In this document: piece after piece, positions 1 through 64,000 of the stretch
How the letters are laid out: each line of letters starts with the position of its first letter
How positions within the stretch are numbered: the stretch's first letter is position 1
Source of the DNA: Leptolyngbya sp. Prado105
GTDB lineage: Bacteria; Cyanobacteriota; Cyanobacteriia; Leptolyngbyales; Leptolyngbyaceae
Assembly (NCBI GenBank): GCA_025454375.1
Contig: JALOOO010000001.1
Location: 19,826-83,825, forward strand
Direction: 5' to 3'
Length of the DNA: 64,000 nucleotides
Program-made: the position numbers and the translations under genes
Notes under the pieces: model-generated
What the model saw: the letters and a program-made list of their open reading frames with translations, nothing else
What the model was told of the DNA's origin: nothing
Database searches by the model: none

Positions 1-65
1 ATCCACAACCGGGTATCTATGATCTTGGTGAATGTATCAATTTATCAAGACTTAGGAGAAAAACT

Positions 66-332
66 TTGCTTTACTCATTGCTTCTTACCACAACTCCGCA
101 CACGATCGCATGGTCACCTAGCGTCGGAATTACGATGTCGCTTTGCTGTTTGTTTTCAGTTGCGATCGGACGGTTTGCGATTAAGAATCGTGGCGTTGGC
201 GCAAAACTCCCGGTGAAGACTCCTGCACTGTTTGAAGGGTTCGGAGTGCCTGAATTGCTTGGAACGATGAGCTTGGGACATGTTTTGGGTGCGGGTGTCA
301 TTCTCGGATTGAGCAACGCGGGCGTGCTGTAA
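66..332 (+). CDS. psaK: Photosystem I reaction center subunit PsaK
   Basis: 88 aa, two hydrophobic segments, C-terminal 'LGTMSLGHVLGAGVILGLSNAGVL' typical of cyanobacterial PsaK; TTG start preceded by AGGAG. Confidence 0.88.
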   Translation: MLYSLLLTTTPHTIAWSPSVGITMSLCCLFSVAIGRFAIKNRGVGAKLPVKTPALFEGFGVPELLGTMSLGHVLGAGVILGLSNAGVL

Positions 333-387
333 TTTTTTTGCGTTGAGCCAATTTTGCATTGGCACGTTCATTGCAAACACTGGAGTT

Positions 388-415
388 GTAGAGACGCGAT
401 CGATCGCGTCTCTAC
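388..415. repeat. 28-bp perfect palindrome GTAGAGACGCGATCGATCGCGTCTCTAC, interspersed hairpin-type repeat between convergent genes
   Basis: Read directly; matches the general GTAGAGACGCGAT..ATCGCGTCTCTAC hairpins common in cyanobacterial intergenic DNA. Confidence 0.8.
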
Positions 416-455
416 GGGCGTTTCGCAAGGGTCGGGAAGCGGATCAACTGCCCAA

Positions 456-1430
456 TTATTTCGTGAATTGTAATGCGACCTGGTTGTCTCGTTGAAAGGT
501 TGCCCACGATCGTTTTAACGCTTCTGGGGCTGGAAATCGGCTGTCGTAAACTGTAATCACATTCGTCAACTCTCGACCCGCAGGTTGCAAAACACGCTTG
601 CCTGAAGCTAGAGCAACCGAAGTGCCGCCATCGAGATTCATCGCTTCATGCGCGCCGATCGCTCTCATAATCTCGGCTTCTTTACGCAGGGTAATCGGCT
701 TGTGAAAGGTGACCAGATACAACCGATTCGCGCTTTTGGGAAACCCGATCGCCGATCGCGTCGCAACTCCCATCACCGCCGGATCGCTGAATCCTTCCTG
801 TTTTGGATGAATCGAAATCTTGCCTTGCTTTAATAGCCTTGGACCTGCCGTCAGTGAGAACCAGTGCTGATCCCATTTGGGCTTGCCTTCGGTACGAGCC
901 GTCACCATTTCAAGCTGAGTACCGCGCTTTAAGCCGAGAGTAGTTCCATAATTCTCCCAAGGGCTGTACTTGACAAATCGACCTGCGGCGACCATATTTC
1001 CCATCACCCGCTTCTGCCCGTCCATACTGAAAAACGTGCCGCTTGCAGTAATGGCAGCCCGATGACGTTTTACCATCGATTCAAATGCTTCGTCGCCCCT
1101 TGTCGATCGCGCACTGTTTGCCTGAATCGCTTCGTTTGCCAGCCCGATATTGATAAAAGTCTGCGGATCGCTTAGAGCGATCGTTACTAAGCGGATTGGA
1201 ACACCTGAGATCGTTCTTTCGACTAAAGTGACAGGGCGAGCAACCCTCGGACGATCTGACGGATCAGCCGCTTGAGCTATCGGTGCAAGCGGTTGAGGAG
1301 TAATGCCAGCGCGGGGTAATAAGATCGCGCAGGTTAAAAGGGTGCAGGTAACTGTCACGGAAAAACTACCGGGAACAGACGATAACCAACGAATCATGAA
1401 GCGTTTTCGGTGAGAAACTCTGTCAATCAT
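456..1430 (-). CDS. Phosphodiester glycosidase (NAGPA-like) family protein with N-terminal signal/anchor
   Basis: 324 aa; 'MNLDGGTSVALA' and 'TASGTFFSMDG' motifs of the NAGPA/DUF2233 family. Confidence 0.75.
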   Translation of the reverse strand: MIDRVSHRKRFMIRWLSSVPGSFSVTVTCTLLTCAILLPRAGITPQPLAPIAQAADPSDRPRVARPVTLVERTISGVPIRLVTIALSDPQTFINIGLANEAIQANSARSTRGDEAFESMVKRHRAAITASGTFFSMDGQKRVMGNMVAAGRFVKYSPWENYGTTLGLKRGTQLEMVTARTEGKPKWDQHWFSLTAGPRLLKQGKISIHPKQEGFSDPAVMGVATRSAIGFPKSANRLYLVTFHKPITLRKEAEIMRAIGAHEAMNLDGGTSVALASGKRVLQPAGRELTNVITVYDSRFPAPEALKRSWATFQRDNQVALQFTK

Positions 1431-1622
1431 GCCTTGCTAATCAATTTCTCAAAGACTGATTAAAAATACGTAATAACTTTTAGCAAAAGTCCATCGCCAG
1501 GTAGAGGTAGAACAGTTGCAATCCCCACACATGACCTTATTTTCCATAGAATCACGGAGATGATCCGGAAAAGTCTCCGAGTTCAAAAAACTTTCATTGA
1601 TTGATAAATATTAGATGTCGAA

Positions 1623-4016
1623 TTACTTGCCTTTCGGGTAGGCAATTCGCTGGTGATTCGATTGCTGCCAAACCTGCACAAACACCTCGGCGATCGTTGT
1701 CATTTCCGATCGCGTCAAACCCGATTCATTTAACTGCCCATCTTTCCAACGCGCTGCCAAGATTTTATTAATCATGTTTAACGCATCATCAGGTGTCGCG
1801 TCTTTGAGCGATCGCAGTGCCGCCTCGCAAGAATCTGCTAACATCACAATTCCAGTTTCTCTAGACTGCGGTGAAGGACCGTCATAGCGAAAATCCACGT
1901 CGTCTACGGTGATCGATGAATCCTGCTGAGCGCGTTGTTGGGCTTGATGATGAAAATACCCGATCGTCATTGTGCCTTGATGCTCTGGAATGAACGCCTG
2001 CACGACTTTGGGTAATCTCGCTCGACGTGCCATCACTAACCCTTCAGTGACATGCTTTTTAATAATGGCGGCACTCTGCCAGGGGTCATCGATTAAATCG
2101 TGCTTATTCACTCCGCCCATTTGATTTTCGATGAATCCGAGCGGATCGTGCATTTTGCCAATGTCATGGTAGAGCGTGCCTGCTCTGACGAGTTCCACAT
2201 TGCATCTCAGCGCACGTGCGGCAGCTTCTGCAAGATTCGCGACAAACAAAGTATGTTGAAAAGTTCCAGGGGTTTCTGCGGCAAGTCGTTTTAGCAAGGC
2301 TCGATTAGGATTTGCGAGTTCTACTAAGCGCAAGGTCGTCACCACATCAAACAGATGCTCAAGATAGGGACTAATCCCGATCGCAATAATGCTCCACCCT
2401 AACCCCAACAATCCTTCTAAAACCGCTCCGCCAAGCAACCGATACCAATCCCCAGACAAAGCAGCTAAGACCAAGTACAGAACACCCTGCGTCACCCCGA
2501 CCCCTAACCCTAGAAATGCTAACTCTTCACGCGATCGCACTCTCGCGGCAAGCAATGCTACTGTTAATCCTGCGATCGTGCTGGGAAGCCATTGGGTCAG
2601 GGTCAATCCCATCGCGATCGGCAACATCAGCGCGAGCAGTCCAACACCGGTCACTGCTAGCACAGATCCATAGAACGTCCCCATCAGAACGCCGATCGCA
2701 GGGAGATTGGTCGATGGCGCTTGAATCAGAATCAGCAGCGGCGTACTTAAGCACATCAACCCGACTAGCCAGTAATCTCGATTTCGCAGACCTTTGGGGT
2801 GATAGCGCTGCTCAAGTTGCCAGAAGAGGAGGATAGAGCTACCTACTCCACCAATTAAGCCAATCAAACCCCACCAATTGGTTTCGCGGCGGCTGAGCTT
2901 GAAGTAGTCGAGCAAGATAAAATCATCAGGTGTAATTTCTTGCCCTTGCTTCACAATTACTTTGCCCCGATAGGCATTGACCATGACAGGTTCAACATAA
3001 CTTGCGGCGAGTTCAGCTTGTTGGCGGGTTCGCATTTCGTCTTTAATTAAATTCGGTTTGAGGGCATTGACCAGAATTTGAGCCGCGATCGTTCTTGCTT
3101 CAGGCGGGGTTGCAATTTGCAGATTCAGCGTAATTGCATTTCTCAGTTGGGTTTCTTCTAATCCAGGAGCAATCCCTTGCATCAACATGCGATCGAGCGC
3201 TGCTGTAATCTCGGTTTGAGCTTTCTGCCAAGCGGAATCTGACAGGTCAAACAGGCTCGAATCGTATGGAGCTTGCAGCAGGGAACGGGCTTTGACATAT
3301 CGTTGCTGTGCCGCAATGATTTCATTGGTCAGCCCTGACAAGCCGTCTAATGTCGTTTGATTTTTGTGGCGAAATAGCTCGGATGCTGCTTGACGTTGTG
3401 CCGCATCGGCAAGGCGATCGACAAGTTGAGAATTTGGGGCTTGAGTCGCTTCCCAAATCGCTTTCCATTGCCATTCTTCTGCACTGCGTAAATATCGCTG
3501 AGTCGGTTCTGAGAGTTTTTCGAGTTCAACGAATGGAAATTTGCCAATTTCTTTACGCAGCTTTGTTCCAGTTGCAAGCTGCGATTGAACCGTGCGCCGA
3601 ATTTCATCTGTGATGACGACATCCGGCATATACATCGGAGTCGAAATATTGCGGGCAGCTTTGCGCTTTTCTTCGGTTGCCTGCTTATTTTCGACTTGAG
3701 CATTGCTAGGAGCCTCGATCGTTTCAGGGGCAATTTTCCCTGCGCTCAGGCGCGGCTGATCGTAAAATCGCTGTCCCAATGCCGCCGCTAACACGAGCGA
3801 GGTCAAGGCGATGATCACAGATTTTGGGATTTTTGATTTTTGCCCAAGCGATTTCTTAAGTCCGCTGACTCGCTGTAGCGATCGAATCGACGCGGACTGC
3901 TTTAGATGCTTCCCCGACTCATTGCACACTCGTTGAATTTGTTGCGCCCAAGATCGAAGGGAGTTCATCACTAGCTCACCACCTCGTTGTAATCTTGTGC
4001 AATCTTGATCACACAT
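1623..4016 (-). CDS. HD-family phosphohydrolase with 7TM module (7TMR-HDED/PgpH-like)
   Basis: 797 aa; 'YHDIGKM' HD motif, multi-TM centre, extracytoplasmic N-terminal domain. Confidence 0.85.
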   Translation of the reverse strand: MCDQDCTRLQRGGELVMNSLRSWAQQIQRVCNESGKHLKQSASIRSLQRVSGLKKSLGQKSKIPKSVIIALTSLVLAAALGQRFYDQPRLSAGKIAPETIEAPSNAQVENKQATEEKRKAARNISTPMYMPDVVITDEIRRTVQSQLATGTKLRKEIGKFPFVELEKLSEPTQRYLRSAEEWQWKAIWEATQAPNSQLVDRLADAAQRQAASELFRHKNQTTLDGLSGLTNEIIAAQQRYVKARSLLQAPYDSSLFDLSDSAWQKAQTEITAALDRMLMQGIAPGLEETQLRNAITLNLQIATPPEARTIAAQILVNALKPNLIKDEMRTRQQAELAASYVEPVMVNAYRGKVIVKQGQEITPDDFILLDYFKLSRRETNWWGLIGLIGGVGSSILLFWQLEQRYHPKGLRNRDYWLVGLMCLSTPLLILIQAPSTNLPAIGVLMGTFYGSVLAVTGVGLLALMLPIAMGLTLTQWLPSTIAGLTVALLAARVRSREELAFLGLGVGVTQGVLYLVLAALSGDWYRLLGGAVLEGLLGLGWSIIAIGISPYLEHLFDVVTTLRLVELANPNRALLKRLAAETPGTFQHTLFVANLAEAAARALRCNVELVRAGTLYHDIGKMHDPLGFIENQMGGVNKHDLIDDPWQSAAIIKKHVTEGLVMARRARLPKVVQAFIPEHQGTMTIGYFHHQAQQRAQQDSSITVDDVDFRYDGPSPQSRETGIVMLADSCEAALRSLKDATPDDALNMINKILAARWKDGQLNESGLTRSEMTTIAEVFVQVWQQSNHQRIAYPKGK

Positions 4017-4364
4017 GACCTACGCATCACTCTACTAGGTTTTGAGACATTTGATTAACCCTTTCAACACGAAAAATTTGCGATCGTACTAATCGATAAG
4101 TAAAGTCAACTATTAGTATCAAATCTCATTAATTATTAGCCTATAAAAGTTTTGTAGCCAAACGATAGCAAGAATTATAGGAACAAATTGCATAGAAATA
4201 CTCGTATATTAAGTGAGAATAGTCGCATTAGTGTAAAGCGACTATTCGCCTCTCTGCGAGCTTAGATCGACAAAAATCCGATCCATAATCTAAGGATTTC
4301 CTGAGATTTGAGTGTCAATTTCATTACATAACCTGCTCTGTTTGTCCCCCTATCCGAGATTTTC

Positions 4365-4979
4365 ATGCCACTGACTCATCAATCTTCTAGAAACTCATCG
4401 CTGACCATATCGCTTGTGATGGCTCCTGAGCTTCAGTTTCAGCGAAAAAAACGATTGTCCCTACGTCCTGACTGTCTCTGGGAAATCAAAGAAGGCTATG
4501 TTCGCTCTGTAACGTGGAGTGAATCTGGAGAAGTTGCAACTCTAGGAATTTGGGGCGCGGGTGATCGGATTGGTAAACCGTTGTCTCGGCTGAAATGCTA
4601 TCAGCTTGAATGTTTAACTGAGGTGAGCGCGCAACTCACTCCAACCTCAGATGCCGAAGCTCACGCCGCCTGTATTCACCATACACATCAGACTGAAATC
4701 ATGTTGCGATTGATGCACATTCGATCGACTTCACAGCGACTGCTTCAACTGCTCTACTGGCTTGCCGCCCGATTTGGAACAAGGGTCGATCGAGGATATT
4801 TGCTAGATTTGCCGCTGACGCATCAATTGATTGCTGAAATGATTGGGACGACGAGAGTGACTGTGACCCGAATGCTGAATGACTTTACGCAGAAAAGAAA
4901 GATTTGTCCATTGCCTCGGCGCAAACTGCTGCTGTTATGTGCTGATCTTGCACCCGCCCTAAGCGAATTTGAAATCTAA
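4365..4979 (+). CDS. Crp/Fnr family transcriptional regulator
   Basis: 204 aa; C-terminal HTH 'LPLTHQLIAEMIGTTRVTVTRMLNDF'. Confidence 0.8.
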   Translation: MPLTHQSSRNSSLTISLVMAPELQFQRKKRLSLRPDCLWEIKEGYVRSVTWSESGEVATLGIWGAGDRIGKPLSRLKCYQLECLTEVSAQLTPTSDAEAHAACIHHTHQTEIMLRLMHIRSTSQRLLQLLYWLAARFGTRVDRGYLLDLPLTHQLIAEMIGTTRVTVTRMLNDFTQKRKICPLPRRKLLLLCADLAPALSEFEI

Positions 4980-5031
4980 GATTGAACTGCGCTAGATTGG
5001 CATTTAGTGAAAGCGCTACCGCATTTGATTC

Positions 5032-6018
5032 ATGAATTTATCTCTCGTTCTTTGGCTGTTAATCGCTCTGCCAATTCTTGGTGTTGCGCTTTATCTTTTG
5101 ACTCCCCGTCGCTATCAGTCTTCTGACTCTGTTGCAGGCTCCTACGATGAGTGGACAGAGGACGGAATTTTAGAATTTTACTGGGGAGAACATATTCACC
5201 TTGGGCATTACGGAGTGCCGCCGTGCCGCAAAGATTTTCGATTGGCAAAATCGGACTTTGTGCATGAAATGGTGCGCTGGGGTGGACTCGATCGACTCCC
5301 ACCCGGAACAACAGTCTTAGATGTCGGATGCGGCATTGGGGGCAGCAGTCGAATTTTGGCAAAAGATTACGGATTTGATGTCACGGGTGTAACGATCAGC
5401 CCGCAGCAGGTCAAACGCGCTCAGGACTTAACCCCTGCGGGCGTGAGTGCCAAATTTCTCGTAGACGATGCCATGGCGCTGTCTTATCCGGATGCCAGTT
5501 TTGATGTCGTTTGGTCGATCGAAGCGGGTCCACATATGCCCGATAAAGCCAGATTCGCAAGAGAACTGATGCGCGTTCTCAAACCGGGCGGCATTCTTGT
5601 CGTTGCCGATTGGAATCAGAGAGACGATCGCCAAATTCCGCTTAACTTTTGGGAGCGTCCTGTGATGAAGCAACTGCTAGACCAATGGGCGCATCCTGCT
5701 TTTTCGAGTATTGAAGGCTTTTCTGAACACTTAGCCGCAACTGGATTTGTCGAGGGTGAAGTGATCACGGCTGATTGGACAGTCCCGACGCTCCCCTCTT
5801 GGTTCGATTCGATCTGGCAAGGGATTGCTCGACCGAAGGGACTGATCAAATTTGGGGTATCTGGATTAATTAAATCGTTGCGAGAAGTGCCCACCTTAAT
5901 CCTGATGCGAATTGCCTTTGGGGCAGGTCTATGTCGATTTGGCATGTTCCGCGCTCAGCGCAATCCTCTAATTTCTGAACGATCGCAAGACATCTCAACC
6001 GCCACCGCTCACCATTAA
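5032..6018 (+). CDS. MPBQ/MSBQ (tocopherol/plastoquinone pathway) methyltransferase, SAM-dependent
   Basis: 328 aa; N-terminal TM, 'VLDVGCGIGGSSRILAKDYGFDVTGVTISPQQVKRA', closely resembles Synechocystis Sll0418 as remembered. Confidence 0.82.
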   Translation: MNLSLVLWLLIALPILGVALYLLTPRRYQSSDSVAGSYDEWTEDGILEFYWGEHIHLGHYGVPPCRKDFRLAKSDFVHEMVRWGGLDRLPPGTTVLDVGCGIGGSSRILAKDYGFDVTGVTISPQQVKRAQDLTPAGVSAKFLVDDAMALSYPDASFDVVWSIEAGPHMPDKARFARELMRVLKPGGILVVADWNQRDDRQIPLNFWERPVMKQLLDQWAHPAFSSIEGFSEHLAATGFVEGEVITADWTVPTLPSWFDSIWQGIARPKGLIKFGVSGLIKSLREVPTLILMRIAFGAGLCRFGMFRAQRNPLISERSQDISTATAHH

Positions 6019-6027
6019 ACATAAAAA

Positions 6028-6057
6028 ACACCCTTCACTATTTAGTTAGAAGGGTGT
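6028..6057 (-). terminator. Rho-independent terminator for the PEP-CTERM gene
   Basis: ACACCCTTC/GAAGGGTGT stem; on the minus strand followed by TTTTTTAT. Confidence 0.75.
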
Positions 6058-6112
6058 CACTTGTTAAAAACCTTTAGGTGTCGCTGAATTTCAATGCCAG
6101 GGAGTTGAGCAA

Positions 6113-6826
6113 TTACTCTTCTGTTTGAACTTGTTTTTTGCGCTTCAGCAGCAATGCACCTGCAACTGCGCTCAAGCCTAGAATCGCCGTCGGTTCAGGA
6201 ACCGAAGCCATACGGAACGAGTGATTATCGGACTCAAAACCACCGCCTCCGATTTGCGAAATCACAATCCGATTGAAGAACTCATTCTTCTGGTTTGTGC
6301 TGAAATGCACATAGCCATTTCCTTCGTTGCCATGCTGTGCCGCACGGACTTCAGCCAGAGGATTAACATCGGTGTAGCCAACGGTTTTGATCAGACGACC
6401 GCCATCAAAGAATGAGAAGGTATTTCCGGGACTCATTGCGCCCCAGTTGATGCCGAAGTAGTCCAAGTGACCTTCCAAATCGATCGTCACATCATTGCCT
6501 GCAAACACAGCCAGATATTTGCTGTCATTGACTGCTCCACCAACACCCGCAGGCGACCAGACATCAGAACGAACATTGCTAGAACCGCTGGCGTTCTGAA
6601 AGCTGTATTTTGCGAATCCTGTAGTGGGTGCGCTACCGGAGTTAAAATCTACAGTTCTTGTGCCGGGAAGCTGCAAGTCAGAAAATGCACCCTGATTGGT
6701 AACCCCACCGGGTCCGGTCGCTCCACCTGTAATGCTGAAGCTAATCGCTTGAGCCGATCCCGCGTGGCTGATCACTGCGATCGCCGATACTGCTGCAACA
6801 GACACTAGACCTTTAACAAACTTCAT
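6113..6826 (-). CDS. PEP-CTERM sorting-domain secreted protein
   Basis: 237 aa; N-terminal signal peptide; C-terminal 'SVPEPTAILGLSAVAGALLLKRKKQ'. Confidence 0.88.
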   Translation of the reverse strand: MKFVKGLVSVAAVSAIAVISHAGSAQAISFSITGGATGPGGVTNQGAFSDLQLPGTRTVDFNSGSAPTTGFAKYSFQNASGSSNVRSDVWSPAGVGGAVNDSKYLAVFAGNDVTIDLEGHLDYFGINWGAMSPGNTFSFFDGGRLIKTVGYTDVNPLAEVRAAQHGNEGNGYVHFSTNQKNEFFNRIVISQIGGGGFESDNHSFRMASVPEPTAILGLSAVAGALLLKRKKQVQTEE

Positions 6827-7342
6827 AAGATTTGCAAACTAACTCTATGCCGTCATTATTCGTGTAGGTCAAGGTGAAAGCTTTGAGAGAATGTACTGAA
6901 ATCTCAATTTATTTCGTTCTATCAAGTCTTGTAAGTCTTCGATAAAGGGCTGCAAAAAAATCCGTAGAAGTTCTTGCTCCAATCTAAAATTTGTGCATCG
7001 AGTTTCCCAAGTTTTACCGAGTTTTTTTGAGTCGTTTTGCGATTTTTCTCGAAATTTCAACTCAGAAGGCGTAGTCCTACGAGGATTGTAGAAGGCATAA
7101 ATTCGTCAGAATCTTAGAGCCTCCGCAATTCTTCAGAGATGAATTTAGTGTGAGAGTTACTGAGGCAGAATCGAAATTGCGCTGATCGGTTGAAATAAGC
7201 ACGGTAAGATTTAAGATTTGAGCGCGCATCTTGCACAACGTTGCTGGTTAGAATTGGGAAATGCTTTAACTCAAGCGTATTGTTGTTCATCAAATTTGAG
7301 CTTCGCCCGGATTCATTAAATGGCTCAAACTCCAGATTATCT

Positions 7343-8941
7343 ATGAATTTTCAATCTTCAGAAAAATCGACTTTCTCACTGACCACTCCGCTTTACTATG
7401 TCAATGATTCGCCGCATATCGGCAGTGCTTACCCCACGATCGCGGCAGATGCTTTAGCGCGGTTTCAGCGGTTGCAGGGACGATCGGTTCGGTTTGTGAC
7501 GGGAAGTGATGAGCATGGGCAGAAAATTCAGCGGACTGCCGAGAGTTTAGGACGCACTCCAAAAGAACATTGTGATCTGGTCGTCGAAAGCTTCAAAACG
7601 CTGTGGGCGAAGTTAGAAGTGAAATACGATCGTTTTATTCGCACCACAGATGAGCCACACTCTGCGATCGTCAACGAGTTTTTTCAGCGGGTGTGGGACA
7701 ACGGCGACATTTATCTCAGCCAACAAAAAGGATGGTACTGCGTTTCCTGCGAAGAATTCAAAGAGGAGCGTGAGCTACTAGAAGGCAAGCGTTGTCCAAT
7801 CCATGTGAATAAACAAGTGGAGTGGCGCGATGAGGAAAACTACTTCTTCAGGCTTTCCAACTATCAAGAGAAATTAGAGAAACTTTATGCCGACGTGCCT
7901 GATTTTATTCAGCCTGATATTCGTCGCAATGAAGTGCTGAGCTTTGTCAGCCAAGGCTTACGAGATTTTTCGATCTCTCGCGTTAATTTTGATTGGGGCT
8001 TTTCTGTTCCTGGAGACCCAAAGCATACAATTTATGTATGGTTCGATGCGCTGCTCGGCTACATCACAGCGTTACTTGAACCCGATCAAGCGCCAACTTT
8101 AGAAAACGCTCTTTCTAAGTGGTATCCCTTCAATGTTCATATTATTGGAAAAGACATTCTGCGCTTCCACGCGGTTTATTTTCCAGCAATGTTAATGTCT
8201 GCCGGATTGCCACTCCCCGATCGCATCTTTGGTCACGGATTTCTAGTGCGCGACGGTGTAAAAATGGGCAAAAGTTCTGGCAATGCGATCGATGCGATCT
8301 CATTAGTTGAGCGCTACGGGGTGGATGCCTTTCGATACTATTTCCTCAAGGGTATCGAGTTTGGGCGAGACGGAGTATTTGACGAAGTGCGATTTGTGGA
8401 TCTGTGCAATGCAGATCTCGCAGATAACTTCGGCAACCTCCTGAATCGCACCCTAGGTCTGATTCATAAAAATAGTGGAGGAGTCGTTCCTGAAGTAGAG
8501 ATTGAACCTGATCATCCGCTGAGAGTCATTGGTGAAACATTAGGCGATCGAGTTGCGCAAGCATACGAAGCCTTAAAGTTTGATACGGCATGTGAAGAAG
8601 CCTTAATTCTTTTGCGTGCAGGCAACAAATACATCAATGAACAGGCTCCGTGGTCACTGTACAAACAAGGTAAAACTCAGGAAGCAGAATATGTTCTTTA
8701 TTCTGTACTGGAGTCAGTTCGATTAGCAGCCTATCTACTTGCTCCGATCATTCCGCAGACCAGTACAGCCGTTTATCAACAATTAGGTTTTAGTGTTGAC
8801 TTTAATGACGCTAGCTTAATTGATGTATCAAACACCTTCCCCAGTCAATCAAGATGGGGAATACTTCGAGCTAAACAACAACTTCAAAAGCCGCATCCTG
8901 TTTTTCAAAAACTCGAACTTCCCATTGAAAGTTCTGCCTAG
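7343..8941 (+). CDS. metG: Methionyl-tRNA synthetase
   Basis: 'TTPLYYVNDSPHIGSAYPTIAADALARF', 'KMGKSSGN' (KMSKS-like); start moved inward from the ORF-track start at 7241. Confidence 0.95.
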   Translation: MNFQSSEKSTFSLTTPLYYVNDSPHIGSAYPTIAADALARFQRLQGRSVRFVTGSDEHGQKIQRTAESLGRTPKEHCDLVVESFKTLWAKLEVKYDRFIRTTDEPHSAIVNEFFQRVWDNGDIYLSQQKGWYCVSCEEFKEERELLEGKRCPIHVNKQVEWRDEENYFFRLSNYQEKLEKLYADVPDFIQPDIRRNEVLSFVSQGLRDFSISRVNFDWGFSVPGDPKHTIYVWFDALLGYITALLEPDQAPTLENALSKWYPFNVHIIGKDILRFHAVYFPAMLMSAGLPLPDRIFGHGFLVRDGVKMGKSSGNAIDAISLVERYGVDAFRYYFLKGIEFGRDGVFDEVRFVDLCNADLADNFGNLLNRTLGLIHKNSGGVVPEVEIEPDHPLRVIGETLGDRVAQAYEALKFDTACEEALILLRAGNKYINEQAPWSLYKQGKTQEAEYVLYSVLESVRLAAYLLAPIIPQTSTAVYQQLGFSVDFNDASLIDVSNTFPSQSRWGILRAKQQLQKPHPVFQKLELPIESSA

Positions 8942-9020
8942 CGTCGATTGCTCAGTCTCTGTTGAATATCTGCTTCTTTTTAGTTCAAAACCTTTCATAA
9001 AAAAATCGAGGATAGCAATT

Positions 9021-9638
9021 GTGTTGAATCATCTGAATCATGAACCAGAGACAGTGTTCTCTCCTGAACAAGTCTTAGAAAATCGAGGACGGGTTGCCAT
9101 TTTTATTGATGGCTCCAATCTCTTTTATGCCGCGCTCCAGCTTGGAATTGAAATCGATTACACGAAGCTGTTGGTTCGGTTGACTTCTGGCTCACGATTG
9201 TTACGATCGTTCTTCTATACGGGAGTCGATCGCACCAATGAAAAGCAACAGGGCTTTCTGCTGTGGATGCGGCGCAATGGTTACCGCGTCATTTCTAAAG
9301 ACCTTGTGCAATTGCCAGATGGCTCGAAAAAGGCAAATCTGGATGTCGAAATTGCGGTAGATATGATGTCGCTAGCAGGCTCTTACGATACGGCAGTCCT
9401 CGTGAGTGGAGACGGGGATCTCGCCTATGCGGTGAATGCAGTCAGCTACCGTGGGGTGCGCGTGGAGGTCGTGAGCTTACGATCGATGACGAGTGATAGT
9501 TTGATTAATGTTGCCGATCGCTATATTGATCTTGACAACATTAAAGAAGACATCCAGAAAACACCGCGAAGCTATACCTATCGTCCATTGTCGGGAATTG
9601 GCTTAATGGATGAACACGACGACCAGCATTCGCCTTAA
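9021..9638 (+). CDS. NYN domain protein (LabA/DUF88 family)
   Basis: 'VAIFIDGSNLFYAALQLG' and 'AVLVSGDGDLAYAV' motifs; GTG start at 9021 avoids overlap with metG. Confidence 0.85.
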   Translation: MLNHLNHEPETVFSPEQVLENRGRVAIFIDGSNLFYAALQLGIEIDYTKLLVRLTSGSRLLRSFFYTGVDRTNEKQQGFLLWMRRNGYRVISKDLVQLPDGSKKANLDVEIAVDMMSLAGSYDTAVLVSGDGDLAYAVNAVSYRGVRVEVVSLRSMTSDSLINVADRYIDLDNIKEDIQKTPRSYTYRPLSGIGLMDEHDDQHSP

Positions 9639-9709
9639 AGTAGAAAGAGTTTGGGAGCAGAATCGAGATTTATGCGTCAAGTTTCTCGATCGCTCCCATA
9701 TTCTCTGAC

Positions 9710-10873
9710 TTGAGGGCTTCTATTTTGCGTCGTTCTATTCTTCTCAACTTAGCGTTAATCACCCTTCTCATAGGAACTACTGCCTGTGGAAATCGCAATC
9801 GATCAGCGGAGCGATTGGTAGAGGGCACGAAAGAAGCGCAAAAGTTTGATAGTAATTTAACGTTTAAGAATATTACGCTTGAGCAGGCAAATGAGAAGGG
9901 TCAGTTGCTCTGGAAAGTGAATGCTGAAGAAGCCGTCTATGCAAAAGATAAGAAGACGGCAACGATTCAAAAGCCGAAGGGTGAACTGTTCCAAGACGGG
10001 CAGTCGGTTTTTAGGATCGAGGCAGAGCGTAGTGAAGTCAGGGAAGATGGCAAATCGATCGTCATGAAGGGGCAGATCACGGCAACGGATGTGCGTGATG
10101 GGTCTGTGCTGAAAGGAAAAGAATTAGAGTGGCGACCTTCTGAAGATGTGTTGATCATTCGCAACGGCTTTACAGGCGATCATAAGCAGGTTCAGCTTGC
10201 AGCAAAAGAAGCTCGATTTTTGACTCGCGCTCGTCGTGTCGATGTGACGGGGCAGATCGTCGCGCAGGTAAAAGAGCCGACGATGCAAATGCGCGGTGAA
10301 AAGTTGACCTGGGAGATTCAGAATCAGAAGTTAAAGAGCGATCGCCCGATTCAAGTCGATCGCTATGAAAATAAGCAATTGACGGATCAAGGCAGTGCTG
10401 AGCAAACTGAAGTGGATCTCAAAGCGAAAGTTGTGAATCTGCGTCAGAATGCTCGAATTGCATTGAAGCAATCTGGGACTCAGATTACGGGCAATGCTTT
10501 GAATTGGAATATTGATCAGAAGACTCTAGCGGCGAGTGAGCCTGTGACGATCGTCAATTCTGCTCAGCAGGTGAAACTAACAGCAAATCAAGCGGATATG
10601 AGAATTGACCAGCAAGTTGCTACTTTAGTTGGCAATGTTCAAGGCGTTGGGGAGAAGAATCAATCGCGATTGAATGCCGATCGAGTGGTTTGGTATCTGG
10701 CGACGCAGCAGTTTCAAGCAAATGGGAATGTGAGCTATCAGCAAAGTAATCCACCGTTTAGCATTGCAGGTCCGCAGGCTTCTGGAAAGCTCGATGCTCA
10801 GCAAGTTGCAGTGCAGGGAAGTGAAGAGGGGCGAGTCGAGCTTCAGATTACACCCCAAGGATTAGGGCGGTAG
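9710..10873 (+). CDS. lptC: LPS export ABC transporter periplasmic protein LptC-like
   Basis: 387 aa; lipoprotein-like N-terminus 'LLIGTTACGNR', repeated beta-rich LptC/OstA-type sequence. Confidence 0.8.
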   Translation: MRASILRRSILLNLALITLLIGTTACGNRNRSAERLVEGTKEAQKFDSNLTFKNITLEQANEKGQLLWKVNAEEAVYAKDKKTATIQKPKGELFQDGQSVFRIEAERSEVREDGKSIVMKGQITATDVRDGSVLKGKELEWRPSEDVLIIRNGFTGDHKQVQLAAKEARFLTRARRVDVTGQIVAQVKEPTMQMRGEKLTWEIQNQKLKSDRPIQVDRYENKQLTDQGSAEQTEVDLKAKVVNLRQNARIALKQSGTQITGNALNWNIDQKTLAASEPVTIVNSAQQVKLTANQADMRIDQQVATLVGNVQGVGEKNQSRLNADRVVWYLATQQFQANGNVSYQQSNPPFSIAGPQASGKLDAQQVAVQGSEEGRVELQITPQGLGR

Positions 10874-11049
10874 ATTGAAACTTGGGGAGCGGAGTCCAAT
10901 GAGTGCGGGTAGGCAACGTAGGGTTAATTTTGGCGATCGAATTCTGCCTCAAAGCTCTGACAGAGGATTGGAAGAGCGATCGCTTTTATTTTCTTCGTCC
11001 GTTTCACTAAAATGGAAGGACAGCGATTCCGAAACATAGGTGGCTTCTT

Positions 11050-11664
11050 ATGGCATATGCACCGCTCACACTGCTAACTTTTGAGGAATTTCTTCAGCAA
11101 TATGGTGATCAGTCTCGCTACGAACTTGCAGACGGAGAAGTCATTGATATGGAACCGACTGGACCTCATGAAGCAGTAGCAGGCAAAGTTGCGAGTAAAG
11201 TTAGCCTGGAAATCGATCGACAAAACTTCCCCTTTGTCATTCCAAAAAGCTGTATCTTACGTCCTTCAGGAGATGTTGCAACTGCTCGTCGTCCTGATGT
11301 CATTGTACTAGACGAAGAGGCATTGATAGACGAACCTTACTGGCAGCAAGAGCCTGTAATCGTACAGGGACGATCGATCAAGTTGGTGGTTGAAGTAGTC
11401 AGTACAAATTGGGAAAATGACTACGCACGAAAGGTTGAAGAATATGCGCTAATGGGAATCGCTGAATACTGGATTGTTGATTTTCGAGGGTTAGGTGGAA
11501 TGCGATTTATTGGTGATCCGAAGCAACCAACCTTGACTGTGAATCAATTATTTGGAAAATTCTACGAACAGCAGCAGTTTCGACTCGGTGAGAATATTGT
11601 TTCGCCGTTGTTTCCAGATTTGGTTCTGAAATTAGAGGATATTTTGCCTCTCCCGAGCAATTAA
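11050..11664 (+). CDS. Uma2 family (DUF820) putative endonuclease
   Basis: 204 aa; 'LTFEEFLQQYGD..YELADGEVIDMEPTGPHEAV', 'RRPDVIVL', 'LVVEVVSTNWENDY'. Confidence 0.9.
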   Translation: MAYAPLTLLTFEEFLQQYGDQSRYELADGEVIDMEPTGPHEAVAGKVASKVSLEIDRQNFPFVIPKSCILRPSGDVATARRPDVIVLDEEALIDEPYWQQEPVIVQGRSIKLVVEVVSTNWENDYARKVEEYALMGIAEYWIVDFRGLGGMRFIGDPKQPTLTVNQLFGKFYEQQQFRLGENIVSPLFPDLVLKLEDILPLPSN

Positions 11665-11793
11665 TCGATGTCTCAGTTTTAGCAAAGCTAGAGGTAACCC
11701 CAGATACTACAAGTTCCCTCTAAATCGTTGACACTAAAAGAGTTCCTAGCACTATCAGAGATAAAACCTGCAAGCGGATTTGAGCGCAATTTC

Positions 11794-12756
11794 CTAAGCT
11801 CGAAAATGTTGAAATCCTTGCTCTAAGCTCAACGCTCGATCGCTAAAGTCTCCCGAACTATCGATCAATTGCACTGCTAAATCTGAAGTGATCTCACCGA
11901 CGATCGCAGATCCTTTCACTTGCTCAACCCAAAGCTTTGCCTGTTCCATCGGTAGAGTTAAGACGAGTTCAAAATCCTCCCCGCCATACAATGCCCAATC
12001 CATTGCTTTCTCAGCAGAAACCCACTGCTGTAAGGCAGGATCAATTGGAATCAAAGCACGATCGAGCCTAGCTCCTACTTTACTCATACGGCAGATTTGC
12101 AACACCGCATCTGCTAAACCATCACTACTATCCATCCCAGACACGCAGCGAGTCACTTGAGGAATATCAAAGCGAGGAGTTGGATACTGATGAGCGCGAA
12201 TTAGAGCCGCTCTCTCGGGTGCAGTATCTGAGTTCAACAGCATCTCCAATCCTGCACGAGACGAGCCATGATAGCCAGTCACAAAGATCGCATCTCCAGG
12301 TTGAGCCGTCGATCGCTGAATGACACAGTCCGGATTCACCTGTCCAAAAGCAGTAATTGCTAGCGTAATCACAGGCGATCGACATAAATCTCCGCCAACA
12401 ATTGCACCGCCATATTGAGCGAGACATTCACTCATTCCTTGATAAAGCCGTTCCACCCATGCCACAGGCGTTGTCTTGGGTAGCCCTAATCCGACTGTAA
12501 TTCCTAGCGGAGATGCGCCCATTGCAGCGAGATCAGAAAGATTTGCAGCGATCGCTCTCCACCCTGAGGATTCTGGCGGCGTAGTGCGATCGCTAAAATG
12601 CACCCCATCGACTAAGACATCTGAAGTAATCACGATCGACTGATCTGGCTCAGTGGGTAAAACTGCGGCATCATCTCCGACAATTGCTTGCGGACAGAAT
12701 GCCTGAACTCGCTTCAGCAACCCCTGTTCCCCAATATCTTGAACCGTCAGAGACAT
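11794..12756 (-). CDS. thiL: Thiamine-phosphate kinase
   Basis: 320 aa; 'GDDAAVL', 'DVLVDGVHF', 'ANLSDLAAMGA', 'YGGEDFELVLTL'. Confidence 0.92.
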   Translation of the reverse strand: MSLTVQDIGEQGLLKRVQAFCPQAIVGDDAAVLPTEPDQSIVITSDVLVDGVHFSDRTTPPESSGWRAIAANLSDLAAMGASPLGITVGLGLPKTTPVAWVERLYQGMSECLAQYGGAIVGGDLCRSPVITLAITAFGQVNPDCVIQRSTAQPGDAIFVTGYHGSSRAGLEMLLNSDTAPERAALIRAHQYPTPRFDIPQVTRCVSGMDSSDGLADAVLQICRMSKVGARLDRALIPIDPALQQWVSAEKAMDWALYGGEDFELVLTLPMEQAKLWVEQVKGSAIVGEITSDLAVQLIDSSGDFSDRALSLEQGFQHFRA

Positions 12757-12939
12757 AATGCAACATTAACGACTGAGCCTAGCATACAAAGTTTTGATTG
12801 CCCTTTCAAAACTTAGTTGAATTCTCCGGACAAAATCGATCAAAATGTCACACAAGGTCGCGGATCTCACGATCGACGCTAGAATTTATTCCATTGCCCA
12901 TTTCGGATCAGAACATCTGATCTGCTGTAGAATCAAGCG

Positions 12940-15696
12940 ATGGAAATTCTCTCAGTTAGCCTCAAAAACTTCAAATTCCACAGCGATCGTTCCTTTTCAT
13001 TTCAGCCGGGGACAAATGCGATCTGTGGTGAAAATGGCGCTGGAAAGACCAGCATTCTCGAAGCGATCGCGTGGGTGCTATTTGACTATTCTGGAGCTTA
13101 TACCAAAGACGACCTGATCCGAAATGGCTCCAATAGTGCCCAGGTTGCAGTCAGTTTTATCTCAAGTCGAGATCAGCGAACCTATACGGTTACACGCTGC
13201 ACTCGATCGAGCTACACCCTCTATGATCCAGAACTTGACGAACGGCTGGAATATACCAAGAAAGAAGACGTTTTGCCCTGGCTGAGAGAGCATTTAGGCG
13301 TGCCTGCGGGAACGAATCTAGGGCAACTGTTTCGCAATACGATCGGGGTTCCACAGGGGACATTTGCGATCGATTTTTTAGGCACAGCCGAGGAGCGCAA
13401 AAAAGTCTTCGATCCCATTCTCAAGGTTGAAGAATACAAGAAGGTTTTCAAAGAGCTAGGAGACTTGGAGAAATTTGCAAAAGCTCAATCTGAGAGTTTA
13501 GAGCGTGATATTAAACAGTACGACGAATCGCTTGAGGAATGGGATACGCTCACGACGACTCAGCAAGCTCTAACACAGACGATCGCGCAAATTCAAACCG
13601 ATCTCAAGCATTGGCAGCAGCGGTATGAACAGTTGAAAGACGAGCAAGCAAAATGGAGCGCGATCGAAGCTCAAGTACAACAGACTGGGCTTCAACTCGA
13701 AACGGTTTCGGGGCAAATCCGAGCGGAGCAATTGAATGTTGATCGTTTGCAAGTAGAACTTGATTTTGCGGAAAAATCTGTCACACTCTGCACAGAACGG
13801 CGAGAGAGCTATCAAGCTTACACTCAAGCTGATCAGGCACTCCAAGAGTTCGATCGCGCTCGCACTCAGCAAGAAAAGCTCCTCAAAAAGCGTCAGCAAC
13901 TCACCGAATCACTCGGAACCTATCGGACAAAACTTGCGATTTTGGCTCAGCAAGGCGACCGTCGATCGCAGATCGAAGCAGAGTTAAAACAGCTAGCACC
14001 GCTGATCGAGCAGCAATCGAAACTTGAGCTAGAGCAAACCCAACTGAATGAACAACTCCAGTCCTGTCAAAGCTGGAAGCAAACGATTCAGCGCGATGAG
14101 CAGCGCTTCGCACAACTTCAGCAGCGGCAAAAACAACTCGGAGAAGAGATTGAGCGATTAGAAGGATTAGGCGCGATCGTCAAACAGATTCCTCAACTCG
14201 AAGAGCAACAAAGTCGCTACCAGCAGCAGCTTAGCCGTATCGAAGCGGCAACTCAATTCGACTCAGACCTGCGCCAAATTCTGGCTCAAGCTCAACAGCG
14301 AGAAGAGATTCAAGCCCATCATATTCAGAGTGCAACTCTTACGTTACAAGAATTACAGAAATCAGTTCCGACTTGGCAGCCTCAAATTGAAGCAGTAAAG
14401 TCTGCGATCGCAAATAGCTCTAAACTGAATAAGCATCTGATGCAAGATTTGCAAGGCATTCTAGATGATCTTTCTGAACAACTGCTTGCCGACCGTTTAA
14501 AGCAACGTCTAGTCGAGGTTCAAACTCAACTCAAGACAGTTCGAGAGCAAGAGTCTCAATATCGCAAACTTGAGACGAAATTTGACGAAGAAGAAAAGCT
14601 AGAGCGTGAAATTACAGAACTACGATCGCTGATCACTGAGCATCAATCCCAACTTGCAGCCGAGCCAGCGCTAAGAGAACAACTCGCGCAGATTGCACAA
14701 CAGCTTGAAACTTTAGAAAATCCGCGTGGGCGCAGCACCCTGTTGCAGCGAGACTTAAAAGCACTGGCAAAGCAAGATGCAGAACTGGCTCAAGCTGAAT
14801 CTGACCTGAAGCGAGTCGAAGCGGAGATGAATGCGATCGACCTATCCCTCAAAGCTTTTGAGAACCTAGCCGATCAAATTCGAGAACAGCAACTTCTGCG
14901 CGATCAGCACAAAGAGAACTATCAAATCTACCTCGAACACCAGCAATCCGCCAACAGTTTTAAAGGTCGTAAAACTCAGTACGAAGACGCGATCGTTCAA
15001 CTCAAACAACTCGAAGAAAAGCAAGCAAAACTCACCGATCAAAAAGCTCAACTGACAGAAACCTACGATCCTGAGCAAGTAAACTTGATCAAACTCGGCT
15101 ACGCAGAAGCGAATGATCAGCGAGTTTCGCTCAGTACTCAATTGCCGATGGAATCGCAACGGTTAGAAGAATGCGAAACTCGCCTGTCTAAACTCAAAGC
15201 AATTCAGCAAAAGCGCACTGAAGCACAAGCACAACTCAAACAAAAGCAAAAGACGGAACGCTTCGTCAAATTTGCTCGAAAATCTTATAAAGAAGCGGCT
15301 CCGCGCATTACAGAGCGATATGTTCAGAGCATTTCGCATGAGGCAGATCGTCTATTCCGAGAATTGCTCAATCGTCCTAATGTTGCTCTTGAATGGACAC
15401 GCGACTACGAGATTGTCGTCCAAGAAGGCGCATATTCTCGCAGATTTATTAACCTATCGGGAGGTGAGCAAATGTGTGCTGCTTTAGCCGTTCGTCTCGC
15501 ATTGCTCAAAGTCTTAGCGGATATCAATATCGCATTCTTTGATGAGCCGACGACGAATATGGATCGACCAAGAAGAGAGAGCCTAGCAGAAGCGATCGCA
15601 AATATCAAATCCTTCCGTCAACTCTTTGTCATCAGTCATGATGACACGTTTGAGAAGGTGACTGAGAATGTAATTCTAGTAGAGCGTGAAGCCTAG
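12940..15696 (+). CDS. sbcC: SbcC/Rad50-like SMC-type ATPase (exonuclease subunit)
   Basis: 918 aa; Walker A 'GENGAGKTS', long coiled coil, 'NLSGGEQMCAALAVRLAL' signature, 'IAFFDEPTTNMD'. Confidence 0.85.
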   Translation: MEILSVSLKNFKFHSDRSFSFQPGTNAICGENGAGKTSILEAIAWVLFDYSGAYTKDDLIRNGSNSAQVAVSFISSRDQRTYTVTRCTRSSYTLYDPELDERLEYTKKEDVLPWLREHLGVPAGTNLGQLFRNTIGVPQGTFAIDFLGTAEERKKVFDPILKVEEYKKVFKELGDLEKFAKAQSESLERDIKQYDESLEEWDTLTTTQQALTQTIAQIQTDLKHWQQRYEQLKDEQAKWSAIEAQVQQTGLQLETVSGQIRAEQLNVDRLQVELDFAEKSVTLCTERRESYQAYTQADQALQEFDRARTQQEKLLKKRQQLTESLGTYRTKLAILAQQGDRRSQIEAELKQLAPLIEQQSKLELEQTQLNEQLQSCQSWKQTIQRDEQRFAQLQQRQKQLGEEIERLEGLGAIVKQIPQLEEQQSRYQQQLSRIEAATQFDSDLRQILAQAQQREEIQAHHIQSATLTLQELQKSVPTWQPQIEAVKSAIANSSKLNKHLMQDLQGILDDLSEQLLADRLKQRLVEVQTQLKTVREQESQYRKLETKFDEEEKLEREITELRSLITEHQSQLAAEPALREQLAQIAQQLETLENPRGRSTLLQRDLKALAKQDAELAQAESDLKRVEAEMNAIDLSLKAFENLADQIREQQLLRDQHKENYQIYLEHQQSANSFKGRKTQYEDAIVQLKQLEEKQAKLTDQKAQLTETYDPEQVNLIKLGYAEANDQRVSLSTQLPMESQRLEECETRLSKLKAIQQKRTEAQAQLKQKQKTERFVKFARKSYKEAAPRITERYVQSISHEADRLFRELLNRPNVALEWTRDYEIVVQEGAYSRRFINLSGGEQMCAALAVRLALLKVLADINIAFFDEPTTNMDRPRRESLAEAIANIKSFRQLFVISHDDTFEKVTENVILVEREA

Positions 15697-15803
15697 TCAA
15701 CATAAATTTAATCAATTTGGTAAGAACTCAATCGTTAGAGAGAAGCGATCTCGACACGAACTCTCTAGGCTGAGTCAAGCGATCACATCAAGGATGAGAA
15801 GCG

Positions 15804-15893
15804 ATGAACTCGAAGAGCAGACATTCAAATCCGTTGAAAGATACGATCGCGAGTCTGATGTTGCCGTTAGCCTTGATTGTCGGTGTAGGATGA
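15804..15893 (+). CDS. Possible 29-aa small hydrophobic peptide overlapping the HPP gene start
   Basis: MNSKSRHSNPLKDTIASLMLPLALIVGVG*; its TGA overlaps the ATG of the HPP gene (ATGA). Confidence 0.35.
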   Translation: MNSKSRHSNPLKDTIASLMLPLALIVGVG

Positions 15894-16411
15894 TGAGCCG
15901 AAATCGCACAAGTTTAAAACCGATCGAGGGTGCAAATCGCACGTTAAGACGCAGATTGGGACTAAAGGGTGAACTATTACTGGCAACGGCTCCAACCGCA
16001 GTTGTTTTGGGTGTGCTTGCTTTAGTAGAAGTTCTCAGTCGGCAAAGGCTTTTATTTGCATCTCTCGCAGCAAGCGCATTTTTGATTTATCTTGACCCGC
16101 AACATGGTACAAATTCAGTTCGGACTTTAGTCTCAGCACAGATAATGGCAGCCGTGATTGGCTGGCTCACATTTATGGGCTTCGGAAGTGGATACATTGC
16201 TGCTGGAAGCGCGATGATTCTTACGATCGTGCTGATGATTGTATTAGATATCATGCATCCTCCTGCTGTCGCGACTTCACTCAGTTTTGCACTCAGAGCA
16301 GGCAATGAAAACAATTTGGTTCTCTTTGGGTTAGCCGTTGCGATTACAGCACTATTGGTTAGCTTAGAGCGATTTGCGCTATGGCTGATTGCTCGATATG
16401 AGCGATCGTAG
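15891..16411 (+). CDS. HPP family integral membrane protein (possible nitrite transporter family)
   Basis: 'DPQHGTNSVRTLVSAQ', 'DIMHPPAVATSLSFAL'; start inferred at MMSRNRTSLKP. Confidence 0.8.
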
Positions 16412-16415
16412 GTTT

Positions 16416-17804
16416 CTAGAAGTTGAGATTAAACGTTCTAGCAAGATAGCTTGCATACGACCTCAAACTCGGTAAATATCCCGCACTAATCACTCCAGCA
16501 ACAAAACCTAGAAAATGCCCCCAAGACGCATCTAATGTCGTCGGGAGAATGCCTTTAATCAAGGAGGGATTTTTTGCTGAAAACCAATCTCTTAGCTTAA
16601 TATTGCGCCAAATGCGATCGTACAGCACAACCAGCGCCAATGTCCCAATGAGCAAGAGTGCAGCAGTCAAATTCGCTTCAAAATAATACAACGAGAGTAG
16701 AAAGCCAATATAACCAAAGATCACTGCGCTCGCACCAGCATAACCATATCGTATAGAAAATGCAGTCAGCCAAATCAGCAGCCCACTAATGAGTGTGATT
16801 GCGATACTAATGACAATAAAATCATCTGGCTGAACTAGCACAATCAAGCCTGCAAAGATTAAAAAGACAAGTGTATTCCCTGCTAAATGATTCCAGCCCC
16901 GATGTAAAAACGGAGCGAGAGGAATGCCAATTAACCCCCTCAGTGTCCAAGGACGAATGCCCAAATTAAGGGTCAATGCCCCTCTAAGAATTTGGAAATC
17001 TATAAATGCAGTAATCCAAGCTGCTGCCACAAGTTGAAGTACAATTCTGAATCGATTCCAATAAATGGGTGCATATTGAGCCACTAAAGCTGGAAATCTC
17101 TGACGATAAAATGTCTCATTGATCAGCGTTCCACCAATCATAATGCCAGGGAATTGAGTTGGGAGATTCAGCGCCTGAAGTAACGCGATCGACACAGGGC
17201 GCAAGTTCGGCAAGTAAGCGGCAACAAAAGCTCCCACAATAAACCCAATCAAATGCGCATCCCAGGCAATTCTCGCCCGCCTCATTCTCTCACTGGGCAA
17301 CATGTATCTCAGACTTCCGCCAAAGAAGAAAACGACGATCGCAAGCAAAATAGCAGAAGTAATAGTGCGATCAAAGTAGACCAGAGAAATTAAGAAGCCT
17401 GCATAGCCAAAAAGCAAATCACTCATTCCAGTTGCCCGGACGTTGATAATTTTACCTTGAGGCGTAATTGCAGCAATTCTGCCTAGAAACCATTGTAAAA
17501 TGCCGCTCACGAGCGTAATTGTAAGCGTAATCACAATAAAATCGAGAGGATAACGTAACAGAACTAGCCCGCCCAAGATAAACAGAGCCGTTGTGTTCCC
17601 CTTCAAATGGTTCCAACTACCATGGATAAAAGGAGCCAGAAAAATTCCAATCAATCCAGAAAATGTCCAAGCTTCTGAAACAGGCAAACCCTTTCCAGGC
17701 GGCTTGCGCCAAAATTCGACATCAATCAATGTGAGTATCCAGGCAAGGGCGAACCAACCCAACAGAAATTTGACATTAGCTAGGAGAAGCTCTGATGACG
17801 GCAT
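16416..17804 (-). CDS. Tandem-duplicated rhomboid-like intramembrane protease (two rhomboid modules in one chain)
   Basis: 462 aa; repeat 1 'HGSWNHLKGN','GMSD','AHLIGFIVG'; repeat 2 'HRGWNHLAGN','GASA','GHFLGFVAG'. Confidence 0.8.
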   Translation of the reverse strand: MPSSELLLANVKFLLGWFALAWILTLIDVEFWRKPPGKGLPVSEAWTFSGLIGIFLAPFIHGSWNHLKGNTTALFILGGLVLLRYPLDFIVITLTITLVSGILQWFLGRIAAITPQGKIINVRATGMSDLLFGYAGFLISLVYFDRTITSAILLAIVVFFFGGSLRYMLPSERMRRARIAWDAHLIGFIVGAFVAAYLPNLRPVSIALLQALNLPTQFPGIMIGGTLINETFYRQRFPALVAQYAPIYWNRFRIVLQLVAAAWITAFIDFQILRGALTLNLGIRPWTLRGLIGIPLAPFLHRGWNHLAGNTLVFLIFAGLIVLVQPDDFIVISIAITLISGLLIWLTAFSIRYGYAGASAVIFGYIGFLLSLYYFEANLTAALLLIGTLALVVLYDRIWRNIKLRDWFSAKNPSLIKGILPTTLDASWGHFLGFVAGVISAGYLPSLRSYASYLARTFNLNF

Positions 17805-17867
17805 GATAGTTGCACGAAAACCTGATGTTGAAAGAATATACCTTAACGTCTGGTTTTCTGCGAAAAT

Positions 17868-19160
17868 CTAAGCCCCACTTGTGTAATAGTTTCGAGTCCC
17901 TTTGGCATCGATCGCTTCTCCCAATCGCCGCAACGCATGAACATAGGCAGCCGTTCGGAGCGAAATCGACATCTCTTTTGAAATCGACCAAATCTGCTGC
18001 GCCTCCGCGACCATTTTCTGCTGAAGCGACTGATTTACCTCACCCAACGTCCAATACAACCCATTGCGATTCTGCACCCATTCAAAGTAACTCACCGTCA
18101 CACCCCCCGCATTCACCAAAATATCGGGAAACACATCAATTCCCTTCTCCTCCAAAATGACATCCGCCGCCGAATTCACCGGCCCATTCGCAAGTTCAAA
18201 AATCAATTTAGCCTTGATATTTCTCGCATTTACTTCCGTAATTTGATTCTCTAAAGCAGCAGGCAGCAAAATATCGACATCCAGTGCTAGTAACTCTTCA
18301 TTCGTCAAGCGATCGTGGTCTGCAAGATTACACACACTTCCCTGACAGTAAACCGCCTGAATCTCACGAGTCGAATTCTTGTGCTGCCGAATACTCGGAA
18401 TATCTAACCCATTCTTCGAGTAAATCGCCCCTTTAGAATCACTCACTGCGACAACTTTGCAGCCTGCGCGGTAAGCGAGTTCTGCGATCGTTGCCCCCGC
18501 ATTCCCAAATCCTTGCACCGCAACTGTTGTCTCTGCCGGACGCATCTCAAACTTGGGCAACATCGCCTCGATCGTAAACCAGGCTCCCATCGCCGTTGCC
18601 GCATCTCGTCCCAAACTCCCACCCATCGCGATCGGCTTACCTGTCACCACTCCCGGCACACTCTGCCGCCGAATGATGCTGTACTGATCCATCATCCAGC
18701 CCATCACCATTGCATTGGTATAAACATCAGGAGCCAAAATATCAACATCCGGTCCAATAAAATCCGCGATCGCATCAATATATCCCCGACTTAACCGCTC
18801 CAACTCCAACCGCGATAGTTCCTTAGGATTGACTGCAATTCCTCCCTTTGCTCCCCCAAACGGCAAACTCAAAGCGGCACACTTAAACGTCATCCAAAAC
18901 GCCAAAGACTGCACTTCGTCTAACGTCACATTCGGGTGATAGCGCACGCCCCCTTTTCCTGCTCCGCGCGAGTCGTCATATCGCACCCGATGCCCCTGAA
19001 ACACTTTCAATGAACCATCATCCATTCGCACCGGAATCGATACAGAAAGAGAAGCTTTCGGATACTTCAAAGACTCGATCGCATCTTCTGACAATGGGGT
19101 GTGCTTCAGAGCTTGCTGCAATCGTTGTGAAGCGTCGGCAAATAGGGAAGACATGACCAA
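17868..19160 (-). CDS. gdhA: Glu/Leu/Phe/Val dehydrogenase family protein (glutamate dehydrogenase)
   Basis: 430 aa; 'GGAKGGIAVNPKELS', 'PMGGSLGRDAATAMG', 'VAVQGFGNAGATIAEL'. Confidence 0.9.
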   Translation of the reverse strand: MVMSSLFADASQRLQQALKHTPLSEDAIESLKYPKASLSVSIPVRMDDGSLKVFQGHRVRYDDSRGAGKGGVRYHPNVTLDEVQSLAFWMTFKCAALSLPFGGAKGGIAVNPKELSRLELERLSRGYIDAIADFIGPDVDILAPDVYTNAMVMGWMMDQYSIIRRQSVPGVVTGKPIAMGGSLGRDAATAMGAWFTIEAMLPKFEMRPAETTVAVQGFGNAGATIAELAYRAGCKVVAVSDSKGAIYSKNGLDIPSIRQHKNSTREIQAVYCQGSVCNLADHDRLTNEELLALDVDILLPAALENQITEVNARNIKAKLIFELANGPVNSAADVILEEKGIDVFPDILVNAGGVTVSYFEWVQNRNGLYWTLGEVNQSLQQKMVAEAQQIWSISKEMSISLRTAAYVHALRRLGEAIDAKGTRNYYTSGA

Positions 19161-19502
19161 ACTCCGCAGACTATTACGGTTAGCCTATCAAGCCAGGAGA
19201 ACTGAAGAAGATTAAGAATTAATCGCGATCGTAAAATTCTGCAATGCTTTATGTCGCGTGACTTGCGAAAGTAACCCTTCTCTTTAGCGGCTCATACAGT
19301 GCTTCAAAAGCCGCAGCACTCTCAGCCACTCACTACACTTGAGCCGAATTGAGCGCCAGCAATGATCAAGTGTCCTCAAGTTTTCACACCTTCGAGAACG
19401 ACTCGGAGCGTGTGTGAGCCAAGTAGGTCTAGGAATCTGGGAAAATCAGCGATCGTAGTCGATAATTGCTATGCTCTAGACACGCTGAACTGGTGAGAAT
19501 CT

Positions 19503-20165
19503 ATGCGTCTTCCTCTGCCCCAATTTTCTACTCAAAATCGCCCTGCAAACCACATTGCAGAAGTGATCGAGACGGCAACCACTGAATTCCTCGCTCAGTG
19601 TTTAGAGCCAGACGATCTTTCTTTTCCAGCGATGCCTGCTTTTGGCAGTTGGGTGAAAGCGATCGACGAAGAAACAAATAATCTCATCTATGCCGTGGTC
19701 TACCATGCGACCACTAGCCCGATCGATACCGTTCACCGAGCCAGAGCCTTAGGCATGTCAATGCAAGAACTGCGCGAACAGCAACCGCAGATTTTTGCCA
19801 TGCTCAGAACTGAATTTCGTTCCGCGATCGTTGGGTATCGGACAGGCGGGAATCAAAAAAATGGCTCAAAAGGCGGAACTCTCTATCAACATTTACCCCC
19901 GCGTCCGCCTCAAATCCATCAAGCCATTTATGCTTGTGATTCAGATGAAATTATTGAATTTAGTAACGAACTTGATTTTCTCAGAACCTTACTACAAGTG
20001 GGCAATGCTCCTGTCGATGCCTTGAGCGCGGCAGCTATTCGAGAAATTTACCAGTTAAGGAAAGCCGATCGTGCTTGGCTAGTTCAGGCAGGGCGAATGC
20101 TCAGTTTACTTTTGAAAGATGATTACGATCGCTTGAGAGTGATCCTCAGTCAGATTCACCTCTAG
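19503..20165 (+). CDS. HAS-barrel-like conserved cyanobacterial protein
   Basis: 220 aa; 'GSWVKAIDEETNNLIYAVVYHATTSPID' resembles cyanobacterial HAS-barrel proteins. Confidence 0.6.
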   Translation: MRLPLPQFSTQNRPANHIAEVIETATTEFLAQCLEPDDLSFPAMPAFGSWVKAIDEETNNLIYAVVYHATTSPIDTVHRARALGMSMQELREQQPQIFAMLRTEFRSAIVGYRTGGNQKNGSKGGTLYQHLPPRPPQIHQAIYACDSDEIIEFSNELDFLRTLLQVGNAPVDALSAAAIREIYQLRKADRAWLVQAGRMLSLLLKDDYDRLRVILSQIHL

Positions 20166-20226
20166 ACGGATTGTGAGCGACCTCCGAACAGATACACACT
20201 AAGTTTAATCAATTGAAGAATCCTGC

Positions 20227-22323
20227 ATGTTATTGCTAAGCGCTAGCTTATTTCAACAACCGATTGTTTCCTTTGTAATTTTGCTGGCGGTCATTCTGGT
20301 CGTTCCGATTCTCTTTGAGCGATTGCGATTGCCGGGATTAGTCGGGTTACTTGCAGCAGGAGTCGCCTTAGGTCCAAATGGTTTAGGCGTTTTTCAGAGC
20401 GAGTCTGAGACGATGAATTTGCTCTCAGATATTGGACTCGTTTATTTGATGTTCGTTGCAGGGCTAGAAATCGATCTCGAACAATTTACTCAGACTCGAA
20501 ATCGCTCGATCGGGTTTGGGACGTTGACGTTTTTAGTGCCCTTGATCACCGGAACGATCGTCGGTCGAATTTTCGGATTTGATTGGAATCCTGCAATTTT
20601 GATCGGCTCTCTATTTGCCTCTCACACCTTGCTCGCGTATCCCATTATCAGTCGGCTCGGTGTCGTCGGAAATGAAGCGGTGACGGTCACAATCGGCGCA
20701 ACAATTTTTACAGACATCGGTGCGCTGCTCGTGTTAGCAATCTGCGTCGGGATTCATGCAGGGGACTTTACCCTGTTCAAGCTCTTTACGCTGCTCGCGG
20801 CATTGGTGATCTATACGATCGTCATTCTCGTCGGGTTTGACAAAGCAGGACGCGAATTTTTCAAGCGCTCCGGGGATGAAGAAGGCAATCAATTTCTCTT
20901 TGTGCTGCTTGCCGTCTTTCTCGCTTCAGTGGGTGCGCAGTTGATTGGAGTCGAGAAAATTGTCGGAGCATTCCTTTCTGGACTTGCGGTGAATCGCGTC
21001 GTGGGAGATAGTCCAGTCAAGGAAAAAGTTTTATTTGTCGGCAGTGTCTTGTTCATTCCGATTTTCTTTGTGGATATGGGCTTGTTGATTCGAGTGCCTG
21101 CTTTTATTCAGAGCTTGACGAATCCGCAATTGTTGGGGTTGACTTTCGCGATCGTATTCGGACTAATTTTTAGCAAAATGGTGGCAGCCGTTCTTGCAAA
21201 ATTTGCCTACCGCTATAGCTGGACAGAAATGATGGTGATGGGGTCGCTTTCTCTGCCCCAAGTTGCCGCGACGCTTGCTGCAACACTCGTCGGATATCGC
21301 GCTGGACTGCTAAGCGAAGGCGTGCTCAATAGCGTGATTGTGCTAATGCTTGTGACCTCTACGCTGGGTCCGATTTTGACCGCACGCTTTGCCAATGAGC
21401 TAAAAGCCGAAACAGTCGAGAATTTAGAGCCGACCGCGATTTCTGCTCCTATCTGGACAAATCAAATGACCGTGCTGATTCCGGTCTACAACCCCAACAC
21501 CGAAGCCAACTTACTAGAATTAGCCGCATTAATTGCTCGATCGCATTCTGGGCGACTGATTCCTTTTGCGATCGCATTCTCTCAGTCGCATCTCAACTCG
21601 TCTCAGATGCAAGAACGCCTCGATCGCAGCGAATCTCTCCTCGATCGCGCGTCAAAACTCGCACAATCGTTTGATGTTGAAGTCACGCCAATTCTGCGGA
21701 TTGACGATCGCATTGCTCAAGGCATTACCCGCGCAACTCGGGAACATCGGGCAAATCTGATCGTGATGGGATGGGGACGACAAAGCCGATTTGGAGAACG
21801 GTTGTTTAGAACGATCGTCAGCGATGTGCTGTATGCCGCTCCCTGTCCGGTTGCGGTCGCCCGTCTGCTCAAATCCCCGAGCGAATTTCAGAAAATTCTC
21901 ATCCCGGTCGAAAACTTGACTCCTCGATCGATCTCTGCCCTGCAATTCGCACTCAGCATCGCAACCGCGACAGAGGGGCAAATGACCCTCGTGCATGTCT
22001 GCGGGCGCACGACTTCTGCCAGCAAAATTGCCTGGATTCGCTCCCAGATCGATCTGTTGATCGAAAAACTCTCCCCGCCTCAGACGCACCTCACCTCGAT
22101 CGAAATTGTGATTGTTCCAGAAGACGATATTGGACGCGCGATCATAACGGCTGCAAAATCGTTTGATCTGCTGATTCTGCGCGCGTCTCAAGCACCGAAT
22201 ACGGCTGGAGGATTGATTCTGAGCAATATCACCTCGCAAATTGCTATGCAAATTCAATGCTCGATGATTTTGCTCGGTGAACCTGAAATGGTCGATCGTC
22301 CGGTCTTTCTCCCCAATTCGTAA
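20227..22323 (+). CDS. CPA2-type cation:proton antiporter with C-terminal universal-stress-like domains
   Basis: 698 aa; ~12 TM, 'GLVGLLAAGVALGPNGLG', C-terminal 'NLIVMGWGRQSRFGERLF...PCPVAVARL'. Confidence 0.88.
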   Translation: MLLLSASLFQQPIVSFVILLAVILVVPILFERLRLPGLVGLLAAGVALGPNGLGVFQSESETMNLLSDIGLVYLMFVAGLEIDLEQFTQTRNRSIGFGTLTFLVPLITGTIVGRIFGFDWNPAILIGSLFASHTLLAYPIISRLGVVGNEAVTVTIGATIFTDIGALLVLAICVGIHAGDFTLFKLFTLLAALVIYTIVILVGFDKAGREFFKRSGDEEGNQFLFVLLAVFLASVGAQLIGVEKIVGAFLSGLAVNRVVGDSPVKEKVLFVGSVLFIPIFFVDMGLLIRVPAFIQSLTNPQLLGLTFAIVFGLIFSKMVAAVLAKFAYRYSWTEMMVMGSLSLPQVAATLAATLVGYRAGLLSEGVLNSVIVLMLVTSTLGPILTARFANELKAETVENLEPTAISAPIWTNQMTVLIPVYNPNTEANLLELAALIARSHSGRLIPFAIAFSQSHLNSSQMQERLDRSESLLDRASKLAQSFDVEVTPILRIDDRIAQGITRATREHRANLIVMGWGRQSRFGERLFRTIVSDVLYAAPCPVAVARLLKSPSEFQKILIPVENLTPRSISALQFALSIATATEGQMTLVHVCGRTTSASKIAWIRSQIDLLIEKLSPPQTHLTSIEIVIVPEDDIGRAIITAAKSFDLLILRASQAPNTAGGLILSNITSQIAMQIQCSMILLGEPEMVDRPVFLPNS

Positions 22324-22525
22324 GTTCATACAGAGATTAAATTAATCCCTAAATTTCCTAAAATCTTCTGATTAAGCTTGATTTGCCGAGACAGTCATGT
22401 GAAATTTGATACATGAGAAGCCGTCCCGCGCAATGAATTGCCTAATTTCAGTCAATGAATTGACGAATTGCTCTCGCTATTTCTCCACGTTGACCGAAAA
22501 TGGAGTCAACAAGGGTGCATACGAG

Positions 22526-22927
22526 ATGACAACTGATCAAGAAACGGGATCGATCGAATCGATCCGAATTTTACTTATAGAGGATAATGAGCCAAACCGA
22601 CGACTACTTGAAGATTATCTGATTTATCAAGGCTTCGAGGTATGCTCGCTAGCAGTAGGGACGGGCTTTGAACGCGCTTTGCAGGACTTCAACCCTCAAA
22701 TTGTGCTTCTGGATTTAAAGCTGCCTGATATAGATGGATATGACATTTTAGAGCAGATGCAGGACTCTTCTGAATGGCGAGAAATTCCTGTAGTCGTAGT
22801 TTCGGCTCGCGCATTTAATGCGGATCAGCAACGTGCATTGAGTTTAGGAGCGCGGAGATATTTAGTCAAGCCGATTCGATTGTTGGAATTGCTGGAGGTG
22901 ATTCGATCCGTTTTGCGATCGCCTTAG
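22526..22927 (+). CDS. Single-domain response regulator
   Basis: 'RILLIEDNEPNRRLLEDYL', 'VLLDLKLPDIDGYDIL', 'VSARAF', 'YLVKPI'; start chosen at MTTDQETG. Confidence 0.88.
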   Translation: MTTDQETGSIESIRILLIEDNEPNRRLLEDYLIYQGFEVCSLAVGTGFERALQDFNPQIVLLDLKLPDIDGYDILEQMQDSSEWREIPVVVVSARAFNADQQRALSLGARRYLVKPIRLLELLEVIRSVLRSP

Positions 22928-23034
22928 CCCCTAGTCATTAGATTCAAGATGCGTTAAGCCTAACAAGTTCGGGTAAAATCTTCAGGTCTGTCCGAGTTTC
23001 GTTTTTTCCTTAACTCTTAACCCTGAATCACGCT

Positions 23035-26000
23035 ATGGCAACCCCCGCAGTTGATCTTACAAACCCGCTCGATCGCTATTACGAGCAAGTTCGATCGATG
23101 ATTCTGAGTCGCCAAAATCCGATCTCTGGACTTTTGCCTGCAAGTACCGCGATCAATGAACATGGAAATTACACCGATGCCTGGGTGCGGGACAATGTTT
23201 ACAGCATTTTGGCGGTCTGGGGTTTGGCACTGGCGTATCGAAAATTAGATGACGATCGTGGACGCACTTATGAACTAGAGCATAGCGTCATCAAACTCAT
23301 GCGGGGCTTGCTGTTTGCGATGATGCAGCAAGCCCATAAAGTCGAAAAATTCAAAGAAAGTCAGAATCCGTTAGAAGCGCTCCACGCCAAATACGACACA
23401 GCAACCGGATCAACGGTCGTGGGCGATGATGAATGGGGACATTTGCAGCTTGATGCCACTTCAGTCTTTCTCTTAATGCTGGCACAAATGACCAATTCTG
23501 GACTGTCAATTGTGTACACGATCGATGAAGTCAACTTTGTCCAAAACCTTGTCTATTACATTGGTCGAACGTATCGCACTCCTGATTACGGCATTTGGGA
23601 GCGGGGGAATAAAATCAATCACGGCAACCCAGAACTCAATGGCAGTTCAGTCGGCATGGCAAAAGCCGCACTCGAAGCGATGAGTGGGCTGAATCTTTTT
23701 GGCACTCAGGGCGGACAGAATTCAGTCATTCACGTGCTGCCGGATGAAATTGCACGTTGTCGCACCACGTTAGAATCACTGCTGCCCCGCGAATCGAGTT
23801 CTAAAGAAGTGGATGCAGCTTTGCTAAGCGCGATCGGGTTTCCAGCATTTGCGGTTGAGGATTCAGAACTCGTCGATCGCACTCGCGATAAGATTATCGA
23901 TCTCCTTCAAGGAAATTACGGCTGTAAGCGATTCTTGCGCGATGGACATCAAACCGTGATTGAAGACACGACCCGTCTGCATTACGAACCGTTTGAACTC
24001 AAGCAATTTGAGCATATTGAATGTGAATGGCCGCTGTTCTTTACTTACCTTGCGTTAGATGGAATTTTTCGAGGCGATCGCGCTCAAGCTCAGGACTATC
24101 TCGATCGTCTAGACAAACTGGCGATCGAGCGCGATGGCTTCAAGCTGCTGCCAGAATTGTACATTGTGCCAGCAGCCGATATCGAAGCAGAAAAAGCCAA
24201 TCCTCACAGCCAAATTCGCATCCCCAATGAAAACGTTCCGCTCGTCTGGGCGCAGAGTTTGTACCTCTTGGCGCAAATGCTGCATGAAGGCGTGATCTCC
24301 GTCGGAGACATTGATCCCTGTGGGCGCTATCTGCGTCGAGGACAACGCCGCAAAGCGACGATTCAGATTGCTCTGATCGCAGAAGACGAAGCGCTACAAG
24401 TCAAACTCGAAGCCAATAATATTACGACTCAGACCCTCAAGCAGGTTGAACCGATCCAAGTCCGCCATGCACGAGAACTCACCGTCGCCTATAGCTATGT
24501 GGGACAAAATGAAAAACTGGCGCTTACAGGTCGTCCCCGGCGACGAATGCGGAGTTTAACGACGGCAAGAGTTTACAAAATTCACAAAGATACGATCGTC
24601 TTTCTCCCCTCATCTCTTGAACCTGAGCGCTTTTACCTGACGTTGGACTATCACTTCCTCGTGTCCAATATCAAGACCGAACTCGCCTATATTCATCGAC
24701 ATTGGCAAAGCTTAGGAAGACCGATCGTCCCTTTGCTGCTGACGAAAGAAATGTACGAACTCGGTCGCGAAGCCTTGCTTGAACTTGCACAAGAACTGCA
24801 AGCCGGACGATGCGGCGATATTCCCGTTCAACTCGGACCACTCAAGCAGTTTCTCTTGAGTGCCGGATCTGAGCGGATTGATTCTCTGCATGAGTTTGAG
24901 TTTGAGACGGCTTCGGTTGTGAAATTAAGCGTGTCTCGCTACTTTCTGGCATTCGATCCGGATAAGACGCATCCGCTTAGCATCTCACAAGAGTTCAAGC
25001 TAGAGTGCGAATCGGATGTCAAAATCTTGCTAGACAGTTTACGATCGTCGCAAAACCTCTATGAACAAGTCGAGCTACTCGGCACTCTCGTTCGACTCGA
25101 AAGCTTAGAATTCGATACGGGAATTGCAGGTGCAGGACAGCCTGTTACAGTGCGAGATCTCCTGAATGAAATCTATGCGAAAGCGAGTAAAGGAGACGCG
25201 AATAAATCCCCCTACTGGAGCTTACTGCGGCGCTGTGCAGGATTGCTCGATAAAGTCGATGTGGGACTCTCTGACGCGGTTACAGACATCATTGTGAGAC
25301 AGAAGCAAATCGCGATCGGCATAGCTTACAGCGAAGACTCTCTGATTGTGCAGCCGCTTCCACATACTGAGGTTTTAGAAAAGATTCGTCAGTTCTGCCG
25401 AGAAGACATCAGCGATCGCGTCCTCACTCAGGAAGTGATTATCTATCTCAGCTTACTCATCAAAGCAGAGCCTGATCTTTTCAAAGGGTTACTGACTTTA
25501 AGAGTGGGCTATCTGATTTTGCTGATTACAACGGATCTAGCCCGTGAGCTAAATCTGACTCAAGACGAAGCCTATGAGAAGTTAATGACTCTCAGCCCCT
25601 TTGAGATTAAGACTCGACTGCGCGAGATTGTTGTCGGCTATGCTGACCTGAACAAAGCCTTACTCAAGCAAGAATCTCTGAAAGTAAAACTGCCGAAGCA
25701 AGCGATCGATTGGGTCGTCCTCGTCGATAAAACGGAAGTCGAACCGACGGCGCAAGATTGGTGGCGCAAGCGTCAGCTTGACGGGGCATTAAATCGTGTC
25801 CCCAAAGACTTCTATCCGAGCGTCTGGAAAGTTCTACATCACTGTAAGGGCTTAGTCATCGGCGACAAGCTAGAACGCCGAAATCGGCTAGAAAGCGAAT
25901 TTCTCACAACCGAGATGACCGCAGGCGAGAAAAACTTTGCATTGAAGATCGAGCATTTGCTGAATAAGATGCAAGCGCCTGAATATCGGCAGGTGAATGT

Positions 26001-26262
26001 CGAAGCATTGATGGAACTTGCCGCGATCGCAGAACGCAACCCCGATTTCAAAGTGGAAGAATACATTGTGATGGATGTCTTAATCGGTCACGCGGTTCGT
26101 CTTGCATGGCTAGATAAGCATCCCCAGCATCGCGATCGCTATGATGAATTCAAAGGTTCCGCTTGGCGATCGTTCTATGAAACCTCGCCTTATGACTGTG
26201 CGAGCTTTGTTGCAAAAGCAATGCAGTACCTGACGCAATTAGGCGAAGCAAGCCCCGTCTAG
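23035..26262 (+). CDS. GH15-family protein (phosphorylase kinase alpha/beta-like glycoside hydrolase)
   Basis: 1075 aa; 'NEHGNYTDAWVRDNVYSILAVWGLALAYRK', 'GDDEWGHLQLDATSVFLLMLAQM'. Confidence 0.82.
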   Translation: MATPAVDLTNPLDRYYEQVRSMILSRQNPISGLLPASTAINEHGNYTDAWVRDNVYSILAVWGLALAYRKLDDDRGRTYELEHSVIKLMRGLLFAMMQQAHKVEKFKESQNPLEALHAKYDTATGSTVVGDDEWGHLQLDATSVFLLMLAQMTNSGLSIVYTIDEVNFVQNLVYYIGRTYRTPDYGIWERGNKINHGNPELNGSSVGMAKAALEAMSGLNLFGTQGGQNSVIHVLPDEIARCRTTLESLLPRESSSKEVDAALLSAIGFPAFAVEDSELVDRTRDKIIDLLQGNYGCKRFLRDGHQTVIEDTTRLHYEPFELKQFEHIECEWPLFFTYLALDGIFRGDRAQAQDYLDRLDKLAIERDGFKLLPELYIVPAADIEAEKANPHSQIRIPNENVPLVWAQSLYLLAQMLHEGVISVGDIDPCGRYLRRGQRRKATIQIALIAEDEALQVKLEANNITTQTLKQVEPIQVRHARELTVAYSYVGQNEKLALTGRPRRRMRSLTTARVYKIHKDTIVFLPSSLEPERFYLTLDYHFLVSNIKTELAYIHRHWQSLGRPIVPLLLTKEMYELGREALLELAQELQAGRCGDIPVQLGPLKQFLLSAGSERIDSLHEFEFETASVVKLSVSRYFLAFDPDKTHPLSISQEFKLECESDVKILLDSLRSSQNLYEQVELLGTLVRLESLEFDTGIAGAGQPVTVRDLLNEIYAKASKGDANKSPYWSLLRRCAGLLDKVDVGLSDAVTDIIVRQKQIAIGIAYSEDSLIVQPLPHTEVLEKIRQFCREDISDRVLTQEVIIYLSLLIKAEPDLFKGLLTLRVGYLILLITTDLARELNLTQDEAYEKLMTLSPFEIKTRLREIVVGYADLNKALLKQESLKVKLPKQAIDWVVLVDKTEVEPTAQDWWRKRQLDGALNRVPKDFYPSVWKVLHHCKGLVIGDKLERRNRLESEFLTTEMTAGEKNFALKIEHLLNKMQAPEYRQVNVEALMELAAIAERNPDFKVEEYIVMDVLIGHAVRLAWLDKHPQHRDRYDEFKGSAWRSFYETSPYDCASFVAKAMQYLTQLGEASPV

Positions 26263-26324
26263 CCAACCCTCGCTTACCTTGCGCGATCGCATGTCCAAGC
26301 ATAACTGCCATTTTTGATGGACGA

Positions 26325-28298
26325 TTAGCTTTTTGCTAAAGCAATCCAAGCTCTCAGGACTTCTGCAACCGTCCAAGCTTGAGCAAAGCAACCATGTGGC
26401 ATCATCGGCGCATCACCATCGAAAATTTCACTGAGACTCCCTAAGCCTTGATTACGCAGATGATTTGACATCGGTTCGAGGAATTCTCGCGCTTTCACCG
26501 GATCGCCGTAAACCCGGTAATGCGCGATCGCGTAAGCGCCAATGAGCCAACCCCATACTGTTCCCTGATGATACGCGCCATCTCGCTCGACTGAATCCCC
26601 TTGATATCGTCCCCGATAGTTCGCATGGCGAGGGTCGAGCGAGCGTAATCCATAAGAAGTCAGCAGTGATCGAGAACAAGCATCGACAACTCCTTTTTGC
26701 TGATTCGCATTGAGCGGGCTTTCAGGCAGCGACACGGCAAAGATCTGATTGGGACGTAATGAGGCATCATGTCCTTCAGGCGTATCTAGCACATCGTAGC
26801 AGTAGCCAAGATCCGCATTCCAGAAGCGCTCAAACCTTGCCAGAACGCGCTCTGCCATCGCATCATATTCGCGATAAGGTTTGCCCAGTTGCCGTGCAAA
26901 TTTTGCCATAATGCGCAGCGCGTTGTACCAGAGCGCATTGACCTCGATCGGTTTGCCAATTCGAGGCGTAACCACCCAATCTCCAACTTTTGCATCCATC
27001 CAGGTCAGTTGAGTGCCCGCTTCTCCTGCATAAAGTAAGCCGTCAGCAGAATCTAAATGAATGTTGTAGCGAGTTCCGCGACAGTGCCAATCGATAATTT
27101 CTGACAACATTGGAAATAGATTATCGATCACATCGTGATCATCGGTGGCATTGTAGTAATCGAAAATCGCAATGAAATACCATAAGGTCGCATCAACAGT
27201 ATTGTATTCAGGAATTTCACCTGCATCCGGAAACCGATTTGGTAGCATTCCTTGATTGAGATGCTGCGCGAACGTGTAGAGAATCGATCGAGCAATTTCG
27301 ACTCGTCCGGTAGCCAGCGTTAACCCAGACAGGCTAATCATTGTATCGCGTCCCCAATCCCCAAACCAGGGATACCCGGCAATGATGGTCTTTCCATTCG
27401 GAGCGCGATTGACGATGAACTGATCCGCCGCTAATACTAATTGACGCACCCAAATCGGAGAGGTTTCGACCTGTTTCACCCGATCGAGTCGCCAACAATC
27501 AAACAGTCTCTGCTCATGGTTGCGCTGGGCACGGAGCGCCGTTTCACCATCTAAATTTGGGTTTGATTCGGTACTGGTGACAAACGTCAGCGATTGACCC
27601 GGATAGAGCATCGCTTGAAATGTGGCAGCATGGAGATGATCTTCTCGATCGTTCAGTCCTCTCGATCGCTCAACCGCTAGATCAAATCCGTAGTACCAAT
27701 CATCAGCTTTCGTAACCGTTGCACCTCGACAGATCAGAAAAAATGGAGTCGCCTCAGGATAGGCAGAAAGCTTCAGACCTTGATCAATTGGGTTGATTTC
27801 CATCTGCCAGCCATTGCCATTGGTACTGCCGTGATAGTCTCGGTAATTAACAAAAGCTTTGAACGTCAGTGTTAGCGGTTGCGTTGCCCGATGAAGTTGA
27901 TAATGCACATAGGTCGTATTTTCGCCTTGCTGCATCCAGATGCGTTTTTCGAGAATGGCATCACCGCAGGCATAGCGCCAAACTGGAACCGTACCTTCAA
28001 GAAAAAATCGCTCAATATGTCGGTATCCATGAGGTCCAACGATCCCATCTGACCAGCGATTGGTGCTAAGTGGATAGACATCTTCACCATAGCGAACCGA
28101 TTCATCCAATTTCGTCGTCAGCAATGTGCGATCGAGCGGTGGCTTGAGAGCGGCAATCAGGAGTCCGTGATAGCGACGGGTTAGTACGCCTGCAATCGTT
28201 CCAGATGCGAATCCACCAATTCCATTGGTCACTAACCATTCTCGCGCTTCTGCGGTTGGCAGAACTCCGCAAATTTCCCGCCCAAAGTCAATCACCAT
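26325..28298 (-). CDS. Amylo-alpha-1,6-glucosidase / glycogen debranching enzyme
   Basis: 657 aa; '[31 protein letters not shown]', '[20 protein letters not shown]'. Confidence 0.9.
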
Positions 28299-28465
28299 AA
28301 AAAAAACCAGCCAGTCTCATGATTTTAAGAGACAGCCGTAAAAAGGATCAGGTTTCACCATAAGAAATTTCAATTTCCAAATTTCCTCTCAAGCTCAACC
28401 TTGGGGATCAAGATATTTTTGCAGTTGAGATCTAAACTCAATCAGGAGCTACCGTGAGGTGAAAG

Positions 28466-29209
28466 GTGTTGCCGTTTCTATTTGTGACTGATTTAGACCA
28501 TACTTTGGTGGGTGATGATTTCGCGCATGACGAATTAAACGAGTGGTTGCTTGAAGCGCGATCGCAGGGCAGCAAGATTGTCTATTCCACAGGTCGATCA
28601 TTGACTTTGTATCAAGAGTTAGCAGCCGAAGTGCCGCTATTTACGCCGGATCTGTTAATTGCAGCGGTCGGAACTGCGATTTACCGAGATTTGCAAGGTG
28701 AGCCTGATCCCGCTTGGTCAGAGAAGCTGCAAACAGGCTGGGATCTTGAGCAGGTCAAAGCGATTACCGCGCATTTTGCAGATTTAGTCCTGCAACCGGA
28801 GACTGAACAGAGCGAGTTTAAGGTGAGCTTTTTCTTGACAGAAGAAGCCGCAATGGAGGTTTTACCTCAGTTAGACAGGCTTTTGACTCAACAGGGCTTA
28901 GAGGTGCAACTGATTTACAGCAGTGGGCGAGATTTAGACTTATTACCTCGACATGCGAATAAAGGCTCGGCATTGACCTTTGTGCGCCAGACTTTGGGTT
29001 TTGCGCCCGAAGCGACGATCGTCTGCGGGGATTCTGGCAATGATATTGCGCTATTTTCGGTGGGAGAAGAACGTGGGATCATTGTTGGCAATGCACAGCC
29101 AGAATTACTCTCCTGGTATCGGGATCACCGCAACCCCAATCATTATCTTGCCAAATCTTATTGTGCTGCTGGCATCTTAGAAGGGCTACAATACTTCGGT
29201 TTTAAATGA
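28466..29209 (+). CDS. Sucrose-phosphate phosphatase-like HAD hydrolase
   Basis: 247 aa; 'FVTDLDHTLVGDD', 'VCGDSGNDIALF'; GTG start. Confidence 0.82.
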   Translation: MLPFLFVTDLDHTLVGDDFAHDELNEWLLEARSQGSKIVYSTGRSLTLYQELAAEVPLFTPDLLIAAVGTAIYRDLQGEPDPAWSEKLQTGWDLEQVKAITAHFADLVLQPETEQSEFKVSFFLTEEAAMEVLPQLDRLLTQQGLEVQLIYSSGRDLDLLPRHANKGSALTFVRQTLGFAPEATIVCGDSGNDIALFSVGEERGIIVGNAQPELLSWYRDHRNPNHYLAKSYCAAGILEGLQYFGFK

Positions 29210-29216
29210 AAATTCT

Positions 29217-29843
29217 ATGATTGGTTATCTCAAAGGGACGATCGCTGCGATTCAAAAGACAAATAACAACCGCGTGACCTTGACGCTGGAGGTCAATCAA
29301 ATTGGATATGACCTCCAGGTTGTGCCGCGTTTGGTGCAGTCTTTGCCATCTCAAGGTGAAGAGGCGCAGATTTTTACACATTTAAATCTGCGCGAGGATC
29401 AAGTGACCTTGTTTGGATTTGGAACGGCGGCAGAGCGAGATTTATTTCGACAATTGGTCAGTGTCAGTGGGATTGGTCCACAGTTAGCTGTTGCTTTGCT
29501 CGATACGCTGGGGCTGCAAGACTTAGTGCAAGCGATCGTGTCGGGAAATACACGCCTGCTTGCTCGCACCCCAGGAGTTGGAACGAAAACAGCAGAGCGG
29601 ATTGCGCTGGAGTTAAAAACGAAGCTTTCCGAATGGCGACAGCAATCGGGAATTGTTGTCACTACTTGTGCAGGACCTGCTGCAAATATTCTCGAAGATG
29701 TGGAGATGACTTTGCTCTCATTGGGCTATACCGATCAAGAAATTACCCAGGCATTGCAAGCCGTCGGGCAAAATACAGCCCTATCGAAATCAGCAGATAC
29801 AGAGGCTTGGATTCGACAAGCGATCGCTTGGTTGAGCCAATAG
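29217..29843 (+). CDS. ruvA: Holliday junction branch migration protein RuvA
   Basis: 208 aa; 'MIGYLKGTIAAI', 'SVSGIGPQLAVALL', 'TPGVGTKTAERIALELK'. Confidence 0.95.
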   Translation: MIGYLKGTIAAIQKTNNNRVTLTLEVNQIGYDLQVVPRLVQSLPSQGEEAQIFTHLNLREDQVTLFGFGTAAERDLFRQLVSVSGIGPQLAVALLDTLGLQDLVQAIVSGNTRLLARTPGVGTKTAERIALELKTKLSEWRQQSGIVVTTCAGPAANILEDVEMTLLSLGYTDQEITQALQAVGQNTALSKSADTEAWIRQAIAWLSQ

Positions 29844-29942
29844 ATTCCACCTTTGAGATATCTGAAGCTCTGTCAATCGAGCGATTTGAGTCAGCGTGTA
29901 ATTCAGGTACAAAGGGGGTGAATTCTATTAGGACGGTATCCT

Positions 29943-30296
29943 ATGAAACTCAATTATGTTGTAAAAGCTTTCATGAGCTTTGTTTTGATAGCATTGATGG
30001 TCTTGTCAAATCCTGGTCTGTCGATCGCGGCTCCAACGAAAGCAGGCGAAGATATCTCTAGCACTAAGAATATTGTTCGCGAAGCTCAAGAAAAAGTAAA
30101 AGATGCAGCAAACAGCAATGCCTCTAAGGTTTCTGACGCAACCGATGGTGGATTCTTTGCGAAAAAAGCTCGTCGTGATGCAGCCCGAATCGAGAAGCGG
30201 GCAAATGAAGATGCAACGCGAACTGAAAAAGCGATCGAGAAAACCAAGAACGCGGTGAATAAGATTGCAGGTGACGCAAAAAATGCGCTCGATTAA
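29943..30296 (+). CDS. Secreted Lys/Ala-rich helical protein of unknown function
   Basis: 117 aa; N-terminal signal peptide, then charged helical repeats. Confidence 0.6.
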   Translation: MKLNYVVKAFMSFVLIALMVLSNPGLSIAAPTKAGEDISSTKNIVREAQEKVKDAANSNASKVSDATDGGFFAKKARRDAARIEKRANEDATRTEKAIEKTKNAVNKIAGDAKNALD

Positions 30297-30315
30297 CGAT
30301 CGATGAACATCATCT

Positions 30316-30387
30316 AATCCCGCATTTCGAGTGCGCTCAATGCTCAAGCGTCGTCTTTGCAGATTGAGCGCAGCCGAAATCGGGATT
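30316..30387. repeat. Long imperfect inverted repeat (~25-bp arms, 21-nt loop) between convergent genes
   Basis: Left arm AATCCCGCATTTCGAGTGCGCTCAAT (30316-30341), right arm ATTGAGCGCAGCCGAAATCGGGATT (30363-30387). Confidence 0.8.
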
Positions 30388-30456
30388 CAACAACTCAATC
30401 AAAGTTCTCAACCGCGATCGTCACTGCCAACAACTTTTGAGTGAGTCAATACCAAA

Positions 30457-32196
30457 TTAGCTAGAAGACGAAACAAATTGCTCTAGTACTGCTTGTCGCA
30501 ATAGCTTTTGAGGCATGAATCCTTGAGACAGAATAAAGTCATGGAAGGCAGTTTGACTAAATCTCTGTCCCATTTTTTGCTCAACTTCCCGACGAAGCTG
30601 CATCAGTCGTTGATATCCATAAAAGTAAGAAGGCGCATGACCCGGAAGCTTCACCGTGTAGCGATTGATCTCTTGCTCAGCAAAGAACTTCGAGAAGCCA
30701 ACATCCTCAGTTAAGATTTTCATTGCCTGGTCGATCGACAATTTTCCTAAATGCAATTCGGGTTCTAAAAATGCTCGTGCTGCTCGAAGTAACTGAAACT
30801 GAAGTGAAATAAACTGCCCCTCGATCGGCATAAATGGTAAAGTAATCGCCTCAGCATAAAGCGCCCAGCCTTCATGATTCGCAGGATTATAGCCATACTT
30901 CGATCGCGCGTCTGACGTGCCCTTATCTTGAATCGTCGTAAACTGCAAATCATGCCCAGGTCTACCTTCATGAGCCGTCAATGTCCAAGCAACGGCTGGA
31001 TAAGTAAAATCATCGTAAGCACGAGGTTGCTTATCCGGTTTCAAAACTGGAATGATGAAGACACCTGATGTCTTTTGGGAAGCTTTCGGCGCATAGTACT
31101 GTGGGACTGGAAAATTTGTGTTTTCGCGATCGTTGGTCAATCGAATCGTTAGATTGCGCTTCGGCAGAGTGACTAGCTTTTCGCGTCTGATAATCGCTTC
31201 AAGGTCTTTTTGGCGATTTTGATATTCAGGCAAAATTTTATCGGTCGGCAACTGTTCTTTTTTTAATACCCGAATCACTTCTCGATAGCGATTCGCTTGA
31301 ACCCCTCGCCGCTTAGCAATTTGAGGAGCCAGAGCATTCATCTGTTGCTGAATCGAGTCAAACGCAGCGTGCGCTTCTTTCAGCAATTCATCGATCGGGA
31401 TTTCGACTCCTCGTTGTTCTAATTCTAAGGCGTAAAGTTCAGGAGACAGGCGAAAATCGGATCTGGCTTTCGGTAAGATTTCTTGTCGAACAAAGGTTGT
31501 ATAGTCTGTAATCTGAGATTTCAACTGGGTATAACTCGACGGATCGATGCGGTGTTTCTCGAAGCGTTGTTTAATTCGTTCTAGTTGTAAGGGCGTACTC
31601 GATAAATCTTTTTCGATTTGAGATTTTTCTGGAAAGAAAACCGCCGGACGCGATAAAGCTTCTCGCAGATTTTGCTGGGCTAGAGATGCGATCGAGGGTT
31701 TCCCCACCGTTTCCCCACTCAAGCGATTGACTTGTTTTACGAGATCCTGCTTGCCCAAATCATCAATACTGTCATAAATCTCCTGAGCAAGATTGACATA
31801 AGGCAGGCGAATTTGTCGATCGAGTCTGTCAGATTTTAAAACTTCATTTGCCGATTGAATCAGAATTTCTAAGTCGATTTTGAGCGCTGGATCAGTTTCT
31901 TGTCTCAGCTTGGTCTGAAAACTCTCAATCGCAGTACTAATGCCGCTCTCGCGACACTGTACATAATTCAAATCAAGCCTTCGCAACGGTTCGCTTAGCG
32001 TTGTCTCTGCTGCACATTTCTTTGCGGCTTCTGCCTGAGTCAATCCATTTGCATTTGCATTGCTGCGATTGATCCAATCTGGTTTTGCAGACGCGATCGA
32101 ATTGACCACAGAATGAGACGCGATCGCCAAAGTAAACGCTGCGATCGCTAGCAAAATAGAGGCTCTACGCCCGACTCGTAAGACATGACGAATCAT
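30457..32196 (-). CDS. DUF885 family protein
   Basis: 'TAHEGRPGHDLQF' zinc-peptidase-like motif, 'NPANHEGWALYAEAI'; start at MIRHVLRVG. Confidence 0.85.
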   Translation of the reverse strand: MIRHVLRVGRRASILLAIAAFTLAIASHSVVNSIASAKPDWINRSNANANGLTQAEAAKKCAAETTLSEPLRRLDLNYVQCRESGISTAIESFQTKLRQETDPALKIDLEILIQSANEVLKSDRLDRQIRLPYVNLAQEIYDSIDDLGKQDLVKQVNRLSGETVGKPSIASLAQQNLREALSRPAVFFPEKSQIEKDLSSTPLQLERIKQRFEKHRIDPSSYTQLKSQITDYTTFVRQEILPKARSDFRLSPELYALELEQRGVEIPIDELLKEAHAAFDSIQQQMNALAPQIAKRRGVQANRYREVIRVLKKEQLPTDKILPEYQNRQKDLEAIIRREKLVTLPKRNLTIRLTNDRENTNFPVPQYYAPKASQKTSGVFIIPVLKPDKQPRAYDDFTYPAVAWTLTAHEGRPGHDLQFTTIQDKGTSDARSKYGYNPANHEGWALYAEAITLPFMPIEGQFISLQFQLLRAARAFLEPELHLGKLSIDQAMKILTEDVGFSKFFAEQEINRYTVKLPGHAPSYFYGYQRLMQLRREVEQKMGQRFSQTAFHDFILSQGFMPQKLLRQAVLEQFVSSSS

Positions 32197-32215
32197 TTTT
32201 AAAATTCCAACACTG

Positions 32216-32836
32216 CTACTGTTTACACTGAAGCGAATCAAAAACAGTTCCCGCCTTTTGTGCCGCCGTTTGCAGATCCTGTGCATTCGTCAGCAGATTG
32301 ACCACATACCGACTATCTTCTAAACTCACACTCGCTCGATAAATCACGGTCGCCTTTTCATCCGAATCCGGATACTTCAATTGTCCTTCTCGCACCGTAA
32401 CAGGAGTCGGTGCGCCGCAGAGATTCTTTATCTCAGTCCGCACATCTTTGATCTTTAGCTCTTCCTCATCCGCACCCAGAGCAATACTATCCAAAATGCG
32501 ATCGATCTGTCTGCGTCCAGATTCTTGCTGTCCGATCGGAACCCGCGCGACCAGTAGCTGAATATCCGGTTCGTCTCCTTCACTCGCAACCAAGGCAACT
32601 TTCGCACCTGCGATATTTACTCCAAGTAGCCCCTGCGAGCCTCCTGGTAGCGAATAGCTCATAATATTACTCGCGATCGCTTCTGCACGCTGAGGAGTCG
32701 CCGCATTACTCAAAAACTTCAGTGCAAGCCCAGTCAGTCCCACTCCCAGAGTCGCGATCGCACCTAAGACGATCGCCACCGTTTCCCAAATCGAAACTTT
32801 GTACTGTGGAATTCTAGACGGTAGTTCTCTCATCAT
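32216..32836 (-). CDS. Single-TM conserved hypothetical protein
   Basis: Start set at MMRELPSRIPQYK; one TM then soluble domain. Confidence 0.6.
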   Translation of the reverse strand: MMRELPSRIPQYKVSIWETVAIVLGAIATLGVGLTGLALKFLSNAATPQRAEAIASNIMSYSLPGGSQGLLGVNIAGAKVALVASEGDEPDIQLLVARVPIGQQESGRRQIDRILDSIALGADEEELKIKDVRTEIKNLCGAPTPVTVREGQLKYPDSDEKATVIYRASVSLEDSRYVVNLLTNAQDLQTAAQKAGTVFDSLQCKQ

Positions 32837-32838
32837 TC

Positions 32839-35259
32839 TTACTCCAAATCCACACCTAAAAAGCGATCGAGAAACCGAGTCCGCCAAGCGAGTCGAACGA
32901 TCAATCCCCACTCTAGCGCAACCAATCCCAGGAAAAGACAGTCCTGCAAACTAATTTGAGAAAGCTCAAAAAATTTCCGTAACGGCGGAATAAATAAAAT
33001 CAGTAAATACACCCCGAGTAAAACAATGGCAACCCAGGTATACCGCCAATCTCCGCTCAGCGGTTCTCCTCCGACCCATGCAGTCGTTGGCGGCTTGAGA
33101 AATGGAATGAGCAACAATTCGCAAAATACTAAAATGGTCACGAGTGCAGTGCGCGGAATATTAAATTCGATCTCAGTTAAACCAACATTTGGAGGTAAAT
33201 CTAAAGCAGCACTCACTAAATAAAATAAATACACGGTGAGTGATACTAAAGTGATTGTGATCGTCGCAGGCACGACAAAATGCAGCATCGATCGCACTAA
33301 ACTTCGTTTCTGTGATTCTCCCGGTTGCGCCCAAATCGGAATGAATGTCGTCGGAATTCCCACCCCGATTAAAGTTACGATCGCACTGTGTTTATTTAAC
33401 AACGGGAAACTATCTGAGACAATCGCGATCGCAAAAATCAGCAACGCGACACAGCACAGTCGCACCATAAATAATTTAACGACATCGCGAATGCCATTCT
33501 GAATCCGTTGCCCCTCAAGAAACGTATGCGGCAAAGCTTCAAACGTATCTTTCAGCAACACAATATCCGCAATGCTACGAGTCGCCTTACTACCGCTCTC
33601 CATCGCGATTCCCAGGTTCGCCTGCTTGAGGGACAGCACATCATTCACCCCATCCCCTGTCATCGCAACATAGAACCCCGACTTGCGTAAACTACGAACC
33701 AGTTGGGCCTTCTGCTGCGGTGTAATCCGCCCAAATACATTGTAATTTCGCGCCGTCTGAACAAATTGCGCTTCATCCATCTGAGCCAGTTCTGCTCCCG
33801 AAATCACCCGCATCTCATCTGTAAATCCAGCTTGCTTCGCCAAGGCAGCAACCGTTTGGGGATTGTCTCCAGAGATGATTTTTAGCGTAATTCCCGCTTT
33901 AGCAAATCCTTGTAGCGTTTCACGAGCAGACGGACGAAGCTGATCTGAGAAACACAGAATTCCAAGTGCCGTTAAAGGGGGAAGTGTATCCTCGATCGCA
34001 TACTCCGTATGGGCAAATAACACGACTCGAAACCCTTGATTCACCTGTTGATCGATGTAATCCAAAATCTCATCTGTAATCGCGATCGATTTCATCAAAA
34101 TCTCCGGCGCACCCATCACATAGGTTCCAGGCAATTCTTCAAATGCGATCGCGCTCCACTTTCGCGCCGACGAGAAAGGAACCTCATTCCGAATCGGCTT
34201 TGCATATCCCGAACAAGCAATCAAAACCGCTTCACTCGTGCGATTCCCCGACTGAGTACTTGCCGCAAAATCACCCACCAACCATTTCAATTGATCTTCA
34301 GAAATCCCCAACGGATGGAGCGAGTGCAATTCAATCTGATTCGTCGTCAGCGTTCCCGTCTTATCCAAACATAGGACATCAACATTGCTCAACGATTCCA
34401 CCGCGTTCGTTTGCTGAATCAGAACATTCTGTCCCAACATCCGAATCGCACCCATTGCATACGCTAACGTAATCGCTAACAACAGTCCCGCCGGAATCAA
34501 TCCCGCGATCACTGCCGCTCGTTGCACGACTTCATTCAGCGTCTGCGATCGACTAATAAAACTGATACCAACTAACAACCACAAGAACGACGCTAACAAT
34601 AGCAGAATCCGAATAATCAGATTAATCTCAGACTGCAACGGCGTATAGACCTGGCGAAATTCCCTCGCTCCCATCGTCAGTTGATAAGCGACTGTATCCG
34701 CCCCAACTTTCTGCGCTTCATAACAAGCCGTTCCACTGACACAAAAACTCCCCGAATAGACGGGTTTTTCTGCAACTTTTACAATCAGATCAGATTCTCC
34801 AGTCAGTAGAGATTCATCAATTTCAACCCGTCCTTCTCCGACGATTTGCCCATCGACAAGAATTTGGTCGCCGGGACGCAGAATTAGCACATCCCGCAGC
34901 ACAATTTCACAGGGGTCAATGTTCACCTCCTGCCCATTGCGAATGACAGTGGCATGAGGTCGATTGAGCAATGCAATTTCGTCTAACTTTTGTTTTGCCC
35001 AAATCTCCTGCACAATGCCAATGATTACGCCGCTAAAGATAATCACTGCGACGAAAACCGCATCACTCGCCCGCTGAAGCAGGATAAACACGCCGCTGAT
35101 TGCAAAGAAGACGGCATTAACAAACGTAAACAGGTTTTCCTGTAAAATCCGCGCGTACGATCGACTAGTTGGCAGCTTCACATCATTAGTTTTGCCTGCT
35201 AACTGTTGTTCGCGGACTTCTTGATCGCTTAATCCGGGGAGCGTTGCCATGAATTGCAA
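32839..35259 (-). CDS. P-type cation-transporting ATPase
   Basis: 806 aa; 'LLTGESDLI', 'CLDKTGTLTTN', 'MTGDGVNDVLSLKQANLGIAM'. Confidence 0.92.
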   Translation of the reverse strand: MQFMATLPGLSDQEVREQQLAGKTNDVKLPTSRSYARILQENLFTFVNAVFFAISGVFILLQRASDAVFVAVIIFSGVIIGIVQEIWAKQKLDEIALLNRPHATVIRNGQEVNIDPCEIVLRDVLILRPGDQILVDGQIVGEGRVEIDESLLTGESDLIVKVAEKPVYSGSFCVSGTACYEAQKVGADTVAYQLTMGAREFRQVYTPLQSEINLIIRILLLLASFLWLLVGISFISRSQTLNEVVQRAAVIAGLIPAGLLLAITLAYAMGAIRMLGQNVLIQQTNAVESLSNVDVLCLDKTGTLTTNQIELHSLHPLGISEDQLKWLVGDFAASTQSGNRTSEAVLIACSGYAKPIRNEVPFSSARKWSAIAFEELPGTYVMGAPEILMKSIAITDEILDYIDQQVNQGFRVVLFAHTEYAIEDTLPPLTALGILCFSDQLRPSARETLQGFAKAGITLKIISGDNPQTVAALAKQAGFTDEMRVISGAELAQMDEAQFVQTARNYNVFGRITPQQKAQLVRSLRKSGFYVAMTGDGVNDVLSLKQANLGIAMESGSKATRSIADIVLLKDTFEALPHTFLEGQRIQNGIRDVVKLFMVRLCCVALLIFAIAIVSDSFPLLNKHSAIVTLIGVGIPTTFIPIWAQPGESQKRSLVRSMLHFVVPATITITLVSLTVYLFYLVSAALDLPPNVGLTEIEFNIPRTALVTILVFCELLLIPFLKPPTTAWVGGEPLSGDWRYTWVAIVLLGVYLLILFIPPLRKFFELSQISLQDCLFLGLVALEWGLIVRLAWRTRFLDRFLGVDLE

Positions 35260-35346
35260 ATTGTCTCTATCAGGTGCTGACCATTATCATAGATGCTCTT
35301 TCCCGGTTCAAATGATTCGTTGCTCGGATGCGATCGCGAATTTCCC

Positions 35347-36255
35347 CTAGCAAAAAATGCTGAGGTTTAGTTCTTGGGCTAATTTCTCTATTAGAAAAAG
35401 TCCGGCAACCGAGTTTCCGATCCGGTCGATCGCGGGACTATAACAAGCGATCGCACCTTGTTTTGGAACGATCGCAACCAGCGCCCCGCTGACTCCTGAC
35501 TTCATGGGCAATCCTACTTTTACAGCAAATGTGCCAGAGACTTCATACAGTCCGCAGGTCAACATCAAAGCCGAAACGATTTGCTGATGGGTGTGTGAAA
35601 TTTCTAGATGCGGTTTTGCGAGCAGTAAGCCGAGTTGAGCTAAATCTGCGATCGTTCCTGATAGACAGCAAAGCTGATTGTAAGTATCAAGGGCTAAGTC
35701 TGATCGCTCAAGCAATTGACTCTGAACGAGTAAATCTGTGATCCTGCGATTTGTCTCATTCGGTAAAGACCGCACAGAATTTAACGCTTTGTGATTCAAG
35801 ATCACCTGAGTTTGAGCGCGATCGTTTAACCATTTCCGAAACGCTTCACAGCGATCAGAACTTGAAGTTTTTGGCATTAATCCCGTTAATGCGATCGCGC
35901 CGCTATTGATCATCGGATTGCGAGGATGACCGTGATCGGATTTAAGTTGAGCGATCGAATGGAATGGGAGATCTGAAGGCAGCATTCCAACTTGTTGAAA
36001 AACACGCTCAGACCCAACCTGTTCAAGCAAGTAGAGCAGCAAGAACGGCTTAATCACGCTCATCAACACAAAAGGTTGCACAAAATCGCCAGAAATCACA
36101 CTCTGATTTTCAGCCGAAACCTGGACTGCCAACAGACGCGCATTGACCTGTGCCAATTGCGGGATATAGTCCGGAAGTCGCCCTTGAAGCGTAAACCGCC
36201 GTGCTTGAGCGACCCAAGCATCTAGATCGGCTTGTGTGAGAACTGCCAGAGCCAT
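35347..36255 (-). CDS. glsA: Glutaminase
   Basis: 302 aa; 'PFVLMSVIKPF', 'NPMINSGAIAL', 'LPMKSGVSGALVAIVP'. Confidence 0.93.
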   Translation of the reverse strand: MALAVLTQADLDAWVAQARRFTLQGRLPDYIPQLAQVNARLLAVQVSAENQSVISGDFVQPFVLMSVIKPFLLLYLLEQVGSERVFQQVGMLPSDLPFHSIAQLKSDHGHPRNPMINSGAIALTGLMPKTSSSDRCEAFRKWLNDRAQTQVILNHKALNSVRSLPNETNRRITDLLVQSQLLERSDLALDTYNQLCCLSGTIADLAQLGLLLAKPHLEISHTHQQIVSALMLTCGLYEVSGTFAVKVGLPMKSGVSGALVAIVPKQGAIACYSPAIDRIGNSVAGLFLIEKLAQELNLSIFC

Positions 36256-36315
36256 GAGAAAGTGAAGGTTAGAAAAGAAGTCAACAGGAGTATAGCTTCA
36301 TTCTTTCCGATTTCT

Positions 36316-36642
36316 TTAGACCTGATTGAATTCTTCTGTGCGCTCACTGTACTCGATCGGTAAGACCACCATCAAGTTCTCATTCGGGCGCGGGATGTAA
36401 TGAGAGGAGAGAAAGAGCTTATCGCCTTCTTTGTACGCCGTCATCTTTTTAGCGGCTTCTAGTCCTGCTTCGACAGAAATCTTGACTTCTGACACATCGC
36501 CTCGAACGACGATCGTGATGTAAGCACCGCTGACTCGTTCCATTTCCACGAGCGTCACCCGTGCAGCCTTCACCATGACATCTGCAACCGCGAGCGCAGG
36601 CGGCAAGCCCCGCACTTCTACCATTCCGACTGCCTTAGCCAT
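36316..36642 (-). CDS. CcmK-type carboxysome shell protein (BMC domain), divergent paralog
   Basis: 108 aa; 'AVGMVEVRGLPPALAVADVMVKAARVTLVEMERVSGAYITIVVRGDVSEV'. Confidence 0.88.
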   Translation of the reverse strand: MAKAVGMVEVRGLPPALAVADVMVKAARVTLVEMERVSGAYITIVVRGDVSEVKISVEAGLEAAKKMTAYKEGDKLFLSSHYIPRPNENLMVVLPIEYSERTEEFNQV

Positions 36643-36827
36643 CCTAATGAACTCCCTTCCATATTGCTCGCAATATATAGATTATTACAGTTTGGTCTAT
36701 GGTTAATGAAACTTCGATCGTTGGTTCCGCTGTTCATTCTGATTAGGAGAGCTTATCGGTGAACTGTCTTGAATAATGAGGCAACGAGTCTGAGCGTTAC
36801 GAAGCGAACAATTTCTGTGCGATCCTA

Positions 36828-37769
36828 ATGCGGCAACACCTTATTGCGGCAACAATTTATCACAGGTTAAAGATTGAGATGGAAAAAACGTTGAACCATT
36901 CCCCTAAAGAGAGTAAATCTCAAACTCACTTCAATTGTTTTTTTCAAACCGCGATTTGCAAATTTAAGCAAGTCTTTCTCTTTCAAACTTTCTGCAAAAC
37001 TTTAGAAACAAACCTTAAGATCATTCAAACTCAATTCCATCGATTAAGACAGCGTAAAATTCAGCTTTTAGGATGGGTTTGGCTGTTGAGTTTGCTATTA
37101 GCAAGTCCAGCTTACGCAGGTGCATTATCCGATCGCGTTTCTTCTTTCCCCGATTGGCACAACAAACCGCCCGTCGATCGCGCCATCGGCGACCTGTTCT
37201 ATCCCGATTGGATTGCGGGAAACTGGCGAGTCAAAAGTACGCTTATCGATCTCGTCGCACCGCTCGCGCCTAAAATCGTCACACCTGGGTTTGAGAGCAA
37301 TCGCCAATCTGTCAATCAGCCGATCGAATTCGAGGTGCGATTTGTCCCAAATGCTAAGAAAGTCATCGCCGATCGCGCCTTCAACGGCTTGAATATTGCC
37401 CGCGCTTATTTAGGCGATCGCGTCGTTCTTTCGGTTAAAGTCGATCCGAATTCTCCAAACAAACAAATCACAGTTCTAAGAGACAATCGGATTCTGACTT
37501 CTACCATTACAGAAAGAGCGATCGAAACGCCTGATCCCAAACATTTCATTACAAGCGAAATCTTTCAACAAGTCTTTAGAAGTGCGTCTCAACCCTATCT
37601 AAATCAGGTAGAGACGACCACTGCCTATCAGTTTTTAGACAGAAAAATCGCCGCCGATCAAATTACTGCCATCTATCTTTCGCCTCAAGATCCTGACTAT
37701 TTCAACGCGAAAAATACACCCGTTGCACTGTATCGATATCGCTTGGAATTTTCACAGACAAATGAGTAA
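36828..37769 (+). CDS. Conserved lumenal/secreted cyanobacterial protein (DUF6816-like)
   Basis: Signal 'GWVWLLSLLLASPAYAGALSDR' then 'FPDWHNKPPVDRAIGDLFYPDWIAGNW'; N-terminal start uncertain. Confidence 0.6.
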   Translation: MRQHLIAATIYHRLKIEMEKTLNHSPKESKSQTHFNCFFQTAICKFKQVFLFQTFCKTLETNLKIIQTQFHRLRQRKIQLLGWVWLLSLLLASPAYAGALSDRVSSFPDWHNKPPVDRAIGDLFYPDWIAGNWRVKSTLIDLVAPLAPKIVTPGFESNRQSVNQPIEFEVRFVPNAKKVIADRAFNGLNIARAYLGDRVVLSVKVDPNSPNKQITVLRDNRILTSTITERAIETPDPKHFITSEIFQQVFRSASQPYLNQVETTTAYQFLDRKIAADQITAIYLSPQDPDYFNAKNTPVALYRYRLEFSQTNE

Positions 37770-37959
37770 TTAGACTCACTATTTTTGTTGTGAATGTTAC
37801 AGATAATTACCAGTTACATCCAAGTAAACTTTGATTTCTTAAGCTAGAAAGACAAGAGTGACTCTGTTATTCTCAGCGGGTACAGATCGAGAGCCTGAAC
37901 TTGCAGTTCTTAAGATCCAAAGCATTATGACTTTCTGACCCTTAAACCAATCCGTTTTC

Positions 37960-38400
37960 GTGAGCGAGTCAAATGCAGATCACTCACAAATTCGATTCAT
38001 GACCGCTATTCAAGAAGTTGCTGATTTACAAACGATCGACAACCTCTTTTTGAACCCACTCGATATTTTTGAACTTAGAGTTATGAACCATTATTGCGAA
38101 CAATGGATTGCCGATTGGTGTCAGACAAATGGCTGGACAGATTGGTTTAAAGAGCGCTCCAGCTATTGGGCATTTCCCCCAAATTCTGTCATGCCTGTGC
38201 CGATTCCAACCTCTGTTTTATTGACGATCAAAGCGGAGAAGGGCTTAAGTACCGATGAGCGGTTCTGGACTTTAACCGCGATCCTGGGAACCGGACTTAC
38301 CGCCGCTTGGGGATATGCGATCGCGTCCCCGATGCCACTACTCCTAGCATTTGTCGGATGCGCGATTGTTTTCGCCAGACTAGACTGCGAAGAAGCTTAA
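37960..38400 (+). CDS. Hypothetical membrane-associated protein
   Basis: 146 aa; C-terminal two-TM hairpin; strong terminator follows. Confidence 0.6.
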   Translation: MSESNADHSQIRFMTAIQEVADLQTIDNLFLNPLDIFELRVMNHYCEQWIADWCQTNGWTDWFKERSSYWAFPPNSVMPVPIPTSVLLTIKAEKGLSTDERFWTLTAILGTGLTAAWGYAIASPMPLLLAFVGCAIVFARLDCEEA

Positions 38401-38411
38401 TTTTTCTGTCT

Positions 38412-38459
38412 AAAAAATAGAGCAAGCCTTATTAGAATGAAGGGTTTGCTCTATTTTTT
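38412..38459 (+). terminator. Rho-independent terminator
   Basis: AAAAAATAGAGCAAGCC ... GGTTTGCTCTATTTTTT inverted repeat. Confidence 0.8.
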
Positions 38460-38575
38460 CGAGACTTTTGCAAACAGAAAAATATTGGTTCGATGAGGTC
38501 AAACGCTTTAGATGCGAGGCATCCGTCTTCTTCGGCTAGAATGGGTATCTAAGTTTTACAGATTCGAGAACGCCC

Positions 38576-39928
38576 ATGACTGCTGCTCGCCGTTATCACA
38601 TCACAACGTTTGGCTGCCAAATGAATAAGGCAGATTCTGAACGTATGGCTGGAATTTTAGAAACAATGGGCTTTGAATGGTCAGAAGAAGCCAATGAAGC
38701 GGATTTGATTCTTTACAATACCTGCACGATTCGAGATAACGCAGAGCAAAAGGTTTATTCCTATCTCGGACGGCAAGCTCAGCGCAAGCAGGAAAATCCA
38801 AATCTGACGATCGTGGTTGCCGGATGTGTGGCACAGCAAGAAGGCGAATCGCTCTTACGCCGCGTGCCTGAACTCGACCTGGTGATGGGTCCGCAATATG
38901 CCAACCAACTCGAAGACCTGCTAGAGCAAGTTTTTAGCGGCAACCAGGTCGTTGCAACTGATCCCATTCAGATTGTTGAAGACATCACGAAGCCGAGACG
39001 CAATAGCGACGTGACGGCTTGGGTGAATGTGATTTATGGCTGTAATGAGCGCTGTACTTACTGCGTGGTTCCGGGGGTTCGAGGGGTAGAACAGTCGCGC
39101 ACACCCGAATCGATTCGCGCAGAAATTGAACAACTTGCAGCCCAAGGCTATAAAGAAATTACGCTGCTGGGTCAAAACATTGATGCTTATGGAAGAGACT
39201 TACCTGGCGTGACTCCAGAAGGAAGGCATCTCTATAACTTCACAGATTTGATGTACTTTGTGCATGATGTTCCAGGGATCGATCGTATTCGATTTGCGAC
39301 CAGTCATCCGCGCTACTTCACAGAGCGTTTAATTCGTGCCTGTGCAGAACTGCCAAAGGTCTGTGAGCATTTTCATATCCCATTCCAGTCGGGCGATAAT
39401 GACGTGCTAAAAGCGATGGCACGCGGTTACACGCATGAACGCTATCGTCGCATTATTGAAACGATTCGCGAATCGATGCCGGATGCTTCGATTAGTGCGG
39501 ATGCGATCGTCGGATTTCCAGGCGAAACCGAAGCACAATTCGAGAACACCTTGACTTTAGTTCGCGATATCGGATTTGATCTCGTCAATACCGCTGCTTA
39601 TTCTCCGCGCCCCGGCACTCCTGCGGCAATTTGGGAGCATCAGTTGTCTGAAGAAGTCAAAGCCGATCGTTTACAACGGCTGAATCATCTGGTTTCACAA
39701 AGTGCGTCAGATCGATCGCAGCGATATTCAGGTCGAATTGAAGAAGTTTTAGTCGAAGCGCAAAACCCGAAAGATCCAACGCAAGTGATGGGACGGACGC
39801 GAGGAAATCGGTTGACATTTTTTGCAGGCTCGATCGACGAACTCAGAGGTCAGACTGTCAAAGTGAAGATTACCGAAGTCAGATCGTTCAGCTTGACGGC
39901 GCAACCTCTGATTGAGGCTCGTCTGTAG
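38576..39928 (+). CDS. miaB: tRNA-2-methylthio-N6-dimethylallyladenosine synthase
   Basis: 450 aa; '[14 protein letters not shown]', radical SAM '[17 protein letters not shown]'. Confidence 0.93.
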
Positions 39929-39930
39929 AA

Positions 39931-40015
39931 CGGAGAGGGTGGGATTCGAACCCACGGAACCTTTCGGTTCATTCGATTTCAAGTCGAACGCATTCGACCA
40001 CTCTGCCACCTCTCC
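39931..40015 (-). tRNA. tRNA-Ser(UGA)
   Basis: Reverse complement GGAGAGGTGGCAGAGTGGTCGAATGCGTTCGACTTGAAATCGAATGAACCGAAAGGTTCCGTGGGTTCGAATCCCACCCTCTCCG: cloverleaf with long variable arm, anticodon loop CTTGAAA. Confidence 0.95.
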
Positions 40016-40096
40016 AAGGGACGTGTATTATCTTATCCCATTCCGTCGATTTTGGTTACTATTCTGATGTTTGTCGATCTTTATAAAGCATTGGCG

Positions 40097-40309
40097 CTAT
40101 TCTTCTAAGACTTCGACGAGTTCTTCGATCGAGACTCCAAACGCCCGTGCTAATTTCAGAAGCGCTGTGTAGTCAGTCATTGTCATTGCTTCACGCTGAA
40201 CATAGTTCTTGACTGTGCTGTAATTCAGTCCAGAACGCTCAGAGACTTCTTTCAGTGTCCAGTCGCGCTCATCTGCAAGCTCTCGAATCCTTAGCCGAAT
40301 TAATCCCAT
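40097..40309 (-). CDS. XRE-family HTH regulator
   Basis: 'DWTLKEVSERSGLNYSTVKNYV'; ATG at 40309 (MGLIRLRIRELADERD), inside the 75-aa TTG-start ORF. Confidence 0.85.
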   Translation of the reverse strand: MGLIRLRIRELADERDWTLKEVSERSGLNYSTVKNYVQREAMTMTDYTALLKLARAFGVSIEELVEVLEE

Positions 40310-40322
40310 CGATGCAACTGAC

Positions 40323-40342
40323 AAAGACTCAATTGAGTCTTT
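40323..40342. promoter_or_regulatory. Candidate operator: perfect 20-bp palindrome AAAGACTCAATTGAGTCTTT (copy 1)
   Basis: Read directly, immediately upstream of the XRE gene. Confidence 0.7.
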
Positions 40343-40354
40343 TAATAGGGTTAG

Positions 40355-40374
40355 AAAGACTCAATTGAGTCTTT
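40355..40374. promoter_or_regulatory. Candidate operator: perfect 20-bp palindrome AAAGACTCAATTGAGTCTTT (copy 2, 32 bp away)
   Basis: Read directly; identical to copy 1. Confidence 0.7.
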
Positions 40375-40497
40375 GATTAAGCGATCGCTCTCAGCCTGGA
40401 AAACTTGCAGCGATCGCACCCACGAATGAGGTACAGACATGATACCAATAGTTTTGTCATGCGTTGACACTTCTGCATTGTGGCGCGGAGGTAGACG

Positions 40498-40671
40498 ATG
40501 ACTTATCGCGATTCTCTTTTCCCTTGGTGCATCATTCGCTTATTGCCAAAAATGCAGCGTATCGTTGTCTGTCGCTGTCGGAATCGCAATCAGGCTCAAG
40601 CACATATTCAAGCGTTGCAACGCTTGAATCGGCAAGCGATTTATGAAGTGATTTTCGATCCCATGGATTGA
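40498..40671 (+). CDS. Conserved-looking 57-aa small protein
   Basis: MTYRDSLFPWCIIRLLPKMQRIVVCRCRNRNQAQAHIQALQRLNRQAIYEVIFDPMD*; below the ORF-track cutoff. Confidence 0.7.
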   Translation: MTYRDSLFPWCIIRLLPKMQRIVVCRCRNRNQAQAHIQALQRLNRQAIYEVIFDPMD

Positions 40672-40714
40672 ATAACCATTGCTCCCACTGTTCAATTTCT
40701 AAAGTGTCTCACCC

Positions 40715-41551
40715 TTGAAAACTGATTCAATCTTCTACAAAATTTTCCAACTCTTTCCGAGCGCCTTCTTCGAGCTAATTGGCGAGGATGATCCACGGAC
40801 TGTCACTTATGTGTTCACCTCTCAAGAAGTGAAGCAAACCGCATTTCGACTTGATGGTATCTTCATGCCTCCGCTGCGATTGCGCCAATTTCCTATCTAT
40901 TTCGTAGAAGCGCAGGCATACAAGGAAAAACGAAACTTCTACTATCGTTTCTTTAGTCAGATTCATCTCTATCTCAACGATTACGAACCTGCAAATGCTT
41001 GGCAGGCAGTGGTGATTTTCACGGAGCGACGGTTTGATCAGGCTTTGCCGCATCACTATTCGGAGTATGAGAATAATCCAAGGTTGCAACGGATTTATTT
41101 AGACGAATTGCCAACAGATGTCAGTGAGAGCAGTCTCGGCATTGCGCTGTTAAAATTGTTGGGGACGAAACCGAGAGAAGCTCCAATGAAGGGTCGATCG
41201 TTGATTGACCGAACTCGGCAAGAACTGACGGATTTGACCATCCAGCGGAATTTTATAGAATTAGTGGAGACGGTCTTCGTTTACAAATTTCCAAAACTAT
41301 CTTTTAGCGAGGTCGGTGAAATGTTAGGACTTGGTGATCTAAAGCAGACGCGGGCGTATCAGGAAGCGATGCGAGAAGGACGCGAAGAGGGACGCGAAGA
41401 AGGACGCGAAGAAGGACGCGAAGAGGGGCGAAAGGAGTATCTAACGCGGATGGTTCCAAAGCTGCTTCAGAAAGGCTGGACTGTCGAGGAGATCGCTGAA
41501 GACACTGGAGTTTCAGTAGAGACTGTGCAGCAGCTTATCACTCAGGAATAG
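40715..41551 (+). CDS. Rpn-like/DUF2887 PD-(D/E)XK nuclease-family protein
   Basis: 'DSIFYKIFQLFPSAFFELIG', 'FRLDGIFMPP', 'YFVEAQAYKEKRNFYYRFFSQIHLYL'; C-terminal EEGREEGR repeats. Confidence 0.85.
   Translation: MKTDSIFYKIFQLFPSAFFELIGEDDPRTVTYVFTSQEVKQTAFRLDGIFMPPLRLRQFPIYFVEAQAYKEKRNFYYRFFSQIHLYLNDYEPANAWQAVVIFTERRFDQALPHHYSEYENNPRLQRIYLDELPTDVSESSLGIALLKLLGTKPREAPMKGRSLIDRTRQELTDLTIQRNFIELVETVFVYKFPKLSFSEVGEMLGLGDLKQTRAYQEAMREGREEGREEGREEGREEGRKEYLTRMVPKLLQKGWTVEEIAEDTGVSVETVQQLITQE
41381..41428 (+). repeat. 12-bp in-frame tandem repeat (CGCGAAGARGGA)x4 encoding REEG
   Basis: Read directly within the Rpn-like gene. Confidence 0.85.
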
Positions 41552-41697
41552 AGACGACACAATCTGGATTGCGAACCAGGCATCGAGCAGTCTGGTTCCT
41601 TGATTTGTCCTAACGCTGGTCGATTCAGTTAGTTAGGTTGAAGTCCTTTGATAAATTCTAAAATGGCTTCAAGACCATCGAGTTTCGCCATCTGCTT

Positions 41698-41982
41698 TTA
41701 TGCGTTGCTCTCGTCTAGTTGGGCGAGTTGTTGAAGTTCAGCGACGAAAGCTTCCGCACCAAGCATGGATGAGTTTTGTAATGCGACTTGTGCGAGTTGT
41801 CCGAGGGCATGATCTTCAAGTTCGCTCAGTCGATCGAGCAATTGTTGATAATTTTCAACGGACAGCACAACATAGCTAGGCTGAGATTGATTCACCAAGA
41901 TGACAGGTTCATGGGTGGCAGAAGTGAGGACATCTTGAGCGCGCGCACATCTCTTCAATTGAGAATTGCTGCATGGCGGCAA
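41698..41982 (-). CDS. Phd/YefM-type antitoxin (possibly frameshifted at its N-terminus)
   Basis: 'AQDVLTSATHEPVILVNQSQPSYVVLSVENYQQLLDRL'; ATG-initiated MQQFSIEEM lies in another frame. Confidence 0.75.
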   Translation of the reverse strand: MPPCSNSQLKRCARAQDVLTSATHEPVILVNQSQPSYVVLSVENYQQLLDRLSELEDHALGQLAQVALQNSSMLGAEAFVAELQQLAQLDESNA

Positions 41983-42044
41983 ATTGTTCAGAATAGATTT
42001 GATTATTACTGTATCGCCCTAGCAAGAGCGTTGCCTGATTATCC

Positions 42045-42806
42045 CTAATCAGTTTCAGAAACCGCTTCAACCTTTTCAGGCTCAGATTTCTCTTTCATTG
42101 TCTCCGGATTGCGCTTAGAAAATCCCCAAGCAAAGACGATCGCGACTAACGTAATCATCAACCATTCTGGCGGTACAAGCTGATCATTCAACACTCGCAG
42201 TAACAACCGCATTCCCACAAACGAAACGGTGATGTAGCCTGCATCTTCTAAATGTGTAAATTCTTCTAGCCAGCCAATAAACAACCCTGCCATAAATCGC
42301 AGCGCCACAATCCCGATCGTCCCGCCCAGCAAAATCAGCCAGGTTTCTTGAGAAACCGCGATCGCAGTCGTGACACTATCGAGTGAAAATGCCAAATCTG
42401 TCAATGCAATCAGCGGGATCGCTTGCCACAGCGAAGCAAATCGAGGTCCGTGATGGGCGTTTTCCTCATCTTCCTGAGAAGTGAAATACTGAAACACTAA
42501 CCACAACAGGTAGAGCGCTCCCGCTAACTCAAACTGCCAATAGCCAATGACCCAAGACGCAGCCAAAATCAGCGACATCCGCAGAACATAAGCAAACACC
42601 AAGCCAATATTTAAAGCTTGACGCTCTAACTTAGGATTCTGTAATCCTTGGGTCAAGGCTGCCAGCGCGATCGCATTATCAGCCGACAGCACGCATTCCA
42701 ATGCTACTAAAACGAGCAGCAGAAGAAAGGTCTGCGGGCTGAATTGATCCGGAAAGTTCAGGTCTATCATGTCGGAGAGTTCGCGCCAAGTTGGCAAAGT
42801 AGACAC
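42045..42806 (-). CDS. TerC family integral membrane protein
   Basis: 253 aa; 'ALECVLSADNAIALAAL', 'IALTDLAFSLDSVTTAIAVS'. Confidence 0.92.
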   Translation of the reverse strand: MSTLPTWRELSDMIDLNFPDQFSPQTFLLLLVLVALECVLSADNAIALAALTQGLQNPKLERQALNIGLVFAYVLRMSLILAASWVIGYWQFELAGALYLLWLVFQYFTSQEDEENAHHGPRFASLWQAIPLIALTDLAFSLDSVTTAIAVSQETWLILLGGTIGIVALRFMAGLFIGWLEEFTHLEDAGYITVSFVGMRLLLRVLNDQLVPPEWLMITLVAIVFAWGFSKRNPETMKEKSEPEKVEAVSETD

Positions 42807-42865
42807 TTCATTATCTACTCAAGTGTTTCAGTTTGCGACGATTCTGAGAGGTACGGAAGTCCGCC

Positions 42866-43345
42866 CTAACCACCGTACTGCCACCCTGTACTCTCCAAAT
42901 TCAAAATCTCCCCGTCTCGATGGACTCCCGCTGCAATCACTTCACCCACAAATACTGTGTGATCGCCGTGATCAACGGTTCCGATGACCTGACATTCGAC
43001 GTAGCCCAGCGAATCCGAAATAATCGGACAACCCGTTTCGCCTAAATAAAATTCCACATCTTCAAATTTGTTGCCAACTCGACGCTGAGGCTTGAAAAAC
43101 TTCTGTGCCAGTTCTTTCTGTCCCGCCTCTAAAAAGCTCAAAGCAAACACGCCACTCTGACGAATCATCTGGTTTGAGCCAGAATCATTTTTGACACAGT
43201 TCACGACAAGAGGCGGCTTAAACGATCCCTGCATCACCCAACTTGCAGTAAATCCATTCACGTCCTCTCCGTCTTTGACTCCACAGATATATAGCGCATG
43301 TGGAATTTTTAGCAGCATTGCTTTTTTCGCCTGTTCGTCCAGCAT
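42866..43345 (-). CDS. Flavin reductase-like domain protein
   Basis: 159 aa; 'NGFTASWVMQGSFKPPLVVNCVKND', 'GTVDHGDHTVFVGEV'. Confidence 0.85.
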   Translation of the reverse strand: MLDEQAKKAMLLKIPHALYICGVKDGEDVNGFTASWVMQGSFKPPLVVNCVKNDSGSNQMIRQSGVFALSFLEAGQKELAQKFFKPQRRVGNKFEDVEFYLGETGCPIISDSLGYVECQVIGTVDHGDHTVFVGEVIAAGVHRDGEILNLESTGWQYGG

Positions 43346-43400
43346 GAAATCACCATTGAACTCTTCGATCGATTAGCTTACCAAGGATTCCAAAACAAAA

Positions 43401-43428
43401 CCGACCCTCTCAGGTTGAGATAGGTCGG
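43401..43428 (-). terminator. Probable terminator of psbY
   Basis: CCGACC/GGTCGG stem followed on the minus strand by TTTTGTTTTGG. Confidence 0.65.
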
Positions 43429-43455
43429 CTCAAAACTTTGGGCGAAATCGAAGGT

Positions 43456-43569
43456 TTACTTAGCTAAAAAGCCTTTCACTTGTTGCAAAGCATACGGAAG
43501 AATCCGCGTTAATGCCCAACCGCCAGCCAAGATAATCGGAAATAACACGATCAGGATGCGAAGGTCCAT
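43456..43569 (-). CDS. psbY: Photosystem II protein PsbY
   Basis: 37 aa MDLRILIVLFPIILAGGWALTRILPYALQQVKGFLAK*; single TM, typical cyanobacterial PsbY; absent from the ORF track because of length. Confidence 0.85.
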   Translation of the reverse strand: MDLRILIVLFPIILAGGWALTRILPYALQQVKGFLAK

Positions 43570-43672
43570 AATGATTGCTCTCGCTTAATCAGATGTTTCA
43601 ATTTTGTTATATGTAAATTTTTAGCGCATTTAGCTCAGCTTTCAAAGCAGTTTTCTCAGGTAATTTACATTT

Positions 43673-44203
43673 CTATACAAAACCCAAGTCTTTGCCTCGA
43701 TTGGCATGAACGAGCGCTAACTTTTCGTAATGCTGAGCATGTTCGATCAGATGTTCAACTTCTGTCTCTAAAAGTTCTCGAATCGGTTTTCCGGGGACAC
43801 CGACCACGAGCGATCGCGGCGGCACATCCTTCGTCACCACTGATCCCGCCCCAATGATGCTCCCTGCTCCGACTCGAACACCGTCCAGTACGATCGCCCC
43901 AATTCCAATGAGACAGCCCCGCTCGATCTGGGCGCTATGAATTACAGCTTGATGTCCGATTGTTACGAATTCTTCTAAAACAGTAGGTTGACCCGGATCT
44001 CCATGCAAAATTGCGCCATCTTGAATATTGGTATGGGAGCCAAGAACGATTCGTTCCACGTCAGCACGAACGACGGCATTGTACCAAATGCTGACTCCGG
44101 TCGCGATTTCAACATTTCCAATGACTGTAGAATTGGGCGCAACGAAGGCAGCGAGGGAGAGATCCGGGGGATTCCAAAAATTTGGAGTAAAAAGAAATGA
44201 CAT
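43673..44203 (-). CDS. Gamma-carbonic anhydrase-like hexapeptide-repeat protein
   Basis: '[15 protein letters not shown]'-type repeats, '[29 protein letters not shown]'; start at [10 protein letters not shown]. Confidence 0.88.
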
Positions 44204-44314
44204 TTCAGGCGAATCGGAGGTGATAATGGTTCTAGAAACGTGCAAGCACAGCCAGTTATAATAATTTCACGATCGCGCCTCGTAAATACGAAATGATTTG
44301 AGTGCCCGTACTTC

Positions 44315-44824
44315 ATGATTAATCCCAGTTTTCAATATCCGATTTTTGGTCCTGAGATCCAGTGTCCCCACTGCCGCCAAACCATTCCGGCGCTGACACT
44401 GACTGATACCTATCTCTGTCCGCGACATGGCGCGTTTGAAGCAAATCCGAAGACGGGTGAGTTGATCCATTTGCAATCTGGGCGACATTGGCGACTTTGG
44501 AATGAAGAATGGTATCGCCAACATACGCATCCCGATGGGATTCGGTTTGAGATTCACGAAGCGCTCGATCGACTTTATACGCAAGGCTATCGTGCAACTC
44601 GCGTGATTATTGCTCAGCGCTATAAAGAGTTGATTAGCACCTATCTAGAACGGAGTACCCCTTGGCGAGGTCAAGCTGATTCACCAAAACCCAAATTATA
44701 TGGGCTTCCGGTCGAATTTAGCCCTGATCCCAAAGACGATCCTTGCTGGGATGTGATCAATTTTGACCTAGAAAAGGAACCCGGTGCGCCTGTGCGATAT
44801 CCCTATTTCCGACTGTTTGAGTAG
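44315..44824 (+). CDS. TIGR02652-like conserved cyanobacterial protein
   Basis: 169 aa; 'YPIFGPEIQCPHCRQTIPALTLTDTYLCPRHGAFEA'. Confidence 0.75.
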   Translation: MINPSFQYPIFGPEIQCPHCRQTIPALTLTDTYLCPRHGAFEANPKTGELIHLQSGRHWRLWNEEWYRQHTHPDGIRFEIHEALDRLYTQGYRATRVIIAQRYKELISTYLERSTPWRGQADSPKPKLYGLPVEFSPDPKDDPCWDVINFDLEKEPGAPVRYPYFRLFE

Positions 44825-44833
44825 ATTCTTCTC

Positions 44834-45247
44834 ATGCACCACGTTTCAATCAGAACGGCGGATATCTTTCGGGCGATCGCCTTTTACGAACAGCTTGGGT
44901 TTCAAGTCTCCGAGCGTTTCCAAACAGGCTATACCCTGGCGTGTTGGATGGAAGGACTCGGCGGACGGATTGAACTGCTGCAAATTCCGGAGCCGAAACC
45001 TGCGCCAGATGCCTTTAACGATGAGCATTACACGGGATATTATCATCTGTCGTTTGATGTGAGCGAGTTAGCAGCAGATATGCCGCAGTGGATTGATACG
45101 CTAAAAGAAAAATTAGCTCAGCAAGATCACGAATTGAACGTCCTGCTAGAACCGACTCAGCAAATGATTGGCGATCGTGTTTATGAAGTCGCATTTATTT
45201 CTGATGCCGATGGACTCGCGATCGAATTTCTGAATCGTCTGAAGTGA
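44834..45247 (+). CDS. VOC (glyoxalase/bleomycin-resistance fold) family protein
   Basis: 137 aa; 'MHHVSIRTADIFRAIAFYEQLGFQV', 'FISDADGLAIEFL'. Confidence 0.88.
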   Translation: MHHVSIRTADIFRAIAFYEQLGFQVSERFQTGYTLACWMEGLGGRIELLQIPEPKPAPDAFNDEHYTGYYHLSFDVSELAADMPQWIDTLKEKLAQQDHELNVLLEPTQQMIGDRVYEVAFISDADGLAIEFLNRLK

Positions 45248-45289
45248 AGTAGAGTACGATCTCTTCACTTTCGATAGCTGTGACGTTTC

Positions 45290-46642
45290 ATGCGTGCTGA
45301 ACCTTTTCTCGATAATTGGGCATATCTCAAAGTTGAATTGAATTGGCTAGAGCGATTGCTTCTCACCGCAGTCGCACGGCAGCGCAAAGACACAAAAACC
45401 GTCGAACGAGTCTCACAGACAAAAGCCGATCGTGCGACTAGCCATTGGTGGAAAGGATTGGTCAGTTTTGATGAAATTATTGCTTCAGATTCTCCCGCAG
45501 AACGCCGCAAACCCACTCCCCCCGCAAGCTACCAACAGCAGCTTGATGCCAGAATTCAAGCGAGTTGGCACAAAGGCATCGGACTGGCTTTGCCCATGTT
45601 GTGCGATCGCTTAGAACTCAATGCGTTTGAGAAAAATGCGATTCTACTTGCCCTTGCTCCAGAAATTCATCGTCGATACGCTCAAATGTATGGGTATTTG
45701 CAAACGGGGCAGGACATCCAAGAACGTCCCAGCATTGATCTCGTTTTGCGATTGTTCTGCCGCACCGATGTGGAATGGCGAATCGCGAGATCGAGCTTAC
45801 TCGATTCAAGTCGGTTGCTGCAATCAGGCTTGATGCAGGTTGAAGGAGCAGAACGATCGCTCTTTCTCACCCGATCGCTCAAACTCTCAGATGAATGCGT
45901 CAACTATTTACTCTCAGACCCCGCCGATTTTGCTGAACTAGAAGCGTTATTAGACCCGCAAACGTCAACCGTGTTTGCTCGATCGGTGCCCCGAACTCCC
46001 ATTGATTTAGTCCTACCGGAACTAGTTTTAGAGCAACTGAACCAGATTTGTGAGCAAGTGAAGTTTGCCCCTCAGTTAAAAGCTTGGGGATTTCAACAAT
46101 TTCCAGGCATCAATGCTTTGCTCATTGGCGCACATGGGACAGGGAAAACGCTCTCAGTCCAATGGATTGCCCAGCAATTAGAGATGCCCTTAACAGAGGT
46201 TGATTTAGCGATCGTGGAGGATTCGCTGATTGCAGATCTGATTGCCGAACGTCCGATGCTGTTATTGATCAAGTCGGCTGAGCGTTGGTTAAATCGTTCG
46301 GCTCCGATTGCAAAAGTGCTTGAATTGATCAATTCTCGTCGAACTCTGACTTGTTTTAGTGTGGGACATCGAATTGCAGTGCCAAATGTTTTGCGATCGC
46401 GCTTCCAATTCACGATCGAATTTCCCAAACCGGATCAATCTGCCCGCTTGAAGTTATGGAGACAAGCCTTTCCGGCTGAAACCCCGATCGCAGAATTAGA
46501 CTGGCACACGCTCGCGAAAAAGCACAATCTTACAGGAGGCGAAATCAAAGCGATCGCCAAAGCTGCGGCAATTGAAGCTTTAGCTCAGGAAGCTTGCACG
46601 ATCGAGCTTGATCACATTCTCAAAGCCCTTTCTGTCCGATGA
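45290..46642 (+). CDS. AAA-family ATPase
   Basis: 450 aa; Walker A 'GAHGTGKTLSVQWIA'; C-terminal AAA lid. Confidence 0.8.
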   Translation: MRAEPFLDNWAYLKVELNWLERLLLTAVARQRKDTKTVERVSQTKADRATSHWWKGLVSFDEIIASDSPAERRKPTPPASYQQQLDARIQASWHKGIGLALPMLCDRLELNAFEKNAILLALAPEIHRRYAQMYGYLQTGQDIQERPSIDLVLRLFCRTDVEWRIARSSLLDSSRLLQSGLMQVEGAERSLFLTRSLKLSDECVNYLLSDPADFAELEALLDPQTSTVFARSVPRTPIDLVLPELVLEQLNQICEQVKFAPQLKAWGFQQFPGINALLIGAHGTGKTLSVQWIAQQLEMPLTEVDLAIVEDSLIADLIAERPMLLLIKSAERWLNRSAPIAKVLELINSRRTLTCFSVGHRIAVPNVLRSRFQFTIEFPKPDQSARLKLWRQAFPAETPIAELDWHTLAKKHNLTGGEIKAIAKAAAIEALAQEACTIELDHILKALSVR

Positions 46643-46686
46643 GATATTTCAATGAGATATTTCAAAGGGTTTGCCCCAATTGCGTC

Positions 46687-47058
46687 TCAAAACAATTTTC
46701 CAACTTTCCCCACGATCGGCAGCGAAATTGCTTTACGTCGCCACAACTGCACCATGAGAAAGAGATTCAAGCCAAAATATCCCGAAGTCATAAAGCTTGC
46801 CGCCAACAGCACTGGCAGTGGAACCGACTCTGCATTCATCGCACTCGCACCCATCAGTCCATAGAGCAGCAACCAGCCCACGGACAGCTTAATTACGAAT
46901 CGACTCAATGCTCGCTCTTGCCGTCCTCCTGCCCGACGGTACAGCGTCCATACTGCTGGAAAAAATCCAAAAATTGGCACAAAATAGAAAAATAGCCGAA
47001 TGTGCCGCAAGGTATCAGGTTCAATTTCTTCAGACTTGAGAAAATCAAATTCGTTCAT
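46687..47058 (-). CDS. Small multi-TM conserved hypothetical protein
   Basis: 123 aa, three TM segments. Confidence 0.65.
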   Translation of the reverse strand: MNEFDFLKSEEIEPDTLRHIRLFFYFVPIFGFFPAVWTLYRRAGGRQERALSRFVIKLSVGWLLLYGLMGASAMNAESVPLPVLLAASFMTSGYFGLNLFLMVQLWRRKAISLPIVGKVGKLF

Positions 47059-47171
47059 GACTTAAATCACAGGGAAGACGATAGACCGCGAGTCAAAGCG
47101 CGATAATAATATTTAGAGACTGCCCAAAATCATCTCGCCTGAATCAATTCTTGAGTTAGTGTCGCTGCATC

Positions 47172-48299
47172 ATGCCTCATCGCAATAAGCTGTGGATTTG
47201 GTGGGATTCTTTACCACCCGTGTCAAGAGCGATCGCGATCGCGTCTTTTGCTCCCCTAGTCGTACTAAACGCCTGGGCGGTTTCATCTACTTTTGAGTAT
47301 TTTCATTCGCTCCTCGCGATCGTCGTGGGCGCGTCTTTGCTAACTTTTCTGCTGAACTATCCAGTCAGCTACATGCAGCAGCACGGCACGACCCGAGGGA
47401 GAGCGGCGATTATCGTCTTTCTGTTTACGATTTCGATCTTGCTCGCGATCGGAGTCACACTGGTGCCGCTGGCACTGCAACAGGCTCAACAGCTTGTCAC
47501 ACGCTTACCAGAATGGATCGATTCAGGACAGCGACAATTGATTCTGCTCAATGACCAAATCGAAAAAGCTGGATTTCCAATTAGTTTAGACGTTCTAGCC
47601 GATCAAATTACTGCCCCCGTTAAGAATCAGCTACAGCGATTAGCAGGAGATATTCTAGGCTTAGCCGTCATTACCGTGACGAGCATTCTAGATTTGTTAC
47701 TCACGTTAGTCCTCACTTTCTACTTACTCCAGCACAGCGATCGACTCTGGGAAAGTCTGGTCGAATGGTTGCCGCATCGAATTCGCGATCCGTTTAGCAA
47801 TACGTTGCGCCTGAGTTTTCAGAACTTCTTTTTTAGCCAGTTGATTTCTTCGACTTCGATGGGCTTTGTATTGACGGTGATTTTCTTATCGTTGCGAGTG
47901 CCATTTGGACTGTTGTTTGGCTTGACGATCGGGACAATGGCGTTGATTCCATTTGGTGGCTCGGTTGGGATTGCGCTCGTGTCCTTGCTCGTCGCATTGC
48001 GCGATATTGGGTTAGGTGTTGAGGTTCTGATTGCGTCTCTGATTGTGCAGCAGATTATCGAGAATCTGATTATGCCGAGAATTCTCGGCAGCTTTACAGG
48101 CTTAAATCCGGTGTGGGTGTTTATCTCAATCTTGATGGGGGCACGAGTCGGAGGATTGCTTGGAGTTGTGGTTGCAGTTCCGATCGCAGTGGTGATTAAG
48201 AGCATTTTGGTGTCATTGCGATCGCCAAATTCACCCATCATTGTCTCCAGTGATATTCAGATCGCTGAAATTCCAGCAGGTCAGGCTTCTGAAAGCTGA
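47172..48299 (+). CDS. AI-2E family transporter
   Basis: 375 aa, multi-TM; 'NLIMPRILGSFTGLNPVWVFISILMGARVGGLLGVVVAVP'. Confidence 0.92.
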   Translation: MPHRNKLWIWWDSLPPVSRAIAIASFAPLVVLNAWAVSSTFEYFHSLLAIVVGASLLTFLLNYPVSYMQQHGTTRGRAAIIVFLFTISILLAIGVTLVPLALQQAQQLVTRLPEWIDSGQRQLILLNDQIEKAGFPISLDVLADQITAPVKNQLQRLAGDILGLAVITVTSILDLLLTLVLTFYLLQHSDRLWESLVEWLPHRIRDPFSNTLRLSFQNFFFSQLISSTSMGFVLTVIFLSLRVPFGLLFGLTIGTMALIPFGGSVGIALVSLLVALRDIGLGVEVLIASLIVQQIIENLIMPRILGSFTGLNPVWVFISILMGARVGGLLGVVVAVPIAVVIKSILVSLRSPNSPIIVSSDIQIAEIPAGQASES

Positions 48300-48374
48300 G
48301 AGGTCGCAAGTTGAGGAAGCGATTTTTTTACTTGCACCCTCTCACAAAAACACGATTTCCAACTGCACTGCAAC

Positions 48375-50111
48375 TCAAGCTGCTGATAATTGAAGCCGAC
48401 GATCGGCAATGAGCAAGGCTTCCATCTCATCCGCTGAAATCGGCGGACTGTACAGGAAGCCTTGAATCGCATCACAGCCGCGCTTGCGGAAGAATTCCAA
48501 CTGTTTCTTATCTTCGATGCCTTCCGCGACAATGTGCAATTTCAAGCCTTTTGCCATGCTGATAATTGCTTTGGAAATCGCGATCGCACCTTCACTCACA
48601 TGGATTTGTTTTACAAAGCTACGATCGATTTTCAAGGCATCGATCGGCAATTGGTAGAGGTAATTCAAAGATGAATATCCTGTGCCAAAATCATCGATCG
48701 AGATTTCAATCCCTAACTTCTTCAGTGCCTTTAATGTGATAATTGTCGATTCGACATCCTGCATCACGCAGCTTTCGGTTAGTTCTAACGTCAGCAACTT
48801 CGGATCAAGTCCGGTTTCTGCCAAAATCGCTTCGACCCGTTGTGGTAAATTTGCTTGCTGAAACTGGCGCATTGATAAATTCACCGATACCCGGAGTGGC
48901 TGAAAATAGCAGCGCTGCCAAAGCTTTGCATGTTGACATGCGGTCTTTAACACCCACTCTCCTAAGGGCACAATGAGTCCCAACTCTTCTGCAACCGGAA
49001 TGAACTTTGTTGGAGAAATCACACCCCGCTCTGGATGATGCCAGCGCACTAAGGATTCCATCCCCATAATCTTTCCGGTTCGCAAATCAGCTTGCGGTTG
49101 ATAATGCACTTGGAATTCGGATCGCTCGATCGCTTTGGTCAAATCCATCTCAATTAAGCGACGCTCGACCTCTAACGCATCAAGGTCTGAATCATAGAGA
49201 CGATGGCGATTTGTCCCAGGTTGCTGACACCAATGCTGAGCCGTTTCTGCCTGCGTTAATAGGTCTTGAGGCGTGCCCTGCGGATCATCTGTCCAAGTCA
49301 TGCCGATATTGGCGTGAAAGCGGATCTCATACCCATCGATCATGCAGGGTAAAGTGACTCGATCGAGCAGGAACTGAGCAAACTCTGCTAATTCTGACGG
49401 GGCAATATCGCGCAGCACAATCCCAAACTGATCCCCGCTCAGACGCGCTAGGAAACCATTTGACTGTACGGCTTTACTCAGGCGATTTGCGACCATTTGC
49501 AGCACGATGTCGCCTGTCACATGTCCAAATCGAGAATTGACCACGTGAAATCGCTGGAGATTTAGACAAAGAACTGCCATCCCCTGCGACGAATGGAGAT
49601 CAGCAAATGAACTCATCAAATTGTGCAAATGCTGATGCAGCAGTCCGCGAGTAGGTAAATGCGTCAGCGAATCTAACATTGCTCCACGCCGAATTGCTGC
49701 GGTTGCCTGTTTTTGCTGTTCGCTGTATCGCTCAACTAAAACTGCCTGCTTCTTCAGGCGCGAGGAGATTGCGCCCAATAATTCACTCACTGAGCAAGGC
49801 TTGACTAAGTAATCGTCTGCCCCTGAATTCATCCCTTGCCGAATGTCGTTTTTCTCGCTTTTTGCGGTGAGAAAAATGACGGGAATGGTTGCAGTTTGAG
49901 TGTGCGATCGCAGATTTTCTAAAACTTCATATCCATCTAGCTCTGGCATACAGACATCGCAGAGAATCAAATCTGGATGGTACGCCCGAGCTTTTTGAAT
50001 GCCGATTCGACCGTTTTCTGCTTCGATTCCTCGAAATCCTTCGAGTTCCAAAATCTCAAGCAGATTATTCCGAATCAACTCATCGTCTTCAATGATAAGA
50101 ATGGTCTTCAT
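48375..50111 (-). CDS. Response regulator with degenerate GGDEF and intact EAL domain
   Basis: REC 'LIIEDDELIRN'; 'ARLSGDQFGIVL'; EAL 'MESLVRWHHPERG', 'DDFGTGYSSL'; start at MKTILIIEDD. Confidence 0.9.
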   Translation of the reverse strand: MKTILIIEDDELIRNNLLEILELEGFRGIEAENGRIGIQKARAYHPDLILCDVCMPELDGYEVLENLRSHTQTATIPVIFLTAKSEKNDIRQGMNSGADDYLVKPCSVSELLGAISSRLKKQAVLVERYSEQQKQATAAIRRGAMLDSLTHLPTRGLLHQHLHNLMSSFADLHSSQGMAVLCLNLQRFHVVNSRFGHVTGDIVLQMVANRLSKAVQSNGFLARLSGDQFGIVLRDIAPSELAEFAQFLLDRVTLPCMIDGYEIRFHANIGMTWTDDPQGTPQDLLTQAETAQHWCQQPGTNRHRLYDSDLDALEVERRLIEMDLTKAIERSEFQVHYQPQADLRTGKIMGMESLVRWHHPERGVISPTKFIPVAEELGLIVPLGEWVLKTACQHAKLWQRCYFQPLRVSVNLSMRQFQQANLPQRVEAILAETGLDPKLLTLELTESCVMQDVESTIITLKALKKLGIEISIDDFGTGYSSLNYLYQLPIDALKIDRSFVKQIHVSEGAIAISKAIISMAKGLKLHIVAEGIEDKKQLEFFRKRGCDAIQGFLYSPPISADEMEALLIADRRLQLSAA

Positions 50112-51067
50112 GGGAGAGCAACCTAGCGAGATCATCAAGTGGGAAGAAACCTATCTTCTAAATCTAAATAACTTAATAAAAAGGAAGAAAAAACTGATTG
50201 CTAGAAATGGGCAACCGATACGAAGGGAGTTGGACAGGCAAAAAAAGCAATGTCCGCAATTTCAGAGCCATTTTCTAGTTCAATGCTTCATAAAAAAGTT
50301 GCGATCGATACCTCTGCCCACTCGAAAACTGGATTGTCCCTGCTGTTGTTGTCTTCACGCTTCATACACCCTTGAGTAGAACTGAATAGAACTGAATTGA
50401 TGTCGAGATTCAGGAACGAGATTCAGGAATTTTGTCGCTGCTTCCATAGCTTGCTCTCGCAGTGTTAGAACGCAGAATCTGCGTTCATTCAGAAATTGAT
50501 CTGAGACTACGGGTTCAAGCAATTACTGAGAACTTAGTGAAACTGCTGAAGTAGATATAACTAAAGGATACTGGATTAGTTTGCCCCTGAAGTCCCCACT
50601 TGACTACTAAAGATCACAATTTAAGCAACCAAGTTAAAAAGTAACTTGGATTATTACATTCGAGACTAGACCTTTAGCTAGATGTCCGTTTGTAATTAAT
50701 CTGATCGGTTCCCCCGATCGGAGGAAGAAATAAAGACTCCTTTTGAAGAAAAATAGATTAAAGTTGTGAATCTATCGTAAAGACACTAGATCTGAATGCG
50801 AGATTCTACGGATTTATTACAAATTTCAACTTAGAGCTAAATTGTGCCGAAAACTTCCCATAAGATAACCGAATACTTCATACTAAGGTCAGAATTCTCT
50901 AATTTTTCACCAGAATTCTTTCAGTTTAAAGTGACCCGTCTTACGAAGTTTCACGGATAGAATACGGCTTGCAGATTTAGCTTGCCGTATAATGTCGAGT
51001 TTAAGCGCAAGCTTTTGTTACGACGAGCAGTGTTCGTAACTGCACTTTCACTTTTGGTTTCTGTTCT

Positions 51068-52426
51068 ATGTCACTATCGACATCTATGTCCTACTCTCAG
51101 CCCTCTCGAACCCCAGCGAAGCGAAAACGAGGAATTATCCTCAGCACCAGAGGTTGGCAGCGTCTTCAAGCCGCTGAGCAGCGATCGACGAACCAGAAGA
51201 ATTTTGGCAAGTCCTACACGCTTCAAGAACTCAGCGAACTGACTGCGCTCAGTCCTAACACACTCGCACGGGTTCGCAGTCGCAAGGTTGCCGTTGATCA
51301 ACAGACGTTAGAAAACTATTTTCGGGCATTTGAGTTATTACTGACTCCGGATGACTACACAGATTCCGAAACGGCAAATTTGGGGAATCGCCAGCATATT
51401 TTGCTAAGTGGACAGCTTCCGGTTGATTCACCCTTTTATGTGTACCGCCCTCCGATCGAGAGCATTTGCTATGAGTCTTTGCTGAAGCCAGGGGCTTTGG
51501 TTCGGATTCGAGCGCCGCGCCAAATGGGCAAGACTTCTCTGACGGCAAGAACCCTCACTCAGTTGAGAGAGCAACAGCAATTTCTCACGACTATTACTAG
51601 CTTGCAGCTTGCAGATGCCTCAGTTTTTCAGGACTTGAAGCGGTTTTTACAGTGGTTCTGTGCCATTGTCACCCAAAACTTAGGCTTGCCCAATCAGCTT
51701 GATCGGCACTGGGACGACCTATTTGGCAATAGCTACAACTGTACAAACTATTTTGAAAACTATGTATTGGCGGAGATTGATGCTCCGATCGTGTTAGCCC
51801 TCGATGAAGTCGATGCCGTGTTTGAGCATCCTGAGATTGCAACAGACTTTTTCGGAATGTTAAGGGCTTGGTACGAAAAATCTCGTTATGGTGATGCGAA
51901 GAGTGAACTTTGGCAAAAATTGCGCTTAGTACTGGTTCATTCAACTGAAGTTTATGTCCCACTAAACTTAAATCAATCCCCATTTAACGCAGGCTTGGCG
52001 GTTGAACTCCCTGTTTTATCTTTAGAGCATGTAGTGGATTTGGCGCAGCGATATGGCGTAGACAACGCAGATGAAGCAGCAGCAGCACTTCTCGACCTAA
52101 CAGGCGGAAATCCTTATCTGGTGCAGGTGGGATTGCATCATCTCAGTACTCAGTTCGTCAGTTTGGGAGATTTAATCGAATCTGCGGCGACGAGTGATGG
52201 AGTTTATGCGAACCACCTACGGAATTTACTATGGGATTTACAGAAATATCCAGAATTAATGTCAGCGTTTAAGCGGATTGTTTTATCAGATACGGCGGTT
52301 GAACTAGAACCCATTCTCGCGTTTAAATTACAGAGTAAAGGGCTAGTCAAAATCAAAGATCCTTTGATTGTGCCAAGTTGCCAATTATACCGGAAGTACT
52401 TTCAGCAAGCGCTCTCGACCACGTGA
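51068..52426 (+). CDS. HTH + AAA-like (AAA_35/STAND-type) ATPase
   Basis: 452 aa; N-terminal '[17 protein letters not shown]...[20 protein letters not shown]'; Walker A '[10 protein letters not shown]', Walker B '[12 protein letters not shown]'. Confidence 0.82.
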
Positions 52427-55400
52427 ACCTTGAACTTCTTCATTCACGCTATCAAGTCGGTGGAAGTCTGCCGCCCGATGCCGCATGTTACGTCCAACGC
52501 AAAGCCGATCAGGAGTTGTATGCAGCCCTGTTAGCGGGTGAATTTTGCTATGTATTTAACTCGCGGCAGATGGGAAAGTCGAGCTTGCGAGTGAGATCGA
52601 TGCAGCGACTGCGAGAGGCGGGAGTCGCTTGCTGTACCGTGGACATGACGGGGATCGGGGTGCAGCAGGTGAGTGCAGAACAGTGGTACGCCTCGATCGC
52701 GGCTTCTTTGGTCAGTAGTTTTGACTTGAAGATCCAGTTTGGGCAGTGGTGGCGAGAGCAAGCACATCTGACCTTTGTAAATCGATTAGAAATTTTGATC
52801 GAGACGGTTTTGCTCCGACAGGTTACGCAAAACATCGTGATTTTTATCGATGAGATCGACAGTGTGCTGGCACTGAAATTCCCAGCAGATGATTTTTTTG
52901 CCTTGATTCGGGCGTGCTATAACCAGCGATCGGAGAAACCAGAATTTAATCGCTTGAGTTTTGCCCTCCTAGGCGTGACAACTCCTGCGGATCTCATTAG
53001 TGATAAACAGCGGACTCCTTTTAATATTGGACGAGCGATCGAACTGAGCGGGTTTCAGTTTACAGAGGCGACTCCTTTATTAACAGGACTCAGCCGCGTG
53101 GCAAAAAATCCAGAAGCTGTGCTGCGGCACATTCTCAATTGGACAGGCGGACAGCCCTTTCTGACTCAAAAACTCTGCGATCTCGTGGTTCGCGAACTGA
53201 CCGAGCAAGATCCGTTTTTGATGGAAGAAATCGATCCGATTCACATTTCAGAACTCACGTTAGAGCATCTGTTTCATATCAGAATGATCGAAAATTGGGA
53301 AGCGCAGGATCGTCCTGAACACTTGCGAACCATTCGCGATCGCCTTCTCAGCAATGATGAACAAACAGGACGGCTCCTCGAACTGTATCAGCAGATCCTC
53401 CAATCCCCTAGAGTCAGTATCGCTGGATACTATCCCCTATTTGAGCAGCGACATCAGGGAATCGCGATCGACAATAGTGTTGAACAGATTACCTTGACGC
53501 TATCTGGGTTAGTTGAGAAAGTGGACGGATATTTACGCATTAAAAATCCAATCTACGAAGCCGTTTTTAACGCTCGCTGGATTGATCGCCAATTCGCAAA
53601 GCTTCGCCCCTATTCAGAAGCCCTGAGTCAGTGGAAGCAATCGCTTTACCAAGACACCTCGCGACTGTTACATGGGCAGGCTCTGATCGATGCCCAAACT
53701 TGGTCAACCGGGAAACATCTGAGCGATGAAGACTACCGCTTTCTCACCGCAAGTCAAACCTTCCAAGAAGAAACGCTGCGTCGCCATCTAGAAGCCGATC
53801 GCGCTCAAGAAATGGCAGTCCGATTGCAGCTTGAAAATCGTAATACCAAACTGCAACAGCGACTTTTAGCCTTATTGAGTCTTGGGCTTGTGACTTCGAT
53901 CTTTCTCAGTGCGATCGCATTTCTTCAGTATCGCAGAGCCGCTCGCAACGAAGTGAGTACGCTCACCAGTAACTCTGAATTACTCTACACGATGGGCAGT
54001 GGATTAGATGCTTTAGTCGTCGCATTGCGGGCACGTGCGAAAGTCAAAGATTTAAACCTACAAGACAAGACCACGTTAAGAGAAGTCGATCGAGTGTTGA
54101 GGCAAGCCGTTTTTACAGGAGCGGAGTTCAACCGATTTTCGGCGCATACTGGGAGTGTGCGCTGTGTAAACTTTAGTCCCGATGGGGAGTTCTTTGCGAC
54201 TTGCTCTGAGGATCAAACCGTCAAACTATGGCATACCGATGGAACCCTTGTGACGACGCTAAAAGGTCATCTGGGAAGTCTTTTAGCTGTTTCCTTTAGT
54301 CCCGATGGCAAACTGATTGCGTCGGGGAGTACAGATAATTCCGTTCGCCTTTGGAGTCATGACGGATGGCAAGTCGAGCGGTTGCTAGGGCATCAGGGCA
54401 ATGTGCAGAGTGTAGCGTTTAGCCCAGATAGTTCGCTGCTTGCTTCTGCGAGTGCAGATCATACGGTGAAGCTCTGGTCACGCGATGGAGCCTTGATCCG
54501 GACTTTACATGGGCACCAAGGCACGGTGAATGCAGTCAGATTTAGTCCCGATGGCAATGTGATTGCGACAGCCAGTGCAGATCGCACGATTAAGTTCTGG
54601 ACAAGGGATGGCGTGTTACTCAAGACGCTAACCGGACATCGCGATCCAGTCTCTAGCATTGCTTTTAGTCCAGATGGCAAAGAGATTGCCTCGGTGAGTT
54701 TGGATGATACGATTCGGGTGTGGACTCAAGCAGGAGAACTGCTCCGGACGATCGAAGCAAATAGTGATGGAGTCACTGATCTGGCTTGGAGTCCGAATAG
54801 TCAAACGATCGCAACGGTTGGGTTTGATAAGGCGCTGAAAGTATGGCAGCGCAACGGGATTTTACTGAGAACCCTTCGAGGGCATGGGCAGGTAATTTGG
54901 AGTGTGGCATTTCATCCGACTGGAGACGAGATCGTCACAGGCAGTGGGGACAAAACGGCTCGACTTTGGCGCTTGTCAAATGGGTTGCTGACTCGATTAG
55001 AGGGACATACGAGTGATGTCAATCAAGTTGAGTTTAGTCCCGATGGGCGGCAGATTGTGACGGCGAGTAAAGATCGCACGATTAAGCTTTGGGGAGAGGG
55101 TGGAAATTTGGTGCGTGATTTAGTGCGTGATTTTTCTTGGAAGTATGACGCAAAATTTAGCCCAGATGGGAAAGAAGTCATTTCGGCTGGCTTAAGTGGG
55201 ATGTTGCGGCGCTGGCGGCTAGATGGAGCGGCGGTCGCACCGATTCCTAGTCCCTCAGGAGAAACCATTCAGAGTATTGCTTATAGTCCGAATGGCAATT
55301 TGATTGCGTCGGGTGGACAGGATAAGACGCTTCGCATCTGGGAAACTGGAGGAAAGCTGGTGCGATCGATTCTTGCTCATGACACTGCGATTCAGAAAAT

Positions 55401-55968
55401 TGCTTTTGCCCCAGGTGGAAATCTGGTTGCGACTGCGAGTTCGGATGGAACCGTGAAGCTGTGGAAAGTTGAAGATGGAAGCTTGCGGGCTTCGTTGATT
55501 GGACATCAAGGAGAAATCACTGCGATCGCGTTTTCGGATTCACTGATTGCGACGGGCAGTAGTGATCGATTGATCAAACTTTGGCGACTTGATGGCACTT
55601 TGCTCAATACCTTAGAAGGGCATCAAGATAATGTGCTAGGTCTTGCTTTTCGCGCAGACGGACAGGTGCTTGCGTCAGGAAGTCTGGATAAAACGGCGAA
55701 GCTTTGGGGGGTTGATGGACATCTGATCACGACCTTAAACGGGCATACGGAAGCCGTTCGCAGTGTTGCATTTCATCCAGATGGGAAGTTGCTAGCATCC
55801 GCAAGCAGCGATCGCACCGTGATCTTATGGAATCTCAATCAGGTGTTAAAAGCAGACTCTGCGGTTACGGCTTGCCACTGGCTGAAAAATTATTTGACAA
55901 CGAATTCAGCCTTGTCCGAGCATGAGCGATCGCTCTGTCGAGATGTCGATCTGAGTAAGCCCAATTGA
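52423..55968 (+). CDS. AAA-like (AAA_35/STAND-type) ATPase with TM and C-terminal WD40 repeats
   Basis: Walker A '[10 protein letters not shown]', Walker B '[12 protein letters not shown]', TM '[21 protein letters not shown]', many 'FSPDG...IASGS.D.T.RLW' repeats; GTG start at 52423 overlaps upstream stop. Confidence 0.88.
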
Positions 55969-55989
55969 GCAATTGACTAGATTCGACCC

Positions 55990-57171
55990 TCAAGGAATCA
56001 ACGGGTTGGACTTCTGCTCAATCTTAGCTCGATTCAATGCCGCAACTAAGCGATCGATCTGTCCTCTCTCATGAGTCGCCATTACCGTCATCCGAATTCG
56101 ACTCGTTGGCACTGTAGGCGGACGAATCGCAGGTGCAAAAATCCCTTCAGATTGTAAGCATTTGGCAGCTTCTAGCGCAGTCTGCACAGTTGAAAGTTGC
56201 CAGCAGAGAATTGGCGACTCTGAAGGAAGTAGCTCTAAATTTGAGAGTTGTGATTTGAGATAAGCAACGTTCTGCCAAAGCTGAGTTCGTCGCTCTTGCT
56301 CTTGCTGCACAATCCGAATCGCTGCTAATGCAGCAGCAGTATCAGCAGGAGAGAGTCCAGTCGTATAGATCCAAGTCGGCGCACGGTTTCTAAGAAAATC
56401 AATCAATTGCGCTGATCCAGCAATATAACCGCCTAAGCTTCCTAAGGCTTTGCTCAGCGTTCCCATTTGAACGATCGCACGTCCTGTACAGCCAAAATGC
56501 TCAATACATCCTGCACCCGTTGCTCCCATGACTCCAGTGGCATGAGCTTCATCGACTAGCACCATGCACTCAAACTCATCTGCTAAGTCTAAAATCTCTG
56601 GAAGCGGACAGAGATCACCATCCATACTAAATACGGTATCGGTGATGATCAAACTATGCTGAAAATGTTGGCGTTGTTGTTCTAGCTTCGTTCGCAGGTC
56701 TTGACTATCACAATGAGCATAGTCGATCGTCGTTGCGCCGCTTACGATCGCGCCATTTCGCAAGCTCGAATGGTTGTATTGATCCAAAAGAACTAAATCA
56801 CGCTTTCCCACTAAAGCCGCGATCGCTCCTAAATTTGCTAAATATCCCGAGCTAAACACGATCGCATCTTCTGTTTGTTTGAGGTGAGCGATCGCAGTTT
56901 CTAGCTCCTGGTGTAACGCTCGATGTCCTGTAATCAATCGCGAACCCGTACTTCCTGTTCCGTAGTTCCGAGTCGCTTCAATCGCAGCATTGATCAATCG
57001 ATCGTCGGTTGCTAGTCCCAAATAATCGTTACTTGCAAAATTCAGATAGTCTCGATCGTCAATTTGAATGACTGTACCCGGACGATCAATCGTTTTCGTT
57101 GATCGATGCCAGCCTGCTTTCTCGATCGACTTCAAAGATTTCTCGATCCAAGCATAAGGATCATTCTGCAT
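55990..57171 (-). CDS. bioF: 8-amino-7-oxononanoate synthase-family aminotransferase
   Basis: '[13 protein letters not shown]', '[11 protein letters not shown]', '[17 protein letters not shown]'; start at MQNDPYAW. Confidence 0.88.
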
Positions 57172-57376
57172 CCGGTTGTTCTCTAATTTCGGCACTCTTG
57201 CCTCGAACAGGAGGCAATTTATCGACTAAGCCCATCTCAAAGGCGACATCCGGCAATTCTCCGGCGAGATAGCGACCGGGTTGAAAGACTTTACCTGGAG
57301 TGAAACACATTTGGCGCAATTGTACTGTCTCAGCCGGGAGAAACATTGTTCTAGATAGGCGACGTTCGATTCCCAT
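57161..57376 (-). CDS. Hypothetical small protein
   Basis: 71 aa ORF tightly packed between bioF and the next ORF. Confidence 0.5.
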
Positions 57377-57387
57377 GATTTCATCCT

Positions 57388-57741
57388 CTAAAGGCTAATT
57401 CCATGCTGCTGCATGTAGCTTAACAACCAGTTCGCCATTGTGGCACGTCGAGTTTTTCTCGGCACAAGCTCATCGACTTTGTAGCCGCCAAATCCCAGTT
57501 GTTCTTTTAAGAGTTGCTTATTTTCCTGCGAAATCGATCGTGTTAATTTCACAACCGCAGGGCGACTCTCGATAAAATTTGGCGCTTCAGGATAAGCTTC
57601 TTGCCAATCGGGTGCAACGGTTGCATCGTCATAGCCTAAGTAGTGACAGACCAAACGATTCGCGGTTTCATCATCGATCTCATCGTTGAGAATCGCCCAA
57701 ATCGTATCTGCATTTAACAGGGGGATATCAGACATAAGCAT
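57388..57741 (-). CDS. Hypothetical protein
   Basis: 117 aa ORF directly following the DUF4231 gene. Confidence 0.6.
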   Translation of the reverse strand: MLMSDIPLLNADTIWAILNDEIDDETANRLVCHYLGYDDATVAPDWQEAYPEAPNFIESRPAVVKLTRSISQENKQLLKEQLGFGGYKVDELVPRKTRRATMANWLLSYMQQHGISL

Positions 57742-58319
57742 TATCCAGGAGGCAGGGTTTGGGAAGGTTGCGACTCGTCTCTGACGATCTGTTGCATTCC
57801 TTCTGTGACATACACTTCCACATCGCGTTGAATGATTGATTCAACTTGTTCACTAAAAATGGGGAACGCTTTGCGATGATCGTCGTAGGTTCGGTAGACA
57901 CCACTCAACTGCAAAAATTGCCAGCCTTGAGTTTTGAGCAATTCTGCGGATCTACGATAACTATACCAACGCTTACCGTACTGATTAAACTCCTCTAATG
58001 CAGTCCCGATCGCAATCATCGAACTAATACTCACGGTTGCAACCTTGATATAGCGCTCGATAATCCGATCTTCATTGAAGTTGAGTAAAACAATGAGTGG
58101 CAAAACTGCACTGAGAATAATCGTGAGTCTTCTGCTACTTTGATGTCGATCGCGCATTCGATTCGAGCGCCCTTCCATCCATAGCACTTGTTCGAGCCAG
58201 CGTAGCTTGAGATAGTCCTTGCCGGATTGGTCGATTTCGAGTCGATCGATCATGCCTTCAAAATTAGCCTGAAGTGTTGCGTTGTAGTCTTCTTTTGGTT
58301 TATCTGCCATGCCACCCAC
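57741..58319 (-). CDS. DUF4231/SLATT-like two-TM protein
   Basis: 192 aa; 'YLKLRWLEQVLWMEGRSNRMRDRHQSSRRLTIILSAVLPLIVLL' and following TM. Confidence 0.78.
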   Translation of the reverse strand: MGGMADKPKEDYNATLQANFEGMIDRLEIDQSGKDYLKLRWLEQVLWMEGRSNRMRDRHQSSRRLTIILSAVLPLIVLLNFNEDRIIERYIKVATVSISSMIAIGTALEEFNQYGKRWYSYRRSAELLKTQGWQFLQLSGVYRTYDDHRKAFPIFSEQVESIIQRDVEVYVTEGMQQIVRDESQPSQTLPPG

Positions 58320-59171
58320 TCATCGAATTACATCAACAAATTTGCGAATACGCTCTAAATGTTCAATTGTAAATTCAGCATCGTTATGTTTTGCCCCTGG
58401 GATGAATAATAATTGTTTCGGGGTTGGAGTTGCATTATATAATTCCTGACTCATTGTAGAAGGAACGATTTCATCTGCATCGCCATGAATGAAGAAAGCG
58501 GGCATTTTTAGCGATCGCACTTTCTCGATCGAGTTAAATCGCTGGGTCAAAATAATTTCTAATGGAAAGATCCGAAAGTAAGGATTTCTCCCGGCCATAT
58601 CTTTGATTGAGGTGAAGGTGCTTTGTGTGATTAATGCTCTTGCTTCTGGGTGTTTTGCGGCAAGATCGATCGCAACGGCTCCTCCGATCGAATAGCCATA
58701 GATTGTGATTTGCCGGGGTGAAATTTTGCGGGTCTGAGTCAGATAGTTCCAAGCCGCCTCTGCGTCTGCGTAGACTTGCGCTTCTGAGGGAAATCCGCCT
58801 TCACTCTTAGCATAGCCGCGATAGCTAATCACCAGGACTGAGAATCCAAGCTGATGAATCCGATCCATCTGATCCATCCCGCCCAATGTGCCGCCATTGC
58901 CGTGAAAATACAGCACGGTTCCTAAAGTTGGATTGCTACCTTGGGCGTACCAGGCGTGGATTCGCTCGGATTTGCCCAACCAGTTTTTGATTGGAATCCA
59001 GACTTCTTCTGCACGAATCCCAAGATCCGCAGGCGTTTTATAGATCGTTGAGGTGGGAAAGAAAATAAATCGAGATTGAATCAAAAACAGGACAAGACAG
59101 ACGATCGCATAAATTCGCAATGCGATCGCCAGAATCTTCCAGAATAACTTTGGATGGAATTCCATTGACAT
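58320..59171 (-). CDS. Alpha/beta hydrolase
   Basis: 283 aa; 'VLYFHGNGGTLGG', 'IYGYSIGGAVAIDLA', 'FFIHGDADEIVP'. Confidence 0.9.
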   Translation of the reverse strand: MSMEFHPKLFWKILAIALRIYAIVCLVLFLIQSRFIFFPTSTIYKTPADLGIRAEEVWIPIKNWLGKSERIHAWYAQGSNPTLGTVLYFHGNGGTLGGMDQMDRIHQLGFSVLVISYRGYAKSEGGFPSEAQVYADAEAAWNYLTQTRKISPRQITIYGYSIGGAVAIDLAAKHPEARALITQSTFTSIKDMAGRNPYFRIFPLEIILTQRFNSIEKVRSLKMPAFFIHGDADEIVPSTMSQELYNATPTPKQLLFIPGAKHNDAEFTIEHLERIRKFVDVIR

Positions 59172-59264
59172 CTAGCTTGAGAGTTCACCGCTCAACGATT
59201 CTAGAGTTTATTTCTGCGATTGGTTCACTCTCGATCGTATTTCAGGTTTTGTTATAGCGTGTGA

Positions 59265-59519
59265 CTGAGCGTTTCGTATCACCGCAACATCAAGCGACTG
59301 ACCAAACCGATGATGGGATTCGGCTCATTCAACACAGCAAGACGAACCTTGAGCGGGATTGAAGCAATGAGTATGATTCGCAAAGGACAAGTGAAAGGAA
59401 TCAACAAAGGAGACAGTGTGTCTCAAGCGAAGTTTATCGAAGAACTCTTTGGAATGAGTGCTTAACGGAATGCGAACGAGTTGCTTCGTTTTTCACTAAA
59501 AAGTATTTGCGACACAACC
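59265..59519 (+). mobile_element. Remnant of an IS6-family element: transposase C-terminus plus right terminal inverted repeat
   Basis: In-frame 'YHRNIKRLTKPMMGFGSFNTARRTLSGIEAMSMIRKGQVKGINKGDSVSQAKFIEELFGMSA*' (to 59465); end ...TTTGCGACACAACC resembles an IS6-type IR. Confidence 0.8.
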
Positions 59520-59579
59520 TGCTAAGTTTGGTTCTAGCTGTTGGATGTATTCGTCAGGGATGTCGATCGTGATTTGCAT
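59520..59579 (-). pseudogene. Truncated antitoxin 5' fragment (MQITIDIPDEYIQQLEPNLA) abutting the IS6 remnant
   Basis: Near-identical to the start of the 60290-60559 antitoxin. Confidence 0.85.
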
Positions 59580-59670
59580 GAGTTGAGTGATGAGAAGAGA
59601 TGATTTGATTTTAACTTGAGGTTTTCTTTTGCCGGATCTCTTCAGCGGCTTTGCGAATGCCTTGGGCGAT
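59520..59670 (-). repeat. Copy A of TIR-gene-tail/antitoxin-start junction repeat
   Basis: 59520-59663 matches 60500-60643 with 3 mismatches over 144 bp; 59604-59670 matches 61443-61509. Confidence 0.9.
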
Positions 59671-59770
59671 AGCGCTTTTGTGGAGTTTGGCGATCGTGCT
59701 TTTGTTCTGTTGCCTGTTTCTAGATTTCCGGTACGGTTTGACGAGCGATATCTAAGAGATCGTAATTGTT

Positions 59771-60280
59771 CTACCCTTGAGCATTAGAGAACTGATCGAG
59801 CAGGGCTTGAATGAGTTTGGGAGAGGCACGGAAATTTGTTTCTTGTAAGAGTCGTTCTAGAGTCTCTGAGAAGTTAATCCAGTTTCGTTTTGCGGCTTCG
59901 CCCAGAATTCCTAGCATTCCAGTGATGTTGATGCCTAGAGTTTGAGCAGTTTGACGGGCATCGAGATCATCCACAATAAGCAAATCGGCGCTTAAAGACT
60001 GAGCAAGAAGAATTGCTGCTTGTTCTCCAGAATCAAGTCGCTGTAGGAGAGTGCGAACATTCGTTGGAACGAAGCGAGTGTCGTTTGAAACAGGATGGAT
60101 TTCTAGCCAATTTGGAGGAGCAGCAATCCAATTTTGTAGTTCAAGTGGTGCGCCTGGATTTTGCATTTCAGCTTGAACAACGTCAGGAATAATAATGCGT
60201 TGATAGAGACGCGGCAGGAGGTCTAGCTGATCGATGAGAAGTAGATAAAGAATTGGGGAGGTATCAGAGACAATAATCAT
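59771..60280 (-). CDS. DUF3368-like PIN-type toxin
   Basis: 169 aa; 'MIIVSDTSPILYLLLIDQLDLLPRLY', 'LDSGEQAAILLAQSLSADLLIVDDLDARQTAQTLG'. Confidence 0.82.
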   Translation of the reverse strand: MIIVSDTSPILYLLLIDQLDLLPRLYQRIIIPDVVQAEMQNPGAPLELQNWIAAPPNWLEIHPVSNDTRFVPTNVRTLLQRLDSGEQAAILLAQSLSADLLIVDDLDARQTAQTLGINITGMLGILGEAAKRNWINFSETLERLLQETNFRASPKLIQALLDQFSNAQG

Positions 60281-60289
60281 TGATATGTT

Positions 60290-60559
60290 CTAGCTTTGTT
60301 CTCCAAGGACTCGCTGGAGTGTCTGTAAGTCTTGGTTGAAGTCATTAATCGTGTAATGGAGATAGGCTTGATGTTGCTTGAGAAAAGCATCGATTTGAAA
60401 TCGATCGAGTTTAAGGATGCGCCCGACTTCTGCATGGGTGAGGCGTTGATCTTTGTAAGCCTCTACGACAAGAGTTTCGAGAACTTGCTGAGGCAGGTCT
60501 GCTAAGTTTGGTTCTAGCTGTTGGATGTATTCGTCGGGGATGTCGATCGTGATTTGCAT
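60290..60559 (-). CDS. UPF0175-like antitoxin
   Basis: 89 aa; 'MQITIDIPDEYIQQL', HTH-like 'LTHAEVGRILKLDRFQIDAFLKQH'. Confidence 0.8.
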   Translation of the reverse strand: MQITIDIPDEYIQQLEPNLADLPQQVLETLVVEAYKDQRLTHAEVGRILKLDRFQIDAFLKQHQAYLHYTINDFNQDLQTLQRVLGEQS

Positions 60560-60643
60560 GAGTTGAGTGATGAGAAGAGATGATTTGATTTTAGCTTGAG
60601 GTTTTCTTTTGCCGGATCTCTTCAGCGGCTTTGCGAATACCTT
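60500..60643 (-). repeat. Copy B of TIR-gene-tail/antitoxin-start junction repeat
   Basis: See copy A. Confidence 0.9.
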
Positions 60644-60669
60644 CGATCGTGTGATTGTTTTACTCTTTG

Positions 60670-61155
60670 CTATTCTTCGCCTGCCATTTGGAGCACTTGT
60701 TGATAAAATGCAGGGCTTATCCAGGTTCCCTGGTCGATTAATCCGTTTAGCAAGGGAGAAACTTCGCTGATGATTCTTTGCTCTCTGGCAAGAAGCAGAA
60801 TTCCAATCGTTCCAATGATTGGTAATCCTAGAGTTTGAGCAAGGTTGCGTCCTGCTCTTTCATCCATAAGCAATCGATCAGCTTGTAATTCTTCTGCGAG
60901 TGCAATTGCAGCGCATTCACCTCGATCGAGTCCAGGAGTTTTTAGAAGTTGTTCAACTCTTTCGGTCTGCTGAACAGGTCGTATTTCAATCCAAGTTGCA
61001 TTCGGAATCAACAGTGTGGCGGGATGGTTTTCGGTTGTGAGTTCTGCGTGAACAGTTGGTGGGATGAGGATCTTGGTAAAGAGGGAAGATAACAAATCGA
61101 GGCGATCGATTTTGGCAAGTTCGCTGAGGGGTGTGGTGTTGGAAACAATGATCAC
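60670..61155 (-). CDS. DUF3368-like PIN-type toxin
   Basis: 161 aa; 'MIIVSNTTPLSELAKIDRLDLLSSLF', 'LDRGECAAIALAEELQADRLLMDERAGRNLAQTLG'. Confidence 0.85.
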   Translation of the reverse strand: MIIVSNTTPLSELAKIDRLDLLSSLFTKILIPPTVHAELTTENHPATLLIPNATWIEIRPVQQTERVEQLLKTPGLDRGECAAIALAEELQADRLLMDERAGRNLAQTLGLPIIGTIGILLLAREQRIISEVSPLLNGLIDQGTWISPAFYQQVLQMAGEE

Positions 61156-61157
61156 GA

Positions 61158-61418
61158 TTAGAGCAGATTGCGGGTTTCAGCGATTTCTTGAGCGAGTTCT
61201 TCTGGAGTTTGTTCTGGAAAAGGTGAGATTTTGTACTGTGCCATTAAATCCAGAATTTCTAAACGGCTGAGGTTGAGACTCTGCGCTGCGTAACCTGTGC
61301 TAATGCTGCCGTGGCGTAAGAGTTCCATGATGTATGATTCACGCGCTTTGGATTCTGCTTGCTGACGAATAGCATCGTCTAATTGAATGTCTGAGGAGAG
61401 GTCGATCGTGATTCGCAT
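61158..61418 (-). CDS. UPF0175-like antitoxin
   Basis: 86 aa; 'ARESYIMELLRHGSISTGYAAQSLNLSRLEILDLMAQYKIS'. Confidence 0.85.
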   Translation of the reverse strand: MRITIDLSSDIQLDDAIRQQAESKARESYIMELLRHGSISTGYAAQSLNLSRLEILDLMAQYKISPFPEQTPEELAQEIAETRNLL

Positions 61419-61442
61419 CGGTCGAATAATGAAAAGGGCTAG

Positions 61443-61509
61443 TTTGATTTTAGCTTGAGGTTTTCTTTTGCCGGATCTCTTCGGCGGCTTTGCGAATGCC
61501 TTGGGCGAT
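61443..61509 (-). repeat. Copy C: authentic TIR-gene 3' end within the repeated junction
   Basis: 67 bp, 2 mismatches against copy A. Confidence 0.88.
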
Positions 61510-62052
61510 CGCTAAAAATGCTTGATTGTTCCAAGTTGTGACGGCTTTTGCGCCTGCTCCGTGAGCGATGGGGAGCGCTTGGAGTTTGCCAAAGGGGGCG
61601 GATTCCCAGTCGCAGGGTTTGAGGAGGATGGGGATGATGCGGGCTTTGCCTTGGGTGTGACGATCGAGCGCGCGAGTGAGTTCTGTTTCGTAGCAGTAGT
61701 CGGAGGCGAGGAAGTTGGCGCTGATGAGGAGCAGGATGATGTCGGCGGTGTTGAGGTGAGCGTCGATCGCGGTTGCCCGTTCGGTTCCAGCGGTGATGTC
61801 GCGATTATGCCAAGCCGTGATAATTCCTTGGTGTTGAAGGAGTTTGAGATGTTTGTCGAGTTCGTCGCGGAGGGTTTCGTCTGCGTGGGCGTAGGAGTAG
61901 AAGAGAGTGAGGGAGCCAGGTTGAGGGGAGGGGCTGACGTTGGAGCTAGATTTGGCAGAGGGTTGCATGTGAGCAATCTGGTTGCCTTGAACTGTTTCGG
62001 CAAGGTTGCCAATGTTTGCACCGCGAAGATCAAATTTAGGAGCGTCTGACAT
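61450..62052 (-). CDS. TIR-domain protein with N-terminal DLRGANIGNLAETVQGNQ tag
   Basis: 200 aa; 'SLTLFYSYAHADETLRDELDKHLKLLQHQG', 'IILLLISANFLASDYCYETELTRAL'. Confidence 0.88.
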   Translation of the reverse strand: MSDAPKFDLRGANIGNLAETVQGNQIAHMQPSAKSSSNVSPSPQPGSLTLFYSYAHADETLRDELDKHLKLLQHQGIITAWHNRDITAGTERATAIDAHLNTADIILLLISANFLASDYCYETELTRALDRHTQGKARIIPILLKPCDWESAPFGKLQALPIAHGAGAKAVTTWNNQAFLAIAQGIRKAAEEIRQKKTSS

Positions 62053-62158
62053 TGCGATTGTAGTCCTAAATCAGTTGCTGAACGAGAGTTTGAGAGACGT
62101 GGAAAGAGGTTTGCTGAAGTTGTACGATCGCGGTTGAGCAATCAATAAATTTACTATT

Positions 62159-62413
62159 TCAGAGGACTCGATCGAGAGCTTGGATGTCTTGCTGAACGTC
62201 TTCTAAGGTGAGAGAATGCATGGCTCCGTTTTCCTTGAGGAAAGCATCAGTTGCAAGATAGGAGGGGAGATTCAGCAGATGTTGAACTTCGGCGGCGGTG
62301 ATGAGGTGGTTGGTGTAGGCTTCGAGGGCGATCGCTTCGAGGGCGCGTTGGGAGAGACGGGAGAGATGAGGTTGCAGACGGTGTTCGAGATCGGGGGGAA
62401 TGGGGATATTCAT
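62159..62413 (-). CDS. Orphan UPF0175-like antitoxin
   Basis: 'MNIPIPPDLEHRLQPHLSRLSQRALEAIALEAYTNHLITAAEVQHLLNLPSYLATDAFLKENG'; start set at 62413. Confidence 0.75.
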   Translation of the reverse strand: MNIPIPPDLEHRLQPHLSRLSQRALEAIALEAYTNHLITAAEVQHLLNLPSYLATDAFLKENGAMHSLTLEDVQQDIQALDRVL

Positions 62414-62503
62414 TGGGGTTCCTCCGGTTGGGTGAGTTGATTGCCTTGGACTTCGTGGGCGAGATTCGCGATCGTGGCTCCTCTTAGATCGTAGGTGATA
62501 TTT
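62414..62503 (-). pseudogene. Remnant N-terminal tag ITYDLRGATIANLAHEVQGNQLTQPEEPQ*
   Basis: Frame offset from the 62518-start ORF; TGA overlaps ATG of the orphan antitoxin; no ATG/GTG start in this frame. Confidence 0.7.
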
Positions 62504-62573
62504 GAGCGTACACTGCATGAAGCGAAGCTACCGCTGTTGTGGCTGGAGGCACGATTTCAATCATCAGAGGGGG

Positions 62574-63059
62574 TCACTCGCCTGCTTCTTGAAGGGCGCG
62601 ATCGTACAATGCTTGACTAACCCGAAACCCTGCTTCCTGAATGAGACGGTCGAGAATGGGTTGAATTTCAGGAATGAGTTTTTGTGCTTTTGCATTGACC
62701 AAAATGCCGATAATGCCTCGCATTTTGATACCGTGTTGGGTGGCAATGCTTCTGCCAAGTCGTTCATCAATCAGAAGTCGATCGACGTTGAGTTCAATCG
62801 CTAGCGCAATTGCAGCGGCTTCTCCGGGGTCGAGCGTTTGATTGAGTGTTTGTAGAAGGGGTAGATTGTTTGGACTTTGAACTTGCAGCCATCCGCTTGT
62901 GATGGAGGTGGAGATGATAGGTTGGATTTCTTGCAGGCGCATGAGTTCTATTTGAACGATCGGTGGAATGAAAATGGTTGGGTAGAGGGTTTGCAGCAGA
63001 GAGAGTTCACCAATGACTGCTAGATTGCTTAGGGGTGAGGTGTTACTGACAATGAGCAT
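62574..63059 (-). CDS. DUF3368-like PIN-type toxin
   Basis: 161 aa; 'MLIVSNTSPLSNLAVIGELSLLQTLY', 'LDPGEAAAIALAIELNVDRLLIDERLGRSIA'. Confidence 0.85.
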   Translation of the reverse strand: MLIVSNTSPLSNLAVIGELSLLQTLYPTIFIPPIVQIELMRLQEIQPIISTSITSGWLQVQSPNNLPLLQTLNQTLDPGEAAAIALAIELNVDRLLIDERLGRSIATQHGIKMRGIIGILVNAKAQKLIPEIQPILDRLIQEAGFRVSQALYDRALQEAGE

Positions 63060-63295
63060 TACCAGCCATCCTGACGTAAACTGTTGAGGTCTTCTTCTAG
63101 GTCTTCAACATCATAATGAACACAGATGCCGCGACTTGCGATCAATCGTTGAAATTCGATTTGATGGAGTCCGGCAAGTTGACTAGCACTACCAAGAGTG
63201 ATGCGTTCTTGTTGGAAAAGCGCGATCGCGAGTTCGATACGAAGTTCGGCTTCGCTGAGGTGAAGAGAGTCGGGAAGGTCGATCGTGATTTGCAT
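63059..63295 (-). CDS. UPF0175-like antitoxin
   Basis: 78 aa; 'MQITIDLPDSLHLSEAELRIELAIALFQQERITLGSASQLAGLHQIEFQRLI'; 1-nt overlap with its toxin. Confidence 0.85.
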   Translation of the reverse strand: MQITIDLPDSLHLSEAELRIELAIALFQQERITLGSASQLAGLHQIEFQRLIASRGICVHYDVEDLEEDLNSLRQDGW

Positions 63296-63334
63296 GGTTT
63301 TGGCTCCTGTGGTGGCTCTACTTCACGTCTTCGC

Positions 63335-63745
63335 TTACGCCTTCGAGAAATGCGGTGCCTTCGGCTCAGCAAAGCTGTCCGCGCCTTTGCCCCAAGGATT
63401 TGATTCGACGAAGTGTTCTCCGACTTTGACTGCCGCTTTTCTGCCACCGTTGCAGAGGCGTTTGAGACTGAGGAAGTTTTGCCAGCGTGGGTTGTCTTGC
63501 GATTTGATCAGTTTCGCTTCGACATCGATGATTTGAACAATCGCAGTTTCATCGGTGACGGAGGTATATTTCTGCTGCAAGCTGAGGATGAAGGCTTGGA
63601 AATCGTCTAGCAAGCGGTCAAGATTCTGCGTTGTGTTGTGCTGTGTTCCAATCATGTCGCCTTGAATCGTGACATCGCCTGTGTTGATGTTGCCGTTTTG
63701 GTGGGTGATGTGAAATGTGGGTTGGTTTTTGGGTGTGTGTGTCAT
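63335..63745 (-). CDS. Probable conflict-system accessory protein with GNINTGDVTIQGDMIGTQHN tag
   Basis: Start at MTHTPKNQPTFHITHQNGN; helical C-terminal part 'LDRLLDDFQAFILSLQQKY...NPWGKGA'. Confidence 0.6.
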   Translation of the reverse strand: MTHTPKNQPTFHITHQNGNINTGDVTIQGDMIGTQHNTTQNLDRLLDDFQAFILSLQQKYTSVTDETAIVQIIDVEAKLIKSQDNPRWQNFLSLKRLCNGGRKAAVKVGEHFVESNPWGKGADSFAEPKAPHFSKA

Positions 63746-64000
63746 GGGTATGGCGTGGAGTTGGGTGAGCCAGTGCTGAATCCATTCTGTGGGAAATTCT
63801 TCTGGGCTGTCGGGTGAGCCAACGGTGAAGTGTCCGAAAGCGGGCGAAAGGAGAGAAACTGTCGAGATGGAAGACCGGGAGTGACTGACGGACCCAACGA
63901 ATGACTTAATGTAGCTTTGCGGTACTGAGCAGCAACGTCCCGTCAGTATCGTTATCTTGGTATCGTAGTGAGCAGTCGTCGTCGTCGTCACCGTGGTCGG

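Follow-up and report, generated by a model that had tools for sequence, protein, structure and literature searches.

Rhomboids that have been characterised are, to our knowledge, single-core enzymes; GlpG of E. coli combines one core with a cytoplasmic domain, and the importance of dimerisation for rhomboids is debated. GlpG (E. coli and H. influenzae; PF01694, MEROPS S54) shares its six-transmembrane (six-TM) core and the motifs HxxxxHxxxN, GxS and AHxxG with the protein described here, but has a single core, whereas the present protein carries two in one chain. The gene was found in a 64,000-nt stretch of the Leptolyngbya sp. Prado105 genome (hereafter the window), where a minus-strand open reading frame at positions 16416–17804 begins with ATG and comprises 462 codons, encoding 462 amino acids with no internal stop. 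Its nearest relatives are single-domain cyanobacterial rhomboids of about 200 amino acids (for example L002, from the same genome, and L037), which have the motif context GASG...FGY.GF and SW..H..G in common with it; they differ in having one domain, GASG rather than GMSD, a shorter TM3–TM4 loop and usually a shorter TM5–TM6 region. By all tests available, that is, family profile, catalytic motifs and fold, the product is a rhomboid. We consider that, with a probability of about 60%, it is a tandem intramembrane serine protease of the rhomboid family, a single chain in which two intact cores form a parallel pseudo-dimer and both sites are able to cleave.

The Pfam Rhomboid profile (PF01694) matches the whole protein in two stretches (E = 5.5e-24), and both halves scored alone exceed the curated cut-off of 22.6 bits, with 57.7 bits for residues 1–231 (E = 2e-15) and 39.1 bits for residues 232–462 (E = 1.1e-9). 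Aligned with each other, the halves are 38% identical (E = 2e-34). Pfam matches, AF2 models and fold matches to GlpG in the PDB delineate a six-TM core in half 1 (residues 1–211, positions 17172–17804) and another in half 2 (residues 250–462, positions 16419–17057), both on the minus strand like all parts of the gene. The linker between them (residues 212–249, positions 17058–17171) is defined by helix boundaries and by low pLDDT at residues 217–227. A second full-length tandem, 73% identical, is encoded by Cyanobacteria bacterium FACHB-63 of the same genus (L035/L036, genome G406); this independent genome rules out an assembly artefact, and 67% of the linker region (residues 206–248) is conserved between the two proteins.

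The initial annotation had proposed two full catalytic motif sets in one chain, and every motif it quoted was found at its place. An alignment of the tandem halves with 52 single-domain cyanobacterial relatives locates the HxxxxHxxxN motif of half 1 as HGSWNHLKGN (residues 61–70, with H61, H66 and N70; positions 17595–17624), its serine motif as GMSD (residues 126–129, with S128; 17418–17429) and its histidine motif as AHLIGFIVG (residues 183–191, with H184; 17232–17258). The corresponding motifs of half 2 are HRGWNHLAGN (residues 301–310, with H301, H306 and N310; 16875–16904), GASA (residues 357–360, with S359; 16725–16736) and GHFLGFVAG (residues 429–437, with H430; 16494–16520), the last beginning with A-H in FACHB-63. 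Thus the serine of GxS in TM4, the histidine in TM6 and the oxyanion histidine and asparagine in TM2 are found in both halves, and H150, N154, S201 and H254 (GlpG numbering) are all present, as H66, N70, S128 and H184 in half 1 and as H306, N310, S359 and H430 in half 2. In a profile alignment these residues fall on the active-site motifs of H. influenzae GlpG. None of the 52 single-domain relatives deviates at the H..H...N residues, at the GxS serine or at the H..G histidine, and both halves of both tandems keep them too, although 27% of positions differ between the two proteins. Routine degeneration of one half among homologues, named in advance as evidence against the proposal, was not seen: the sole intact homologue, that of FACHB-63, has lost none of the catalytic residues in either half, and at a third locus nearly the whole gene is gone, rather than one half being degenerate.

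Structure prediction points to a GlpG-like six-TM fold in each half. Half 1 modelled alone (AF2, 44 sequences) reached a pLDDT of 85.7 and a pTM of 0.85, and its leading PDB matches were all GlpG, with a probability of 1.00 or nearly so and a target-normalised TM-score of at most 0.71. The leading matches of the full-length model were also all GlpG, with a probability of 1.00 over about 200 columns; for both models the Foldseek E value against GlpG is only about 0.01 and the rmsd about 4–7 Å. In the full-length model the core of half 2 has a pLDDT mostly above 90 and half 1 is of low to moderate confidence, because the single-domain alignment rows listed all fell on half 2. The overall pTM of 0.57 implies that the mutual arrangement of the halves is not fixed by the model. 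A hydropathy scan gave 14 hydrophobic peaks, one of which lies in the linker (residues 206–224) and is largely non-helical in the models, so the expected number of about 12 TM helices is plausible. With six TM helices per half, the linker is predicted to lie on the N-terminal (cytoplasmic) side.

The two halves are not equally close to their single-domain relatives. Considering the 37 positions that are at least 90% conserved in the 52 single-domain proteins, half 1 keeps 28–29 and half 2 keeps 34, indicating that half 1 is the more divergent half at the level of sequence. Its serine motif is GMSD, compared with mostly GASG in the single-domain proteins, where the alanine before the serine is 100% conserved; half 1 has methionine at this position, and GlpG has leucine. 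The residue after the serine is not always glycine in relatives. The spacing between the equivalents of H150 and S201 is 62 in half 1 versus 51–56 in all single-domain relatives, reflecting an insertion of about 10 residues in the TM3–TM4 loop. In half 2, the spacing between the serine and the histidine is 71 versus a median of 52, owing to about 19 extra residues between TM5 and TM6; spacings of 72–74 occur in a few relatives. The gate-loop insertion of each half is common to both tandems. In a comparison of the two tandems (NG86), dN/dS was 0.09 in half 1 and 0.12 in half 2, rough values as dS is high, indicating similar purifying selection on both halves.

For the origin and action of this protein we propose the following course. 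Before the diversification of the genus, a single-domain ancestor from the local cyanobacterial rhomboid family would have undergone an in-frame duplication or a fusion with a sister copy. The two halves would each form a six-TM core of the GlpG type in which the Ser-His dyad is intact and the oxyanion histidine and asparagine are present. Because the number of TM helices per half is even, both halves would take the same orientation in the membrane, a cytoplasmic linker of about 40 residues connecting them, and both active sites would open to one shared side, periplasmic or lumenal. The result would be a covalent parallel pseudo-dimer of 6+6 TM helices in which either site can cleave TM substrates. 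Thus we infer that the topology is parallel, that both sites are active and that the halves are gated in partly different ways. The loop insertions and the GMSD motif hint at different gates or substrates for the two halves, and a tentative extension, which we would not yet favour, is a two-site rhomboid with diverged gates, each half acting on its own substrates or the two acting in succession on a single one.

The main rival to two working sites is a protein in which half 2 is the working protease and half 1 serves mainly to regulate or to recruit substrates, with little or no activity of its own. Given its departure from the consensus at the serine motif and at 8–9 conserved positions, half 1 may be slow or specialised, and its greater divergence than half 2, together with an H150–S201 spacing outside the range of the single-domain proteins, would fit such a role. 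A precedent for a pseudo-rhomboid beside an intact rhomboid also exists elsewhere in cyanobacteria. In a distant cyanobacterium (L097, G346:C1), two rhomboid genes of the same family are adjacent on the plus strand (1090–1764 and 1932–2594); the first is intact, and the second reads HASFYSVAEN, GAGG and SWEGFLFG, so that the oxyanion histidine, the serine and the dyad histidine are replaced and the product is likely a pseudo-rhomboid partner. These are separate genes, however, the second without the dyad, and the decay of this second copy demonstrates that duplicated rhomboid copies need not stay intact; half 1 of the tandem has not decayed. Its catalytic residues are unchanged in both tandems, its dN/dS is as low as that of half 2, and departures after the serine are tolerated elsewhere: one single-domain relative has GASD, and several have GASI or GASS. 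On balance, we regard a regulatory half 1 as unlikely. Still less probable is a pair of equivalent sites of the same specificity, a linked redundancy kept neutrally or for dosage. Both sites are intact, and the absence or loss of the gene in most of the genus indicates a non-essential role, as this explanation would have it; yet the halves are only 38% identical and represent old, separate lineages, and the gate-loop insertions that differ between them are common to both tandems.

How the chain arose is a separate question, compatible with any of these functional readings. The initial annotation had assumed an internal duplication, and its interpretation as a whole holds up in part. The best trees unite all four halves, with support of 92/83 for the full set and 86/69 without long branches, and place the split between half 1 and half 2 long before the split of the species. 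No DNA-level repeats were found between the halves, so the duplication would be old. Joining half 1 with the single-domain paralogues of the genus is rejected (p-AU 0.025), but joining half 2 with them is compatible with the data (p-AU 0.37), the support for the grouping is weak and long branches may attract one another. The alternative that two diverged sister paralogues were fused, which would give the same protein and the same function, therefore retains an appreciable, though minor, share of the probability; internal in-frame duplication is favoured, not proven.

Among other identities considered, rhombosortase (TIGR03902) was the best NCBIfam match of the tandem (E = 1.2e-11), and 43 of the 44 family members match the same profile at E ≤ 0.001. 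The score of 44.8 bits lies well below the equivalog cut-off of 84, and the assignment was rejected. A search of the genome (estimated 93% complete) for GlyGly-CTERM substrates gave no match over the cut-off.

The tandem occurs in 2 of the 42 genomes of the order that were searched. In overlapping samples of the phylum (386 genomes) and the class (390 genomes), the matches listed, among which a full-length tandem would rank first, included no further one; all other cyanobacterial relatives inspected are single-domain, and Leptolyngbya sp. Prado105 itself also encodes two single-domain rhomboids. Open frames of 398 and 402 amino acids in other genomes proved to contain one rhomboid each behind a non-homologous upstream reading frame. 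Of 31 matching plasmid records, a single one reaches a query coverage of 80% or more (86%, from Nonomuraea), and there one single-domain gene is matched twice; a search of viral contigs with exact-peptide patterns found no relative. The open literature yielded nothing relevant on tandem, double or two-site rhomboid proteases, which is not proof that none exist, and public domain databases may well contain entries with two Rhomboid domains.

Within the genus, an intact tandem is present in 2 of 8 members; as the other 6 lack an intact copy, the gene is dispensable. The locus is anchored by a gene for an SbcC/Rad50-like ATPase (12940–15696, plus strand; Pfam AAA_23, SMC_N). In the window it is followed by an HPP gene, the tandem on the minus strand and gdhA, also on the minus strand; in FACHB-63 the order is the sbcC-like gene, the tandem on the minus strand, DUF1622 and HPP. 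A functional link to gdhA is thus unsupported, with no gdhA beside the FACHB-63 tandem. In G405, the sister of FACHB-63, the last approximately 30 codons of the tandem, with one in-frame stop, lie directly behind the sbcC-like gene (L090, G405:C32:193000-198900, at about 5130–5230), a C-terminal stub of a recently lost copy. In G402, which is the genome closest to that of the window, sbcC adjoins gdhA with nothing between. When the genus tree is rooted at its midpoint, the window genome and FACHB-63 fall on opposite sides of it. Because the tandem occupies the same site downstream of sbcC on opposite sides of the tree, with a stub or nothing in relatives, it was probably present in the ancestor of the genus and then lost several times, which is the simplest reading; interspecies transfer into the same site is a less simple alternative.

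The interval from the sbcC-like gene to gdhA (12940–19160 in the window) is variable across the genus, containing the tandem, HPP, DUF1622 or protein kinase-like genes, or nothing, as in G402. The HPP membrane-protein gene is open in the window (15686–16411) and in G404; in FACHB-63 (L089, about 2870–3368) and G405 (L090, about 4050–4551) it matches in pieces in different frames and looks frameshifted.

Within a widespread enzyme family the tandem is a rare and old variant that has been lost repeatedly; among the species searched, two members of one genus have it, and its novelty is an unusual architecture, not new chemistry. It represents an old duplication after which both sites were retained and neither turned into a pseudoprotease. 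Two different intact cores held at a fixed 1:1 ratio would make it possible to inactivate the sites one at a time and to test cross-talk and specificity; if the gates of the halves have indeed diverged, the protein would be a covalently fixed rhomboid dimer in which each site can be mutated on its own.
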